Origin: Beroe forskalii
Lineage: Eukaryota > Ctenophora > Nuda > Beroida > Beroidae
NCBI GenBank assembly: GCA_011033025.1
Contig: WFMF01000063.1
Location: 616,953 to 680,952 of the forward strand
Length of the DNA stretch: 64,000 nucleotides
Reading direction: 5' to 3'
Part shown: in pieces, positions 1 through 64,000 of the stretch
Numbering within the stretch: position 1 is the first letter of the stretch
Layout of the letters: every line of letters starts with the position of its first letter
Notes under the pieces: generated by a model
Told to the model about the DNA's origin: nothing
Databases searched by the model: none
The model's input: the letters and a program-made list of their open reading frames with translations, nothing else
Translations under genes and position numbers: made by a program

Positions 1-875
1 TTATCACAGTCATAGAACACAAGAAGTTCTCGATGAAGGTTCCGGTTCAGTTCCTCTGCACAGTGGGTATACTCCAAGTCTTCCCCTTCTTTGGGATCAT
101 GTCGTTCATAGGTCTACTCCTCCCTACTGCTCACGATGTGACCCTCTTCCTCACAGAGTCTTACGAAGCACTGTCCTTTGTCTTCTTCCTCAGACTAGTA
201 CTCACCTTCATGGGCGGTAAGAAGGCTACCAAGTCCGCTTTAAAAGGGGACCCCCTCCACCTTAACCTGCCCCCACTCTGCTGTCTAATCTGTCTCCCTG
301 CTGTCAAGTTCACTCGCAAGTTCTTCCTCTTCTGCGAGATCCTCATCGGAATCTATGTTTTCTTCTGCATCTTCGTGGGTTTTGTAGAGTTGTTGATCAC
401 GCTGGACGGCAGCCAGAGTTACCCCGGCAAGATGATAACGGGTAACTTTGCGGCGGTGTACCACGTGCTGCTGATCGTGCTGCTGGTGTTCGCGATATAC
501 GGGCTGTCCGGCATCTACCACAGTACGGAAGAGAGACTCCGACACAAGGGGATAGTCAGGAAGTTCCTGGTCTACAAGGTATTTACTCTGATTGTCAAGG
601 CGGAAGATGTGATCCTGGGAACTCTCGTGCACCACGATATCATAGACAACGAGCACTTCGAGTACAACGAGTACTTCACTGCAGCTCTGCGGACACGACA
701 CATCTACGCTTTTGCAGTGATCATCCAGGCGATGATCGCCTTCCCCATTGCCATCAAAGTCTACTCCATCCAGAACTACGTGGAGGCGTTGGAGTCAGAC
801 AACCACGATTCTCATTCGATTGAGAATGAGACTATTCTACCGGAGGTAGAAGAGATGGAAAATGCAAAATTGTAA
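1..875 (+). CDS. OST-alpha/TMEM184 family membrane protein, 3' part
   Basis: The reading frame is open from the first base of the window to a stop at 873-875, so the gene starts to the left; the ATG at 33 is probably internal. About six hydrophobic segments are visible (counting from the ATG: residues 4-30, 35-58, 95-120, 137-162, 176-197, 218-243). They are followed by an acidic hydrophilic tail. An FMGG motif after the second segment and the spacing of the later helices match the organic solute transporter alpha / TMEM184 family (Solute_trans_a). Those proteins are multi-pass membrane proteins; OST-alpha exports bile-acid and steroid solutes with a beta partner. Family assignment is by recognition; the substrate cannot be inferred. 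No intron is seen in this part. Confidence 0.75.
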   Translation, partial: ITVIEHKKFSMKVPVQFLCTVGILQVFPFFGIMSFIGLLLPTAHDVTLFLTESYEALSFVFFLRLVLTFMGGKKATKSALKGDPLHLNLPPLCCLICLPAVKFTRKFFLFCEILIGIYVFFCIFVGFVELLITLDGSQSYPGKMITGNFAAVYHVLLIVLLVFAIYGLSGIYHSTEERLRHKGIVRKFLVYKVFTLIVKAEDVILGTLVHHDIIDNEHFEYNEYFTAALRTRHIYAFAVIIQAMIAFPIAIKVYSIQNYVEALESDNHDSHSIENETILPEVEEMENAKL

Positions 876-905
876 TGATGTAGCGTCGATAATGGGTATG
901 AACCA

Positions 906-1053
906 GGTGTCTCGACCTTTTGAGGCGCGGCGTATTATGCTGCGCCTGGGTGCTTTTTTGCTGCGCGCAAAGTACTTTCAATGCAACGCACATTAAAAGC
1001 ATCCAAGGGCGGCGTAATACGCCGCGCCTTAAAGCTTTAAAGGTCGAGACACC
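906..1053. mobile_element. 148-bp MITE-like inverted repeat
   Basis: The ends are inverted copies starting GGTGTCTCGACCTTT, and the inverted homology continues inward through a GC-rich GGCGCGGCGTATTA stretch. The element lies 30 bp after the stop of the upstream gene, so it is probably in its 3' UTR. No clear target duplication beyond ACC. No coding capacity. Confidence 0.55.
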
Positions 1054-1400
1054 ACCGTGAAAATTAATCGAATATTAAATTAAGCCTAGTAATTAGGTGA
1101 ACCAATTGAGAAAGTTTCAATTGTGAATTTAGATTCAAATAGGAATGGTTTAGCAGTTAGTGCACCGTGGATTAGTTGCTATTGTTGCAGAAACGCTATC
1201 CAGATGAATTCAGAAGAATTTGATGATTCGGGTCCATTTCTACAGGTCTTTGATGGGCTCTTAAGTTTTTATCTTTATTTTGAAAGGAATTATGCATGAT
1301 TATTGTGTATTTATATATATCCGTTGAGGGATATTTATATGAGTTGTCGGTTTTAATATTTTTCAGGTCGCAGCGTTTCCAGAAATAGTATCAATATTAA

Positions 1401-1717
1401 TCAATTATTACTTTGAATAACGCACAATGCTTCTCGTTTGACTTCTGGCTTCACTCCTTCCTTCTTTACTTGCAAATCTTCACCTTTCTTCACTCCCTCG
1501 TTCTGGACTTGCAATTCTTCACTTTTCCTTGAAAATCGGCTCCTCCTCTCCTCTCCCTTCTTCTCCCCTCCCTTGGGATCCTTGATGAGGGCAGTGGAGC
1601 AGGTTTGCTTGAGGAGGACCACCACTCCCCTGTATGTGACGTAGATCTGAGTTAGTGATTGGAGCTCTTCATCCAACATTCTGCTCACTTGCTCCAACAC
1701 ACTCCCTTCAGAAATGC
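1401..1717 (-). CDS. possible terminal coding exon, unknown protein
   Basis: A minus-strand frame runs from a good acceptor (pyrimidine-rich, ending CAG, just right of 1717) to a stop at 1401. The first third looks like ordinary protein sequence (SVLEQVSRMLDEELQSLTQ, then IYVTYRGVVVLLKQTC). The rest is Lys/Glu/Gly-rich low complexity with a short EGVK-type repeat. I do not recognise the family and found no upstream exon. It could be the last exon of a small gene, or chance. Confidence 0.3.
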
Positions 1718-2074
1718 CTGAGTAATATGTTTGTAGTACAGGGCGGGTTAAAACACTGCTTGTGTCAACAGCCGAAATAGCTGCTTAACATGTCTAACAT
1801 GAGCTTAGCCGAGATTAAAATATTTAAATAAAGGATTAAAATATGGGTATTAAGGTTGCAAGGGGGCATATGGTCTTCAAGGTGTCGAATGTCGATAGAC
1901 AAAAGGCTGGAGGAGAAGCATGAGAAATTGAATGTATTTGTTACAATTTAAAAAAAAGGAATGAAAAAGATCTTAAAAAATTGTGCACACACGAACTTCT
2001 ATAGTTCTATCGTGATCTGCAAAATATCAACTTATCTATCTTTTCCTACATTTGTGGACTACCGCCCTGAATAT

Positions 2075-2957
2075 CAGTCAGATAGAGAGACCCCTGCCCC
2101 TTTGAGAGACAAGTTAGTAAGGAGTTAGTAAGAGTGAAAAGATAGAAATAGTAAGCTCAGACACTAACAGTCAGATAGAGAGACCCCTGCCCCTTTGAGA
2201 GATAAGTTAAGGAGTTAGTAAGAGTGAAAAGATAGAAATAGTAAGCTCAGACACTAACAGTCAGATAGAGAGACCCCTGCCCCTTTGAGAGACAAGTTAG
2301 TAAGGAGTTAGTAAGAGTGAAAAGATAGAAATAGTAAGCTCAGACACTAACAGTCAGATAGAGAGACCCCTGCCCCTTTGAGAGACAAGTTAGTAAGGAG
2401 TTAGTAAGAGTGAAAAGATAGAAATAGTAAGCTCAGACACTAACAGTCAGATAGAGAGACCCCTGCCCCTTTGAGAGACAAGTTAGTAAGGAGTTAGTAA
2501 GAGTGAAAAGATAGAAATAGTAAGCTCAGACACTAACAGTCAGATAGAGAGACCCCTGCCCCTTTGAGAGACAAGGTAAGGAGTTAGTAAGAGTGAAAAG
2601 ATAGAAATAGTAAGCTCAGACACTAACAGTCAGATAGAGAGACCCCTGCCCCTTTGAGAGACAAGTTAAGGAGTTAGTAAGAGTGAAAAGATAGAAATAG
2701 TAAGCTCAGACACTAACAGTCAGATAGAGAGACCCCTGCCCCTTTGAGAGACAAGTTAAGGAGTTAGTAAGAGTGAAAAGATAGAAATAGTAAGCTCAGA
2801 CACTAACAGTCAAGGAGTTAGTAAGAGTGAAAAGATAGAAATAGTAAGCTCAGACACTAACTGTCAGATATAGAGACCCCTGCCCCTTTGAGAGACAAGT
2901 TAGTAAGGAGTTAGTAAGAGTGAAAAGATAGAAATAGTAAGCTCAGAAACTAACAGT
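2075..2957. repeat. tandem array, about 90-93-bp unit, about 10 copies
   Basis: The unit begins CAGTCAGATAGAGAGACCCC and ends AGCTCAGACACTAA. Units differ mainly by presence or absence of a TAG triplet after AGTTAG and by one truncated copy near 2812. Units are almost identical, which indicates recent homogenisation. No gene is seen from 1,718 to 7,906. Confidence 0.9.
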
Positions 2958-3084
2958 CGGCCTGCGCCATGATGAGGTCTCGTCTATTCGATGTCTTGAC
3001 TTCTCCCATCAGTTTACTGCATGCTTTCAAGGTATCCCTTACCCAGCACAGCGTTTCTAAGTGAACAACAGATCAGTTGCGCAT

Positions 3085-3245
3085 TATATGTGAGCAGACC
3101 GCTCCATAACCGGAGGGCACGCAAAAGACGCGCAAAATCGTGTGCTTTTGACAAAATTTATGTGGAAAGTTGACTCGCGAACAGTAAATCTGCACGTCTT
3201 TTTCGACCTCTCCTGTAATCGAGCGGCCTGCACACATATGCGTTA
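3085..3245. mobile_element. MITE-like element, copy 1 of a two-copy family
   Basis: About 160 bp bounded by inverted copies of ATATGTGTGCAG followed by a CGCTCGATTAC-type block. A GTCGAAAAAGACG stretch lies near one end. A second, recognisably related copy is at 28,109-28,270 directly after the Rab gene. No coding capacity. Confidence 0.5.
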
Positions 3246-3561
3246 AAACTTAAATAGGCGAAGTTTTAAAGCAAACAATATATTATGCCCAGCTGACGAC
3301 GATAATCACAAGATTGTCGAAAGCTTCTGATTACAATTCTATCATATCAGTTATTCCACTCTCTTGAGTATAATGCCCACTGCTTAATCTCAAAATTTAA
3401 AGTGGGATCTCGGCAAAATTAATTAAATTGGCATTAAGGGGCCGGGGGGGTCTTAGGCCGATTTTGGTTTTTTTGTTAGCTTTGGGTTGAACCTCAAAAA
3501 TATTTAACGTCGTGGCCGTTGTTCTAATTTTTTCAAATTTTGCGATTGTCAGATTCGACGG

Positions 3562-3910
3562 TAATTTGCCAAAATTCAACGTTAAAATCTGTCTTCTCCT
3601 ACAGTTTTTGAGGAAAACCCTTGAAACTTAGTAGTTATGTTCTAGGGGATGAAACAAAACTTTTGATCGGTCAGATTTTTGATTTAGGCCTCAGAAGTGA
3701 AAATATGAATTTTCAAAGTTGGCTCCTGTCTAAAACATGGTCAAAAATGACGATTTTCAAATTTCAAAGCCCTATTTTCTTCCCTGAGGCCTAAATCAAA
3801 ATCTGACCGATCAAAAGTTTGTTTTATGCCCTAGAACATAACTACCAAGTTTCAAGGTTTTCCTCAAAAACTGTAGGAGAAGATAGATTTTAAAGTTGAT
3901 TTCTGCAAAT
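3562..3910. mobile_element. foldback element with arms of about 130 bp
   Basis: The block around 3,590-3,700 (TCTTCTCCTACAGTTTTTGA, then TTTTGATCGGTCAGAT) returns in inverted orientation at 3,782-3,900. The arms differ at scattered positions, and about 80 bp of unique AT-rich sequence lies between them. Non-coding; likely an old MITE or foldback element. Confidence 0.6.
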
Positions 3911-4672
3911 TGTGAGTTTGCAGCGCACTGTAATTCGCGATTTGAAAAATTCATAACTTTGGCTAGGAACAATATTTTTTGATGCGGTAAAAACCTACTG
4001 GTAGCTGGCATTCAGCTCTAGAGAAACAACGTTTAATAATAGAGAAACAACGTTTAATAAATTTTTCGGCACTTTACAATCAAATCATATCAAATATATT
4101 TATAAATATTAATGATAGGCTACCCTTCAGTGTAAAGATTTGTTTCACAAGATTACATTTTCACGTTCAGAAATGTCACATGTGGAGTTGGTGTGCCCGA
4201 ATCAGCTAATTTCTAAACAGACTGTTTTGAATATCAATTTCAAGCACGCCAAGTAGGTATACCGCAAGGGTACACTATGCAGGGGAAGCCAGCAACACCC
4301 ACTGCCAGCATATGGGCCGACGGACATTCCTGTCTTTTAACTTGGAAAATGACCATTCCAAATGCAAACAGCAGCTACCATACCAACTCAGACCGACTTC
4401 CACATTCCTAGCGAAGAATTATGTGTTCATGTTTTGACTAGTAAAGTTTCTATAGATAATATTATCTTTAGATAATTCATTTATCAATCTGTCTGAAGGG
4501 CACATCCAACCATATTAGTATTCTAAAACCTATTGATAGTCTGTTGGTTAATCAAATGGGCGCCTTAGGCAATCTAATAAATTAAAGTGAAATGGAAAAA
4601 TTTCATTAAATAAATCACATCGAAGGTGTATATAGCATTTAAAAAGTAAAAGATAATAAATTAACGTAGTCT

Positions 4673-5190
4673 GAGATGGTGTCGTCGAAGTCTGGAGAGC
4701 GAAGTGTCGCAGTCTGAGATGAAGTGTCGTACCTGAGATGAAGTGTCGTAACCTGAGATGAAGTGTCGTACCCATGAAATGTCGCAGTCTGAGATGAAGC
4801 AAAATTTTGAGATGGTGCCGTAGCACCTACAGTGCAATCAAGTTACAGTTAGAGATGAAGTGTCGTACCCTTTGAGATGAAACGTCGCACTTGAGATGAA
4901 ATGTCGTACTTCATAGTACAATCAAATTACAGTAGGAGATGAAGTGCCGTATACTTTTGAGATGAAACGTCGCACCCTGGAGATGAAATGTCGTACTTAT
5001 AGTACAATCAAATTACAGTAGGAGATGAAGTGTCGTACCCTTTGAGATGAAACGTCGCACCCTGGAGATGAAACGTCGTACTTCAAAAACCCTGGGGATG
5101 AAATGTCGTACTTTGAGATGAAGTGTCGGAGATGAAATGTCGCGAGATGAAATGTCGTGAGATGAAGTGTCGAGAGATGAAATGTCCGTT
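4673..5190. repeat. degenerate tandem array, GAGATGAARTGTCGTA-type unit
   Basis: A 15-17-bp motif GAGATGAAGTGTCGTA (variants with AAATGTCGTA and AAACGTCGCA) recurs throughout. It is interspersed with a higher-order AGTACAATCAAATTACAGT segment. Decay and variable spacing suggest an older array. No gene. Confidence 0.85.
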
Positions 5191-5700
5191 CCCCGCTGCT
5201 TCGACTAGAGTGAACGTAAACTATAGGTACCTAGTACTTACCTACTATAAAAACATGCACGTACACTAAACAATTTGACAGTTGAGGAGGTCGGAATGTC
5301 TTTTCAATGAATGAAATTTCCTTGTAATACTTCTTGACATTTAAATTTATTCATTACTTTACTGTTTTACTACAGTCTCCATCGTACGCTTGTTGCACAC
5401 TTTTCTGTAAAACTGAACCGACATGTTCAGTGTAAGTGTAACATACGTTTACATTGCACTCACATTCCGATACACTGTATTTACATAGATATATAATATA
5501 TCATAGGTTTACATTGCACCCCATCACTCTATATCCTACATGCTAGGTGTATCATACAATAACATTGCACCGCTCTTCCCCGAGGTGTATCGAATATCAA
5601 GCGCGGTCACGTGACCTGCGTGCCGCATGTTTTTACATGATATGCGCGCGGTAACGTGGTAGTCACGTGACGTTGCTTAGGCTGGAGCGGGATAATTGCG

Positions 5701-5762
5701 GTCACGTGGGTTCCCATTGCAGCACGTGGGTTCCCATTGCAGCACGTGGGTTCCCATTGCAA
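5701..5762. repeat. three 20-bp repeats each with CACGTG
   Basis: Three exact tandem copies of CACGTGGGTTCCCATTGCAG. Each carries the palindrome CACGTG, an E-box-like hexamer. Any regulatory role is inference. The surrounding 5,191-7,906 shows no gene. Confidence 0.8.
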
Positions 5763-7906
5763 ATCATTTTACTTCCTCCTTGGTTCCCCAATTCATAAAA
5801 TGCTGTAATATATGCGCAGTATAATAGCACTCGCTTCTAAACTTGCAGGGTGTAAGTTTTATACCAACTACGTTGTCAATAAACACACATATATCATATA
5901 TTTCGTATTGCCATGTTATTAATCACATGGTGTGAGGGTTATATGTTTTACATAATGGTAGTATTGGTAGAGTTCATATAGCTCTCCAATGATCTCTATA
6001 TAGCGCTACCCGTGATGCCTGCCAGGCGTGTGTAACGCAGTTACAATCTTCATTTCCTCTTTTAGTGTGTCATGTCCCGTATCAAATGCACTAGTATGAA
6101 GCTAGTGTATATTGTTATGATGCCCTAAAGCACACAGTGTTCCGTTGGATCATGATAATTACAAAGAACTTTTAATATCGTGATTTGGCTCGCGATATCT
6201 TTCGTCGCTAAGGATTAAAGTAACCCTCAATCTGCCCATGTTGTAGCGTTATAATACCGTTCGTATAAGGTTTACCCCTTAGGATGTTGTGGCTTTAACA
6301 CCCGGGACTTTAATGGTGATTTTATAACGAAGCGCTCCAGGTTCTCTGGATTACTGGATTCGGCGACGAAGCTTCCACTTCAATTATCTTTAAGAAATGC
6401 CATAACACATAATTTATCGCATAAATAGTAATTCTAGCTCTAAATTGAGGCACCGAATACTCAATCCTAAACCTGTTAATAACCTCTCGCAAATCCAAAA
6501 CCCAGCAGTTTATCGTTTAATTATCCGTCGGGCGAGTGTTTATGTCACGTCACGATAATAAACGGTTTACCTCTTGTAACCTTGCTGCAGCACACAGCTG
6601 GGCCATCTATTCTCCGACCAAACAACAGTTTGGTCCCACTCGGGTCTGACGACCCTTGTCCGGACTCCAGATTCAACGATTCTTGAGTGTTCCTTTACAA
6701 AATCAAATTCATTTTTTGCACTGTTATTCAGTGGAGATCACCGTATAATCCAACTTGCACGGTCGCTAAAATATGCTTGGGAGGGGTATTATAAAAGGTT
6801 TATCTCTGGCAACCCCGCTGCAGGACTAATTAGTATACCGCGGTGGTTATTGTGGCAAGATGTTCGATGTGGACATAGATGGTAGTCTTTGGACCACTTT
6901 AGTTCTATTTGCAAGCCATCGTGGTGTTTTTGTTGAAATAATATACCATTAAAGGGTCCTTTGAATATGTTCAACAGAGGTCTTAACAGTATTATTAACA
7001 GTATCATTAACCGTATATCGAATTTAATATCCCAACTGTCCTCCATTGATAACCAAGGATACAACATAACCACATTGATAACGACGTGCAGTTATTTGTC
7101 ACAATTCACATACGACTTGGTTGCTGAGGGTGAATGAGCTCCAGCAAGATTCAGTTGCATATTGGAATATGTTTAATCCGAGCTGGAGTCTGAGCCTTTT
7201 TAATCTGTAGCCCCATTATGTAATAGGGTCCCCCGATCCTAACCAAGCTATTCAATAGATAAATACCTGGTTGGACCTGAGCCTGACAGACTGCTCTTTG
7301 GTAGAATCGAATATATTTTATTTTCTAATTTGACGGAATTCCAAATTTCCCATTTTACGAATTATCCGTAGACTTCCGCTACAAAAATATTATTCCCTGC
7401 TTTCAACTCGATTTTAGTTTTCAGTCATTATATGAGTAACTTGAGTTACCATGTGGATTGTGGAGCTACTTAGTACTTACTGGTTACCTTAACAGAAAAT
7501 AGTATAAGTTTTGCCCAATGTTGAGTACCCGTGACCCATGTTCTAGGTGCTACAGTTTAATCGTATTTTATAGCGTGTGATTAGGTTCAACCATTTTATA
7601 TTCCCAGTCATCTGACCCATCGCGATCGTGTGCGTTTATAATTTAACTCGAGATATCAAGGCTCTGTTAAATATACTCAAAAACCTTTGGTCAACTTGTG
7701 GCTAGCGCTTTGTTGTTGAAAAGATCAGACCATTTTAATCAAGATTATAAGCCTTCTTGTGCTAGATAAATACTATCTATTATGATAAGTTTATCAGTTT
7801 TCTTGTGCGTGTTAAAATAAGCAGCTCTCTTATCAGTAAATTTGCAACTTGTTACTCGCACTCAACTAAGCCTTGTGTACACGGCTTTGTACACAGTGTA
7901 TACAAG
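5763..7906. other. non-coding stretch, nothing recognised
   Basis: AT-rich unique sequence without long open frames, tandem arrays or obvious inverted repeats. Frames of fewer than 100 codons here have no recognisable motif. Confidence 0.5.
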
Positions 7907-9402
7907 ATGGAATTCTCTCTGGAAAGGCTGTACGGAGTGGAAAAAGATGTGGACTCTGTGTTTGGTGGTGTGTTCGGTGCTAAGTGGGGAGAAGTTTCGA
8001 AGGCGACAGTAATGAAGTTGGACAAGGCAGCCCTCTCGAATCTTGTGCTGTCAACCGTGGGCGTTCTGCAAGGATGCAAGGGGATATTGCGGGCTGCGGC
8101 CGTATCTGTGGAAAAGTTTCAACAGGATCAGATCGAGAGCCAGAAACAGTTACTGAAACTTCAAGATGACCTACTGAAGAGTACAACGGAACAGGTGGAG
8201 GCGGTTCAGAGCACCGTGAAGAACGAGTTCAGAAGCTTCAGCGATGTCGTCAAAGAGGGGAACGAGGCGAGGATCACGACAAAGGAAGTTAAAGCTGTCG
8301 TGAAGTGTGTGGTGAAGGACGATGACAGGAAAAAGGCGGTGGTGTTGTTCGGACTGGAGGAAGGGGAAACTGGATCAGTGCGTGAGAAGGTGAACAATGT
8401 CATCAAGCTCTGCTGCACATCGGGGCAGCTGTTTCTGACGGACTGTTTCCGTATTGGAGATGCAAGGCCCGGGGTTGTGCGCCCTGTGAAAGTGGTGTTC
8501 ACTAGTCATGATGCAGCAGCCGAGGTGTTACGAAATGCGAAGAATCTGCGACAATCTCGTTACAGTAGTGTGTACGTCTCTCCTGATAGGAGCCCGGAAG
8601 AACGAGAAAAGAGAAAGGTTCTGGTGTCACAAATGAAGGAGAAGATCAGTAGCGAGCCCGGGAAGTACCACTTCATACGCAATGGAACAGTATGTAGCAG
8701 AGACAGAGAGGTCGTCTCCAACTCTCAGAATGTGCCGTCATCTTCGCAAACTACTAGTACTACCTCGACAAACTCTCGGACAGCAACACCAGTACAGACA
8801 CCCTCGTCAACTCAGGCAGTGCCACCATCTCAGACTCAGGCCCGTAGACAGAGGGGGGGCTAGGGGGGCTGCAGCCCCCCTCGGAAGAAAAGGTACCATT
8901 TCAAAAATAGTTAGAATAAAAGTTTTTCGACTGATAATCATAATTATATACTTTGGCTTGGTTAAATAGTGGCAGTTTAATCTTATTCTGACCGTTGTAG
9001 CTCGTTTATATTTGATTGTATACTATTTCGATGCTCTAATTTTAACAATTAATATCATCCTGTTCATTTCCTGTACATTTCTTTGTTGTAAAAATCATCC
9101 TGCAGCACCCTAATTTCCCTAAAATTTTTCGGGGGCTCCGCCCCCTAACCCCCTGGCAGGGGCTCGCCCCTGGACCCCGCTGGGGGGCTGCGCCCCCAGA
9201 CCCCTGCCGCAGCTTGCTCGCTTCGCTCGCGACTCGAGGGCCCCTCCCGGAAAAAAATCCTGGCTACGGGCCTGCTCAGACTGTCCTGTTTCCCGCCCCT
9301 AAGACTCAGCCAAGATCACAGACTGATGCGTCAGCTCCTCGGAGTTTAACAACTCAGCAGTTTGTTGCTGCCGTGCAGCAGATCAACGCGCGGCGATCAT
9401 AG
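7907..9402 (+). pseudogene. non-LTR retrotransposon ORF1-like protein, interrupted
   Basis: From ATG 7907 a frame encodes an N-terminal region, a Gln/Leu/Lys-rich probable coiled coil (residues about 95-125) and an RRM-like region. The block RIGDARPG...RPVKVVF leads to SPDRSPEEREKRKVL, characteristic of ORF1 proteins of CR1/L1-type retrotransposons, which bind RNA. A Ser/Thr/Gln-rich tail follows. The frame hits a stop at 8,863 inside an inserted hAT-type element (8837-9274). Removing one target copy would bring 9283-9402 into the same frame, ending with a stop at 9400-9402. No reverse transcriptase follows, so this is a solo ORF1 or a relic. An upstream GTG-started extension exists but ATG 7907 is preferred. 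Confidence 0.65.
8837..9274. mobile_element. 438-bp hAT-like MITE in the ORF1 gene
   Basis: The terminal inverted repeat starts CAGGCCCGTAG at both ends. It is flanked by the identical 8-bp target duplication CTCAGACT (8829-8836 and 9275-9282). CAGG-type ends with an 8-bp duplication are diagnostic of the hAT superfamily. The interior is GC-rich near the ends (GGGGGCT blocks) and AT-rich in the middle, with no transposase, so it is non-autonomous. Confidence 0.88.
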
Positions 9403-10766
9403 GACGAAGTCGCAGTAAACACTGCTCGAGTACTCAGCCTGGCGCAATGCTTGGACGATGAGCGTGATAATATTTTGCGCTTAAATTGATGTTTTGTGTT
9501 GTTTAGTGTGTGTGCGGTTTTCAACAGTGGCAATCAGGCCACAATATGCTATGAACACATGCCTTTATTGGCATCCTCGAGTATTTGTGGTTTTTAATTG
9601 AATTTATATTGTACTGATTATATTTTGTTTCAAAACCCTTATGGGTACCCCACCGTGGGTTTTCAACAAAGTACCGGTTTCATATATTTTCAGTATTGCT
9701 TCTATAAACTTAATCGGAAGAAGTTCAGTCTCTAAATACTATAAAATGTGCCAGACATTTTATAAACGGTCCAGTGGTTGTAGTAGCAACGTTACACAGA
9801 TTGAGGCACGTATATAATAGATACGACGTGTCTTCGATACGTCTTAGATATCATTCTGTATTGCACCGGTGATACGACATCGGGAATTTCTGTGATTTCC
9901 ACAAGACCTGCGCCGCGCACGTACGTGTTAATACGGTAATGAATCACGAACATACAAATGGGGCTTGGCTGGAAATGCCAGCATTATCTTTAGATGTCGC
10001 GACACCTGTGTTATTGCTTGTTTCTTGACATTTTGTCAGTTTAACACACTTTGCCTATTAATTTCCTGCGTTTTATTGGACGTATACACAGTTAAACCAT
10101 GTTTCATAAATCCAAGAATTTGATATTTTGTGAGTTTTTTGACGTCAGTGCAGGATTGAGAACACTTTTAATGGAGAAAATGTTATGGTAGGTATGATAT
10201 TATTGTTGTTTTGAAGTTGATAATCGTCCATAAGTTTCGTTAGACGTTTTTGCTATCAACGCCGAACCAAGGGGAAAAGCGGATGGTCATAATTGGTCGC
10301 TAATAACTAATCCGATAGTTCAATCAAGTGACGTTATATGTTAAATACCTATAGTATGAGATAGAAGTTCCATATTATTGACATTGTTATTTATTGAACC
10401 TCCCTAATTGCTTTTAATAACTAATCCATAAAGCTGATTTGAGGAAGATGTGTCTGACAGGCCAATCAAATCCGAGGATGAATTTTCGATTGCTTTCTAC
10501 CGCCCGTCTTTTCAGACGGAATCATCGAATTCATAATATTTTCAAATGCGTCAAGTTTTTTTCGCTGACGTTTTATGCCATAAACCTGATATGATCTACC
10601 TGATCCTGATAAACTTCTTTATTTGGCTTTATCAATTATTCCATCAAATATGAGCGGTTTTGTTGAACTAGATTTTCCCGCCTCATCATTTTCTGTTTTC
10701 TAGTTGTAAATTGTAATAACATACTCATATAATCATTTTCAAGGATATAGTTCCTGATCCTGGACA
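9403..10766. other. intergenic, nothing recognised
   Basis: AT-rich non-coding sequence between the ORF1 relic and the GPCR. No long frame, tandem array or inverted repeat was found. The GPCR promoter must lie in its right half, but no TATA box can be assigned with confidence. Confidence 0.5.
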
Positions 10767-11984
10767 ATGAACGTCAGTACCACAACATTTGGCTATGCCT
10801 CAACTGCAACTGCTCTGAAATTCGAAGAAATGGTCGCTGACCTGACCTACGGGGTGATTGAGATCGGATCAGTAAGCATCGGACTACTCTTAAACGCGTT
10901 GACAATCCCCTACTTCTCCAAAACCAAGAAACTCTTCTCCAACTTCATATACCTACTGATCGTCCTCATTGACATCCTGACCCTGGTTTCCTGCATCCCC
11001 ACTGCCATCTCGATGCTCAACCAGAAGAGGGCCATGTTACTGGGCATCAAGCTAGTGTGTAACATGTCCGGCTTCATCTTCAACATCGTGTCCCGGATGT
11101 CTGTCTTCCTGATCGCGCTCCTGGGTACAGCCCGGTGCTTCTCCATCCTCTTCCCCTTCACCAAGCCCAAGCTGTGGTACTACTTCACACCCCTGGCGGT
11201 GTATTTCGTGGCTAACGTGTCCCTGGCCCTGCTGCCCGTGTTCTTCAGTCCTGTGGGCTACCACTACGCCAAGTTCCTGGGTCAGTGCTCGTGGGGCGTC
11301 CACGAACTGAGCTTCGTGAACTGCTACGGGATGGAGTGTAGTGAGTGGAAGTGGATGGTGATAAACGCTGTCATTCTTCCCTGGGTTATTCCCGGAGTGG
11401 TTGTCATAGCAACGTCGTCTGTTTCCGTGGCAATGCTCAAACGCTCCACCAACGCCAGGAAGAAGTTCTGTAGACGAGCCAATGAGAAGTTGGCAGCTGC
11501 CCACCAAGCTGTCTCCCCCTACGTGCTGCCTCACAGCAGGAACCGGTACGCTACCATTACCATCCTTATCATGACCATCATCTACTGTATCTTCAACATG
11601 CCTGGTTGGCTCCTCTACTCCTACCTCCTGGGAAGCGGCTTCAACCCGGCCAAGTGGCTGAGGGGCGACATTGCTGTCTACATCCAGATATTCGTGTCCC
11701 GTCTGTCTGTGGTTCTGAACAGTGCCGTAAACCCCGTGGTTTACTTCTCCAGGATGGAAGCCCTGGCATTCTCCAAGGTGTTCCGCTTCAGTCGCCGGAA
11801 GATGTCCCGGAGTATCATCTCCAAAGCTTCGGATGCCCTCAAACTAGTGCCCCACCTGAGGAGCATAGCGTCAAACGGCACGGAGTGCAAAATGTCAAGA
11901 CGACCGCTGAGGAGGTCACTGCCCACTCCTAAAAGTTACCGACCTTCTCCCGCCACAATATCAGCTAGCACTACAGCTGGATAG
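10767..11984 (+). CDS. rhodopsin-like (class A) G-protein-coupled receptor
   Basis: A single uninterrupted frame of 405 codons. The N-terminus carries an NVS glycosylation sequon. Seven hydrophobic segments lie at about residues 28-50, 58-83, 92-125, 138-162, 200-225, 262-287 and 305-330. TM3 has a Cys at its start and ends in TARCFSILFPF where DRY usually stands. TM7 carries the class A signature NPVVY. The third intracellular loop and the 75-residue tail are rich in Lys/Arg/Ser. TM1 has LNA where GN is typical. The ligand is unknown; intronless class A receptors of this kind are common in lineage-specific expansions. The stop region is duplicated downstream (see repeat). Confidence 0.85.
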   Translation: MNVSTTTFGYASTATALKFEEMVADLTYGVIEIGSVSIGLLLNALTIPYFSKTKKLFSNFIYLLIVLIDILTLVSCIPTAISMLNQKRAMLLGIKLVCNMSGFIFNIVSRMSVFLIALLGTARCFSILFPFTKPKLWYYFTPLAVYFVANVSLALLPVFFSPVGYHYAKFLGQCSWGVHELSFVNCYGMECSEWKWMVINAVILPWVIPGVVVIATSSVSVAMLKRSTNARKKFCRRANEKLAAAHQAVSPYVLPHSRNRYATITILIMTIIYCIFNMPGWLLYSYLLGSGFNPAKWLRGDIAVYIQIFVSRLSVVLNSAVNPVVYFSRMEALAFSKVFRFSRRKMSRSIISKASDALKLVPHLRSIASNGTECKMSRRPLRRSLPTPKSYRPSPATISASTTAG

Positions 11985-12180
11985 ACTGAATACACTGCAA
12001 TGCAGTTGAATAGACTCTAACCGAATAGACTACACCTGGATAGACTATAACCAATAGAATTCTGGTGGTTTAAGGCTAACCGAATAGACTACAGCTGGAT
12101 AGACTATAACCGAATATACTACAGCTTGATGGACTATAATATAATAGACTGCAGCTAGATAGACTACAACCGTCGTGACA
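11970..12180. repeat. imperfect repeats of the GPCR stop-codon region
   Basis: The last codons and stop of the receptor, CTACAGCTGGATAGACT, recur in degraded form near 12,030, 12,080, 12,120 and 12,150. They are joined by ATAACCGAATAGA linkers. Spacing is irregular (about 30-55 bp). The first copy is the authentic CDS end. Confidence 0.75.
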
Positions 12181-13584
12181 CCTGCATTACTCGATTTAGT
12201 GTTTTTTAATCTTTACTAAAGACATAGTCATTCTGCTGCTGAATGCTTGAAACTCATTTCATTTAACTATTAAATTCTAACCACAGATTTCAATCATGGA
12301 CCCTCGATTGTTAATTTTATGGTCATATTAATTCGTCCGTTCAATTGATTGAATTACATTTTCATGTCAAACCAGATAGGTAGTATCTAAATAACATTGA
12401 ATGCTTCTGTAAACTTAAACTGTTAAAATGAAAGATTTAGAAATTGTTTCTAATGTTTCTAACCAGAATTTTTCCCTAATTTTGATTGATTCCCAGTATA
12501 CTTGAAGATTTCTACAGTCTACAAGCTGTATCAATAAACGCTGCTGAAGTTCTTATATTAAGTTATTATTTTCAAGAATGACTTTCTTTACTCTGTATTT
12601 TTGCGAACCTGTGTCCTGCATGTTCAAAACCACTAAATTGTTCACCAGGCACACAGCTTACAACTAAACCAGGCTTATTTCGGCGAAGTTTCACACATTT
12701 TCCACTCAATGGAGCTGAATTTAAGTTGCAAATCTTTACCGATTTTCTAATAATTCTAATATATGCGGCTTTAATCGTGGCACAGTGGACATTAAATTTG
12801 AACAATTCGGACGTGACTCGGACCATGTCTTTGATGGTCGGTACATTAAAACGGCTAAACTTGTCCTTGTGCAGTGCCTAAATGAATGTAATGATACCGT
12901 TCATGAGGATATTGGTAGATTTTAAAGTCAAGTATTATAAATTTACATTGAAATAGATTTCAAATTTTGCACAAACCTGTCAACTTAATCCAAATAATAT
13001 GTAAAATTCCACGCGGGGGAGAATTACTAAGTAGCTTAACCTAATGTGGACTAATTGTCATAATATTGACCTTTCAAATTTAACTTCCTATGTGGCATAG
13101 AGCGTTGCGCAATTGATAATTGCGAATTATGATTATGAATACTCGACATCAAAATCGTTCGTTACAATTCTATCCACGTCTTCGAATAAATGGAAGCTAA
13201 GGACATGTTGAGAATTTTTCTGCATCTTGGCATGTTTAGACGAAATTCCAGACAAATTTGAGGCCCATGACCTAGGATACACAATACACACTGCAGTAAA
13301 TGATTTTTTGTATTTGTTCACTAATAATAATTTTGTAAACAAACCCATACTGTAATTTGCTTTACATTTCTAATTGACTTGATGCACTTACCACACCATC
13401 TGTTGAGTAGCCGGGATGATATGACGTGACCTATCACGTAACTCTGAGACACCTCCTCTGAGACACTTTCCTGAGACACTTCCTCCGGAGACTCTCTCCT
13501 GAGACACACAATCTGTGAGACACCCTCCCTGTCTCCCTGAAACACTCTCCCTCTGAGAGACTCCTCCTCCTCCATCTCCTTTCC
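12181..13584. other. intergenic and POLR3F upstream region
   Basis: No gene recognised. Short purine/pyrimidine-biased repeats of a CTCCTCTGAGACACT type fill 13,441-13,580 immediately before the POLR3F start and are probably its 5' UTR. Confidence 0.45.
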
Positions 13585-13686
13585 ATGCCTCCCCGGGCTG
13601 CTGTACTGGGTGGGAATGAGAACAAGTTACTGGAGGTCCTCTCCCAGAACCCTGAGGGGTGCACTGACAAGTTACTCCAGCAAAAG
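13585..13686 (+). CDS. POLR3F: POLR3F exon 1
   Basis: 34 codons starting MPPRAAVLGG and ending LLQQK before donor GTAAGC; phase 0. This is the first helices of winged helix 1. The ATG is the first in frame after the pyrimidine-rich 5' UTR. The N-terminus is shorter than in vertebrates. Confidence 0.85.
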
Positions 13687-16600
13687 GTAAGCTCCTCTCA
13701 CCAACAATGGGGTGACGTCAACAACTTGCCACTTTGAGCAATGATAATGACGTCATCTCAACCCACTATCATTCGTGAAGAGTGCGCACTGCGCGCATAT
13801 CATTATCATATCGGTACAGACCAGTAGCATTTTTTGGAAAATATAATAAGAGTATACTTATATTATAAGGTGTTCTTCAGAAATTTGCATTTTGCAAGAT
13901 CCTGTGGTGTACTGGTGAAGTCCTGCTATGTTCGGACGTTGACATCAGTTCACCCTCCAACCAATTTGTTTGTAAGATTATTTAAAGCTGCAAACATGAC
14001 ATCCAGCGTGTCATCAGGTCATCTAGATCTGCCATCTAACCATTATTTTGATAATTGATTTGCTGGCATCGGTCGTCCACGAAGTTTCACTTAAGCCGCG
14101 TGTTTGCAACCAACATTTTGTTACAGCGTTTGACAGATCGTTGTCACGCTCATTTTTTACGTCAGCAACCCCAAACCTTAATGACACACCCCCATGGCCA
14201 TTGTTGGTATTGATTTCATGATGTCAAGAGTTATAATGAAGCATCCGACTCGCGTGAAGTGCTCTGAGGAACATTCTTTTTGATTCAAAAAAGTGCATAG
14301 CAGTATTATTATAATTGATGAGTAATTTATTAATTCTCTTTTGACTCAATGGTACAGATACAAATGTAAACGATGTGTTTCTTTGATTGTATAAAGTAGT
14401 GTTGTAAAGTTTAAACTTTACAACACTACTTTATACAATCAAATTTGAGAATGAAAGAGGTCGTAGAACGACGAAATTGATTGTCATTAAAGAACCACAT
14501 CGTTTACATTTGTATCTGTACCATTGAGTCAAAAGAGAATTAATAAATTACTCATCAATTGTAATCATGCGACTCTTATTCAACGACCCGATCCGTGAAA
14601 TCAGTATTATTATAGTTCACTATAAATAATGAACAAATGTTAAGGAATTGAATACCTTTTTCATCAGCTTATCATTCCGTCATAATCTCTGAATTTTTCA
14701 GGCGAAGTTAGAAAAATCAGCCCTGGTAGCATCAATCAACAAGCTTCTGAAACTTGGGAGACTCGAAATCAAATCTCAGGTGAATATCAGTTATCATTGT
14801 ATTTTATTAAAACTTTAACTCGTTGCAGTTTTTAATAACTTAATTATATGCAATTTTTAAGCAATCAGATAAAGAATCTTATGACTTATGAGTACATGAA
14901 CAGTCCTGACGGTAAAAAGATAGTCATGTCAGGTTGGAGAGCAGTCGGTATTTCCAACGCCATAGGAGACTCAAGAGACACCTCAGTTGACTAACTCTAA
15001 GATCCTTTTGCCGGGCGGGAAGGAATTTGACAACTTAGTCATAAAGTGGTTTTGTTGAAATGTATTGTTGTAACCAAAGATTATCTCATACAAATCAATT
15101 ATAGCTTAGTTGCTCGTTTGAGAAAAATTGTCTGGCGTCTGCCATGAATATTCCCATTCTATGGAGCTCTAAAAGTTTGTTAAGTTATTTCCGGACTGGA
15201 AAAAGTTTCTTTATTAAAGAATTAGATTTTGGCCATAGAAAATTTTCTTAATTTCGTGCTTTATTATTTTCCTGACGCTTAAATTCATGCTAACTAAATT
15301 TTTATGTGATCGCATGACATGCGACGAATAGCCCGGTACTTTGCAAATCCGTCGATTTTAATCTAAGATTAACTTCCTCATGAAGTTAAATGCTTTGCTT
15401 AAATCTTCGTTTAAATTAAAATAACATAAACAATTTCAGGGATCGATCTTGATATATCAATTACGGGATGTAAAGTCTAACGAAGCAACTAAAGGGATGG
15501 GTCAGGAGGAAAAGATTGTGTTCAAAATAATCGAAGAGGCTGGAAATAAAGGTGCGCTGTCTTCCGTTAGAAAAGCAATCATTTTTGAACGCTAACGATG
15601 ACAGTTCGAACTGCAGTTCATGTGTCTTTCGTGTGCGCGGCGTACTGCAGACATGTTGTTTCTATGTCTATACGCTGCGCAAACTTACGCCGTGCACACA
15701 AGACGCGCACAGTGCAGTTTGAACTTTGAACTGCCCCAAAATAATTATCAAAAGTGTATTTAAACTGTTGTCATGACCTACAAACTGCACCCTACTCTCA
15801 ATACTTCCTCGCCATTTCTGGCGGCAGTGCCCTGACTCCTCACCATTGATGGTACTAAATATTATTTAGTACCATCAATGGTGAGGAGTCAGGGCACTGC
15901 AAGAATTTGTCACCCACCGTTTAAAAGTCCGTGATGCCACCAGCCTTGTCAAGGCCACATCAGTCTGTTATCAGCTCTGCTGTCTTTCCACCACTTCGAT
16001 TCACCAGCTTCACTCTTCCAAACCAATGAACCAAATCAGCCGCATGGTTGGGGTCATCGGAGCCCTGACCCACACTGCTTCACTTGTGCGCACAAGTTGA
16101 GGGAACAGTGTCACAGCCGCATGCATCTCAGGATCGTGATGCTATATACAAATAATTTAACTTCGCAACAAATCTTTGCGAGGGCGAATCCTATATTGCT
16201 TTGCAAACCAATTCGATGTCTTTGGTCTTGAAACAACTGTTTCACTGCACTCAGTTTCATGTCAGTCCCCATGCCAGCTGTCATAGTTTCTCAGTGGAAC
16301 AATGTCATAATGAAGCACCTAAAAATGGGTAGTGTCCCGGCCAACTGGGTTGTCATTCCTGACAACACCTCAGCATAAGATCACTCCCAGGAAATGTGCA
16401 CGGATACACAAATCCTTCATTAACTCCAGAGATAGGTACGGAAGGATAAAGGGACTATCATGTACTGTGCATCCTTGCACTCATCCACTGGTTTTGGTGC
16501 CACTGTGACTTGGTGCCGTCCATTCCAGCGTTTTTCCCACAGATCAATATGAAGTGTGAACAATGGATGGCGGTTCTGGATATTGCCTATGTAAGTTTCC

Positions 16601-19600
16601 GGCCATATGTTTCACTCATTCTGAGTTTTCGCAATACAGCAGCTGTTCTCTTAGAGACAAATCCTCTGGCCCCAGCTTCAATTGTAAATTACGGACAGTT
16701 TACTCCAACCTACTTTTCAGTGCACAAATATTTCCCACCGCACAACAAGATCACATTGCAGTTCCTGCATTATTATGAGATCATTTTAATCTACAAATCA
16801 ATCATTTTAAGATCAATCAAATATTCGAATATCGCAATATTTTTCGAAAACAGTACGTCTCCCCTCATCAGGTATTTGGGTGAAAGAGATTAGAACGCGT
16901 TCCAACCTCCAACTCACGCAACTGAACAAGGTATTGAAGAGCCTGGAGGGTAAGAAGAGCATCAGATCAGTTAAGCCGGTTAACGACAGCAAGAAGAAGA
17001 TCTACATGGTGTACGATCTGAAGCCGGACAGTTCGCTGACGGGCGGTGCTTGGTACGGGGAGAACGACTTCGAGACCGAGTTCGTGGACATCCTCGGCCG
17101 GCAGACGCTCACCTTCCTTCAGGTATACTACGATTCAAATTTCTGATTTACCTCTTGTTGGCAACAAATTAATGAAAAACCGAAATTTTTCAGAGAAATT
17201 TCGCCCCTCACAGCAAACTATTGTGATAATTAGCCTCGTTTTATAACAATTTACAACATGATGTTTTGAGTGACTCTAGATGTAGAAGGGCTTAGGAACC
17301 GGTGCTCTTTCAGCATCTTTTAACCTACGCCCTACTCCCAGTTTCTACCTCCATTATAGTACCTACTCCTTCTTAGCTTCTTGACGTAGCCTGCATTTGC
17401 ATATACCCTGAAAACGTCCCTTGCGAAGTTTCAAATTTTGAGAAAATACCCATACATAGCTGCTTAGGCTTAATTTAACTGTCAACTGTGAATATCTGCA
17501 TACCCTTGAAATATTATGTCGCATACCCTGATCTCATACCCAGGGTACTTTACTGCTTCTTGTTTTCAGAGGCAGCGGTCCCACGCAGAGGTACAGCACG
17601 CTGACCCAGCATCAGCTCAGAGACACATGATGTGCGATATCAAGCAGGTCAAGCACTTCATCAGCCAACTGGGCATCAGCAAGGTGGGTAAGGATACTTC
17701 ATCAGCCAACTGGGCATCAGCAAGGTGGGTAAGGATACTTCATCAGCCAACTGGGCATCAGCAAGGTGGGTAAGGATACTTCATCAGCCAACTGGGCATC
17801 AGCAAGGTGAGTAAGGACACTTCATCAGCCAACTGGGCATCAGCAAGGTGAGTAAGGATACTTCATCAGCCAACTGGGCATCAGCAAGGTGAGTAAGGAT
17901 ACTTCATCAGCCAACTGGGCATCAGCAAGGTGAGTAAGGACACTTTATCAGCCAACTGGGCATCAGCAAGGTGAGTAAGGATACTTCATCAGCCAACTGG
18001 GCATCAGCAAGGTGAGTAAGGATACTTTATCAGCCAACTGGGCATCAGCAAGGTGAGTAAGGATACTTCATCAGCCAACTGGGCATCAGCAAGGTGAGTA
18101 AGGACACTTTATCAGCCAACTGGGCATCAGCAAGGTGAGTAAGGATACTTTATCAGCCAACTGGGCATCAGCAAGGTGGGTAAGGATACTTCATCAGCCA
18201 ACTGGGCATCAGCAAGGTGAGTAAGGATACTTCATCAGCCAACTGGGCATCAGCAAGGTGAGTAAGGATACTTCATCAGCCAACTGGGCATCAGCAAGGT
18301 GAGTAAGGATACTTCATCAGCCAACTGGGCATCAGCAAGGTGAGTAAGGATACTTTATCAGCCAACTGGGCATCAGCAAGGTGAGTAAAGGATACTTCAT
18401 CAGCCAACTGGGCATCAGCAAGGTGAGTAAGGACACTTTATCAGCCAACTGGGCATCAGCAAGGTGAGTAAGGATACTTTATCAGCCAACTGGGCATCAG
18501 CAAGGTGGGTAAGGATACTTTATCAGCCAACTGGGCATCAGCAAGGCGAGTAAGGATACTTTATCAGCCAACTGGGCATCAGCAAGGTGAGTAAGGATAC
18601 TTCATCAGCCAACTGGGCATCAGCAAGGTGAGTAAGGATACTTTATCAGCCAACTGGGCATCAGCAAGGTGAGTAAGGATACTTCATCAGCCAACTGGGC
18701 ATCAGCAAGGTGGGTAAGGATACTTTATCAGCCAACTGGGCATCAGCAAGGCGAGTAAGGATACTTTATCAGCCAACTGGGCATCAGCAAGGTGAGTAAG
18801 GATACTTTATCAGCCAACTGGGCATCAGCAAGGTGGGTAAGGATACTTTATCAGCCAACTGGGCATCAGCAAGGCGAGTAAGGATACTTTATCAGCCAAC
18901 TGGGCATCAGCAAGGTGATTAGGGATACTTTATCAGCCAACTGGGCATCAGCAAGGTGAGTTAGGATACTCCAGGAGGTCACATCCTCGCCCTATTAAGT
19001 AGTTAATGTCACATTCGGCGTCACCTCGTGTAATTATGATATCTACTTGCCAAAGACTGTTTAACATCAAGTAGGTGTCGCTTTGTTGCTATCTAGGTAT
19101 CTGGTATCATGGTCTAATGGCACATGACACTGGTATAATGGTTAAGGCGTGCAACTGTTAAATGCATCTGATGGATATAACAGCTGCTGTTGCAGAAATA
19201 AAAGTTGTCAACAATTGCAGATATTAGATTCATTCCTTGAAAATGTGAGGGTTACCGCAGGCCACACTGGATGTTTTCTTAACTTCTGAAATCTTAAGTG
19301 CCACAAGTAACTGCCAGATCGTATTTAGGTGATTTGTACCACTTCCGTATAACTGACTTATAGCTCAAGTTTTAATAAGGGAATCCATTGGATACTAATC
19401 ATTGGATTTGTTAAATTAATTTCCATAGTTTTCTGGTTTAGTAGTCAAGATCTTTAAAATGAAACAATGAAAGCAATTTGAAAATTAAGAATGCCTGTGC
19501 TGTTAGCAATAAAACGGGGTTGATGGATTACACAATCCCATATTTTAGATAGTCGATCTGCAATATCGACGAATAGTTATGAAATAGTTATCAGACTAAC

Positions 19601-20534
19601 TGCTAGTTTAACCTGAACTTGAAATTAACAGGTGGAACTGGAAGATGCTGAAGTGAAGCAGATTCTGGAGTCCCTGGTGTTTGACGGTCTGGTGTCTCGG
19701 ATACACACCTTAGGGGAGGGAGGGAAGAAGCAGACCTTCTACGGGGCTATCAAACACAAACCTCTCACCACCGGTAATGCGGGGACTCTTACGAAACACA
19801 ATATGATAACCCTTAACCTTACTCTACTGGGAGCGGCCAGACATAATATTTTGTATAGGATTTAAGATGACAAATGTAGAAGGTATCATTATGCACCTCC
19901 AAGGCATGTTTATGCTATGTATTCAAAAACCCTATAGGCACCAGGGTACCGTGTGCAATAAATTATTACACTATGAAAATTGCCGAAATCGGATTTATTA
20001 CGCACTGTAGGTCATAATAATTTATTATGTGCAGTAGAACAGTGCGTAACTATTTCGCACAGTTGACAAACTGTACCTTCAAATCTTAATTTAAAACATT
20101 TCCTTGTGTTTGAAAATATTGCCATTTTTCGAGTAAAGTCGGTGCATAATTCAGTTTAATAACTCGTAAAGACCTAAACTCAGCATTAAAACCTCGGCCT
20201 TCGGCCTCGGTTTTTCAATGCCATATTACACACTCGGGCCTTCGGCCCTCGTGTGTAATATGACGTTTAGTAATTTTTACTCGTTACTAAACCTTTCATT
20301 ATTGGTGTGCTCTGTGCTCTGCGCTTTAAAGGGACTGAATTTTATTGTTATTGTCTTATTTTCATAGGTCCTGTGCTATCCCACTGCCTAGAAGAATTCA
20401 AATTAATCATACTGTGTATTTCAGGTATCTCCCGAGTGCCGTGTGGAGTGTGTCCCATCATATCTCAGTGTATACCGGGAGGACTGGTGTCCCCTCAGAC
20501 CTGTACTTACATGAAGGAGTGGCTCAACTTCTGA
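13585..20534 (+). CDS. POLR3F: RNA polymerase III subunit RPC6 (seven-exon gene)
   Basis: Exons 13585-13686, 14702-14779, 15440-15551, 16872-17122, 17570-17683, 19632-19773 and 20425-20534 join in frame, with GT-AG borders, to about 302 codons (human RPC6: 316). RPC6 belongs to the RPC3-RPC6-RPC7 heterotrimer that opens promoters in Pol III initiation. Tandem winged-helix domains occupy the first two thirds; the block GGAWYGENDFETEFVD matches a strongly conserved RPC6 segment. The C-terminus has four cysteines (CGVCPIISQC, then QTC), the known iron-sulfur cluster ligands, and ends EWLNF, like the vertebrate protein. No disabling change is seen. Two minisatellites grew from its coding borders, in intron 5 and at the stop codon. 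Confidence 0.93.
14311..14562. mobile_element. MITE with 62-bp perfect internal palindrome
   Basis: In POLR3F intron 1. Outer inverted arms of about 65 bp (14311-14377 and 14494-14562, starting ATTAYAATTGATGAG) enclose a perfect 62-bp palindrome at 14382-14443 centred on GTTTAAAC. No coding capacity; target duplication not evident. Confidence 0.7.
14702..14779 (+). CDS. POLR3F: POLR3F exon 2
   Basis: 26 codons (AKLEKSALVASINKLLKLGR onward), phase 0 on both sides, acceptor TTTTTCAG, donor GTGAAT. It matches the INRLLSMGQL-type recognition helix region of the first winged helix. Confidence 0.9.
15440..15551 (+). CDS. POLR3F: POLR3F exon 3
   Basis: 112 bp, enters in phase 0 and leaves in phase 1. 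It encodes a strand/turn then QEEKIVFKIIEEAGNK, equivalent to the QEKLVYQIIEDAGNK linker of vertebrate RPC6 between winged helices. Confidence 0.92.
15785..16755 (-). mobile_element. 3' fragment of the R2-like retrotransposon
   Basis: In POLR3F intron 3, antisense to the gene. From about 16,755 leftward it matches the C-terminal coding end and the 3' UTR of the elements at 39.6-44.1 kb and 57.5-62.0 kb (for example the TGCACCCTACTC...TTCCTCGCCATTTCTGG tail). It is diverged and 5'-truncated, so it is an older insertion. It carries a 77-bp palindrome at 15824-15900 that the longer copies lack. Confidence 0.85.
15824..15900. repeat. 77-bp perfect palindrome
   Basis: 38-bp arms around a single central base at 15862. 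One arm corresponds to the retrotransposon 3' UTR block with CAGTGCCCTGACTCCT; the second arm is its inverted duplicate, replacing sequence present in the other copies. Confidence 0.9.
16872..17122 (+). CDS. POLR3F: POLR3F exon 4
   Basis: 251 bp completing a split Gly codon (G-IWVKEIRTRSNLQLTQ). The second winged helix follows, ending with the conserved GGAWYGENDFETEFVD block and LTFLQ. Acceptor ATCAG, donor GTATAC, exits in phase 0. This is the best-conserved exon and identifies the gene. Confidence 0.95.
17570..17683 (+). CDS. POLR3F: POLR3F exon 5
   Basis: 38 codons, phase 0, acceptor TGTTTTCAG, ending HFISQLGISK directly at donor GTGGGTAAG. The ending matches vertebrate YICELGISK. The last 27 bp of this exon plus the donor are the founder unit of the array that fills the start of intron 5. 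Confidence 0.92.
17657..18968. repeat. 41-bp minisatellite carrying exon end plus 5' splice site
   Basis: The unit is TTCATCAGCCAACTGGGCAT followed by CAGCAAG|GTGAGTAAGGATA. The first copy is the authentic end of POLR3F exon 5 with its donor. The AAG|GT junction lies at 17683 and at 18955, 31 periods of 41 bp later (one unit has an extra A), so there are 32 copies. Donor variants GTGGGT, GTGAGT, GCGAGT and GTGATT occur; most match U1 very well. 41 bp is not a multiple of 3, so retaining units would shift frame and meet a stop after three units. Confidence 0.95.
18969..19631. other. rest of POLR3F intron 5
   Basis: Unique AT-rich intronic sequence ending in acceptor AAATTAACAG. Nothing recognised. 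Confidence 0.5.
19632..19773 (+). CDS. POLR3F: POLR3F exon 6
   Basis: 142 bp, VELEDAEVKQILESLVFDGL onward, ending KHKPLTTG split by phase 1 at donor GTAATG. It corresponds to the third winged helix of RPC6 (VELSMEDIETILNTLIYDG in vertebrates). Confidence 0.92.
20425..20534 (+). CDS. POLR3F: POLR3F exon 7 (terminal, FeS cysteines)
   Basis: Completes Gly, then ISRVPCGVCPIISQC with two further Gly and QTC before YMKEWLNF and TGA at 20532-20534. The four cysteines match the iron-sulfur cluster ligands of RPC6. The last codons and stop are the first unit of the downstream array. Confidence 0.94.
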
Positions 20535-21030
20535 AGGACATCCTATAGAAAGGAGTGGCTCAACTTCTGAAGAACATTCTACAGGAAGGAGTGGCTCAAC
20601 TTCTGAAGTACATTCTACAGGAAGGAGTGGCTCAACTTCTGAAATACATTTAAAAGAGTGGCTCAACTTCTGAAGTACATTCTACATAAAGGAGTGGCTC
20701 AACTTCTGAAATACATCTTACATGAAAGAGTGGCTCAACTTCTGAAGTACATTCAAAGGAGTGGATCAACTTCTGAAGTACATCCTACAGAAAGGAGTGG
20801 CTCAACTTCTGAAGTACATCCTACAGAAAGGAGTGGCTCAACTTCTGAAGTACATTCTACATGAAGGAGTGGCTCAACTTCTGAAGTACATTGTACAGGA
20901 AGGAGTGGCTCAACTTCTGAAGTACATTCTACATGAAGGAGTGGCTCAACTTCTGAAGTACATCCTACAGGAAGGAGTGGCTCAACTTCTGAAGCACTAC
21001 CCTACAGAAAGGAGTGGCTCAACTCCGTCA
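20505..21030. repeat. 36-bp minisatellite founded on the POLR3F stop codon
   Basis: The unit AGGAGTGGCTCAACTTCTGA plus AGTACATTCTACA repeats every 36 bp, with two 31-bp units. The TGA occurs at 20532, 20568, 20604, 20640, 20671, 20707, 20743, 20774, 20810, 20846, 20882, 20918, 20954 and 20990: 14 copies, the first being the authentic POLR3F stop. 36 bp is in frame. Open frames across it in other phases are artefacts of periodicity. Confidence 0.95.
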
Positions 21031-21833
21031 GTTGGCAGAATACCATGCTGGCTCTTATTTCTTGGAATTGCGACACTGAACATCAAACATATGATCAAAT
21101 CGTCAAATTTCAGACTTCCTTCAGACCATCTATATTTAGCTATTTTAATGTTGTTTATAAATACAGGCACTGCCCTATTTGAAATTAAATCCAATTGCAT
21201 TAATGGCTTCTGTGACTACGATTAAATACATTTGGAGCTTTTAATGCATTCCCCCAAACCCCGGTGAGTGAGACACGGCTCCCCCGGAGACTGGTGCAAT
21301 TAGCACCCACTTCACGCCCTCTTCAGGGTTTTAACGTTCTCCTGCTCTCTGTAATCTTGTAAACAACAACACGTCTTTTAGGACGTAACGGTCGCTTCAC
21401 AAACCCCTGGTAATGGAAGAAACACTCCACGCATCATGAATAGCTTCACGTTTTGCACCTCTTCACAGCTGATGGTATTTCATGGCACTGTTCCAATATG
21501 CCTGGCAAGTGGGCAGTGAGTCGCATTACTTGTTCCTGGTATTTACTGAAGGCATGTGAACTAAAGTGGTATAATTTAACTCTCTCATGATTTACTTCAC
21601 TCTCACTCCGTAGTGTACTCCCCGGGGCAGAATGGAACTCTTTCCATTAAACAGATGAATGTGAAACAAGCATCGAAACCTTCTGGCCTATATTATGTAC
21701 ATGCAACATTTCATCCATTCTACCTTTTATTAAGTACATGGCTCATTCTACTTATTTTACCTTCTACTCTCCAAATATAGGAAAAACTTGGCTCATTCAA
21801 CCTATTTTAGTTTTACCCTCCTAGTATAGGTAC
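21031..21833. other. POLR3F-Rab intergenic region
   Basis: No gene recognised. The last 100 bp hold three related segments around TACATGGCTCAT (ATG at 21738, TTG at 21788, and the real Rab start at 21834), spaced 50 and 46 bp, each followed or preceded by a TATAGG block. Confidence 0.6.
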
Positions 21834-22005
21834 ATGGCTCATGCTGATGACTACGATGTAAGTGACTACATCTTCAAAGTTCTGTTACTGGGAGATAAGG
21901 GGGTGGGGAAGAGCTCCATAGCTCGGCGTTATGTCGAGGACCGCTTTGAGACGTGGCCCACTACAGTCCACGTGGAGTACGGAGCTGTGACCAGGAACGT
22001 TAGAG
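21834..22005 (+). CDS. Rab-like exon 1
   Basis: 57 codons plus one base. Starts MAHADDYDVSDYIFKVLLLG, contains the P-loop, and ends AACGTTAGAG before donor GTGAGG; phase 1. The last bases and donor are copied three more times in intron 1. Confidence 0.88.
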
Positions 22006-25000
22006 GTGAGGGAACAAACTGAATATTAGTGTATGTGTGTTTGTACGTTAGAGGTGAGGGAACAGACGACTACAATGCGTGTCTGTGTAGTGTGTAGTGA
22101 AGTAGTTTGTGTTATTAGGTGAGGACTGAGGATTGTCTGAGTTAGGAAGAGAACGTACGGTTGAGGTGAGGGAACAGACGACTTGAGAATGCGTGTCTGA
22201 TTGTTTGTACCGTAGAGGTGAGGTGAGGGTAAAAGTCTGCCCCTTGTATCTACTATCTCCAAAATCCGAAAGTAAAGTGCAATATGATGTAAACTAGCAT
22301 GATCGGTATTGGCTCTGCACATCGTATTTAACTGTTTGAAAAGAGATCAGTATGATTAGTAATCAGGAACCAACAGTTTGAGCTACACATGTTTCAGGAA
22401 AGCAAGTGAAGCTACAGATCACATTATATGTTATCCAGGAAAGCAAGTGAAGCTACAGATCTGGGACACGGCTGGTGAAGAGAAGTACCACTGTCTAACG
22501 AGCACCTACTACCGGAATACTCACGGAGTCATGCTGGTATTCGATACCAACAGCCCAGAGACTCTGGAACACGTTTCTAATACATGGATCAACCAGGTGC
22601 GTCAGAGTTTAGTGCTCATCTTCCTCTAATGAGATCCAAATAAATTAGATGTACTTAATTCCTCATGATTTCGAGCGCAGTTGTCTCCAGTTTTTTGCTG
22701 TTTGCCGTCCTCAGACCAGAAATATAGATATTTTGAATATTGGCTAATTTAACATATAAGTCGTGCAACATCATATGTGATTGATTTCGTTGATAAAGCT
22801 GATAGTTATGGAGGGAAACTACAGCGCTTGTCAAAGATCGTGAGAAAACGAGAGATTCATGTTTTTGGTGCAGCACACTTTTCATAAAACATTCTTCCAA
22901 TATCAGATGCTCTGACTGGCAGTATCAAATGCTGCCTAGTTGTCAAGATAGTCGATAGATAATTGGATGTATCGATGTGTCGATGAGAGTTCTACTTCCA
23001 GTTGATGTGAAGATATAAAATGATCATATTTTGTAAGCGTGGTTCCATTCCGTGGAACTGACAGATCAAATCATACTTGAAGTCACAGTGGAAGTGACTT
23101 GATCTTTCAGTCACATCTTCAGGGACTTCGAGTTCTTAGACGCTCTCCGATGTAGAATTTAAATCTAAATATCATTAGAGTGGTGTCGGTACGCGGATCC
23201 TTTATCTCAGCCGATACCAGTGGTGTTTGTAAAAAGCTACATTTTATGACCCCGGGTAATAACCCTAAATAGCTGACCTGGGTGCTTGGTGTGGTACTGC
23301 TTGAAGTGTATGTGACTTCGAGTGTGAGTCGGGTGCTGGGGATATACATTGTGATGAGATTAAAAAATGCGGGGTATAAAAAAGGTGAAAATGCGGCCAT
23401 TTAAATTCAAATCTAGATGATTTGAACCGAATGAAATCGTACCCAGGCTTGAGACTATCATACGCTTTGATTATAATATGTCAACTTTATCCCTTGTGTC
23501 AACTACTGTGCTCAGCGTATTACTCCATCTTTTTAAAATCGATATTGGACGGGATTATATCAATTTTGTAATATAGATATATCCTAGATTTATCCCTTTG
23601 ATATTATAAATTTAGCACCACTTTCGACATGACAGGTGATGACGAAGGCGCCTGAAGACGTATCTCTTGTTCTGATCGGTAGTAAATGTGACGTCAGCAG
23701 TACGACAGATGGTGATACCACCAAATCCTTGGCTGTTGATGTCGATGAGATCAGGACCTTCTGCGGCCTTCACTGCATATCTTACTTCTCTACCAGTGCT
23801 AAGCTCAACACCAACATAGAACAGGTTTGGTTGGTATCTATTATAACTGGGGAGGGTGCGTCGCATGTGTTGTCTTCATGTCTCATTGACCATGGTAACT
23901 GAGACACAGTTACCATGGTGTATGAGACAGTCTCATGCACCATGGTAACTGTGTATCTTATGTGTCAGTCACCATGGTAACTGTGTATCTTATGTCTCAT
24001 TCATCATGGTAACTGTGTATCTTATGTCTCATTCACCATGGTAACTGTGTATCCTATGTCTCATTCACCATGGTAACTGTGTATCTTATGTCTCATTCAC
24101 CATGGTAACTGTGTATCTTACGTCTCATTCACCATGGTAACTGTGTATCTCATGTCTCATTCACCATGGTAACTGTGTATCTCATGTCTCATTCACAATG
24201 GTAACTGTGTATCTTACGTCTCATTCACCATTGTAACTGTGTATCCTATGTCTCATTCACCATGGTAACTGTGTATCTTATGTCTCATTCACCATGGTAA
24301 CTGTGTATCTTATGTCTCATTCATAGTTGCCAATTTGCCCTTCTTTCGCAGGGTGCCCTGCTTTGCCCTGCTTTTTGCCCTGCTTTGCAAACCGAGCCCT
24401 GCTTTAGCAGGGCAAATCAGTCCGAAAGGTACCCATATTTTCATTGGAATAAGATAATCAAATCCATGAGTTGGAAAGATAAATGCACACTTGATTATTA
24501 TACCTGTAAGCTGATTCAGTGATTCATTAATCAATCATTGCTTCATTAGGATTACAAGCATCTTCATTGATAGCTTCATTGAATTTATAAAGTTGTGTAT
24601 TTTTTAAACAAGGAAATGTTGAAGATTCTTGAAGAGGTTGGTATCGGCACTATTTCAATTTTTAAAAGTACTTATATTGGTATGGAAGTTAGTAGAGTTA
24701 AAAAAGTATTCTTAGCAGGATGAGCATAAGTGTCTTTCAAAAACATACCTAATGCCCAAAGTGGTTGGTGTAACTGGTGGTTCAGAAAGGTACCCATAAT
24801 TGATAAGTGTAACTGGTGGTTCAGAAAGGTACTCATAATTGGTTGGCGTAACTGGTTGTTCAGAAAGGTACCCATAATTGGTTAGTGTAACTGGTGGTTC
24901 AGAAAGGTACCCATAATTGTTTAGTGTAACTGGTGGTTCAGAAAAGTACCCATGATTGCTTGGTGTAACTGGTTGTTCGAAAATTCATAATTGGTTGGCG

Positions 25001-28000
25001 AAACTGGTGGTTCAGAAAGGTACCCATAATTGGTAAGTGTAACTGGTGATTAGGAAAGGTACCCATAATTGGTTGGTGTAACTGGTGGTTCAGAAAGGTA
25101 CCCATAATTGGTAACTGGTGTAACTGGTTATTGAAAGGTACCCATAATTGCTTAGTGTAACTGGTGGTTCGAAGGGTACCCATAATTGGTTGGTGTAACT
25201 GGTGGTTCAAAAGGTACCCATAATGTTTGGTATAACAGGTGGTTCAGAAAGGTACCCATAATCGGTAACTGGTGTAACTGGTTATTGAAAGGTACCCATA
25301 ATTGGTAGGTGTAACTGGTGGATCAAAAAGGTACTTATAATTGGTTGGTGTAACTGGTGGTTCAAAAAGGTACCCATAATTGGTTGGTGTAACTGGTGGT
25401 TCAGAAAAGTACCCATTATTGGTAACTGGTTATTGAAAGGTACCCATAATTGGTTGGTGTAACTGGTGGTTCAAAAAGGTACCCATAATTGTTTGGTGTA
25501 ACTGGTGGTTCAAAAGGTACCCATAATTGGTTGGTGTAACTGGTGGTTCAGAAAAGTACCTATAATTGGTAACTGTGTAACTGGTTATTGAAAGGTACCC
25601 ATAATTGCTGGTGGTTCAGAAGGGTACCCATAATTGTTGTAACTGGTGGTTCAAAAGGTACCCATAATTGGTTGGTGTAACAGGTGGTTCAGAAAGGTAC
25701 CCATAATTAGTAACTGGTGTAACTGGTGGATCAAAAAGGTACCCATACCTTAGTGGTAGAAATTATGATGTGTACTTATTATGACGAATGAAATTATGAT
25801 CGGTACTAATTATGATGAAAAAATTTGGAATAAAAACAACTCTTTTTGGCGAACAGCCAGTGGAATGAAATTTCATCATTTTTTAGCCATATTACCTGGC
25901 TCTTTGAACCAAAATTGTCCAGAACCCTCTGAAATTTGATCAAAAATCATAAATAATAAGCCTTGATGCCGGCTATTTTCTGACAAAATCTTTTCTTTTA
26001 TCATGATTTACATCCATAATTGTGCTAACTTTCAACATCATGATGATTGGGAAGTAACTGTTATGTGAATATCATGCCTGCACTTATATTTTCGACCGAT
26101 GTTGTCTGTGTTTTCATTTTGGATCAAATGTAAATTTGGTCTTTGATAAGGTCTGGCAGTAAGGTACCTTATTTGGAGCTTTGGAGGTTAGGGCCTTAAT
26201 TATTGGTATCAACTAAGTTGAATTCAACTCCGTAATTTTTGATATGATAGCACCGCAACCTTTGATTTTGAATATTTGCTGATTGAAGTTGTATTACAAA
26301 GATGTGAAAAGGGCCTTGGAGCCAACCATATTTTTTGGGCAACATGGTCATCCCGGTTGTTTCAACATGTTTTCTAAAAGTCTAAATAATGGTCGAATTT
26401 TGAGAAAGTATAAATTATGATCTGTAGAAATTATGATGTGTAGAATTTATGGTGCGTACTAATTATGATCATTTTGCGAAAATAATCATAATTAGTACGC
26501 ATCATAATTTCTACCACTAAGGTAATTGGTTGGTGTAACTAGTGGTTCAGAAAGGTACCCATAATTGTTTAGTGTAACTGGTGGTTCAAAAGGGTACCCA
26601 TAATTTGTTAGTGTAACTGGTGGTTCAGAAAGGTACCAATAATTGGTTAGTGTAACTGGTGGTTCAGAAAGGTCTAGGTACCCATAATTAGTTGGTGTAA
26701 CTGGTGGCTCAGAAAGGTACCCATAATTGGTGAGTGTAACTGGTGGTTCAGAAAGGTACCCATAATTGATTAGTGTAGCTGGTGGCTCAGAAAGGTACCC
26801 ATAATTGGTTAGTATAAGTGGTGGTTCAGAAAGGTACCCATAATTAGTTGGTGTAACTGGTGGTTCAGAAAGATACACATTAATGGTTGGTGTAACTGTT
26901 TGTTCGAAAAGGTACCCATAATTTGTTGGTGTAACTGGTGGTTCAGAAAGGTACCCATAATTGGTTGGTGTAGCTGGTGTTCAAAAAGGTACCTAAAGCC
27001 TATAGTAGCATGCATTCATCAGGTGATTCGCCTGCTAAATTGACCAATTTGCTCCGCAAAAGGTACCTATTGCCCTTCTTTTTGCCCTTCTTTTCGTCAA
27101 AAATCTTGCCCTGCGACGGTTTTTTCAAAATTTGGCAGCTATGGTCTCATTCACCATGGTAACTGTGTATCTTACGTCTCATTCACCATGGTAACTGTGT
27201 ATGTTATGTCTCATTCACCATGGTAACTGTGTATCTCATGTCTCATTCACCATGGTAACTGTGTATCTTACGTCTCATTCACCATGGTAACTGTGTATCT
27301 CATGTCTCATTCACCATGGTAACTGTGTATCTCATGTCTCATTCACAATGGTAACTGTGTATCTTACGTCTCATTCACCATTGTAACTGTGTATCCTATG
27401 TCTCATTCACCATGGTAACTGTGTATCTTATGTCTCATTCACCATGGTAACTGTGTATCTTATGTCTCATTCACCATGGTAACTGTGTATCTTACGTCTC
27501 ATTCACCATGGTAACTGTGTATGTTATGTCTCATTCACCATGGTAACTGTGTATCTCATGTCTCATTCACAATGGTAACTGTGTATCTTACGTCTCATTC
27601 ACCATTGTAACTGTGTATCCTATGTCTCATTCACCATGGTAACTGTGTATCTTATGTCTCATTCACCATGGTAACTGTGTATCTTATGTCTCATTCACCA
27701 TGGTAACTGTGTATCTTACGTCTCATTCACCATGGTAACTGTGTATCTTATGTCTCATTCACCATGGTAACTGTGTATCTCATGTCTCATTCACAATGGT
27801 AACTGTGTATCTTACGTCTCATTCACCATTGTAACTGTGTATCTTATGGCTCATTCACCATGTTAACTATATATCTTATGTCTCATTCACCATGGTAATT
27901 GTGTCTCCGCAGGCGTTTGATCACCTGGCTGAGCTGATGATATCTCAGAGATGTGACTACGCTGAGTTACCGTGCCCCGATTCCCTGCCAAGTTTTGCCC

Positions 28001-28080
28001 TCCACTCCTTCCAGCCTCATTCCCCAGTAGTTGACCCTGAATCACAGACCTACTACACCTCCTGTCCCTCCTGCATTTAG
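21834..28080 (+). CDS. Rab-like small GTPase (four exons)
   Basis: Exons 21834-22005, 22439-22596, 23636-23824 and 27913-28080 join in frame to 228 codons. GTPase motifs in order: P-loop GDKGVGKSS, switch II WDTAGEEKY, GSKCD (in place of NKxD) and STSAK. KLQIWDTAGEE and YYRNTHGVMLVFD are Rab-subfamily hallmarks. Rab proteins cycle between membrane and cytosol and direct vesicle traffic. The C-terminus SCPSCI has two cysteines but matches neither CC, CXC nor CAAX. The switch I region (TTVHVEYG) is unusual, so no Rab number is assigned. Intron 3 is swollen to 4.1 kb by a satellite and two nested transposons. Confidence 0.88.
21998..22235. repeat. dispersed copies of Rab exon-1 end and donor
   Basis: The junction GTTAGAG|GTGAGGGAACA occurs at the true border (22005/22006) and again at 22053/22054. 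Modified copies lie near 22165 and 22215 (CCGTAGAG|GTGAGG). Linkers contain TGTGTGTTTGTAC and GACGACT blocks. Confidence 0.8.
22397..22463. repeat. duplicated exon-2 acceptor of the Rab gene
   Basis: CAGGAAAGCAAGTGAAGCTA (continuing CAGATC) is present at 22396 and again at 22437. The second copy is the functional border, since it continues into TGGGACACG. The two AGs are 41 bp apart; use of the upstream one would insert 41 nt and shift the frame. Confidence 0.85.
22439..22596 (+). CDS. Rab-like exon 2
   Basis: Completes Gly, then KQVKLQIWDTAGEEKYH (switch II) through WINQ; donor GTGCGT, exits in phase 0. Confidence 0.9.
23636..23824 (+). CDS. Rab-like exon 3
   Basis: 63 codons from VMTKAPEDVSLVLIGSKCD to NTNIEQ, including the guanine-specificity motif and STSAK. 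Acceptor GACATGACAG, donor GTTTGG, phase 0. Confidence 0.88.
23890..24321. repeat. 32-bp satellite, left block
   Basis: Unit CATGGTAACTGTGTATCTTA plus TGTCTCATTCAC, about 13 copies in Rab intron 3. CCATGG and GTAAC recur in each unit. The array is split by a 2.8-kb transposon and continues at 27,144. Confidence 0.93.
24770..25740. repeat. 39-bp subterminal array in the hAT-like element, left part
   Basis: Tandem 39-bp units containing GGTACCCATAATTGG, many with small deletions. 39 bp is 13 codons, which explains the open frames on the minus strand. The right part of the array is at 26,524-26,995. Confidence 0.88.
25748..26522. mobile_element. Tc1/mariner-like MITE nested in the hAT-like element
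   Basis: 775 bp with perfect 23-bp inverted ends starting CCTTAGTGGTAGAAATTATG. TA is present on both sides (25746-25747, 26523-26524). Removing the element plus one TA restores the host unit CCCATAATTGG exactly. TA duplication indicates the Tc1/mariner group. The interior has no open frame; AATTATGAT motifs recur near both ends. Confidence 0.88.
27144..27900. repeat. 32-bp satellite, right block
   Basis: About 24 more copies of the 32-bp unit, running up to the acceptor of Rab exon 4. The final unit is modified to TGTGTCTCCGCAG, so the satellite provides the 3' splice site context. Confidence 0.93.
27913..28080 (+). CDS. Rab-like exon 4 (terminal)
   Basis: 55 codons from AFDHLAELMISQR to SCPSCI and TAG. 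Acceptor GTCTCCGCAG. Encodes the last helix and the hypervariable tail. Confidence 0.85.
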   Translation, partial: AFDHLAELMISQRCDYAELPCPDSLPSFALHSFQPHSPVVDPESQTYYTSCPSCI

Positions 28081-28108
28081 ATATACCTGTTATGATGATG
28101 CACTATAC

Positions 28109-28270
28109 GTATATGTGTGCAGTACGCTCGATTACTGGAGGGCTCGAAAAAGACGCACGGGTATCCTTATAGCACGCCAACTTTCTACATAGGTTCTATC
28201 GAAGGCATACGATTTTGTGCGTCTTAATCAGTGATCTATCAATCGAGCGATCTGCACACATAGTATGCGA
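28109..28270. mobile_element. MITE-like element, copy 2
   Basis: Related to 3,085-3,245: inverted ends with TATGTGTGCAG and CGCTCGATTAC blocks and AAAAAGACGCAC. It begins 30 bp after the Rab stop, so it probably lies in the 3' UTR. Confidence 0.55.
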
Positions 28271-28669
28271 TAGAATAAATTAGTGCTTGTTCACTCATCA
28301 AGAAATGTTTAGAATTCCGGGTTTTTCTCCTCATGGAGTTTGTATCACTGTTAGTTTCTCTGTTGAACATTTCCTATTATTTGTGAGGTAATTTCCTTGT
28401 CTGTTATTATGAAGTATCGACCATTATCCGTACACCACAAATTCATTATTTTGATATTTTATTATTTACAGGGTTTATAGTTCGTTCAGAGGATCATAGA
28501 TCAGTTGATACTTTCTTTTTATAATTTGATTTTGTGCAATTTATTGATTTTGAAATTTTTAGTTGATTGTTTTGTGAATTTTAAATTATGTAATGCAATC
28601 TGGTGATTGTCCGAAGAGTTTTTTAAATCGGTTACTAGCTCCATTATAAAACAGATGGCAAAATAATAG

Positions 28670-29780
28670 CAAAGGAACACAGCGAAAATTAGTATCCATT
28701 AGTTACCATTAGTATCCGTGGTAACTGGGTGGATACTGGGTGGATACTATGGTGGATACTAAATGTCAGATTTAGTATCCACGGATACTAATGGATACAG
28801 TAGTCTATTACCATTAGTTACCATCAGTTACCATTTAGTATCCACCCAGTTTCCACGGATACTAAAAATTGCCGTTAGTTACCATTTAGTATCCATTAGT
28901 ATCCACTGACAAATTAGTATCCATCAGTTACCACCACTTTGTAAAAAATCAATTTTCGTGGATACTGGAGCCCAAATTTGGTAACTAATGGTAACTGTTG
29001 GTAACTAAATGGTAACTAAGTGGTAACTGGGTGGATACTAAATGAAATAGTATCCACAAAATAGAATTTATTACCAAAACCAGAATAGCTGTGTACAAAT
29101 GTGAATTTTAGAAATTAGTTACCACCACTTACAAGCCCCTGCCGCTCCGAATAATTATAATTCGCATAAATGATGTGTATTTATTAGCCCTATACTCAGT
29201 TACCATTAGTATACACGCAGTTACCATTAGTATCCACCCAGTTACCATTAGTATCCGTGGTAACTGGGTGGATACTGGGTGGATACTATGGTGGATACTA
29301 AATGTCAGATTTAGTATCCACGGATACTAATGGATACAGTACTCTATTTTTAATAAATAGTATCCACCGTGGATACTAAATTAATATCCACTAGTTACCA
29401 TTAGTTACCATCAGTTACCATTTAGTATCCACCCAGTTTCCACGGATACTAAAAATTGCCGTTAGTTACCATTTAGTATCCATTAGTATCCACTGACGAA
29501 TTAGTATCCATCAGTTACCACCACTTTGTAAAAAATCAATTTTCGTGGATACTGGAGCCCCAAATTTGGTAACTAATGGTAACTGTTGGTAACTAAATGG
29601 TAACTAAGTAGTAACTGGGTGGATACTAAATGAAATAGTATCCAAAAATAGAATTTATTACCAAAACCAGAATAGCTGTGTACAAATGTGAATTTTAGAA
29701 ATTAGTTACCACCACTTACAAGCCCCTGCCGCTCCGAATAATTATAATTCGCATAAATGAGGTGTATTTATTAGCCCTAT
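28670..29780. repeat. tandem duplication of about 540 bp in the left arm
   Basis: The segment from TTAGTATCCGTGGTAACTGG to CATAAATGAKGTGTATTTATT occurs twice (about 28,700-29,210 and 29,240-29,780) with few differences, including loss or gain of a TAATAAATAGTATCC segment. It appears once, inverted, at 35,320-35,600. Confidence 0.85.
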
Positions 29781-30702
29781 ACTCAGTTACCATTAGTATC
29801 CACCCAGTTACCATTAGTATCCACCCAGTTACCATTAGTATCCACCCAGTTACCATTAGTATCCACCCAGTTACCATTAGTATCCACCCAGTTACCATTA
29901 GTATCCACGCAGTTACCATTAGTATCCACCTAGTTACCATTAGTATCCACCTAGTTACCTTTAGTATCCACCCAGTTACCATTAGTATCCACCCAGTTAC
30001 CATTAGTATCCACCCAGTTACCATTAGTATCCACCCAGTTACCATTAGTATCCACGCAGTTACCATTAGTATCCACCCAGTTACCATTAGTATCCACCCA
30101 GTTACCATTAGTATCCGCAGTTACCATTAGTATCCACCCAGTTACCATTAGTATCCGCAGTTACCATTGGTATCCACGCAGTTACCATTAGTATCCACCT
30201 AGTTACCATTAGTATCCACCTAGTTACCTTTAGTATCACCCAGTTACCATTAGTATCCGCAGTTACCATTAGTATCCACCCAGTTACCATTAGTATCCAC
30301 CCAGTTACCATTAGTATCCACGCAGTTACCATTAGTATCCACCTAGTTACCATTAGTATCCACCTAGTTACCATTAGTATCCACCTAGTTACCTTTAGTA
30401 TCCACCCAGTTACCATTAGTATCCACCCAGTTACCATTAGTATCCACCCAGTTACCATTAGTATCCACCCAGTTACCATTAGTATCCACCTAGTTACCAT
30501 TAGTATCCACGCAGTTACCATTAGTATCCACCCAGTTACCATAAGTATCCAACCAGTTACCATTAGTATCCACCCAGTTACCATTAGTATCCACCCAGTT
30601 ACCATTAGTATCCACCCAGTTACCATTAGTATCCACCCAGTTACCATTAGTATCCACCCAGTTACCATTAGTATCCACTCAGTTACCATTAGTATGCACG
30701 CA
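29781..30702. repeat. 21-bp array, left arm
   Basis: About 43 units of GTTACCATTAGTATCCACCCA, with variants GCA, CTA and CCTTTAG. 21 bp is seven codons, so several frames are open on both strands; these are not genes. Confidence 0.95.
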
Positions 30703-30879
30703 GTTACCCTGATGTCACGTGATAATGACATCACGTGACATATTACGTGGCATATCACGTGACCTCTTGTTGTGTCCAGTGCCGATTATATCCAGTGCCG
30801 ATTTTATCCTAATCCAGTGCCGTGTTAACCATTAATATATCATAGTACATGCGCGGCTTTGTCAGGTTGATTCCTCAAC

Positions 30880-31955
30880 TTGAAATTATTAGTAAATTTA
30901 CGGCTAATTATCTATGATAATGACGTCATGTAGTTTGCGGATTGGGATGTTTGATATAAGTCGCATGATAAATGTATTTTTAGTACAAAAAAAACTCGGT
31001 TTGAAATACATAATGACGTCAGTCAGAAAAATATAGTTAAGCGCACCTAGCGCTTTAAAGGTTAGGGTTAGGATCAGGATTGGGGTCGGGAATGGTTGGG
31101 TTTAGGGTCAGGATTAAGGTTGGGGTTTTGGTTGGGGCCATATTTGGGTTTAGTATAAAAACAATTGACTTTTGGGTCTGTGACGTCACTCAGCCAGAGA
31201 TATATGGGACACATACCCGGGTCTGACGACGCACAGGTCTGACGACGCCCGTCTAATGTCTATAATTTAAAATACATGTATATTTGGTATGTGTCCCATA
31301 TAACTCTGACTGAGTGACGTCACAGACCTAAACGTCAATCTTTTTGTATCCTAAACCTAATTATTGCCCTAACCAAAACCCTAACCTTAATCCTTGCCAG
31401 TTGCCCTAACCTTAACCAAACCTGACCCTAATCCTGACCCCAACCCTAAGATAGATGCGCTTAACTTTATTTTTCCGAGTGACGCCATTATCATATATTA
31501 TGAAGGCTCTAAATTTATATGGGACACTTGCCCTTCTTGCACCCTCATTCAACCTTTGGGCCTAATTGTCAAACGGCCGCAGCCGCCAGGCATGGCATCA
31601 TCCGTCAAAACTGACCCACCTCACGCACGGGTCTGACGACGCACGGGTCTGACGACGTCCGACTATAATTTAAAATATATGTAATTGTATATTTGGTATG
31701 TGTCCCATATAACTCTGGCTGAGTGACGTCACAGACCTAAAGGTAAATTTTTTTGTATCCTAAACCTAAATATGGCCCTAACCATAATCCTGACCCTAAA
31801 CCTAACAAATCCTGACCCTAATCCTGACCTTTAAAGTGCTGGATGCGCTTAACTATATTTTTCTGACTGATGTCATTATCATAGATAATGAAGACGCCAG
31901 AGTTATATAGGGACACTAGCCGTATATTTACTCATAATTTCAACATGAACAGTCG
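30880..31955. mobile_element. nested inverted-repeat element in the left arm
   Basis: Present in the left arm but absent from the mirrored right arm (about 33,135). Ends are inverted and related: TTGAAATTATTAGTAAATTT followed by ACGGCTA. The interior has its own inverted halves with TGACGTCAC, GGGTCTGACGACG and CCTAACCCTAA-type blocks. Target duplication unclear. Confidence 0.6.
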
Positions 31956-31974
31956 GCAAATGACCCCATTGCAG

Positions 31975-33125
31975 GGTCGCCGACTCGGCGCCCGTCCGGC
32001 GCTGATCGGCGCCGGCTAGGCGCCGATCGGACGCCGATGGGAAATCGGCATCTTTTCATCGGCGCTGATCGGCGCCGATCAGCGCCGGCCAGCCCCCGAT
32101 CGGCGCTGTCGGCGCCGATCTGCCCCCGATCGGCGCCGATCAGCGCCGATAAAAACACCTGTATAATGGAAGCTGTCCGGTGCATTTTATTCCAGATTTG
32201 CCCGTGATTTTCCCATCGGCGCCGATGGAGAATTTTTCTGTATTTTTAAGCTTTCACAAGAAAATTGGATATCCGCGGGTTTTATCGCATTTGAACGATC
32301 AGGATCATGTTATGGTTTGCAATTGAATATGTTTTACATGTTTGTCGAAATTATGATTAGGGTTATGGTTAGGCCTTAGGGTTTGGGTTAGGGTTTGGGT
32401 TTGGGTTTGGGTTAGGGTTGGGGTTAGGGTCAGGGTTTGGGTTAGGGTTTGGGTTAGGGTTTGGGTTAGGGTTTTGGTTAGGGTCTTGGTTAGGGTTTGA
32501 TAAGGGTTAAATCAAACCCTAAAACCTTTACCCAAACCAAACCCAAACCCGAACCCTCGTCCCTCATCCAAACCAAACACAAACCCTAACCCAAACCCTA
32601 ACCCACCCTAACCACAACCCTAACCCAAACCCTAACCCAAACCCTAACCCTAACCCTAACCCAAACCCGAACCCTAACCATAACCCTAACCCTAATCCTA
32701 AACCATTAAACCAAGCCCTAACCCAATCCCAAACCCAAACCCTAACATGTAAAACATATGTAATTGCAAACCATCACATGATCCTGATCGTTCAAATGCG
32801 ATAAAACCCGCGGATATTCAATTTTCTAGTGAAAGCTTTAAAATTTAGAAAAATTCTCCATCGGCGCCGATCGGCGCCGATGGGAAAATCACGGGGAAAT
32901 CTGGAATAAAATGCACCGGACAGCTTCCCTTATACAGGTGTTTTTATCGGCGCCGATCGGGGGCAGATCGGCGCCGATCGGGGGCAGATCAGCGCCGATC
33001 GGGGGCTGATCGGCGCCGATCAGCGCCGACGACCGCCGATGAAAAGATGCCGATTTCCCATCGGCGCCTAGCCGGCGCTGATCGGCGCCGATCGGCGCCG
33101 AGTCGGCGATTTTGCAATGTGGTCA
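31975..33125. repeat. core palindrome: GGCGCCGATC arrays around telomere-like repeats
   Basis: GC-rich GGCGCCGATCGG clusters at 31,975-32,225 and 32,860-33,110 flank GGGTTTGGGTTAGGG runs at 32,350-32,510. These switch to the complementary CCCTAACCCAAACC at 32,515-32,750. Unique blocks such as CGATCAGGATCATG and its complement confirm inverted symmetry about 32,512. Confidence 0.85.
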
Positions 33126-33309
33126 TTTGCCGAATAATCAACCTGACAAAGCCGCGCAAATACTATAATGATATTAATGGTTAACACAGCACTGGATAAA
33201 ATCAGCACTGGATATATTCAGCACTGGATATAATCGGCACTGGATAGAACTAGAGGTTACGTGATATGCTACGTAATATGTCTCGTGATGTCATTATCAC
33301 GTGACATCA

Positions 33310-34036
33310 GGGTAACTGCGTGCATACTAATGGTAACTGGGTGGATACTAATGGTAACTGGGTGGATACTAATGGTAACTGGGTGGATACTAATGGTTAC
33401 TGGGTGGATACTAATGGTAACTGGGTGGATACTAATGGTAACTGGGTGGATACTAATGGTAACTGGGTGGATACTAATGGTAACTAGGTGGATACTAATG
33501 GTAACTGGGTGGATACTAATGGTAACTGGGTGGATACTAATGGTAACTGGGTGGATACTAATGGTAACTGGGTGGATACTAATGGTAACTGGGTGGATAC
33601 TGGGTGGATACTAATGGTAACTGGGTGGATACTAATGGTAACTGGGTGGATACTAATGGTAACTGGGTGGATACTAATGGTAACTGGGTGGATACTAATG
33701 GTAAATGGGTGGATACTAAAGGTAACTAGGTGGATACTAATGGTAACTAGGTGGATACTAATGGTAACTGTAACTGGGTGGATACTAATGGTAACTGGGT
33801 GGATACTAATGGTACTAAAATACCAAAGGTAACTGGGTGGATACTAATGGTAACTAGGTGGATACTAATGGTAACTGCGTGGATACTAATGGTAACTGGG
33901 TGGATACTAATGGTAACTGGGTGGATACTAATGGTAACTGAGTGGATACTAATGGTAACTTAGTGGATACTAATGGTAACTGTGTGGATACTAATGGTAA
34001 CTTAGTGGATACTAATGGCAACTGTGTGGATACTAG
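33310..34036. repeat. 21-bp array, right arm
   Basis: The same unit as 29,781-30,702 in inverse orientation (TGGGTGGATACTAATGGTAAC), about 34 copies, ending in a short GTGTGGATAC-type variant block. Confidence 0.95.
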
Positions 34037-34039
34037 CAT

Positions 34040-35320
34040 GTTCAAAATTGGTGCTTTTGAGGCATAATAAAAGAAATAAATATCATGGACAATAATATAT
34101 CTTTTTGGGGCTAGCTGATTTTAGGTAACCCAAGTATTTTTTGTCCACAGCTAAAGTCATTTTAAGGTATATATCACTTTTGGTGGATACTAAAATTTAA
34201 CTGTGTTTTTAATCGAATTTAGTATCCACAGAAAGGTGTTAGTTACCAGTAAAAGAAATAGTTCAGTAAAAGAAATAGTTTATTTTACATCAACAATCAA
34301 TTTATATGTCCAATATGTTAGGTTAGAATATAATATACATGGAATAGTTTCGGCTATTTGAAACGCAGAGATTTAGTATTTGCCATGTAAATGCTCGAGA
34401 ATGGACAGCTATTTTGATAACTTAACAATACAATTGAGAAAAGAGGTAAGTCAAGGTGGTTAGAAGTATAGGCATTTCCTTATGTGCTGATGAAGGGAAG
34501 AGTACTGGCGTTTGTTCCTCACCGCGGGACACATCATGCCTGGCAATAGTCAAAATGCGTGTCAATTGAGCTGAAGTACCTTCATGTGGTGGATTGGTTC
34601 CATCAAGCCTAGTATTTATGTAATATGCAACTAGCATAAATATAAATGCTAGCAATTTAATCAGAAATAGGACGAGTAGAGTGGCCACGAACATCCCCAA
34701 TTGCAACAATCAAAACGCCGTGCTCCCGTGACACCTCAATGAATATATCATTCATCACAGTCACACACCCTGAGAAGTCCACTGGCCAGAACACACAACC
34801 GACACGCAACACATTCACATCACCAAGCCCTCATCCCAGCTAAATCTACAAACAATTGAATCAAATTAATCCACTGGAAAATGCAATGCACTGAATATAC
34901 CATACGACAATCCACCGTCCGCTATTATGCGAAATACAATACACATCACACAATACACACAGCAATCGGCAATGTCAAGGCACGAGCACTGCACCCAGCA
35001 CACGGTGACGCAACGACGCATGTGAGCCAGTAGAGAGAGAGAGCCCCCGCTCAAACCCTATGCTCGTCAACACGTCACCGCACACCAAAACTCTGCCGCT
35101 CAGCGACTCCGCGTCCCGACCCCGTCAATAGCTGGGGAAAATTCCGCCCCTCAGTTGGTCTTGACACGTTGGCAAACCAAATAAGAATAACGGTACTGAT
35201 TTCAGTACCGTTATTCCCATTCAACTCACCAACGTATCAAGACCAACTGGCACTGTAAAAAAAATAATCCGTGGCTCGAATTATGGACTCTTAAAATTAT
35301 TTTTTGCCGTTTTGTGGTAA
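34040..35320. other. unique part of the right arm
   Basis: Sequence with no mirrored counterpart in the left arm, probably another insertion. It contains a hydrophobic 95-codon minus-strand frame (34422-34709) of unknown meaning. A hairpin lies at 35,152-35,250: CAGTTGGTCTTGACACGTTG and its inverse surround GAATAACGGTACTGA with an inverted partner and a 2-bp loop. Confidence 0.5.
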
Positions 35321-37187
35321 CTGATGGATACTAATTCTTCAGTGGATACTAATGGATACTGAATGGTAACTAACGGCAATTTTTAGTATCCGTGGAAACT
35401 GGGTGGATACTAAATGGTAACTGATGGTAACTAATGGTAACTAGTGGATACTAATTTAGTATCCACGGTGGATACTATTTATTAAAAAATAGACTACTGT
35501 ATCCATTAGTATCCGTGGATACTAAATCTGACATTTAGTATCCACCATAGTATCCACCCAGTATCCACCCAGTTACCACGGATCCTACTGGTAACTAATG
35601 GATACTGATTTTCGCTGTGTTCCTTTGCTATTATTTTGCCAAACAGATGATTTCAACACTAGCTGTTGAACTGTAACAGTGTAGCATGGTTCTGCCAATC
35701 TTCAGATTGTACATCGTTGTACAGTGGTGTAACTTTATTATGCTGAACTTTAAGTGTACCATTTCATGTGTTCAAGGATCATTTTCATACCATGCCATTT
35801 CAGGGATGAAACTCGGCTTTTTGCTATGTTACAATTTTCTGCGCTGCAGCTAAAAGATTCCGACTGATTTGATTGAGTAATATTATGTACTCCACCGGGT
35901 TTAATTTCCGATTAAAGTTCATTCCTCAGACATATTTTGATGAGTCCAAACTAGTGGGGGTTCTTAGTACATAAAATTGGGAAGATACTTCAGTTGAGAG
36001 TACAGTTCAGATGAGGGTACCAAAATGCTCGTCAGGATGTCTACTTTCGATTTAGCCCCGGTCACAAGCCCAAACTCGATGTGATCGGGGTATAATTGGG
36101 CCTTAATTGACTCTAATTGGGCCGTTTCCGAAATTGGTCCTAATTTGGAGTCTATTGGCCAAAAAGCCCCAGTTTTGATGGTAAACCATGTACTTTCCAC
36201 GGGTTTTTGGGATTTTTCAAGGTCCCGATCGTCTCCGAACTCAGCAAGTACCTCTAATTGGGTATAATTGGCCTTAATTGGGCCAATTTCGAAATTGGCC
36301 AAAAAGCCCCAGTTTTGATGGTAAACCATGTACTTTCCACGGGTTTTCGGGGTTTTTCAAGGTCCCGATCGTCTCCAACCTCAGCAAGTACCTCTAATTG
36401 GGTATAATTGGCCTTAATTGGGCCAATTTCGATATTGGCCAAAAAGCCCCAGTTTTGATGGTAAACTATGTACTTTCCACGGGTTTTTGGGGTTTTTCAA
36501 GGTCCCGATCGTCTCTGACCTCAGCAAGTACCACAAATTGGGTATAATTGGCCTTAATTGGGCCAATTTTAAACTAAGGCATTCCTGGTCCATTGAGCCC
36601 CAGATTTTGAATTTAGTGAGTATTTTAACGTTCTATTGGCCACTTTATAGGTGGAAAGCGTCGAAAAATTCAGTAACTATCGCTGACACTCCAGGTCTGT
36701 TGACCCACTGATGTTTTCCTCGCAATCTATATATTCTCATTAATTATGATTTCTATTTTTCAAGTTATGGAAGTTTTTGGCGTAATTTAATGACGTTGAT
36801 TGGGCTGAAATAGTGAACCACTGATCATAGTTGGCTTAGCCCTAATTTTTTCGAAATTCTCCCTATTGGCTATTGAAGTAGTACCTACTATCATCAGTCA
36901 TCTGATCCATTTCAGAATTCAATCTCCTCACACATGAGTGAATAAAAATAGTTATATCACTGTCAGGTTTGTGGTAGGCAGGTTTTTAATATCAATGCAT
37001 GTAATCAAGCTCTACTCAGAGGGTAATTTCAATCAATATCCTAATGTGCTTTTTCAACACTTAAATTGTATTTTTTCTCAATTCAGTCGCTATCTACTTA
37101 CGTTTAAGATGTTGCTTCTTTTGTCAATTAATGTTAAGCGTGGTTAAGATATTAATTTGTTAGTCAACAATGCTTGTTGTTGCCGAT

Positions 37188-37367
37188 AGGGCAGTGTCCA
37201 AACAGACTGACCTGACCACGTCTCTGAGACTTCTCTGAGAGGTCCATGACACCAGTGCAGTCGCTACAGGTCAGGGCTCGTCTGAGGATGTTCCGCTGAA
37301 AGAGGAAGTCCCTGGCGTGTTCCTCTGTGTCATGAATCTGCTGATGGAGAAGAGCCCTAGCAGCCAT
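37188..37367 (-). pseudogene. possible Merlin-type transposase N-terminus
   Basis: Minus-strand frame from ATG at 37367: MAARALLHQQ, then EHARDFLFQRNILRR, then LTCSDCTGVMDL. The FL..R.IL..A..C..C...M.L pattern resembles the N-terminal zinc ribbon of ISXO2/IS1595-like (Merlin) transposases. A TATATAAA box lies 34-44 bp upstream (37401-37411). The frame breaks after about 55 codons. Assignment is tentative. Confidence 0.4.
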
Positions 37368-38059
37368 GATTGAATTGTGATAGTGATGTAGTGCTTGGCT
37401 GGGTTTATATACCATCTGGCTATGCCACCTAACAAGCAATCATGGAATTTTATCGGATCTGATTAGTCTAATGAGTCTCGGAGGAGTATCAGAGAGTCTC
37501 GGAAAAGTCTCGGAGATTCTCAGAGAAGTATCTGGAGAGTCTCAGAGAAGTATCCGGGGAGTCTCGGAGAAGTCTCGGAGACGTGGTCGGTCTGCTTGGA
37601 CACTGACTGGGGTTCGGAAACTACGGCACAGGACTCTGGGGCACTGGACCCTACGGCACAGGACACTACGGCACAGGACTCATGGGCACACTTTTCAGTT
37701 TTGGGGGACGCTGCGGCACACTCTAAGGCACGGATGCAGTTAGGGTAATGGATTAGGGGGCATTTGTCCCCAAACGACAGATACCTCTCATCAGAGATCA
37801 GGAAAATATGGTAGATACTGCTTTTTAGCTGACCCTTTTAGGATTAGAGATAAGGAACATACGGTAGATACTGCTTGTGACCTCATTAGGATTCCGGCAC
37901 TATTCGGACTTCCGTTCCCATGAGAGCATGAGAAGAACATTATGACTTGATTGCACATGAACTCGGCAACTGACGAAACAACCAGATAGTATAAGAGACG
38001 CCTCTCTGTAGGATCCACCCAATGTTCAACAACGAAGAAGTCAAGATAGTGAAGGGGCG

Positions 38060-38770
38060 GACAGCTGGATCTCAATATCTCCTTCACCTTGGATTCCGCT
38101 ACTCTGGATGACAGACAGGCTTGGAGGTGCGTGAAGAAGAACGACCGCTGCAATGGAAGGCTCTATACAGACTCCCAGTGGAACCTTGACGCCTTTAAGC
38201 AGCCTCACTGCCACGAGCCAGACCTTGCAGGCTGTGAGCTGCGTGAGGTCTTCTCCAACATTGCAGACATGGCGGAGAGCACCTACACTGCTCCCTACCT
38301 CATCCACTGCTCCACCACTGGCTCCATCTCGCAGGACACCAGGGCAAGATTTCCTAGTGAGGAGGCTACCACGAAGAGAGCTCAACGCATCAGACGGAAG
38401 AACTAAGAAGAAACCTCGTCATAGAGCCCCCACTTGCCTTGCGGAGCTGAAGATTGAAGATGATGACCGTACTTCACTTGCTGGTGACATGATGCTGAAA
38501 TTCGACAACATCGACGAGAAGAAGCGGATCAATATCATCCTGGCTACAGTAACCTTGACATCCTGGAGGAGAGTCTCAGCTTGTACATTGACGGAACCTT
38601 TGTCTCCTGTCCTCAACTCTTCTTCCAAGTCCTGTCAACATATTATGCTGAAATCCCAAAGCCCAACGGTGCTTCCTGGGTCTTCCCTTGTGTCTACATT
38701 GTCCTCACCCACAAGGACACTTCAACCTACACGGAGTGCTTCCAAGCCCTGGTTGCCCTGATATAATTCG
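38060..38770 (+). pseudogene. FLYWCH zinc finger plus MULE transposase remains
   Basis: A frame with GFRYSG shifts into WRCVKKNDRCNGRLYTD and HCHEPD, the aromatic-Cys-Cys-His-His arrangement of FLYWCH. After about 60 codons and another shift comes LYIDGTFVSCPQLFFQVLST and FPCVYIVLTHKDTSTY. This matches the first catalytic Asp block (DGTF...P..F.QL) and following strand of MULE transposases. At least two frameshifts, and the rest of the DDE domain is missing after 38,766, so it is inactive. FLYWCH-MULE fusions are typical of animal Mutator-like elements. Confidence 0.7.
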
Positions 38771-39618
38771 TTCCTGAAACCATCATGGTGGACTTCCGGC
38801 TGGCCTATATGATCTGCTTATCATTGGGTAATGAGGTTCAGGTTCACGACTAAGTCGTTGTTAATAGGAGATATTCCTTTAATTAGTGGTACTTAAATTG
38901 TATGTGCCGCCGAGTCCAAATTCAATTAATTCAATTTGGGATATTAAACGTTGCATATTCTTGCTTAATTCAAAATGCAGCGCTCAACGGATCAGGACTG
39001 CCTGCTTGATATTGACCCAATTAAGGCTAATTATACCCAATTAGTGGTATTTGCCAGTGTCGGAGACGATCGGGACCTTGAAAAACCCCAAAAACCCGTG
39101 GAAAGTACATAGTTTACCATCAAAACTGGGGCTTTTCGGCCAATTTCGAAATTGGCCCAATTAAGGCCAATTATATCCAATTTGTGGTACTTGCTGAGGT
39201 CAGAGACGATCGGGACCTTGAAAAACCCCAAAAACCCGTGGAAAGTACATAGTTTACCTTCAAAACTGGGGCTTTTGGGCCAATTTCGAAATTGGCCCAA
39301 TTAAGGCCAATTATACCCAATTAGAGGTACTTGCTGAGGTCGGAGACGATCGGGACCTTGAAAAACCCCGAAAACCCGTGGAAAGTACATGGTTTACCAT
39401 CAAAACTGGGGCTTTTTGGCCAATAGACTCCAAATTAGGACCAATTTCGGAAACGGCCCAATTAGAGTCAATTAAGGCCCAATTAGACCCCGATCACATC
39501 GAGTTTGGGCTTGTGACCGGGGCTAAATCGAAAGTAGACATCCTGAGGAGCATTTTGGTACCCTCATCTGAACTGTACTCTCAACTGAAGTATCTTTGTA
39601 CTAAGAACCCCCACTGTG

Positions 39619-42600
39619 AATTATTGTAAGGACAAACTCACTGAATACATTGATTCACCACTTCATACCTCATCACAGGTTACACAAACACCGAGTGGAA
39701 ACACTCAAAGCAAGGATCAGTCACTACCACAAGGAGGTCGGCGTACCCCCACCCACTCATTGTCACCTCAAGTCCCCCGTACACAGAGAGGCCATCTTCC
39801 CACCACATCGACCCCTGTTGATGAAGATGTTACAGACTTCTCCCTGGACTCTGAGGTTAGCTTTACCAGTTCTTCGTTCCAGGATTCTTATTAAGAATCA
39901 TGCTTTTGACACCGAACTCGAATCAAGCCCTATCTGTTATAGCAAGAATCATGATAAAGCATCTGATTTGGCAAAGACTCCTATAGTTTCGTCAACATCA
40001 TCTATTTCAGATGCCGGAGATAGCAGAAAAAGGAGCAAAAGACAATCAGCAAGTGTGATCCCAGAAAAAACCACGTCTTTAGTAGACATGGCAATTCAAC
40101 AGGCTAGGAGCAATTTGGAGATAGCTGCCGGTGTTGAGCCTACTGATATTGCTGTCCCTAAAGTTACAGATATTCACAAAGGGATAGGAGGATCAGCTGA
40201 AAGGGTCATAGGTTGGGAAGAGTCTCAAGTCAACTTCGAATCAGTGAAAGACTCACCTTCATATGATTTCGAGATCAGAAGTGGTATTAAGAATGCTAGG
40301 GATAAAGAAACATGGGATGAAGTTGATCAACGGTTCAAGGAACTATGGAAAGAAGGCATAGAAGACTGTGAAACCGAAAACTGTTCGCAGTTCTTGAGCC
40401 TTTTCAAAAACTGTGTATACACAGCAGCAAAAGAAATTGCTGGGACAAATGATGATAGTCTTAAGACCCACAAGAACCTGAAGTACATCGATGAACAGAA
40501 GAAAAAGATTCGGCGAGAGAAGAATGTTGCAAAGAAGAAATTCAAAGCACTTCAGAGAGACATAAACACGCCTGATAGTGCGTTAGAAGAACATGATAGG
40601 TATTGGAGGAAGCTAATACGACTGCATAGCAAACTGAAGAAACAAGAAATTGCTATCAACGAAAGGCTTGAGAGGAAGGAAAACACCAAATCATTCTTTA
40701 GAAACCCCTTTGAGTTCATCAAGGAAAAGGTCACATGTAAAACAACAGGCAAGATCATGTCACCAGACTGCTCTGTTGATGAGGCTAATGACTTTTTTCA
40801 GGAAAGATACTCTGACAAAGACAGAAGCAAGAGTATTCCCTTCCCACATAATTTGCCAGCACCAAAGGATCCCACCTATCCCTTTGCCCTACAGGAAGTC
40901 TCAGATGAAGAAATCTACGAATATATCAGATCCAGAAGAAACAAGTCAGCACCTGGTCCTGACGGGATCCCATTCAAGATTTTCAAATCATGCCCAAACA
41001 TAAGATGTATACTGTACAGTATAGTCAGAGGTATGTTCATAGAGAAGGCGATTCCTAAAGAAGAAAAGGTTGCATTGAAGATCCTGATCCCGAAAGGCAG
41101 CTCCAGAGATGTTGGCGAGTTTAGAGATTTGACCCTCTTCAACACAACGCTAAAAGTCGTAATGGGAGTCTGGTCAAGGAGAGTCAGAAAATTCATGATG
41201 AGGAACAAATACTTCAACATGGACGTTCAAAAAGGCTTCTTACCAAAAATCAGTGGTTGTGTGGAGCACAATCAAACAGTTACCGAACTGCTGAAGAGTA
41301 AGATCAAAGAAGGAGACGATGCATTCATAGTGTGGATGGACTTGTGTAATGCATTTGGCAGTATCAAACACAATCTGATGTTTGCTGCACTCAAGTTCTA
41401 CGGTATACCAGACGAGACGATAGAACTTATAGCATCACTATACACAGAATGCTACGTGAAAGTCAAGACAAAAGAATGGATTACTAGATCGATCAGAATA
41501 GAGAAGGGTTCACTACAGGGAGGACCAGAAGCAGGCCTATGTTTTAATATAACATGGAACCTGGGGCTAGACTTTCTTGTACATGTCGCCCTTGCCATTG
41601 GAGGCACAGGTGTGGAGAAACCTGTTGCTGGTTTTGCAGATGATGTAACTCTCGCAGCTACAAATAGGATTTCCCTCAGAGCACTTGTCAAAGCCGCAGA
41701 GAACTTCTGTGAATGGGCAGGACTCCAGTTTAAGGATGCAAAGTGTAAGGCTATGGGAGTGGTGGGAGGGAGTCTCGTCAACCCACTCATCGCTGTCAAT
41801 GGTAAAGTCATACCAGCTATGCACAAAGCTCCGTTCAAGTTCCTAGGACGTCTGGTGTATCCAAAGTTTGAGACCAAGGAGGAACAATCAGTTGTTGATA
41901 AATTCATCAATCTGATGAAAAGGACAGACGAGATACACATAGACAATAGGAAGAAAGCTTGGATGTACGCCAATGGAGTGTTGCCAGCCATGTCCTGGGA
42001 TTTCATGATCTACAAATTCACGGAATCAGGCATAGCAACAATGGAAGCATGTGCCACAAGATTGTTAAAGAAATGGCTAGGATTATGCAAGAGCGCTGAT
42101 CCAACAATCTTGTACAGATCAGAGAAGGGGCTAGGAATAAGATCAGTCCGAGAAGCCTGCATGAAAGCACAAGTGAACAAGGAGATAATTCTTTGTTGTA
42201 GCAGAGACAGGACAGTGAGAACAGTTGCTTCTACAAGGAGAGAGTCAGAACAAATCATGGACAAGAGATGGAAACCGTCGGCTGTGCTGGACGAAGTGGT
42301 ACAGCGTGTAACATACAGGCACAAGTATAAGGGCCAAATGGACAAAAGGGGGCTAGGTCACAATGTCTACCTGAACAAGCCAGTGGAGAGGAAAGAGCTT
42401 ACTCAGGAAGTAACATCAATGAAAGAAGAGGAAATGATCCCCCATATCCTCAGTCTCGCACAACAGAGCAGATGGACACAATGGGATACAGTGGTCAACC
42501 TCGACTTGAAGTGGAAGGAGATATTGTATGGCATGTCCCCCAGCATGTTGTCATTCATCTTGAACTCAGTCCAGGATACCTTGCCCCATCCCGTCAATCT

Positions 42601-44079
42601 CCGACGATGGAAGCTTGACACGCAGGCAAGCTGTGCACTCTGTGGATGGAAACATGCCGGATTTGCCCATATACTATGCGGGTGCAAAGTCGCTCTTGAA
42701 CAAGGAAGGATCAGTTACCGACACGACAGCATTCTGACGGTTATCCAAGACGCAATCCTCAACAAAGTGAAGAAGGTAGACAACACTGTCCCATTGACCA
42801 CAGGAAGAGAACCAGTGTTGTTCGTTGGGAGTGGACAAAGAGTGAGGAAGAAGAAGAAGGTGCATCATGGGATAATTGATGTATCCAAAGACTGGATTAC
42901 CCAGACAGACCTCAGAAGAAAGCAAGTACAATTTCCACCACACATCATCACAACGGCAGAAAGACCAGACCTAGTGCTTTACTCAGACTCCAAAAAAGTA
43001 CTGGTTATCTTGGAGCTTACATCACCAGCTGAAGATAACATCGAGAAATGGAGAGAAGTGAAGAAAACTAAATATGAGAAGTTGGCCGAAAACATCAGAG
43101 AAGGTGGTGTATGGAAAGTATTTGTCTTTACTATTGAAGTTGGGGCCAGAGGATTTGTCGCTAAGCAAACAGCTTCGGTATGGCGACAACTCGGAATGAG
43201 TGAAACCGATGGCCGGAAGCTTACAGAGGCAATATCCAGAACAGCCATTCGTTGTTCACACTTCATCTGGATTTGCAGGAACACGCTGGAATGGACTGCA
43301 CCAAGTCACGGTGCCACCAACACCAGTGGATGAGTGAAAGGATGCTCGTTTCATGACAGTCCCCATATCCTACCGTACCTATCTCTGGAGTCAATGAAGG
43401 ATCTGTGCATCCGTGCACATTTCCTGGGAGTGATCTTATGCTGAGGTGTTGTCAGAAATGACAACCCAGTCGGCCGGGACACTACCCATCTCTTGGTGCT
43501 TCATTTGACATTGCTCCACTGAGATATTATGACACCTGGCATGGGGAATGACATGACAATGAGTGCAGCGAACCAGTTGTTTCAAGACCAAAGACATCAG
43601 ATTGGTTAGGAAAGCAATATGGGTTAGCCCTTTCAAAGATTTATTGAGAAGATGTATTATTTGTATATAATAACAGGATCCTGAGATGCATGCGGCTGTG
43701 ACACTGTTCCCTCAACTTGGGCGCACAAGTGAAGCAGTGTGGGCCAGAGACGTTGTGGGCTCTGAGCACTCTGACCCTACGGCTGCCTTGGTTTATAGAT
43801 GCATTGGTTTTAAAGATGTTTTGGAGAGGTGATAGCGGTTGTGTGGCTATCGTCAAGAGGTGGAGAGATGGCAGAGCTGTCAATGGACAGATGTGGCTGT
43901 GATGGGGATGGTAGCTTCGCGGACTTTCAAACGGTGGGTGACAGATTCTTGCAGCGCCCTGACTCCTTACCATTGATGGTACTTAATATGCGCCGCCAGA
44001 AATGGCGAGGAAGTATTGGGAGTAGGGTGCAGTGTGTAGAGTATAACATCAGCATACACACTTATATTATTTATTATTC
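39619..44079 (+). mobile_element. R2-like non-LTR retrotransposon, near-complete copy
   Basis: Shares continuous homology with the inverted copy at 57,499-61,962, from the GTAAGGACAAAC region to a 3' end in TTATATTATTTATT with a short ATT tail. The left limit abuts the Mutator-like terminal repeat, so this copy may be 5'-truncated. The 3' UTR of about 740 bp holds no gene. No target duplication can be defined. Confidence 0.85.
39650..43333 (+). CDS. R2-like retrotransposon polyprotein (RT and restriction-like endonuclease)
   Basis: 1,227-codon frame. RT core: SAPGPDG (about residue 435), FIVWMDLCNAFG with the first catalytic Asp (about 562), KGSLQGGPEAG, and FADDV (about 661). After the thumb comes CALCGWKHAGFAHILCGC, a CCHC motif (about 995). 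RPDLVLYSDSKKVLVILELT (about 1105) is the restriction-like endonuclease core with its Asp and Glu. Domain order RT-CCHC-endonuclease is that of R2/NeSL/R4-clade elements. The protein nicks target DNA and primes reverse transcription. The apparent start at 39650 is in the wrong frame: compared with the inverted copy, 5 nt are missing near 39,867, so the true N-terminal frame (39,616-39,894) is broken. Confidence 0.88.
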   Translation: MIHHFIPHHRLHKHRVETLKARISHYHKEVGVPPPTHCHLKSPVHREAIFPPHRPLLMKMLQTSPWTLRLALPVLRSRILIKNHAFDTELESSPICYSKNHDKASDLAKTPIVSSTSSISDAGDSRKRSKRQSASVIPEKTTSLVDMAIQQARSNLEIAAGVEPTDIAVPKVTDIHKGIGGSAERVIGWEESQVNFESVKDSPSYDFEIRSGIKNARDKETWDEVDQRFKELWKEGIEDCETENCSQFLSLFKNCVYTAAKEIAGTNDDSLKTHKNLKYIDEQKKKIRREKNVAKKKFKALQRDINTPDSALEEHDRYWRKLIRLHSKLKKQEIAINERLERKENTKSFFRNPFEFIKEKVTCKTTGKIMSPDCSVDEANDFFQERYSDKDRSKSIPFPHNLPAPKDPTYPFALQEVSDEEIYEYIRSRRNKSAPGPDGIPFKIFKSCPNIRCILYSIVRGMFIEKAIPKEEKVALKILIPKGSSRDVGEFRDLTLFNTTLKVVMGVWSRRVRKFMMRNKYFNMDVQKGFLPKISGCVEHNQTVTELLKSKIKEGDDAFIVWMDLCNAFGSIKHNLMFAALKFYGIPDETIELIASLYTECYVKVKTKEWITRSIRIEKGSLQGGPEAGLCFNITWNLGLDFLVHVALAIGGTGVEKPVAGFADDVTLAATNRISLRALVKAAENFCEWAGLQFKDAKCKAMGVVGGSLVNPLIAVNGKVIPAMHKAPFKFLGRLVYPKFETKEEQSVVDKFINLMKRTDEIHIDNRKKAWMYANGVLPAMSWDFMIYKFTESGIATMEACATRLLKKWLGLCKSADPTILYRSEKGLGIRSVREACMKAQVNKEIILCCSRDRTVRTVASTRRESEQIMDKRWKPSAVLDEVVQRVTYRHKYKGQMDKRGLGHNVYLNKPVERKELTQEVTSMKEEEMIPHILSLAQQSRWTQWDTVVNLDLKWKEILYGMSPSMLSFILNSVQDTLPHPVNLRRWKLDTQASCALCGWKHAGFAHILCGCKVALEQGRISYRHDSILTVIQDAILNKVKKVDNTVPLTTGREPVLFVGSGQRVRKKKKVHHGIIDVSKDWITQTDLRRKQVQFPPHIITTAERPDLVLYSDSKKVLVILELTSPAEDNIEKWREVKKTKYEKLAENIREGGVWKVFVFTIEVGARGFVAKQTASVWRQLGMSETDGRKLTEAISRTAIRCSHFIWICRNTLEWTAPSHGATNTSG

Positions 44080-45585
44080 GAGTTACATGTAATGTTATTA
44101 TGTCAGATGGCGAAATTATGAAATTATTGGTCGGATATTTCCTTCACCAATCTTTTGAGGGAATCCGATTTAACCAAACAACGTATTTTATAGCAGATGA
44201 TTTGATTAAACGTTCCGACATTACAACAACATGAATCTCGCCATGATGGAACGATTCCTTGAATCAGTGGACGCTGCCAAATACCATCATTATGGAACGC
44301 TTCCTTAAATCAGTGGACGCTGCCAAATACCATCGCCTACTTGGGTAAGTATCTCCTTGTGAGATAAGCGTATTAGTATGCTCATATGATACCGGAAACA
44401 TTCTGTAGAGCAGTGATACGGCCAATCAGAGCGTGAGTTAAATGTGTGCTTGAACTCTGATTGGGCATTACAATACCCACGATCAGCCAATACTCAGTGA
44501 GATGTTTTTAGGTCCCTATGTCTAATGTTTATAATCTAAAAGCGTATTCGCCGCCGATACTCCTAAAATAATAATAATATTTTTTGACGTTTTTTTGCGA
44601 TAGCGACGAAGCACAAGCAACGGACGCAAGCTTAAATTTCTCATTGAGGCTTTGGACACTGCGGTTCGAGGAATCAAATTATATGATAAAATTCACATGT
44701 TTCAAAGTACCATGTTTTTTTCATAATATTCCAATAAAAAGTCACATTCACATGATACAAAGTTTCAATATTTTTTTAATTATTTTAATAATAGCATTAA
44801 TTTCAGGATTTCAAGGCAAGTCTCATGACACTGACAGGAATCATGCCAAAAATGGCCGACTGAAAAAGTGAAATATGGTTAGTTTTTTCTCTTTGTCTAT
44901 CAATTTTAGGGATTTTAATTATCAGAGGAAAATAATAAGATTATGTTGAATTGAATTAAAACGAAAAATTTATCAGCTCACATTTGGCTCGGTGAGCCCT
45001 ACATAATTATCACACCAGCTCTAGCATTGAATATAAATAACCCATACGTGCATTTTGTGGAGAGTGATGCAATTTTAATCTTCAGAAATTCCATACGATT
45101 GCTACATGATGCTACTGTACATAATTGATTATGCAATTAATTAGATAATAAGGTAGAAATCGCAGGATGTCGATAAACTCACTACCATGTTGAATCCCTT
45201 ATCAGTTAATTTTCACTCAGTGGCTTATCTCTCGATTTCATTGTGTTGCATTTTCATCTGACTTGTTTATTTGGTGTTGGGTTTGGCCGATTTGACCAGT
45301 CTGTCTACATAGTAGCACTAACATGATGTGATGAATCCGGTATTAAGTTTCTTCTTTCTTCTCTGTACGGCAATTTACCACAATGGGAATCCATCAAGAC
45401 ATTTCAAGCACAGTTGATAAGCCACAATTTTCTACTATTTCCAGCCTTATTCTTCCCTTCATTTTATCTTTCCAATTCTTTTTTAATTCATACTTTTGTA
45501 CTCTTCCCCCCCTGATCCAGGCCATGGAATGTCCATCAATCTAAAATTCGCTACTCTTCAATGAAATCGCTAACATTCTCCCAGA
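44080..45585. other. intergenic; possible small duplicated exon
   Basis: Mostly AT-rich. At 44246-44291 and 44292-44337 a 46-bp block (TGGAACGMTTCCTTRAATCA, then GTGGACGCTGCCAAATAC) is tandemly duplicated. The second copy reads MERFLKSVDAAKYHRLL and runs into a donor-like GTAAGT at 44345. It looks like a short first exon (helix 1 of a SAM-type domain is one possibility) but no following exon was found. Confidence 0.35.
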
Positions 45586-45773
45586 ATGAAAGAGAATGAG
45601 GTACATTTCGAGGATACACCTCTCCTCGTGGCTTCAGATGAGGAGTCAGACCAGGGAGAGGGAGGAGGAGGTGGGGAGTTCTCCCCCATCCAAATCGTGG
45701 TACTTTGCTGTCTGTGCTTCTCTTCCTTCGTAGTTAACTCAGTCTCATCCCTCGCTTCTCCTTTCTACCCCAG
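45586..45773 (+). CDS. first exon of a probable MFS transporter
   Basis: ATG then an acidic cytosolic N-terminus with a dileucine-like DTPLL and a Glu/Gly stretch. A hydrophobic helix follows (PIQIVVLCCLCFSSFVVNSV) and then SLASPFYP at donor CCCCAG|GTAACA (phase 2). TM1 followed by APFYP-type sequence resembles SLC18B1-like and related major-facilitator vesicular transporters. No further exon was identified up to the end of the window, which is full of mobile elements; the gene may be truncated or have a very long first intron. Confidence 0.5.
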
Positions 45774-46104
45774 GTAACATGGCGGTGTGTTTATAAACTA
45801 GCACCCGGGCCTTCATAAATTAGCCCACCTTTTTGACCTTTGTTTAATCGGCAGTATTGAGTATTGACCAATATTGTTTGATTTTCAATCCATTTTATGA
45901 GCGGGGGTTCTAGCCCCGTGGCCAACTTTTTGGCCGGGTTTGGTACCCCCGGTACCACTGGTGCTGGCGCCAAAAGCGCCCTCGAAATGGGCGCATTTTT
46001 TCAAAAGCGACTTCGACGGGATAGGATCTGAGGTTTGCACTGTGCAATCGATAGATAATGGTCCCCTGAGTAAAAAATTGGTAAATTGAGCGATCCGTCG
46101 AGGC

Positions 46105-46600
46105 CAGTATCACGCCAGTATCGCGCCAGTATCACGCCAGTATCACGCCAGTAGCGCGCCAGTATCGCGCCAGTATCAGGCCTACCTCACGCCGTTATCG
46201 CGCCAGTAGCACGCCAGTAGCGCGCCAGTATCGCGCCAGTATCACGCCAGTAGCACGCCAGTAGCGCGCCAGTAGCACGCCAGTAGCGCGCCAGTATCGC
46301 GCCAGTAGCACGCCAGTAGCACGCCAGTAGCACGCCAGTAAGAAACACTTAATATTTCGGACGCCAGTATCGCGCCAGTATCGCGCCAGTATCACGCCAG
46401 TAGCGCGCCAGTATCACGCCAGTAGCACGCCGGTAGCACGCCAGTATCGCGCCAGTAGCACGCCAGTAGCACGCCAGTATCACGCCAGTAGCACGCCAGT
46501 ATCACGCCAGTATCGCGCCAGTAGCACGCCAGTATCGCGCCAGTAGTACGCCAGTAGCACGCCAGTATCGCGCCAGTAGCACGCCAGTATCGCGCCATGA
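46105..46600. repeat. 11-bp array, CGCCAGTATCG-type
   Basis: About 43 units of GCGCCAGTATC/CACGCCAGTAGC in one orientation, interrupted once at 46,340-46,362 by an AAGAAACACTTAATATTTCGG segment. Open frames across it are periodicity artefacts. Confidence 0.93.
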
Positions 46601-46841
46601 TATCATGACTTGATTGAAACTAAATTTGAGATATATAAATGCATCAATATTTATCATAAACATAAAGTATTTATCACAAACATAAAGTATATCATTAACA
46701 TAAAGTATATCATTCTACTTTAACATAAAGTATATCATTAACTGTAATACATTAATACTGTGCTGTCTAATAGCAGCCATATGATACCAATCAATCACAA
46801 AACTGATAAACAATGTCAATACAATGCTTCAAATTCACTTA

Positions 46842-49227
46842 GGGCCAAATCGCACGGGGACAAAAATCGTGGAAACTTTCATATCTCACCAAAATTCGGA
46901 TTTTACCTATCGTGCGATTTCATTGTTTTAAGGCCACTTTTCGTGAGATCTGAAAACGTGGTGAGAAAAGTGGTGAAAAGTGTCACCGGCCTCAGGAGAG
47001 GTGACAGTTTTCACCACAATCGGTGAAATCTTTGTGGTGAAATCAAAACTCCGTCCGTTTTCAATATCGGTGAGATTTGTCACCACTGATCACGTGCAGT
47101 GACGAAAAGATCACGCGCATGGTCACGTGATAGTGGTGGAAAGTTTCACGAAGGTACAAAAAACCAAAACGCACGGTAGCGGTGAGATGTAGCGTTACAA
47201 CGCACGCAGTCATTGACCAATCAGCGCGCTGCATTCCAAGAGAGCAAGAGTGCGGGAAACACAGTAAATAGTGGGAAATACAAATAGCACCAATCTTTTT
47301 AAATGTGTTTCGTTCATATCTTGCTGTGCCTTCTCATTTCTGTAGTGTTGCCACTCTGTATTTTGTTTCTTCTCCTGTATTTTCTATCCTACACATTATG
47401 GCATTCCATTGAAGCATTGAAGGTTGTGTTAATTCCGACTGATTGATGTAGGAACTTTACTGTAACCAGGTATAAACATCCAGCAAAAATATGTGGCCAA
47501 GAATAGACAAAAGTCGAATCAAATAGCAGAGAAAACAGTGAACTGCAGTGAAAGCAGTGATAGCCGCAGCCCAAACTCTGTAAAAGCAATATGCAAGAAA
47601 GATATGTTAAAAGATGCCAAACGACAAACGAGAGAATGAAATACAATATCTTGAAATAAAGTGTGGAATTTGCATTCGATTTGTTTTGATCAGTTGCATT
47701 GCCATGTTGCCATGGTAACACATTCTTCGGAAATAGCAATAACTGAGAGTGAGTGAGAGCAATACGTCATTATCATTAGTAACAATGGTGCATTACTTTT
47801 TCTCACACACGGAGGAGCGGACGATAATTGTCGCCTAATTACCGGTTTGCAGTTTGGTACATTGTGCAATTACTGTCCCGTGAGAAATGTAAAATAGGCA
47901 CTTTAAGTCATTGACATACCATATTCAACCATAGTAATTACGTCATTCTCATTTGTCTATTATTACTGTGCTGCAAAAACAGAGTTTCAACAAATGTAAA
48001 TTGGATCATTTTTAGCCATTTCCTTTCATCATTTTGTATAGACTCTTTCCAAGTTCTGTTGTAACTGAGGCGTTTCACAAAGTGACATGTTACCAATATT
48101 AATTCATTTTCTCCTTTGTTTGTTTTCCAATTATTGTTTGTACTTCCAAAATTGCTAGTGTTTCATCTCAACACATTTTCAGCCAATAATCTTTCGATTG
48201 CAAGACCTTTGAGATTGATCCATGCTTTGATTCGATTCGTTAAAAATTTTCGTCCTCTACATAGGCTTTGCCAGCCCCTTTGAGCCCTGTGTGCTACACG
48301 ATTTACTTATACTTTTTTGCAGTTGCAGTACATTTTGCTTTTTAATTCTGCGTATCGAATGATTGTATTATTGTGTATAGTCATGATGATGATGTATGAT
48401 TCGAAGTCACATTTTAAGATCGGACATTTTAATTTTTAAGATGGGACGGGAATTGGAACTATACCATGAGCCTGCGTTGTTTTGCAAGCCAGCACTGACT
48501 TAGTGTTTCCATTTTGTGATGGTATTAGAAATTTGTTTCGAGCTTGGCTGTTCACTGGCATGATGTATGCAGATTTGAATTGACAGCTTGACTGAAAATG
48601 CTCACAGTTGGGCACTGTCTCGTACCATACTGCTGACTGGTCATCTATAGATACATTTTGATGCTCATGCCAGGCTGCTGACTGGTCACTGACTCCTACC
48701 AGACTGATGACTGTACACTGGGTGCGTTCAGGGTGCTTGGGGTGCACACTGATTTGAAGGGTTTGTTCAGGGTGCTTCACCTATTTCAGTAATGCAGCGG
48801 CCTGCAGTCATAAACTCAGATGAGCTGTTTAATATTGGACCTGAGCGGGATTTGAACCCACAACCTCCTGAAGCTGAAGACATTTCGGATGCTCTGCCAT
48901 TGAGCTATCAAACATGCCATTTTATCCGCCGTGCGTTTTGGCGAAAAATAATATTTCCGTGATTCCGAGATCTAGGACGTGACAAATTACACGGATATTT
49001 TGTTACGCCGTGCGTTTCCGCGAAATATAGCAATTTCGGTGACAAATTACGTCGTGCGATTTGGTGCAATTTTGTTTCCGCGAAATGCACTGAAAAGCTG
49101 TCGCCGTACGTTTTGATCATTTTTATACCGGCGTGAAATATTCCGCCGTGCGATCTCACGAAATTTGGACGTGATAACTGACCTGGGCACATTTTTTCAC
49201 GATTTTTGTCCCCGTGCGATTTGGCCC
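46842..49227. mobile_element. PIF/Harbinger-like non-autonomous element
   Basis: 2,386 bp with inverted ends beginning GGGCCAAATCGCACGGGGAC (continuing AAAAATCGTG). The 3-bp duplication TTA is at 46839-46841 and 49228-49230. The unoccupied site is preserved in copy B (51,436-51,452, in the opposite orientation: GCCTTCTAAGTGAATTT). TWA duplications with GGG-starting ends are the PIF/Harbinger pattern. The interior has further inverted, GTGAGAT/CGTGCGAT-rich subterminal repeats, no transposase, and a tRNA-like sequence. Confidence 0.85.
48840..48912 (-). tRNA. tRNA-like sequence, probably pseudogene or SINE head
   Basis: Minus strand shows an A-box-like TAGCTCAATGGCAGAGCA and a B-box GGTTCAAATCC at tRNA spacing, with a good T-arm (GTGGG/CCCGC). 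The acceptor stem pairs poorly and the anticodon loop is oversized, so a functional tRNA is unlikely. It lies inside the Harbinger-like element. Confidence 0.45.
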
Positions 49228-49916
49228 TTAGAAGGCTTCAGGGCAGTTCCAGCAAGGTGCAGGTCCCTCAGCTTCTGCTTGCTGGTCGTCCTCTGCAGAA
49301 CCTTCTTCGCCTCCGAGTCACAGTCCGAGAGGGTTGGGTTGACGTGGGCAGCGATCAGGTGCTCAAAGGCGTGGACGTCAACCAGTCTGGCTTCTGCGAT
49401 GTTCCGGTAGGTCCTGAAGGTCCTCCGCTTAGTCTGGACCAGGTCAAAAGCTTCTTCGTGAGTTCTCCCCTGGTTGACATGCCCCACCACCTCCTGGTAC
49501 ACAGCGTCTATCCGGGTAAGGCAGTACGACCGTCCTGACTGGTGTCCGGAGAGGGGAGCTGAAGGAACAGGAGGGGGTTGTGTGGGGGCTGGAGCAGGTG
49601 TGGCGGTAGGAGCAGCTGGCTGGGAGGTGGCAGCCGTAGGTCTCTGGGTCATGGCGAGCTGGAGAGGAGTAGGATTCCCGACCACCGGAGGATTCGCCAC
49701 CATGGTGTCATGCTGAGGACAGGGGATGATGGCGACGTACACCTTGTAGGTTGTGTCGTCGCTTCTGGCAGAGGAGACGTCCCGGACACAGGTGGTGCAG
49801 CCCAGGGAAGGCGCATCAGGAGAGTAGTCGTCACGGGGGCAGATGTTGGAGGTATGTCCTCGGCGACCACAGTGGGAGCACACTGGAGGGGAAGCACGGG
49901 CACGTCTGGGAGGCAT
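49197..49916 (-). CDS. zinc-knuckle protein of the Merlin-like element
   Basis: 239-codon minus-strand frame from ATG at 49916. The N-terminus MPPRRARASPP is followed by a CCHC knuckle CSHCGRRGHTSNIC (residues about 13-26) and a further CTTC pair. A Pro/Ala/Thr-rich linker and a helical C-terminal half (RRTFRTYRNIAEARLVDVHA) complete it. The native end is LKPSK followed by a stop, as copy B shows. Here the Harbinger insertion falls in that codon pair and adds nine residues before a new stop. Role unknown; a nucleic-acid-binding accessory protein is plausible. It is gag-like only in having a CCHC knuckle. Confidence 0.6.
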   Translation of the reverse strand: MPPRRARASPPVCSHCGRRGHTSNICPRDDYSPDAPSLGCTTCVRDVSSARSDDTTYKVYVAIIPCPQHDTMVANPPVVGNPTPLQLAMTQRPTAATSQPAAPTATPAPAPTQPPPVPSAPLSGHQSGRSYCLTRIDAVYQEVVGHVNQGRTHEEAFDLVQTKRRTFRTYRNIAEARLVDVHAFEHLIAAHVNPTLSDCDSEAKKVLQRTTSKQKLRDLHLAGTALKPSKGQIARGQKS

Positions 49917-49986
49917 CTGGATTGTAGAGTGTATAGGAAGTGTAGATGTTGTTGTTGAACTAAGAAACTGTGCTGAAGAGCCCCGG

Positions 49987-49994
49987 CTTATATA
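49987..49994 (-). promoter_or_regulatory. TATA box of the zinc-knuckle gene
   Basis: TATATAAG on the minus strand, 71 bp upstream of the ATG at 49916, with a GC-rich CCCGGCCCGG segment just upstream. Spacing fits a start site near 49,960 and a short 5' leader. Confidence 0.55.
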
Positions 49995-50532
49995 GTTTAC
50001 CGGGCCGGGTCACGTGACCAATCAAACCCCATTTTGTCCCCGATCTACATGTCTACTTGTTTTGCTGATTGCGCGATATCTTCCACATGTTATCATGACG
50101 TAGGTATCAAATGCTGATGGAATCAAATGCTAGTATGACGATCATAATATCAAAGCAAAACTTTATTGAAACTAAATGAGATATATCAATGCATCATTGA
50201 TGCATTGATATATTTCATTTAGTTGCATCAATAAACATAAAGTATTTATCAAACATAAAGTATTTGTCATAAACATAAAGTATATACTATATAATTAACA
50301 TAAAGTATATCATTATGATTAACATAAAGTTTCTACTTTAACATATATTAACTGTAATACATTAATACTGTGCTGTCAAATAGCAGCCATATGATACCAA
50401 TCAATCACAAAACTGATAAACAATGTCGATACAATGCTTCAAATTCATTTATCTATGCAAAAGCCCTCTTCAGCAGCAGTGGGAGTTCTTTGCAAAAGTA
50501 CTTTCTGCATGACGTGTCGTCCTGTCTGATGT

Positions 50533-50790
50533 CATGTTTCCGGAGCCATGTATTCTGCCAAAGCCATTGCCATTGAGTCCTCGTCACTTCTCAGCCAACC
50601 AATCCCTCGCACAGTGCTTCTTGATGTGGCTCAAGGAAACTTCAATGGTGTTGGTGTGCGCCAGTGAGATTCTTGAAGTTCTGCGAATGGTTGACATCCT
50701 CATGGTAGCCGTGATCTGCAGGTGGACATGCCTTCCAACCGTCGGTGATGATGATGCTGCCCGGGAGGACGTGCTGCTTGATGAGGAGAA
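50533..50790 (-). pseudogene. Merlin/ISXO2-like transposase C-terminal fragment
   Basis: Minus-strand translation gives LPGSIIITDGWKA (catalytic Asp), then GYHEDVNHSQNF, then after a frameshift TNTIEVSLSHIKKHC (third acidic residue), ending DWLAEK and a stop. The D-GW / VNHS.NF / GAHTNTIE series is the signature of ISXO2-like DDE domains of IS1595 and eukaryotic Merlin transposases. Frameshifted and missing its N-terminal part, so inactive. Confidence 0.72.
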
Positions 50791-51449
50791 TCAGATGTGC
50801 CGTGCTTCCCTCAGTGTGCTCCCACTGTGGTCGCCGAGGACATACCTCCAACATCTGCCCCATGTGACTACTCTCCTGATGCGCTTCCCTGGGCTGCACC
50901 ACCTGTGTCCAGGACGTCTCCTCTGCAGAAGCGACGACACAACCTACAAGGTGTACGTCGCCATCATCCCCTGTCCTCAGCATGACACCATGGTGGCGAA
51001 TCCTCGGTGGTCAGGAATCCTACTCCTCTCAGCTCGCCATGACCCAGAGACCTACGGCTGCCACCTCCCAGCCAGCTGCTCCTACCGCCACACCTGCTCC
51101 AGCCCCACAACCCCTCCTGTTCCTTCAGCTCCCTCTCCGGACACCAGTCAGGACGGTCGTACTGCCTTGCGGATAGACGCTGTACCAGGAGGTGGTGGGG
51201 CATGTCAACCAGGGAGAACTCACGAAGAAGCTTTTGACCTGGTCCAGACTAAGCGGAGGACCTTCAGGACCTACCGGAACATCGCAAGCCAGACTGGTTG
51301 ACGTCCACGCCTTTGAGCGCCTGATCGCTGCCCGTCCCCAACCCTCTCGGACTGTGACTCGGAGGCGAAGAAGGTTCTGCAGAGGACGACCAACAAGCAG
51401 AAGCTGAGGACCTGCACCTTGCTGGAACTGCCCTGAAGCCTTCTAAGTG
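50790..51449 (+). pseudogene. zinc-knuckle gene, degraded copy
   Basis: Plus-strand homologue of 49,231-49,916: CGTGCTTCCCTC, then the VCSHCGRRG region, through AGGACCTTCAGGACCTACCG, to GAAGCCTTCTAAGTGA. Several small deletions shift the frame. It preserves the native stop and the empty Harbinger target site. Confidence 0.8.
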
Positions 51450-51655
51450 AATTTGAAGCATTGTATTGACATTGTTTATCAGTTTTGTGATTGATTTATC
51501 ATATGGCTATTTAACACAGTATGTATTACAGTTAATGATATACTATGTTAAAAGTAGAATGATATACTTTATGTTAATGATATACTTGTTTTGTGATAAA
51601 TACTTTATGTTTATGATAAATATTGATGCATTGATATATCTCAAATTTAGTTACC

Positions 51656-53049
51656 TGGTTTCGCGCACGCCCCTGGTTAGGGGAACATACAGCATAGGTG
51701 CGCGTACAGCACTTCCTTAGTTCGAGTTCCAGCGAGTTCCTTGTCAGAATTCAGATCGAACGTTGTCTGACCCCTTAACTTCGCCTTCGGCCGCGGCGCA
51801 CGCGTCCGCTAAATAATGGTCCCGGTCTGACAACGTGATAACGTCTGACAAGCGCTTCCCGTCCTTGCTTTTGGGAAGCGCGCTGCGAACACTGAACAGG
51901 GGTATACGTGTTTAGCCAAGGAAAGGCTTAAAGGGAAGGGCTTAAAGGATTAAAATAGCCATAATGCATAAGCCAGCACTTCCTTGTCAGACGTTGTCTT
52001 GATTTATCGCTTGAACTTTTAATTTAAATGAAACAATCAGGAATTAATTAAAAGAGCAAACTCCAAAAATTAAATATTCTTTAGTTCGGAAATAAATTCT
52101 TAATAAACTACATAATATAAGTACTTAGTACATTCTAAATTCTAATACATATGGAAATACATGAAAATCAAGTTAAGAAGTTTGATATCAATCAACAATA
52201 CACGTTACTTTGAGTGTGGTAGTCCTACGAGTACGCTGTGACGCTACTCTGCCAGCACATCGTGAAAAAGAACTTCTTAATCTCTTAGAATTAAAAAATA
52301 CAACACATTCAGTCTATAAGTATAAACATTGATAACATGAAAAGAAACCATTAAAGATGAAATAAAATAACTGTCTTCCTCAAAATTAATTTGATGAATA
52401 TTAGCTCTAAAAATTAAAGAATATCTTACTGTAAATCTAACTCAACAATATTTTATGAAGATCAAATCATTAAAACTTGAAAGGAATATAAAAATCATTC
52501 ATAAGGGATGTACGTTATTGGTCTTTACTCTTTATTCAGCCGGCCCTATGGTGTATGGACGAAGGTCGAAGAAGGCGTTACGATAACGAATACAATTTAT
52601 TACTCTGGAATAACCATTCAAAACCATTTGTATTCGATGATTCGCATCAAAAGACCCAAATTTCTGATTTCATTTTTTCGGACAAAGATTTACAAGTCAT
52701 TTTCCTCTGAAGGGTCTGATGAATAAAGTCCAACAAGGTAATCAACAAAGGGGAGAGAGAGGTTACAACATACAGATTATTACGCCATATGAAATAAATT
52801 CGATAAATCAAGGGTAAAGATAAAATAATATAAAATTGAGATAAACATTTAATTCTATTGCTCATAACGACTAGATACTCCCACTTAACTCAAAGCTCTT
52901 AATCCGCAACGAGGCGTGCGGAGCCCCACGCAGATCTTATGATCTTCTCCGCCTCAGGGGCCTCAGGATGGAGCAGCGGGTACTCCATGTTACTTTCAGG
53001 ATTGTTCTTAGCGTCACCACTCTGCTGCTCCGCATACAGAATCAGCTCA
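51656..53049. other. non-coding, nothing recognised
   Basis: AT-rich sequence with a short GC-rich part near 51,660-51,900. A 72-codon frame at 52,508 has no recognised feature. Confidence 0.45.
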
Positions 53050-54830
53050 TGAGAGTCAGGGTGGTAATTACGATGGTAGTCATGGTAGTAGTCAGAGTGG
53101 TGATCACGGTGATAGTCAGGGTGGTAGTCAGTGTGGTAGTCCTAGTTAGGGTGGTAGTCAGAATGGTAGTCAGGGTGGTATTCACGGTGATATTCAGGGT
53201 GGTAGTCAAAGTGGTAGTCAACTAGTCAAAGTGATAGTCAGGGTGGTAGTCAGGGTGTTAGTCTGGTTGGTATTCAGGGTGGCAATCAGGGTGGTAATCA
53301 GGGTTGCAATCAGGGTGGTAGTCAGGGTGGTAGTCAGGGTGGTAGTCAGGGTGGTAGTCAGGGTGGTAGACGGTAGTCAGGGTGGTAATTACGATGGTAG
53401 TCATGGTAGTAGTCAGAGTGGTGATCACGGTGGTAGTCAGGGTGGTAGTCAGGGTGGTAGACGGTAGTCAGGGTGGTAATTACGATGGTAGTCATGGTAG
53501 TAGTCAGAGTGGTGATCACGGTGGTAGTCAGGGTGGTAGTCAGGGTGGTAGTCAGGGTGGTATTCAGGGGGTAATCACAATGGTAGTCAGGGGATAGTCA
53601 GGGTGGTAGTCAGGGTGGTAGACGGTAGTCAGGGTGGTAATTACGATGGTAGTCATGGTAGTAGTCAGAGTGGTGATCACGGTGGTAGTCAGGGTGGTAT
53701 TCAGGGTTGCAATCAGGGTGGTAGTCAGGGTGGTAGTCAGGGTGGTAGACGGTAGTCAGGGTGGTAATTACGATGGTAGTCATGGTAGTAGTCAGAGTGG
53801 TGATCACGGTGGTAGTCAGGGTGGTAGACGGTAGTCAGGGTGGTAATTACGATGGTAGTCATGGTAGTAGTCAGAGTGGTGATCACGGTGGTAGTCAGGG
53901 TGGTAGTCAGAATGGTAGTCAGGGTGGTATTCAGGGGGTAATCACAATGGTAGTCAGGGGATAGTCAGGGTGGTAATCAGGGTGGTAGTCAAAGTGGTAG
54001 TCAACTAGTCAAAGTGATAGTCAGGGTGGTAGTCAGGGTGTTAGTCTGGTTGGTATTCAGGGTGGCAATCAGGGTGGTAATCAGGGTGGTAATCAGGGTG
54101 GTATTCAGGGTTGCAATCAGGGTGGTAGTCAGGGTGGTAATCAGGGTGGTAGTCAGGGTGGTAATCAGGGTGGTTTTAAGGATGGTAATCATGGTGGTAG
54201 CCAGGTTGGTAGTCAGGGGGTAATCACAATGGTAGTCAGGGGATAGTCAGGGTGGTAATCAGGGTGGTAGTCAAAGTGGTAGTCAACTAGTCAAAGTGAT
54301 AGTCAGGGTGGTAGTCAGGGTGTTAGTCTGGTTGGTATTCAGGGTGGCAATCAGGGTGGTAATCAGGGTGGTAATCAGGGTGGTATTCAGGGTTGCAATC
54401 AGGGTGGTAGTCAGGGTGGTAATCAGGGTGGTAGTCAGGGTGGTAATCAGGGTGGTTTTAAGGATGGTAATCATGGTGGCAGTCAGGTTGGTAGTCAGGG
54501 TGGTATTCGGGGTGGTATTCAGGGTGGTAGTTCGGGTGGTAGTTCGGGTGGTATTCAGGGTGGTAGTCAGGGTGGTAATCAGGGTGGTAGTCAGGGTGGT
54601 AATCAGGGTGGTAGTCAGGGTGGTAATCAGGGTGGTTTTAAGGATGGTAATCATGGTGGTAGCCAGGGTGTTAGTCAGGGTGGTATTCAGGGTGGTATTC
54701 AGGGTGGTAATCAGGTTGGTAGTCAGGGTGGTAATCAGGGTGGAAGTCAGGGTGGTAGTCAGGTTGGTAGTCAGGGTGGTTTTCATGGTGGTAGTCGGGG
54801 TGGTATTCAGGGTGGGATTCAGGGTGTCGT
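53050..54830. repeat. 12-bp array, GGTGGTAGTCAG-type, with higher-order structure
   Basis: The unit GGTGGTAGTCAG (variants AATCAG, ATTCAG, CAATCAG) repeats about 145 times. Blocks of 100-260 bp starting at GACGGTAGTCAGGGTGGTAA are themselves repeated, showing amplification at two scales. 12 bp is four codons, so long frames on both strands are artefacts. Confidence 0.95.
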
Positions 54831-54943
54831 GTTGAACTCACATGAGCAGTGCAGCAACATCCCATCTGCCGGCTGGTGTTGAGTTCCAAGTCTTTCACGA
54901 ACCGGAAGTCGATGTATTCTTGTTTAACTGAAAATGCAGGTGT

Positions 54944-55003
54944 TAGAAATGTGTTAGAAATACATGTGTTAGAAATACATGTGTTAGAAATACATGTGTT
55001 AGA
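54944..55003. repeat. short array GTGTTAGAAATACAT
   Basis: Four units of about 15 bp between two large arrays. Confidence 0.85.
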
Positions 55004-55096
55004 AAGATCGGCGGAAGATCGCAAAAAATATCGTAGATTATGAAAGCACGCTGCATCCATTCTGAAACGCTCAAAGCAAGACAATATGGCGCAATA

Positions 55097-55545
55097 TATG
55101 CGGTACTGAATTAACGGTACCTCATTAACGGTACCTTATCAACAACGGTACCGCGTTCACAACGGTACCACGTTAACAACGGTTCCTTATAAACAACGGC
55201 ACCTTATTAACAACGCTACCTTAATAACCATGGCACCTCATTAACAACGGTACCTTATCAACAACGGTACCACGTAAACAACGGTACCTTATTAACAACG
55301 GTACCTTAACAACAATGGCACCTCCGCAACGGTACCAGTGTACCACATAATCAACGGTACCTTATTAACAACGGTACCTTATTAACAACGGTACCTTATT
55401 AACAATGGTACCTTATTAACAATGGTACCTTATTAACAGCGGTACCTTATTAACAGCAGTACCTTATTAACAACGGTACCTTATTAACAACGGTACCTTA
55501 TTAACAACGGTACCTTATTAACAACGGTACCTTATTAACAAATCC
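55097..55545. repeat. 17-bp array, first block
   Basis: Unit TTATTAACAACGGTACC, each with a KpnI site, more variable at the left edge. Interrupted by unique sequence 55,546-55,727 and resumed at 55,728. Confidence 0.93.
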
Positions 55546-55727
55546 AATGTCTTATCTATAGAGGTGTATGGGTAAACTACAAACATAACAAAATACTGCA
55601 TATCGATTTTCTAATTCAAGGATTGACATGAGAGGCGGAAGAGACTAAACTGTGAATCATCAGCGGTTACCCTACAGTTGTAAGGCTTCCCTGCTATCTG
55701 CGATGTAGGTGTACCATCAGCAGGTGA

Positions 55728-56145
55728 CAAAGGTACCTTATTAACAGCGGTACCTTATTAACAGCGGTACCTTATTAACAACGGTACCTTATTAACAACG
55801 GTACCTTATTAACAGCGGTACCTTATTAACAACGGTACCTTATTAACAGCGGTACCTTATTAACAACGGTACCTTATCAACAACGGTACCTTATTAACAA
55901 CGGTACCTTATTAACGGCGGTACCTTATTAACAACTGTACCACGTTAACAGCGGTACCTTATTAACAACGGTACCTTATTAACAACGGTACCTTATTAAC
56001 AACGGTACCTTATTAACAACGGTACCTTATTAACAACGGTACCTTATTAACAACGGTACCTTATTATCAACAGTACCTTTTTAACAACGGTACCTTATTA
56101 ACAACGGTACCTTATTAACAACGGTACCTTATTAACAACACATTA
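55728..56145. repeat. 17-bp array, second block
   Basis: About 25 copies of TTATTAACAACGGTACC, more uniform than the first block, with AGCGG variants. Confidence 0.93.
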
Positions 56146-56224
56146 AGCAAGACAACTTGAACACCAATAAAACGAATCGAACTAATGGCGAGAGGGGCTG
56201 CGCACGTCCTTATATATGATGGCT

Positions 56225-56435
56225 GACACCACTCCGTCATCAATGACGAACATCGACGTATGCACATTCCACATACCAACTCAATGACGTTGACACCACT
56301 CGTAACCCAATCAACCATGACGAACAACGTTACGTACACATGCCAAGTCTGTGACGTTGACACCACTCGTAACCCAATCAACCATGACGAACAACGTGCA
56401 CATGCCAAGTCTGTGACGTTGACACCCCTCACTTT
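56225..56435. repeat. triplicated segment of about 68 bp
   Basis: CAATGACGTTGACACCACTC, then GTAACCCAATCAACCATGAC and CAAGTCTGTGACGTTGACACC occur as two full copies and one partial. Confidence 0.8.
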
Positions 56436-57498
56436 TAAATCAATTTCCGCACTTTTGCAGCTCTTTCTCCAATCACCCGCGACTATCCTATTATCATATT
56501 TTAAACCTTGTAAAAACATTCCAATCAGTGCAGGCATGCAGTGCGCGCGCGCCAAAATTGAAAACAACGCGCATAAAGGTTTATGGATTTGCCACCACGC
56601 GCTACAGACAATAAATTGCAGATTTTGTTGTCTTCAGTGCAGATGAAACGTTACTGTCTTTGTAATAACATATCACCGTATGAACATGTCTCGGTACATA
56701 ACGTATTACAACAATACAATTAAACAACACAATTGCAAGCAAAAGTGAACATTTCTCGGAACTGAGGAGCGTTGACTGGCGAACAAAACAGATTGTATAC
56801 TGCAATAATTAGTGTATTATCTGTCGTATTTATTCCTGCACAACAGACGAATGCTTATGCATCACACTAAACGTTGTATACAGCATGATTTTAGTGAATA
56901 TAGTACAGGATTGTTGACTACAACTCACTAGCCTTGTGTACAATAATGTAGTGAAGTACTTATGTAGTACAAGTAGAAAGTAAGTTGTTGGAAAGTGAGG
57001 GGATATGTTGAATACCAATGGAAGGTATATTTATATTGTTGAGTGTAAAAATTATATCCAGCTAACTTATAAGCATTGCCACCAGTACATTCCACACTAG
57101 GGAGTTTGTTCATGGAGCACACATATTTGATCATCACAGATCGGCTCATAATGAGAGTTGAGGGAGTACAATCGCTTAGAATAGACTTTCTGGCTGCATA
57201 CTGTTACAGTCAGTACTGTTGCAGAGAATAGCTTCTGTAGGAGCAAAGTAAACTTTTCACTGAATCTAAGCCACTCAGTGCGTTATGAATGAATTTTGTT
57301 GGGTTGAATTTTGTTGGGTTGAATGATATACACAGTACACACCGATCAACACATCATTTACTACGAGTCTCCCTCATTACCGTTAATTGAGTTATAACAG
57401 TGCTACAACTCAAGAAGCAATGGATCAGGTTACAGCAACACTTGGTTAGAAGTGCAGCTAAAGTCGTGACTGGACACACTACACGTGACTTTCACATA
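56436..57498. other. non-coding, nothing recognised
   Basis: Unique AT-rich sequence up to the 3' end of the inverted R2-like copy; no gene or repeat recognised. Confidence 0.45.
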
Positions 57499-60400
57499 AT
57501 AATAATAAATAATATAAGTGTGTATGCTGATGTTATACTCTACACACTGCACCCTACTCCCAATACTTCCTCGCCATTTCTGGCGGCGCATATTAAGTAC
57601 CATCAATGTAGGTGAGTCAGGGCGCTGCAAGAATCTGTCACCCACCGTTTGAAAGTCCGCGAAGCCACCATCCCCATCACAGCCACATCTGTCCATTAAC
57701 AGCTCTGCCATCTCTCCACCTCTTGACGATAGCCACACAACCATATCACCTCTCCAAAACATCTTTAAAACCAATGCATCTATAAACCAAGGCAGCCGTA
57801 GGGTCAGAGTGCTCAGAGCCCACAACGTCTCTGGGCCCACACTGCTTCACTTGTGCGCCCAAGTTGAGGGAACAGTGTCACAGCCGCATGCATCTCAGGA
57901 TCCTGTTATTATATACAAATAATACATCTTCTCAATAAATCTTTGAAAGGGCTAACCCATATTGCTTTCCTAACCAATCTGATGTCTTTGGTCTTGAAAC
58001 AACTGGTTCGCTGCACTCATTGTCATGTCATTCCCATGCCAGGTGTCATAATATCTCAGTGGAGCAATGTCATAATGAAGCACCAAGAGATGGGTAGTGT
58101 CCCGGCCGACTGGGTTGTCATTTCTGACAACACCTCAGCATAAGATCACTCCCAGGAAATGTGCACGGATGCACAGATCCTTCATTGACTCAGAGATAGG
58201 TACGGTAGGATATGGGAACTGTCATGAAACGAGCATCCTTTCACTCATCCACTGGTGTTGGTGGCACCGTGACTTGGTGCAGTCCATTCCAGCGTGTTCC
58301 TGCAAATCCAGATGAAGTGTGAACAACGAATGGCTGTTCTGGATATTGCCTCAAGCTTCCGGCCATCGGTTTCACTCATTCCGAGTTGTCGCCATACCGA
58401 AGCTGTTTGCTTAGCGACAAATCCTCTGGCCCCAACTTCAATAGTAAAGACAAATACTTTCCATACGCCTTCTCTGATGTTTTCGGCCAACTTCTCAAGT
58501 TCTCATATTTAGTTTTCTTCACTTCTCTCCATTTCTCGATGTTATCTTCAGCCGGTGATGTAAGCTCCAAGATAACCAGTACTTTTTTGGAGTCTGAGTA
58601 AAGCACTAGGTCTGGTCTTTCTGCCGTTGTGATGATGTGTGGTGGAAATTGTACTTGCTTTCTTCTGAGGTCTGTCTGGGTAATCCAGTCTTTGGATACA
58701 TCAATTATCCCATGATGCACCTTCTTCTTCTTCTTCTTCCTCGCTCTATGTCCACTCCCAACGAACAACACTGGTTCTCTTCCTGTGGTCAATGGGACAG
58801 TGTTGTCTACCTGCTTCACTTTGTTGAGGATTGCGTCTTGAATAACCGTCAGAATGCTGTCGTGTCGGTAACTGATCCTTCCTTGTTCAAGAGCCACCTT
58901 GCACCCGCATAGTATATGTGCAAATCTGGCATGTTTCCATCCACAGAGTGCACAGCTTGCCTGTGTGTCAAGCTTCCATCGTCGGAGATTGACGGGATGG
59001 GGCAAGGTGTCCTGGACTGAGTTCAAGATGAATGACAACATGCTGGGGACATGCCATGCAATATCTCCTTCCACTTCAAGTCGAGGTTGACCACTGTATC
59101 CCATTGTGTCCATCTGCTCTGTTGTGCGAGACTGAGGATATGGGGGATCATCTCCTCTTCTTTCATTGATGTTACTTCCTGAGTAAGCTCTTTCCTCTCC
59201 ACTGGCTTGTTCAGGTAAACATTGTGACCTAGCCCCCTTTTGTCCATTTGGCCCTTATACTTGTGCCTGTATGTTACACGCTGTACCACTTCGTCCAGCA
59301 CAGCCGACGGTTTCCATCTCTTGTCCATGATTTGTTCTGACTCTCTCCTTGTAGAAGCAACTGTTCTCACTGTCCTGTCTCTGCTACAACAAAGAATTAT
59401 CTCCTTGTTCACTTGTGCTTTCATGCAGGCTTCTCGGACTGATCTTATTCCGAGCCCCTTCTCTGATCTGTACAAGATTGTTGGATCAGCGCTCTTGCAT
59501 AATCCTAACCATTTCTTTAACAATCTTGTGGCACATGCTTCCATTGTTGCTATGCCTGATTCCGTGAATTTGTAGATCATGAAATCCCAGGACATGGCTG
59601 GCAACACTCCATTGGCGTACATCCAAGCTTTCTTCCTATTGTCTATGTGTATCTCGTCTGTCCTTTTCATCAGATTGATGAATTTATCAACAACTGATTG
59701 TTCCTCCTTGGTCTCAAACTTTGATACACCAGACGTCCTAGGAACTTGAACGGAGCTTTGTGCATGGCTGGTATGACTTTACCATTGACAGCGATGAGTG
59801 GTTGACGAGACTCCCTCCCACCACTCCCATAGCCTTACACTTTTGCATCCTTAAACTGGAGTCCTGCCCATTCACAGAAGTTCTCTGCGGCTTTGACAAG
59901 TGCTCTGAGGGAAATCCCTATTTGTAGCTGAGAGTTACATCATCTGCGAAACCAGCCACAGGTTTCTCCACACCTGTGCCTCCAATGGCAAGGGCGACAT
60001 GTACAAGAAAATCTAGCCCCAGGTTCCATGTTATATTAAAACATAGGCCTGCTTCTGGTCCTCCCTGTAGTGAACCCTTCTCTATTCTGATCGATCTAGT
60101 AATCCACTCTTTTGTCTTGACTTTCACGTAGCATTCTGTGTATAGTGATGCTATAAGTTCTATCGTCTCGTCTGGTATACCGTAGAACTTGAGTGCAGCA
60201 AACATCAGATTGTGTTTGATACTGCCAAATGCATTACACAAGTCCATCCACACTATGAATGCATCGTCTCCTTCTTTGATCTTACTCTTCAGCAGTTCGG
60301 TAACTGTTTGATTGTGCTCCACACAACCACTGATTTTGGTATAGCCTTTTTGAACGTCCATGTTGAAGTATTTGTTCCTCATCATGAATTTTCTGACTCT

Positions 60401-61962
60401 CCTTGACCAGACTCCCATTACGACTTTTAGTGTTGTGTTGAAGAGGGTCAAATCTCTAAACTCGCCAACATCTCTGGAGCTGCCTTTCGGGATCAGGATC
60501 TTCAATGCAACCTTTCTTCTTTAGGAATCGCCTTCTATGAACATACCTCTGACTATACTGTACAGTATACATCTGATGTTTGGGCATGATTTGAAAATCT
60601 TGAATGGGATCCCGTCAGGACCAGGTGCTGACTTGTTTCTTCTGGATCTGATATATTCGTAGATTTCTTCATCTGAGACTTCCTGTAGGGCAAAGGGATA
60701 GGTGGGATCCTTTGGTGCTGGCAAATTATGTGGGAAGGGAATACTCTTGCTTCTGTCTTTGTCAGAGTATCTTTCCTGAAAGAAGTCATTAGCCTCATCA
60801 ACAGAGCAGTCTGGTGACATGATCTTGCCTGTTGTTTTACATGTGACTTTTTCCTTGATGAACTCATAGGGGTTTCTACAGAATGATTTGGTGTTTTCCT
60901 TCCTCTCAAGCCTTTCGTTGATAGCAATTTCTTGTTTCTTCAGTTTGCTATGCAGTCGTATTAGCTTCCTCCAATACCTATCATGTTCTTCTAACGCACT
61001 ATCAGGCGTGTTTATGTCTCTCTGAAGTGCTTTTGAATTTCTTCTTTGCAACATTCTTCTCTCGCCGAATCTTTTTCTTCTGTTCATCGATGTACTTCAG
61101 GTTCTTGTGGGTCTTAAGACTATCATCATTTGTCCCAGCAATTTCTTTTTGTTGCTGTGTATACAGTTTTTGAAAAGGCTCAAGAACTGCGAACAGTTTT
61201 CGGTTTCACAGTCTTCTATGCCTTCTTTCCATAGTTCCTTGAACCGTTGATCAACTTCATCCCATGTTTCTTTATCCCTAGCATTCTTAATAATACCGCT
61301 TCTGATCTCGAAATCATATGAAGGTGAGTCTTTCACTGATCTGAAGTTGACTTGAGACTCTTCCCAACCTATGACCCTTTCAGCTGATCCTCTTATCCCT
61401 TTGTGAATATCTGTAACTTTAGGGACAGCAATATCAGTAGGCTCAACACCGGCAGCTATCTCCAAATTGCTCCTAGCCTGTTGAATTGCCATGTCTACTA
61501 AAGACGTGGTTTTTTCTGGGATCACACTTGCTGGTTGTCTTTTGCTCCATTTTCTGCTATCTCCGGCATCTGAAATAGATGATGTTGACGAAACTATAGG
61601 AGTCTTTGCCAAATCAGATGCTTTATCATGATTCTTGCTATAACAGATAGGGCTTGATTCGAGTTCGGTGTCAAAAGCATGATTCTTAATAAGAATCCTG
61701 GAACGAAGAACTGGTGGAGTAAAGCTAACCTCAGAGTCCAGGGAGAAGTCTGTAACATCTTCATCAACAGGGTCGATGTGGTGGGAAGATGGCCTCTGTG
61801 TAATGGGGACTTGAGGTGACAATGAGTGGGTGGGGGTACGCCGACCTCCTTGTGGTAGTGACTGATCCTTGCTTTGAGTGTTTCCACTCGGTGTTTGTGT
61901 AACCTGTGATGAGGTATGAAGTGGTGAATCAATGTATTCAGTGGGTTTGTCCTTATAATAAT
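57499..61962 (-). pseudogene. R2-like retrotransposon, inverted second copy with broken frame
   Basis: Minus-strand copy of the element at 39,619-44,079, very similar throughout, with the same 3' UTR and an (ATT)n tail at 57,481-57,499. The coding region is split by several small indels into frames 61,097-62,074, 60,521-61,087, 59,918-60,505, 59,023-59,670, 58,376-59,113 and 58,245-58,490. The N-terminal frame is intact where the plus-strand copy is shifted. RT motifs FADDV and SAPGPDG, the CCHC knuckle and the endonuclease core are present but not in one frame. Its 5' flank differs from that of the other copy from about 61,963 on. Confidence 0.88.
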
Positions 61963-62355
61963 ATAGAGCAGAAAGTGAGTGTTTGATATCACAAAGACTA
62001 ATAGTAACGAAAACAGCTGTGCAGTGCGCACACTTGACACTAAACATTCGTATGTATATAGTATAAACATACAAATAGAAATATAGTTGAGCTACACAAG
62101 TTCTGCACGTTTAACTTCCATATAGTAGAGAAGCTGTAAAGATGCAGTGTGAGCAGAGTATAGGTTCTAAAAAAGTAAGATTATCATTTCGACATCTTAC
62201 CAACACACCAGGGGCATCTATAATACGAGGCTTACGCCTTACTACCTCGCTTACCATAAGCACCCCACTTAACCAACCTGGAAAAACAGTCCTTTACCAG
62301 TCTGGACACGACCCTGACACAAATACACAATACTGTAATAATACCCACATGTTAC

Positions 62356-62545
62356 CTGTTGTGAACCAGCTGCAAGGAGGCACCGTCTTGTAGAAGATGC
62401 CCTGGCCCGTGACACGCCAGTTCTTGCGGGTCATGCAGCAGGGGCAGCAGATCTTAGCACAGCACTCCCCGCAGTCCTCGCTGTACTGCAACCCCGGGGC
62501 CGGGGTCTGACCACTCCACAGCGTCTTAGTGCGGTCAGCTTCCAG
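62356..62545 (-). CDS. SAM-domain gene, exon c: Cys-rich region
   Basis: 190 bp from acceptor (GTGTTTCAG) to donor GTAACA, phase 0 in, phase 1 out. Encodes LEADRTKTLWSGQTPAPG, then a cysteine cluster CGECCAKICCPCC, then NWRVTGQGIFYKTVPPC. I recognise no named family for the Cys-rich part; a metal-binding or palmitoylated membrane-proximal segment is possible. No downstream exon was found left of here, where the retrotransposon begins about 390 bp away. Confidence 0.6.
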
Positions 62546-62718
62546 CTGAAACACGAGGGAGGGTGCTAGGGAGTGTGCAGATAATGTAGGAAATTGTATG
62601 ATGTGTTCAGAGACTGCAGATAACAGGTCATTGTATGGGGTGTTCAGAGAATTCTATTTCACAGAAATTCTATTAGAATTCTATTCTATACGTTAGGAAA
62701 AGGAACTTGACAGTCTAC

Positions 62719-62823
62719 CTTTCTCTTTTTGAGTAGCTTGAGGAAACTCATTATCATGAGTCTGTCACCAATGACAGTCACACCCATCTCCACCAGGTTC
62801 CTCTCTTCGATCATCAGCAACAC
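62719..62823 (-). CDS. SAM-domain gene, exon b
   Basis: 35 codons, phase 0 on both sides, acceptor TTGTTCAG, donor GTAGAC. Encodes VLLMIEERNLVEMGVTVIGD followed by RLMIMSFLKLLKKRK. This is the central and C-terminal helices of a SAM domain (LL.L.E.DL.E.G...G.R..I...I). Confidence 0.75.
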
Positions 62824-63072
62824 CTGAACAATAGGATCAAAGGTTTTCATGAGAGCAAGTCAAGCGAGAGGTGATTTTAAAGGACCATTATTTTAGTTAA
62901 GGATTGCTACTTTGTTATGGTTCATACCTTATATATCATCAGTAAGTTCTATTAAAAACAGTATGATGCTGACACTCATAATATTCATCAGTTAAGATGT
63001 TCATAATGTGAAGGGTATTAAATGCTCTTGACTGAGTATCAAGATCATCTTAATATCTTAATATAAGCTCAC

Positions 63073-63167
63073 CCTCCCAGTAATGTTGTTGACATTGAAG
63101 TTTTCTGTCAGGTAGGAGAAGTTAATCCTGTCAAGAAACTGGGTACACACTTGATCAGTGGTCCACT
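63073..63167 (-). CDS. SAM-domain gene, exon a
   Basis: 95 bp, acceptor CTCTTTCAG, donor GTGAGC, phase 0 out. Encodes WTTDQVCTQFLDRINFSYLT and ENFNVNNITGR, the first two SAM helices with the typical W..D.V..FL start. Earlier exons lie to the right of the window. SAM domains mediate protein-protein or protein-RNA binding. Confidence 0.72.
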
Positions 63168-63739
63168 CTGAAAGAGTAAGTAGAGTTACAAAAATAATTT
63201 GAAGATCATAGATAATATGATAATAATCTAATTTTGATAGGTATCCAATCGCATAAAAATTAAGTGAAATCGAATATTTGAGTATTTGCTCTGATTTGAT
63301 ATTCAGAGCCCAGAAAATCTGATTCTGAAAGGCCCGACGGCGACCCTCCTAGCACGAGCCTGAGGACCCGAAGGGTCCACGGACGAGCATTGGATGGCAA
63401 TCCTAACAGTAGACGAGCATCCAAGCATCGGAAGTGAGTTTTTTGTAACTTTGCTTGTCAGCCCCCAACTGTATGTTTTCCATATTTCATGTCAAAATTA
63501 GGAACGCTTTTCGTTGCACCAAAATTAATACAGTAAATGGCTTAATATAAGATCAATGGCTTAATAAGATTAGAAATGGACGAGTTATTTAAACAACTTG
63601 AAATCGCCAGAATCGAGGTGTTCTTTAGCATTTAAGAAAAAATTAGCATTTGATATCCCAAAATATTTGATGAAAATCAAATGTCTGTTTTATTCATTAT
63701 GTTTGATCATGATATATGTCTAATCATTTTCGGTAAAAT

Positions 63740-64000
63740 GGTAGTACAGGAACATGGATGAATTTAGCCCCCAATAGCCCCCATTAGCCCCCATGGGGGC
63801 TACGTGAGGGGCTAATAAGGGGCTAGTGAGGGGCTAATTTTAGCATTTAGCCCCCGTGGGCGCTAAAATAGCGTGGGGCTATGGTGGGGGGCTATAGCGC
63901 CCACGGTGAGGGGGCTATTTAGCCCCATTAGCCCCCATGAGCCCTCACTAGCCCCTCACTAGCCCCTCACGTAGTTCTAATGGGGGCTAAATGAAGGTTA
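63740..64000. repeat. TAGCCCC/GGGGCTA palindromic short repeats
   Basis: Runs of TAGCCCCCAT and its complement ATGGGGGCTA alternate, forming many small inverted pairs. It continues past the window end, so it may be the subterminal part of another element. Confidence 0.7.

Follow-up and report, generated by a model that had tools for sequence, protein, structure and literature searches.

A 32-copy minisatellite carrying the exon 5 splice donor of POLR3F in Beroe forskalii, and splice-site ladders at other genes of the same genome

The 5' splice site of POLR3F intron 5 in Beroe forskalii lies in a 41-bp minisatellite of 32 copies, each of which contains a 5' splice site. From sequence comparison, the founder of the repeat is the end of exon 5 joined to the start of intron 5. 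We consider it probable that a microhomology-bounded duplication turned this existing junction into a minisatellite, and that the array is tolerated because copy 1 is the one used, by exon definition. Comparable series of repeated donors or acceptors (ladders) stand at unrelated genes of the same genome (kinesin, chaperonin and Ras-like). Positions refer to the window, that is, the whole 64,000-nucleotide stretch that was analysed, and are collected in Table 1.

The POLR3F array and its founder

The POLR3F model has 7 exons, with GT-AG at all boundaries, and a product of 302 aa that matches human RPC6 (E 3e-75) and the Pfam family RNA_pol_Rpc34 (PF05158; E 5e-72). The exon 5/6 junction falls within LGISK|VEL. 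Since the model protein aligns to human RPC6 without a gap through this junction, the founder was exonic, which answers a question raised in a preliminary description of this DNA; the same alignment and the exon model agree with its placing of the authentic exon 5 junction in copy 1.

Tandem repeats were called with TRF, which returned a period of 41, 32.1 copies and 96% matches, and direct segmentation gave 32 junctions, so the array reported earlier was recovered by both methods. Its unit joins the exon 5 end to the 5' splice site, as had been proposed, with an exon-derived part of 27 to 29 bp depending on the assignment of an ACT that is common to both breaks. Spacing is 41 bp in 30 of 31 intervals and 42 bp from copy 18 to copy 19; the regularity claimed before is thus exact in all intervals except this one. 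The junction reads AAG|GT in 29 of the 32 copies and AAG|GC in copies 22, 27 and 30, which corrects the number of further AAG|GT junctions behind copy 1 from 31 to 28, and the donor of copy 1 reads GTGGGTAAG where GTGAGTAAG had been given. By hexamer, there are 21 GTGAGT, 7 GTGGGT (copies 1-3, 13, 21, 26 and 29), 3 GCGAGT (copies 22, 27 and 30) and 1 weak GTGATT (copy 31). The length and identity of the array are far beyond chance. Its head-to-tail units of tens of bp and high identity place it among minisatellites, and its position across an exon end with a 5' splice site per unit gives it the structure seen in IFI6.

An assembly artefact is very unlikely, either for the array itself or for its copy number. 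The array contains nine distinct unit types without periodicity in their order, a single 1-bp insertion, and last copies that have diverged; no series of four consecutive units is found twice; and ladders are present at several other loci. A DNA search placed the array at one position only in the 216-Mb assembly. In the Rpc34 family search, the only exon matches were two within this POLR3F gene, and neither search found a second allele of the array in the assembly.

Table 1. Features of the POLR3F and Ras-like genes in the window, and ladders from the genome survey (L numbers)
Feature	Position	Strand	Description	Basis
POLR3F (RPC6) gene	13585..20534	+		exon model, human RPC6 match, PF05158
POLR3F coding exons 1-4	13585-13686, 14702-14779, 15440-15551, 16872-17122	+		exon model
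POLR3F coding exons 5-7	17570-17683, 19632-19773, 20425-20534	+		exon model
POLR3F exon 5	17570..17683	+	114 nt, phase 0 on both sides; last 27-29 bp form the exon-derived part of copy 1	
41-bp minisatellite	17655..18970	+	32 copies, 5' splice site in each; copy 1 straddles exon 5 end	
Authentic donor of exon 5 (copy 1)	17684..17692	+	GTGGGTAAG	segmentation, exon model
POLR3F intron 5	17684..19631	+	1,948 nt; 676 nt if copies 2-32 are removed	
POLR3F second array	20514..21024	+	36-bp unit, 14 copies with full coding-derived core	TRF, sequence
Ras-like gene, exon 1 end and donor repeated	21997..22226	+	five AG|GTGAGG sites	PF00071
Ras-like gene, exon 2 acceptor doubled	22386..22461	+	CAG|GAAAGCAAG	sequence, PF00071
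L068, donor ladder (chaperonin)			TTACAG|GTTTGT, 3 copies	
L074, donor ladder			KQTK|GTAAGG, 43 bp, 2 copies	
L079, donor ladder			KLTRLLQ|GTTTAG, 28-36 bp, about 9 junctions; occupies most of its intron	
L063, acceptor ladder (chaperonin)			TTTCAG|AA, 31 bp, 4 copies	
L070, acceptor ladder			AACAG|GGG, at least 7 exact sites and 2 variants	
L081, acceptor ladder			CAG|GTGTTCACC, 58 bp, at least 4 exact sites	
L083, acceptor ladder			TTTCAG|GAGGTAAC, 39 bp, 10 copies	

Choice among the donors

The coding effect was computed for each donor, and only donor 1 preserves the protein. Donors 2-32 lead to a premature stop in every case (31/31, where 'usually' had been expected), with products of 240-252 aa and a distance of 117-1324 nt from the stop to the last exon junction downstream; an alternative choice that brings in a premature stop is one property of nonsense-mediated (poison) splicing control, which would also need the alternative isoform to be made and regulated. 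With U1, donors of the copy-1 type have a pairing energy of -9.4 kcal/mol, GTGAGT sites one of -10.2 and GCGAGT sites one of -5.8; the other five POLR3F donors range from -5.3 to -9.5 kcal/mol. As copy 1 pairs with U1 slightly less well than the 21 GTGAGT sites, a slightly weaker authentic donor, GTGGGT, is followed by strong decoys downstream. The four weakened donors (copies 22, 27, 30 and 31) are all distant from exon 5, and this carries no weight because three of the four share one change and may represent one event.

Under exon definition, the splice sites that are closest across the exon are preferred, according to a published minigene study (PMC9225289). In the minigenes described there, two identical donors 52 nt apart, with flanking introns of 365 nt, were resolved exclusively in favour of the upstream one; for acceptors, only a reduced upstream preference is reported in the same text, which also summarises an older intron-centred rule favouring the donor nearest the acceptor. 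With its 114 nt and introns of 447 and 1,948 nt on its two sides, POLR3F exon 5 fits the exon-definition setting. Of the 32 donors, the splicing machinery would then take the one at the shortest distance from the 3' splice site of exon 5; copy 1 would be spliced and copies 2-32 removed with intron 5. In the minigenes, as in the array, a single exon is followed by equal donors spaced by a few tens of nt, and we predict that the upstream donor wins at POLR3F as it does there, although the minigenes hold an engineered pair in human-type cells and POLR3F a natural ladder of 32 (PMC9225289). We infer copy-1 use and near-neutrality of the array. Among the three outcomes offered in the preliminary description (strong preference for the first donor, tolerated mis-splicing, or nonsense-mediated control), the first is the best supported, by extension from the minigene results of PMC9225289. 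The lower U1 pairing of copy 1 and the older intron-centred rule count against this explanation.

A different outcome would be frequent use of downstream donors followed by nonsense-mediated decay, with array length tuning the level of a Pol III subunit. The position of all 31 premature stops, ahead of the last junction, suits such a leaky ladder, as does the strength of most downstream donors: GTGAGT or GTGGGT occupies 28 of the 32 sites, in line with the near-consensus donors described before. We nevertheless regard it as unlikely, as the exon-defined minigenes with equal donors spliced the upstream one only (PMC9225289), and as similar ladders stand at kinesin, chaperonin and Ras-like genes. 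Their recurrence at unrelated genes, at about the rate of random duplication, makes a gene-specific function unnecessary.

Two further candidates were tried and rejected. Masking of the decoys by RNA structure was dropped because shuffled sequences fold at least as well as the first four copies (z +0.9), and recursive splicing at unit junctions because no pyrimidine tract lies ahead of AAG|GT.

Origin of the array and variation among its copies

The array is flanked by ACTTC ahead of copy 1 and by ACTCC behind copy 32. The shared ACT is as expected from a microhomology-bounded tandem duplication. In the proposed sequence of events, a tandem duplication bounded by 3 bp of microhomology would have copied the existing exon 5/intron 5 junction, and the duplicated pair would then have expanded to 32 copies as an ordinary minisatellite.

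The preliminary description also saw a fit to the model of Rogers-type intron gain, in which an AG|GT-containing tandem duplication of an exon segment makes new introns. Every unit does contain AAG|GT or AAG|GC, and introns are documented to arise by tandem duplication (PMC3443670). This origin of the array is nonetheless extremely improbable. Intron sequence already made up at least 12 of the 41 bp at the first copying; intron 5 has a single acceptor of its own (19631), in unique DNA that runs from the array end to that acceptor; no pyrimidine tract stands ahead of the AG at unit junctions; and a single unit would yield a 41-nt intron, which was judged too short. Judged by the make-up of the unit, strict intron gain at POLR3F is already refuted. 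Because the unit holds prior intron and the acceptor lies beyond the array, an old intron was lengthened (from 676 nt, its length with copies 2-32 taken out, to 1,948 nt) and none created. A case in potato (PMC4974935) is alike in being a short tandem duplication that copies splice signals; the POLR3F duplication differs in straddling an existing intron boundary and lengthening the intron, with no new intron indicated.

Plain neutrality of the duplicated junction does not predict one feature that POLR3F shows twice, namely an exon-derived part that varies less than the rest of the unit. In the 41-bp array, variable columns number 1 of 27 in the exon-derived part and 6 of 14 in the intron-derived part (Fisher's exact test, two-sided P 0.004), and the sole exon-part variant is silent (TTC/TTT). 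The second POLR3F array is founded on the last codons and stop of the gene (KEWLNF*) and extends into the 3' untranslated region; here variable columns number 1 of 21 in the coding-derived part and 8 of 15 in the rest (one-sided P 0.0015). Ten other arrays in the window supplied 610 rotated blocks for comparison, none of them as extreme as either POLR3F array. A possible explanation is exchange with the functional exon, whereby any copy may become copy 1 when the array shrinks and damaged copies are weeded out. Several results speak against it. Without copies 1, 31 and 32, the split of the first array becomes 1/27 against 3/14 (P 0.11); rotation within each array is weaker (5/41 for the first, 2/36 for the second); and the exon-derived part of L079 carries several changes. 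In simulations with lethal changes in the coding copy, per-site ratios were 0.47-1.05 across ten filtered settings, compared with about 0.09 observed (0.86-1.30 in unfiltered settings), and the observed split was reached in 0 of 288 filtered runs; in many runs, the variable columns were too few for it to be attainable. We consider exchange an improbable explanation, and the near-invariance of the exon-derived part in both POLR3F arrays is kept as a lead.

Ladders at other genes and other repeats

A Ras-like GTPase gene (PF00071) neighbours POLR3F. At the end of its exon 1, the GT of the repeated AG|GTGAGG sites stands at 22006 (the authentic donor), 22054, 22119, 22166 and 22218; TRF called an array for the first two sites only (48 bp, 1.9 copies). 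Exon 2 of the same gene has two starts 41 bp apart, at 22398 and 22439, the second of which enters the conserved exon. At these two exons and in the second POLR3F array, the protein-preserving copy always adjoins the exon.

Ladders elsewhere in the genome were surveyed in two conserved, multi-exon families, chaperonin TCP-1 and kinesin, with stretches chosen by clusters of exon matches. The survey covered 28 stretches with 120 exon matches over 77,328 bp (kinesin: 19 stretches covering 79 of 120 matches; chaperonin: 9 stretches covering 41 of 45 matches). For kinase, 30 of 135 matches were scanned for repeats and, being mostly single-exon, were left out of the edge survey. Ladders were recognised by eye near TRF arrays at the ends of profile matches, which are inexact exon ends, and such a count would miss ladders under the TRF threshold. 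By this procedure, ladders were found at 7 of the 120 exon matches (three at donors and four at acceptors, with at most 10 copies), or at 6 of 114 without L068, which was chosen as the second copy of L063 after the acceptor ladder of L063 had been seen, its donor ladder being unforeseen.

On contig C558, one chaperonin gene is present twice in inverted orientation, as L063 and L068, whose longer aligned pieces are 86-98% identical. There are four acceptors at L063 and one at L068, and three donors at L068 and one at L063, so that the single-site state is seen directly in this pair. As the ladder of each copy corresponds to a single site in the other, the ladders are young, and the simplest reading of these alignments is that each is younger than the gene duplication.

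The placement of arrays was compared with that of the exon matches, after three matches that read through introns had been removed from the coding count. None of 42 arrays with a period of at least 15 lay inside clean exon matches, though these matches make up 28% of bases (P about 1e-6, with arrays treated as points; two separate scans list 30 and 13 arrays, one more in total, as the scanned strand differs). Ladders cover 7 of 240 exon edges, compared with 3.1 to 4.3 expected with random founder units. Exon interiors are protected from arrays, and exon edges are not visibly so. With edge coverage near the random expectation, no special mechanism is needed to place repeats at splice sites. From these results we infer that random tandem duplication and exon-proximal site choice account for the ladders.

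One point against the explanation by exon-proximal choice is that the introns holding the L063 and L079 ladders measure only about 240-300 nt; at such lengths, splicing by intron definition would favour the wrong site. By our analysis, a cross-exon proximity rule would pick the last acceptor of an acceptor ladder. A wider proposition, to which we give somewhat short of an even chance, is that ladders of donors and acceptors stand at several percent of conserved exons, with up to 32 near-identical sites, and that essential genes remain functional because the choice among sites is made by position (the one nearest across the exon) and not by strength. If it is true, the genome offers a direct measurement of the cross-exon proximity rule, as a natural experiment on a large scale. 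Minigenes with two sites are the usual means of studying site choice among equals. Conserved genes with natural ladders of 2 to 32 sites would allow the rule to be read from a single species' RNA, across loci that differ in the distance, number and strength of their sites and with at least one gene copy free of the ladder. The ladders also show that tandem duplication can multiply splice sites with no visible purging at exon edges, a point relevant to intron lengthening and to a possible start of alternative splicing.

Turri, Cuin and Porter reportedly described, in 1995 (Nucleic Acids Res 23:1854), a minisatellite in human IFI6 (6-16) that provides multiple splice donors, and the kind of structure found at POLR3F is already known from it. 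Both minisatellites lie at an exon end with a 5' splice site in each unit. The IFI6 unit is shorter and in frame; POLR3F has 32 copies of a 41-bp, frame-shifting unit whose downstream donors would always lead to a premature stop, and belongs to a genome with ladders at acceptors and other genes as well. What is new is the 32-donor scale, the frame-shifting unit, the existence of ladders at both kinds of splice site, and their recurrence across genes of one genome. No other natural donor array was recognised in the literature from titles and abstract openings, a scope that does not establish absence. In IFI6, two downstream repeat units act as donors and give three mRNAs, according to PMC4526556.

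Over the whole genome, the raw donor-ladder pattern gave 718 forward and 734 reverse overlapping hits, compared with 2090 and 2329 for the pattern read backwards; enrichment of the raw pattern was rejected, and the reason is that the genome is full of minisatellites. Two candidate ladders share a contig (G000:C77:417549-420317 and 453471-455197) and lie on its opposite strands; both are long arrays with a unit of about 37 bp, and most of the listed units carry AGGTGAGT. At L089 (G000:C291:170900-175100), the match list shows two kinesin exon fragments repeating about every 800 bp, by which we take this locus to be a larger tandem duplication containing exons. The mitochondrial contig of the assembly (C1134, 13,339 bp) carries a diverged COX1 that requires TGA to be read as Trp; over 2,844 bases of it, GC content is 20% and ARAGORN, run with the bacterial code, detected no tRNA, features that would suit a comb jelly.

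Other repeats of the window were recorded in passing. At 44242-44334, a 46-bp unit stands twice, its second copy reading MERFLKSVDAAKYHRLL as far as a GTAAGT donor; this may be a tandem duplication of a start-codon exon. At 32357-32746, TTAGGG-like and then CCCTAA-like repeats lie inside the contig beside CGATCGGCGCC repeats and form an interstitial head-to-head telomere-like block. A 140-bp unit is present in about three copies at each of 36154-36569 and 39011-39424, in opposite orientations, and the two blocks look like the ends of one mobile element.
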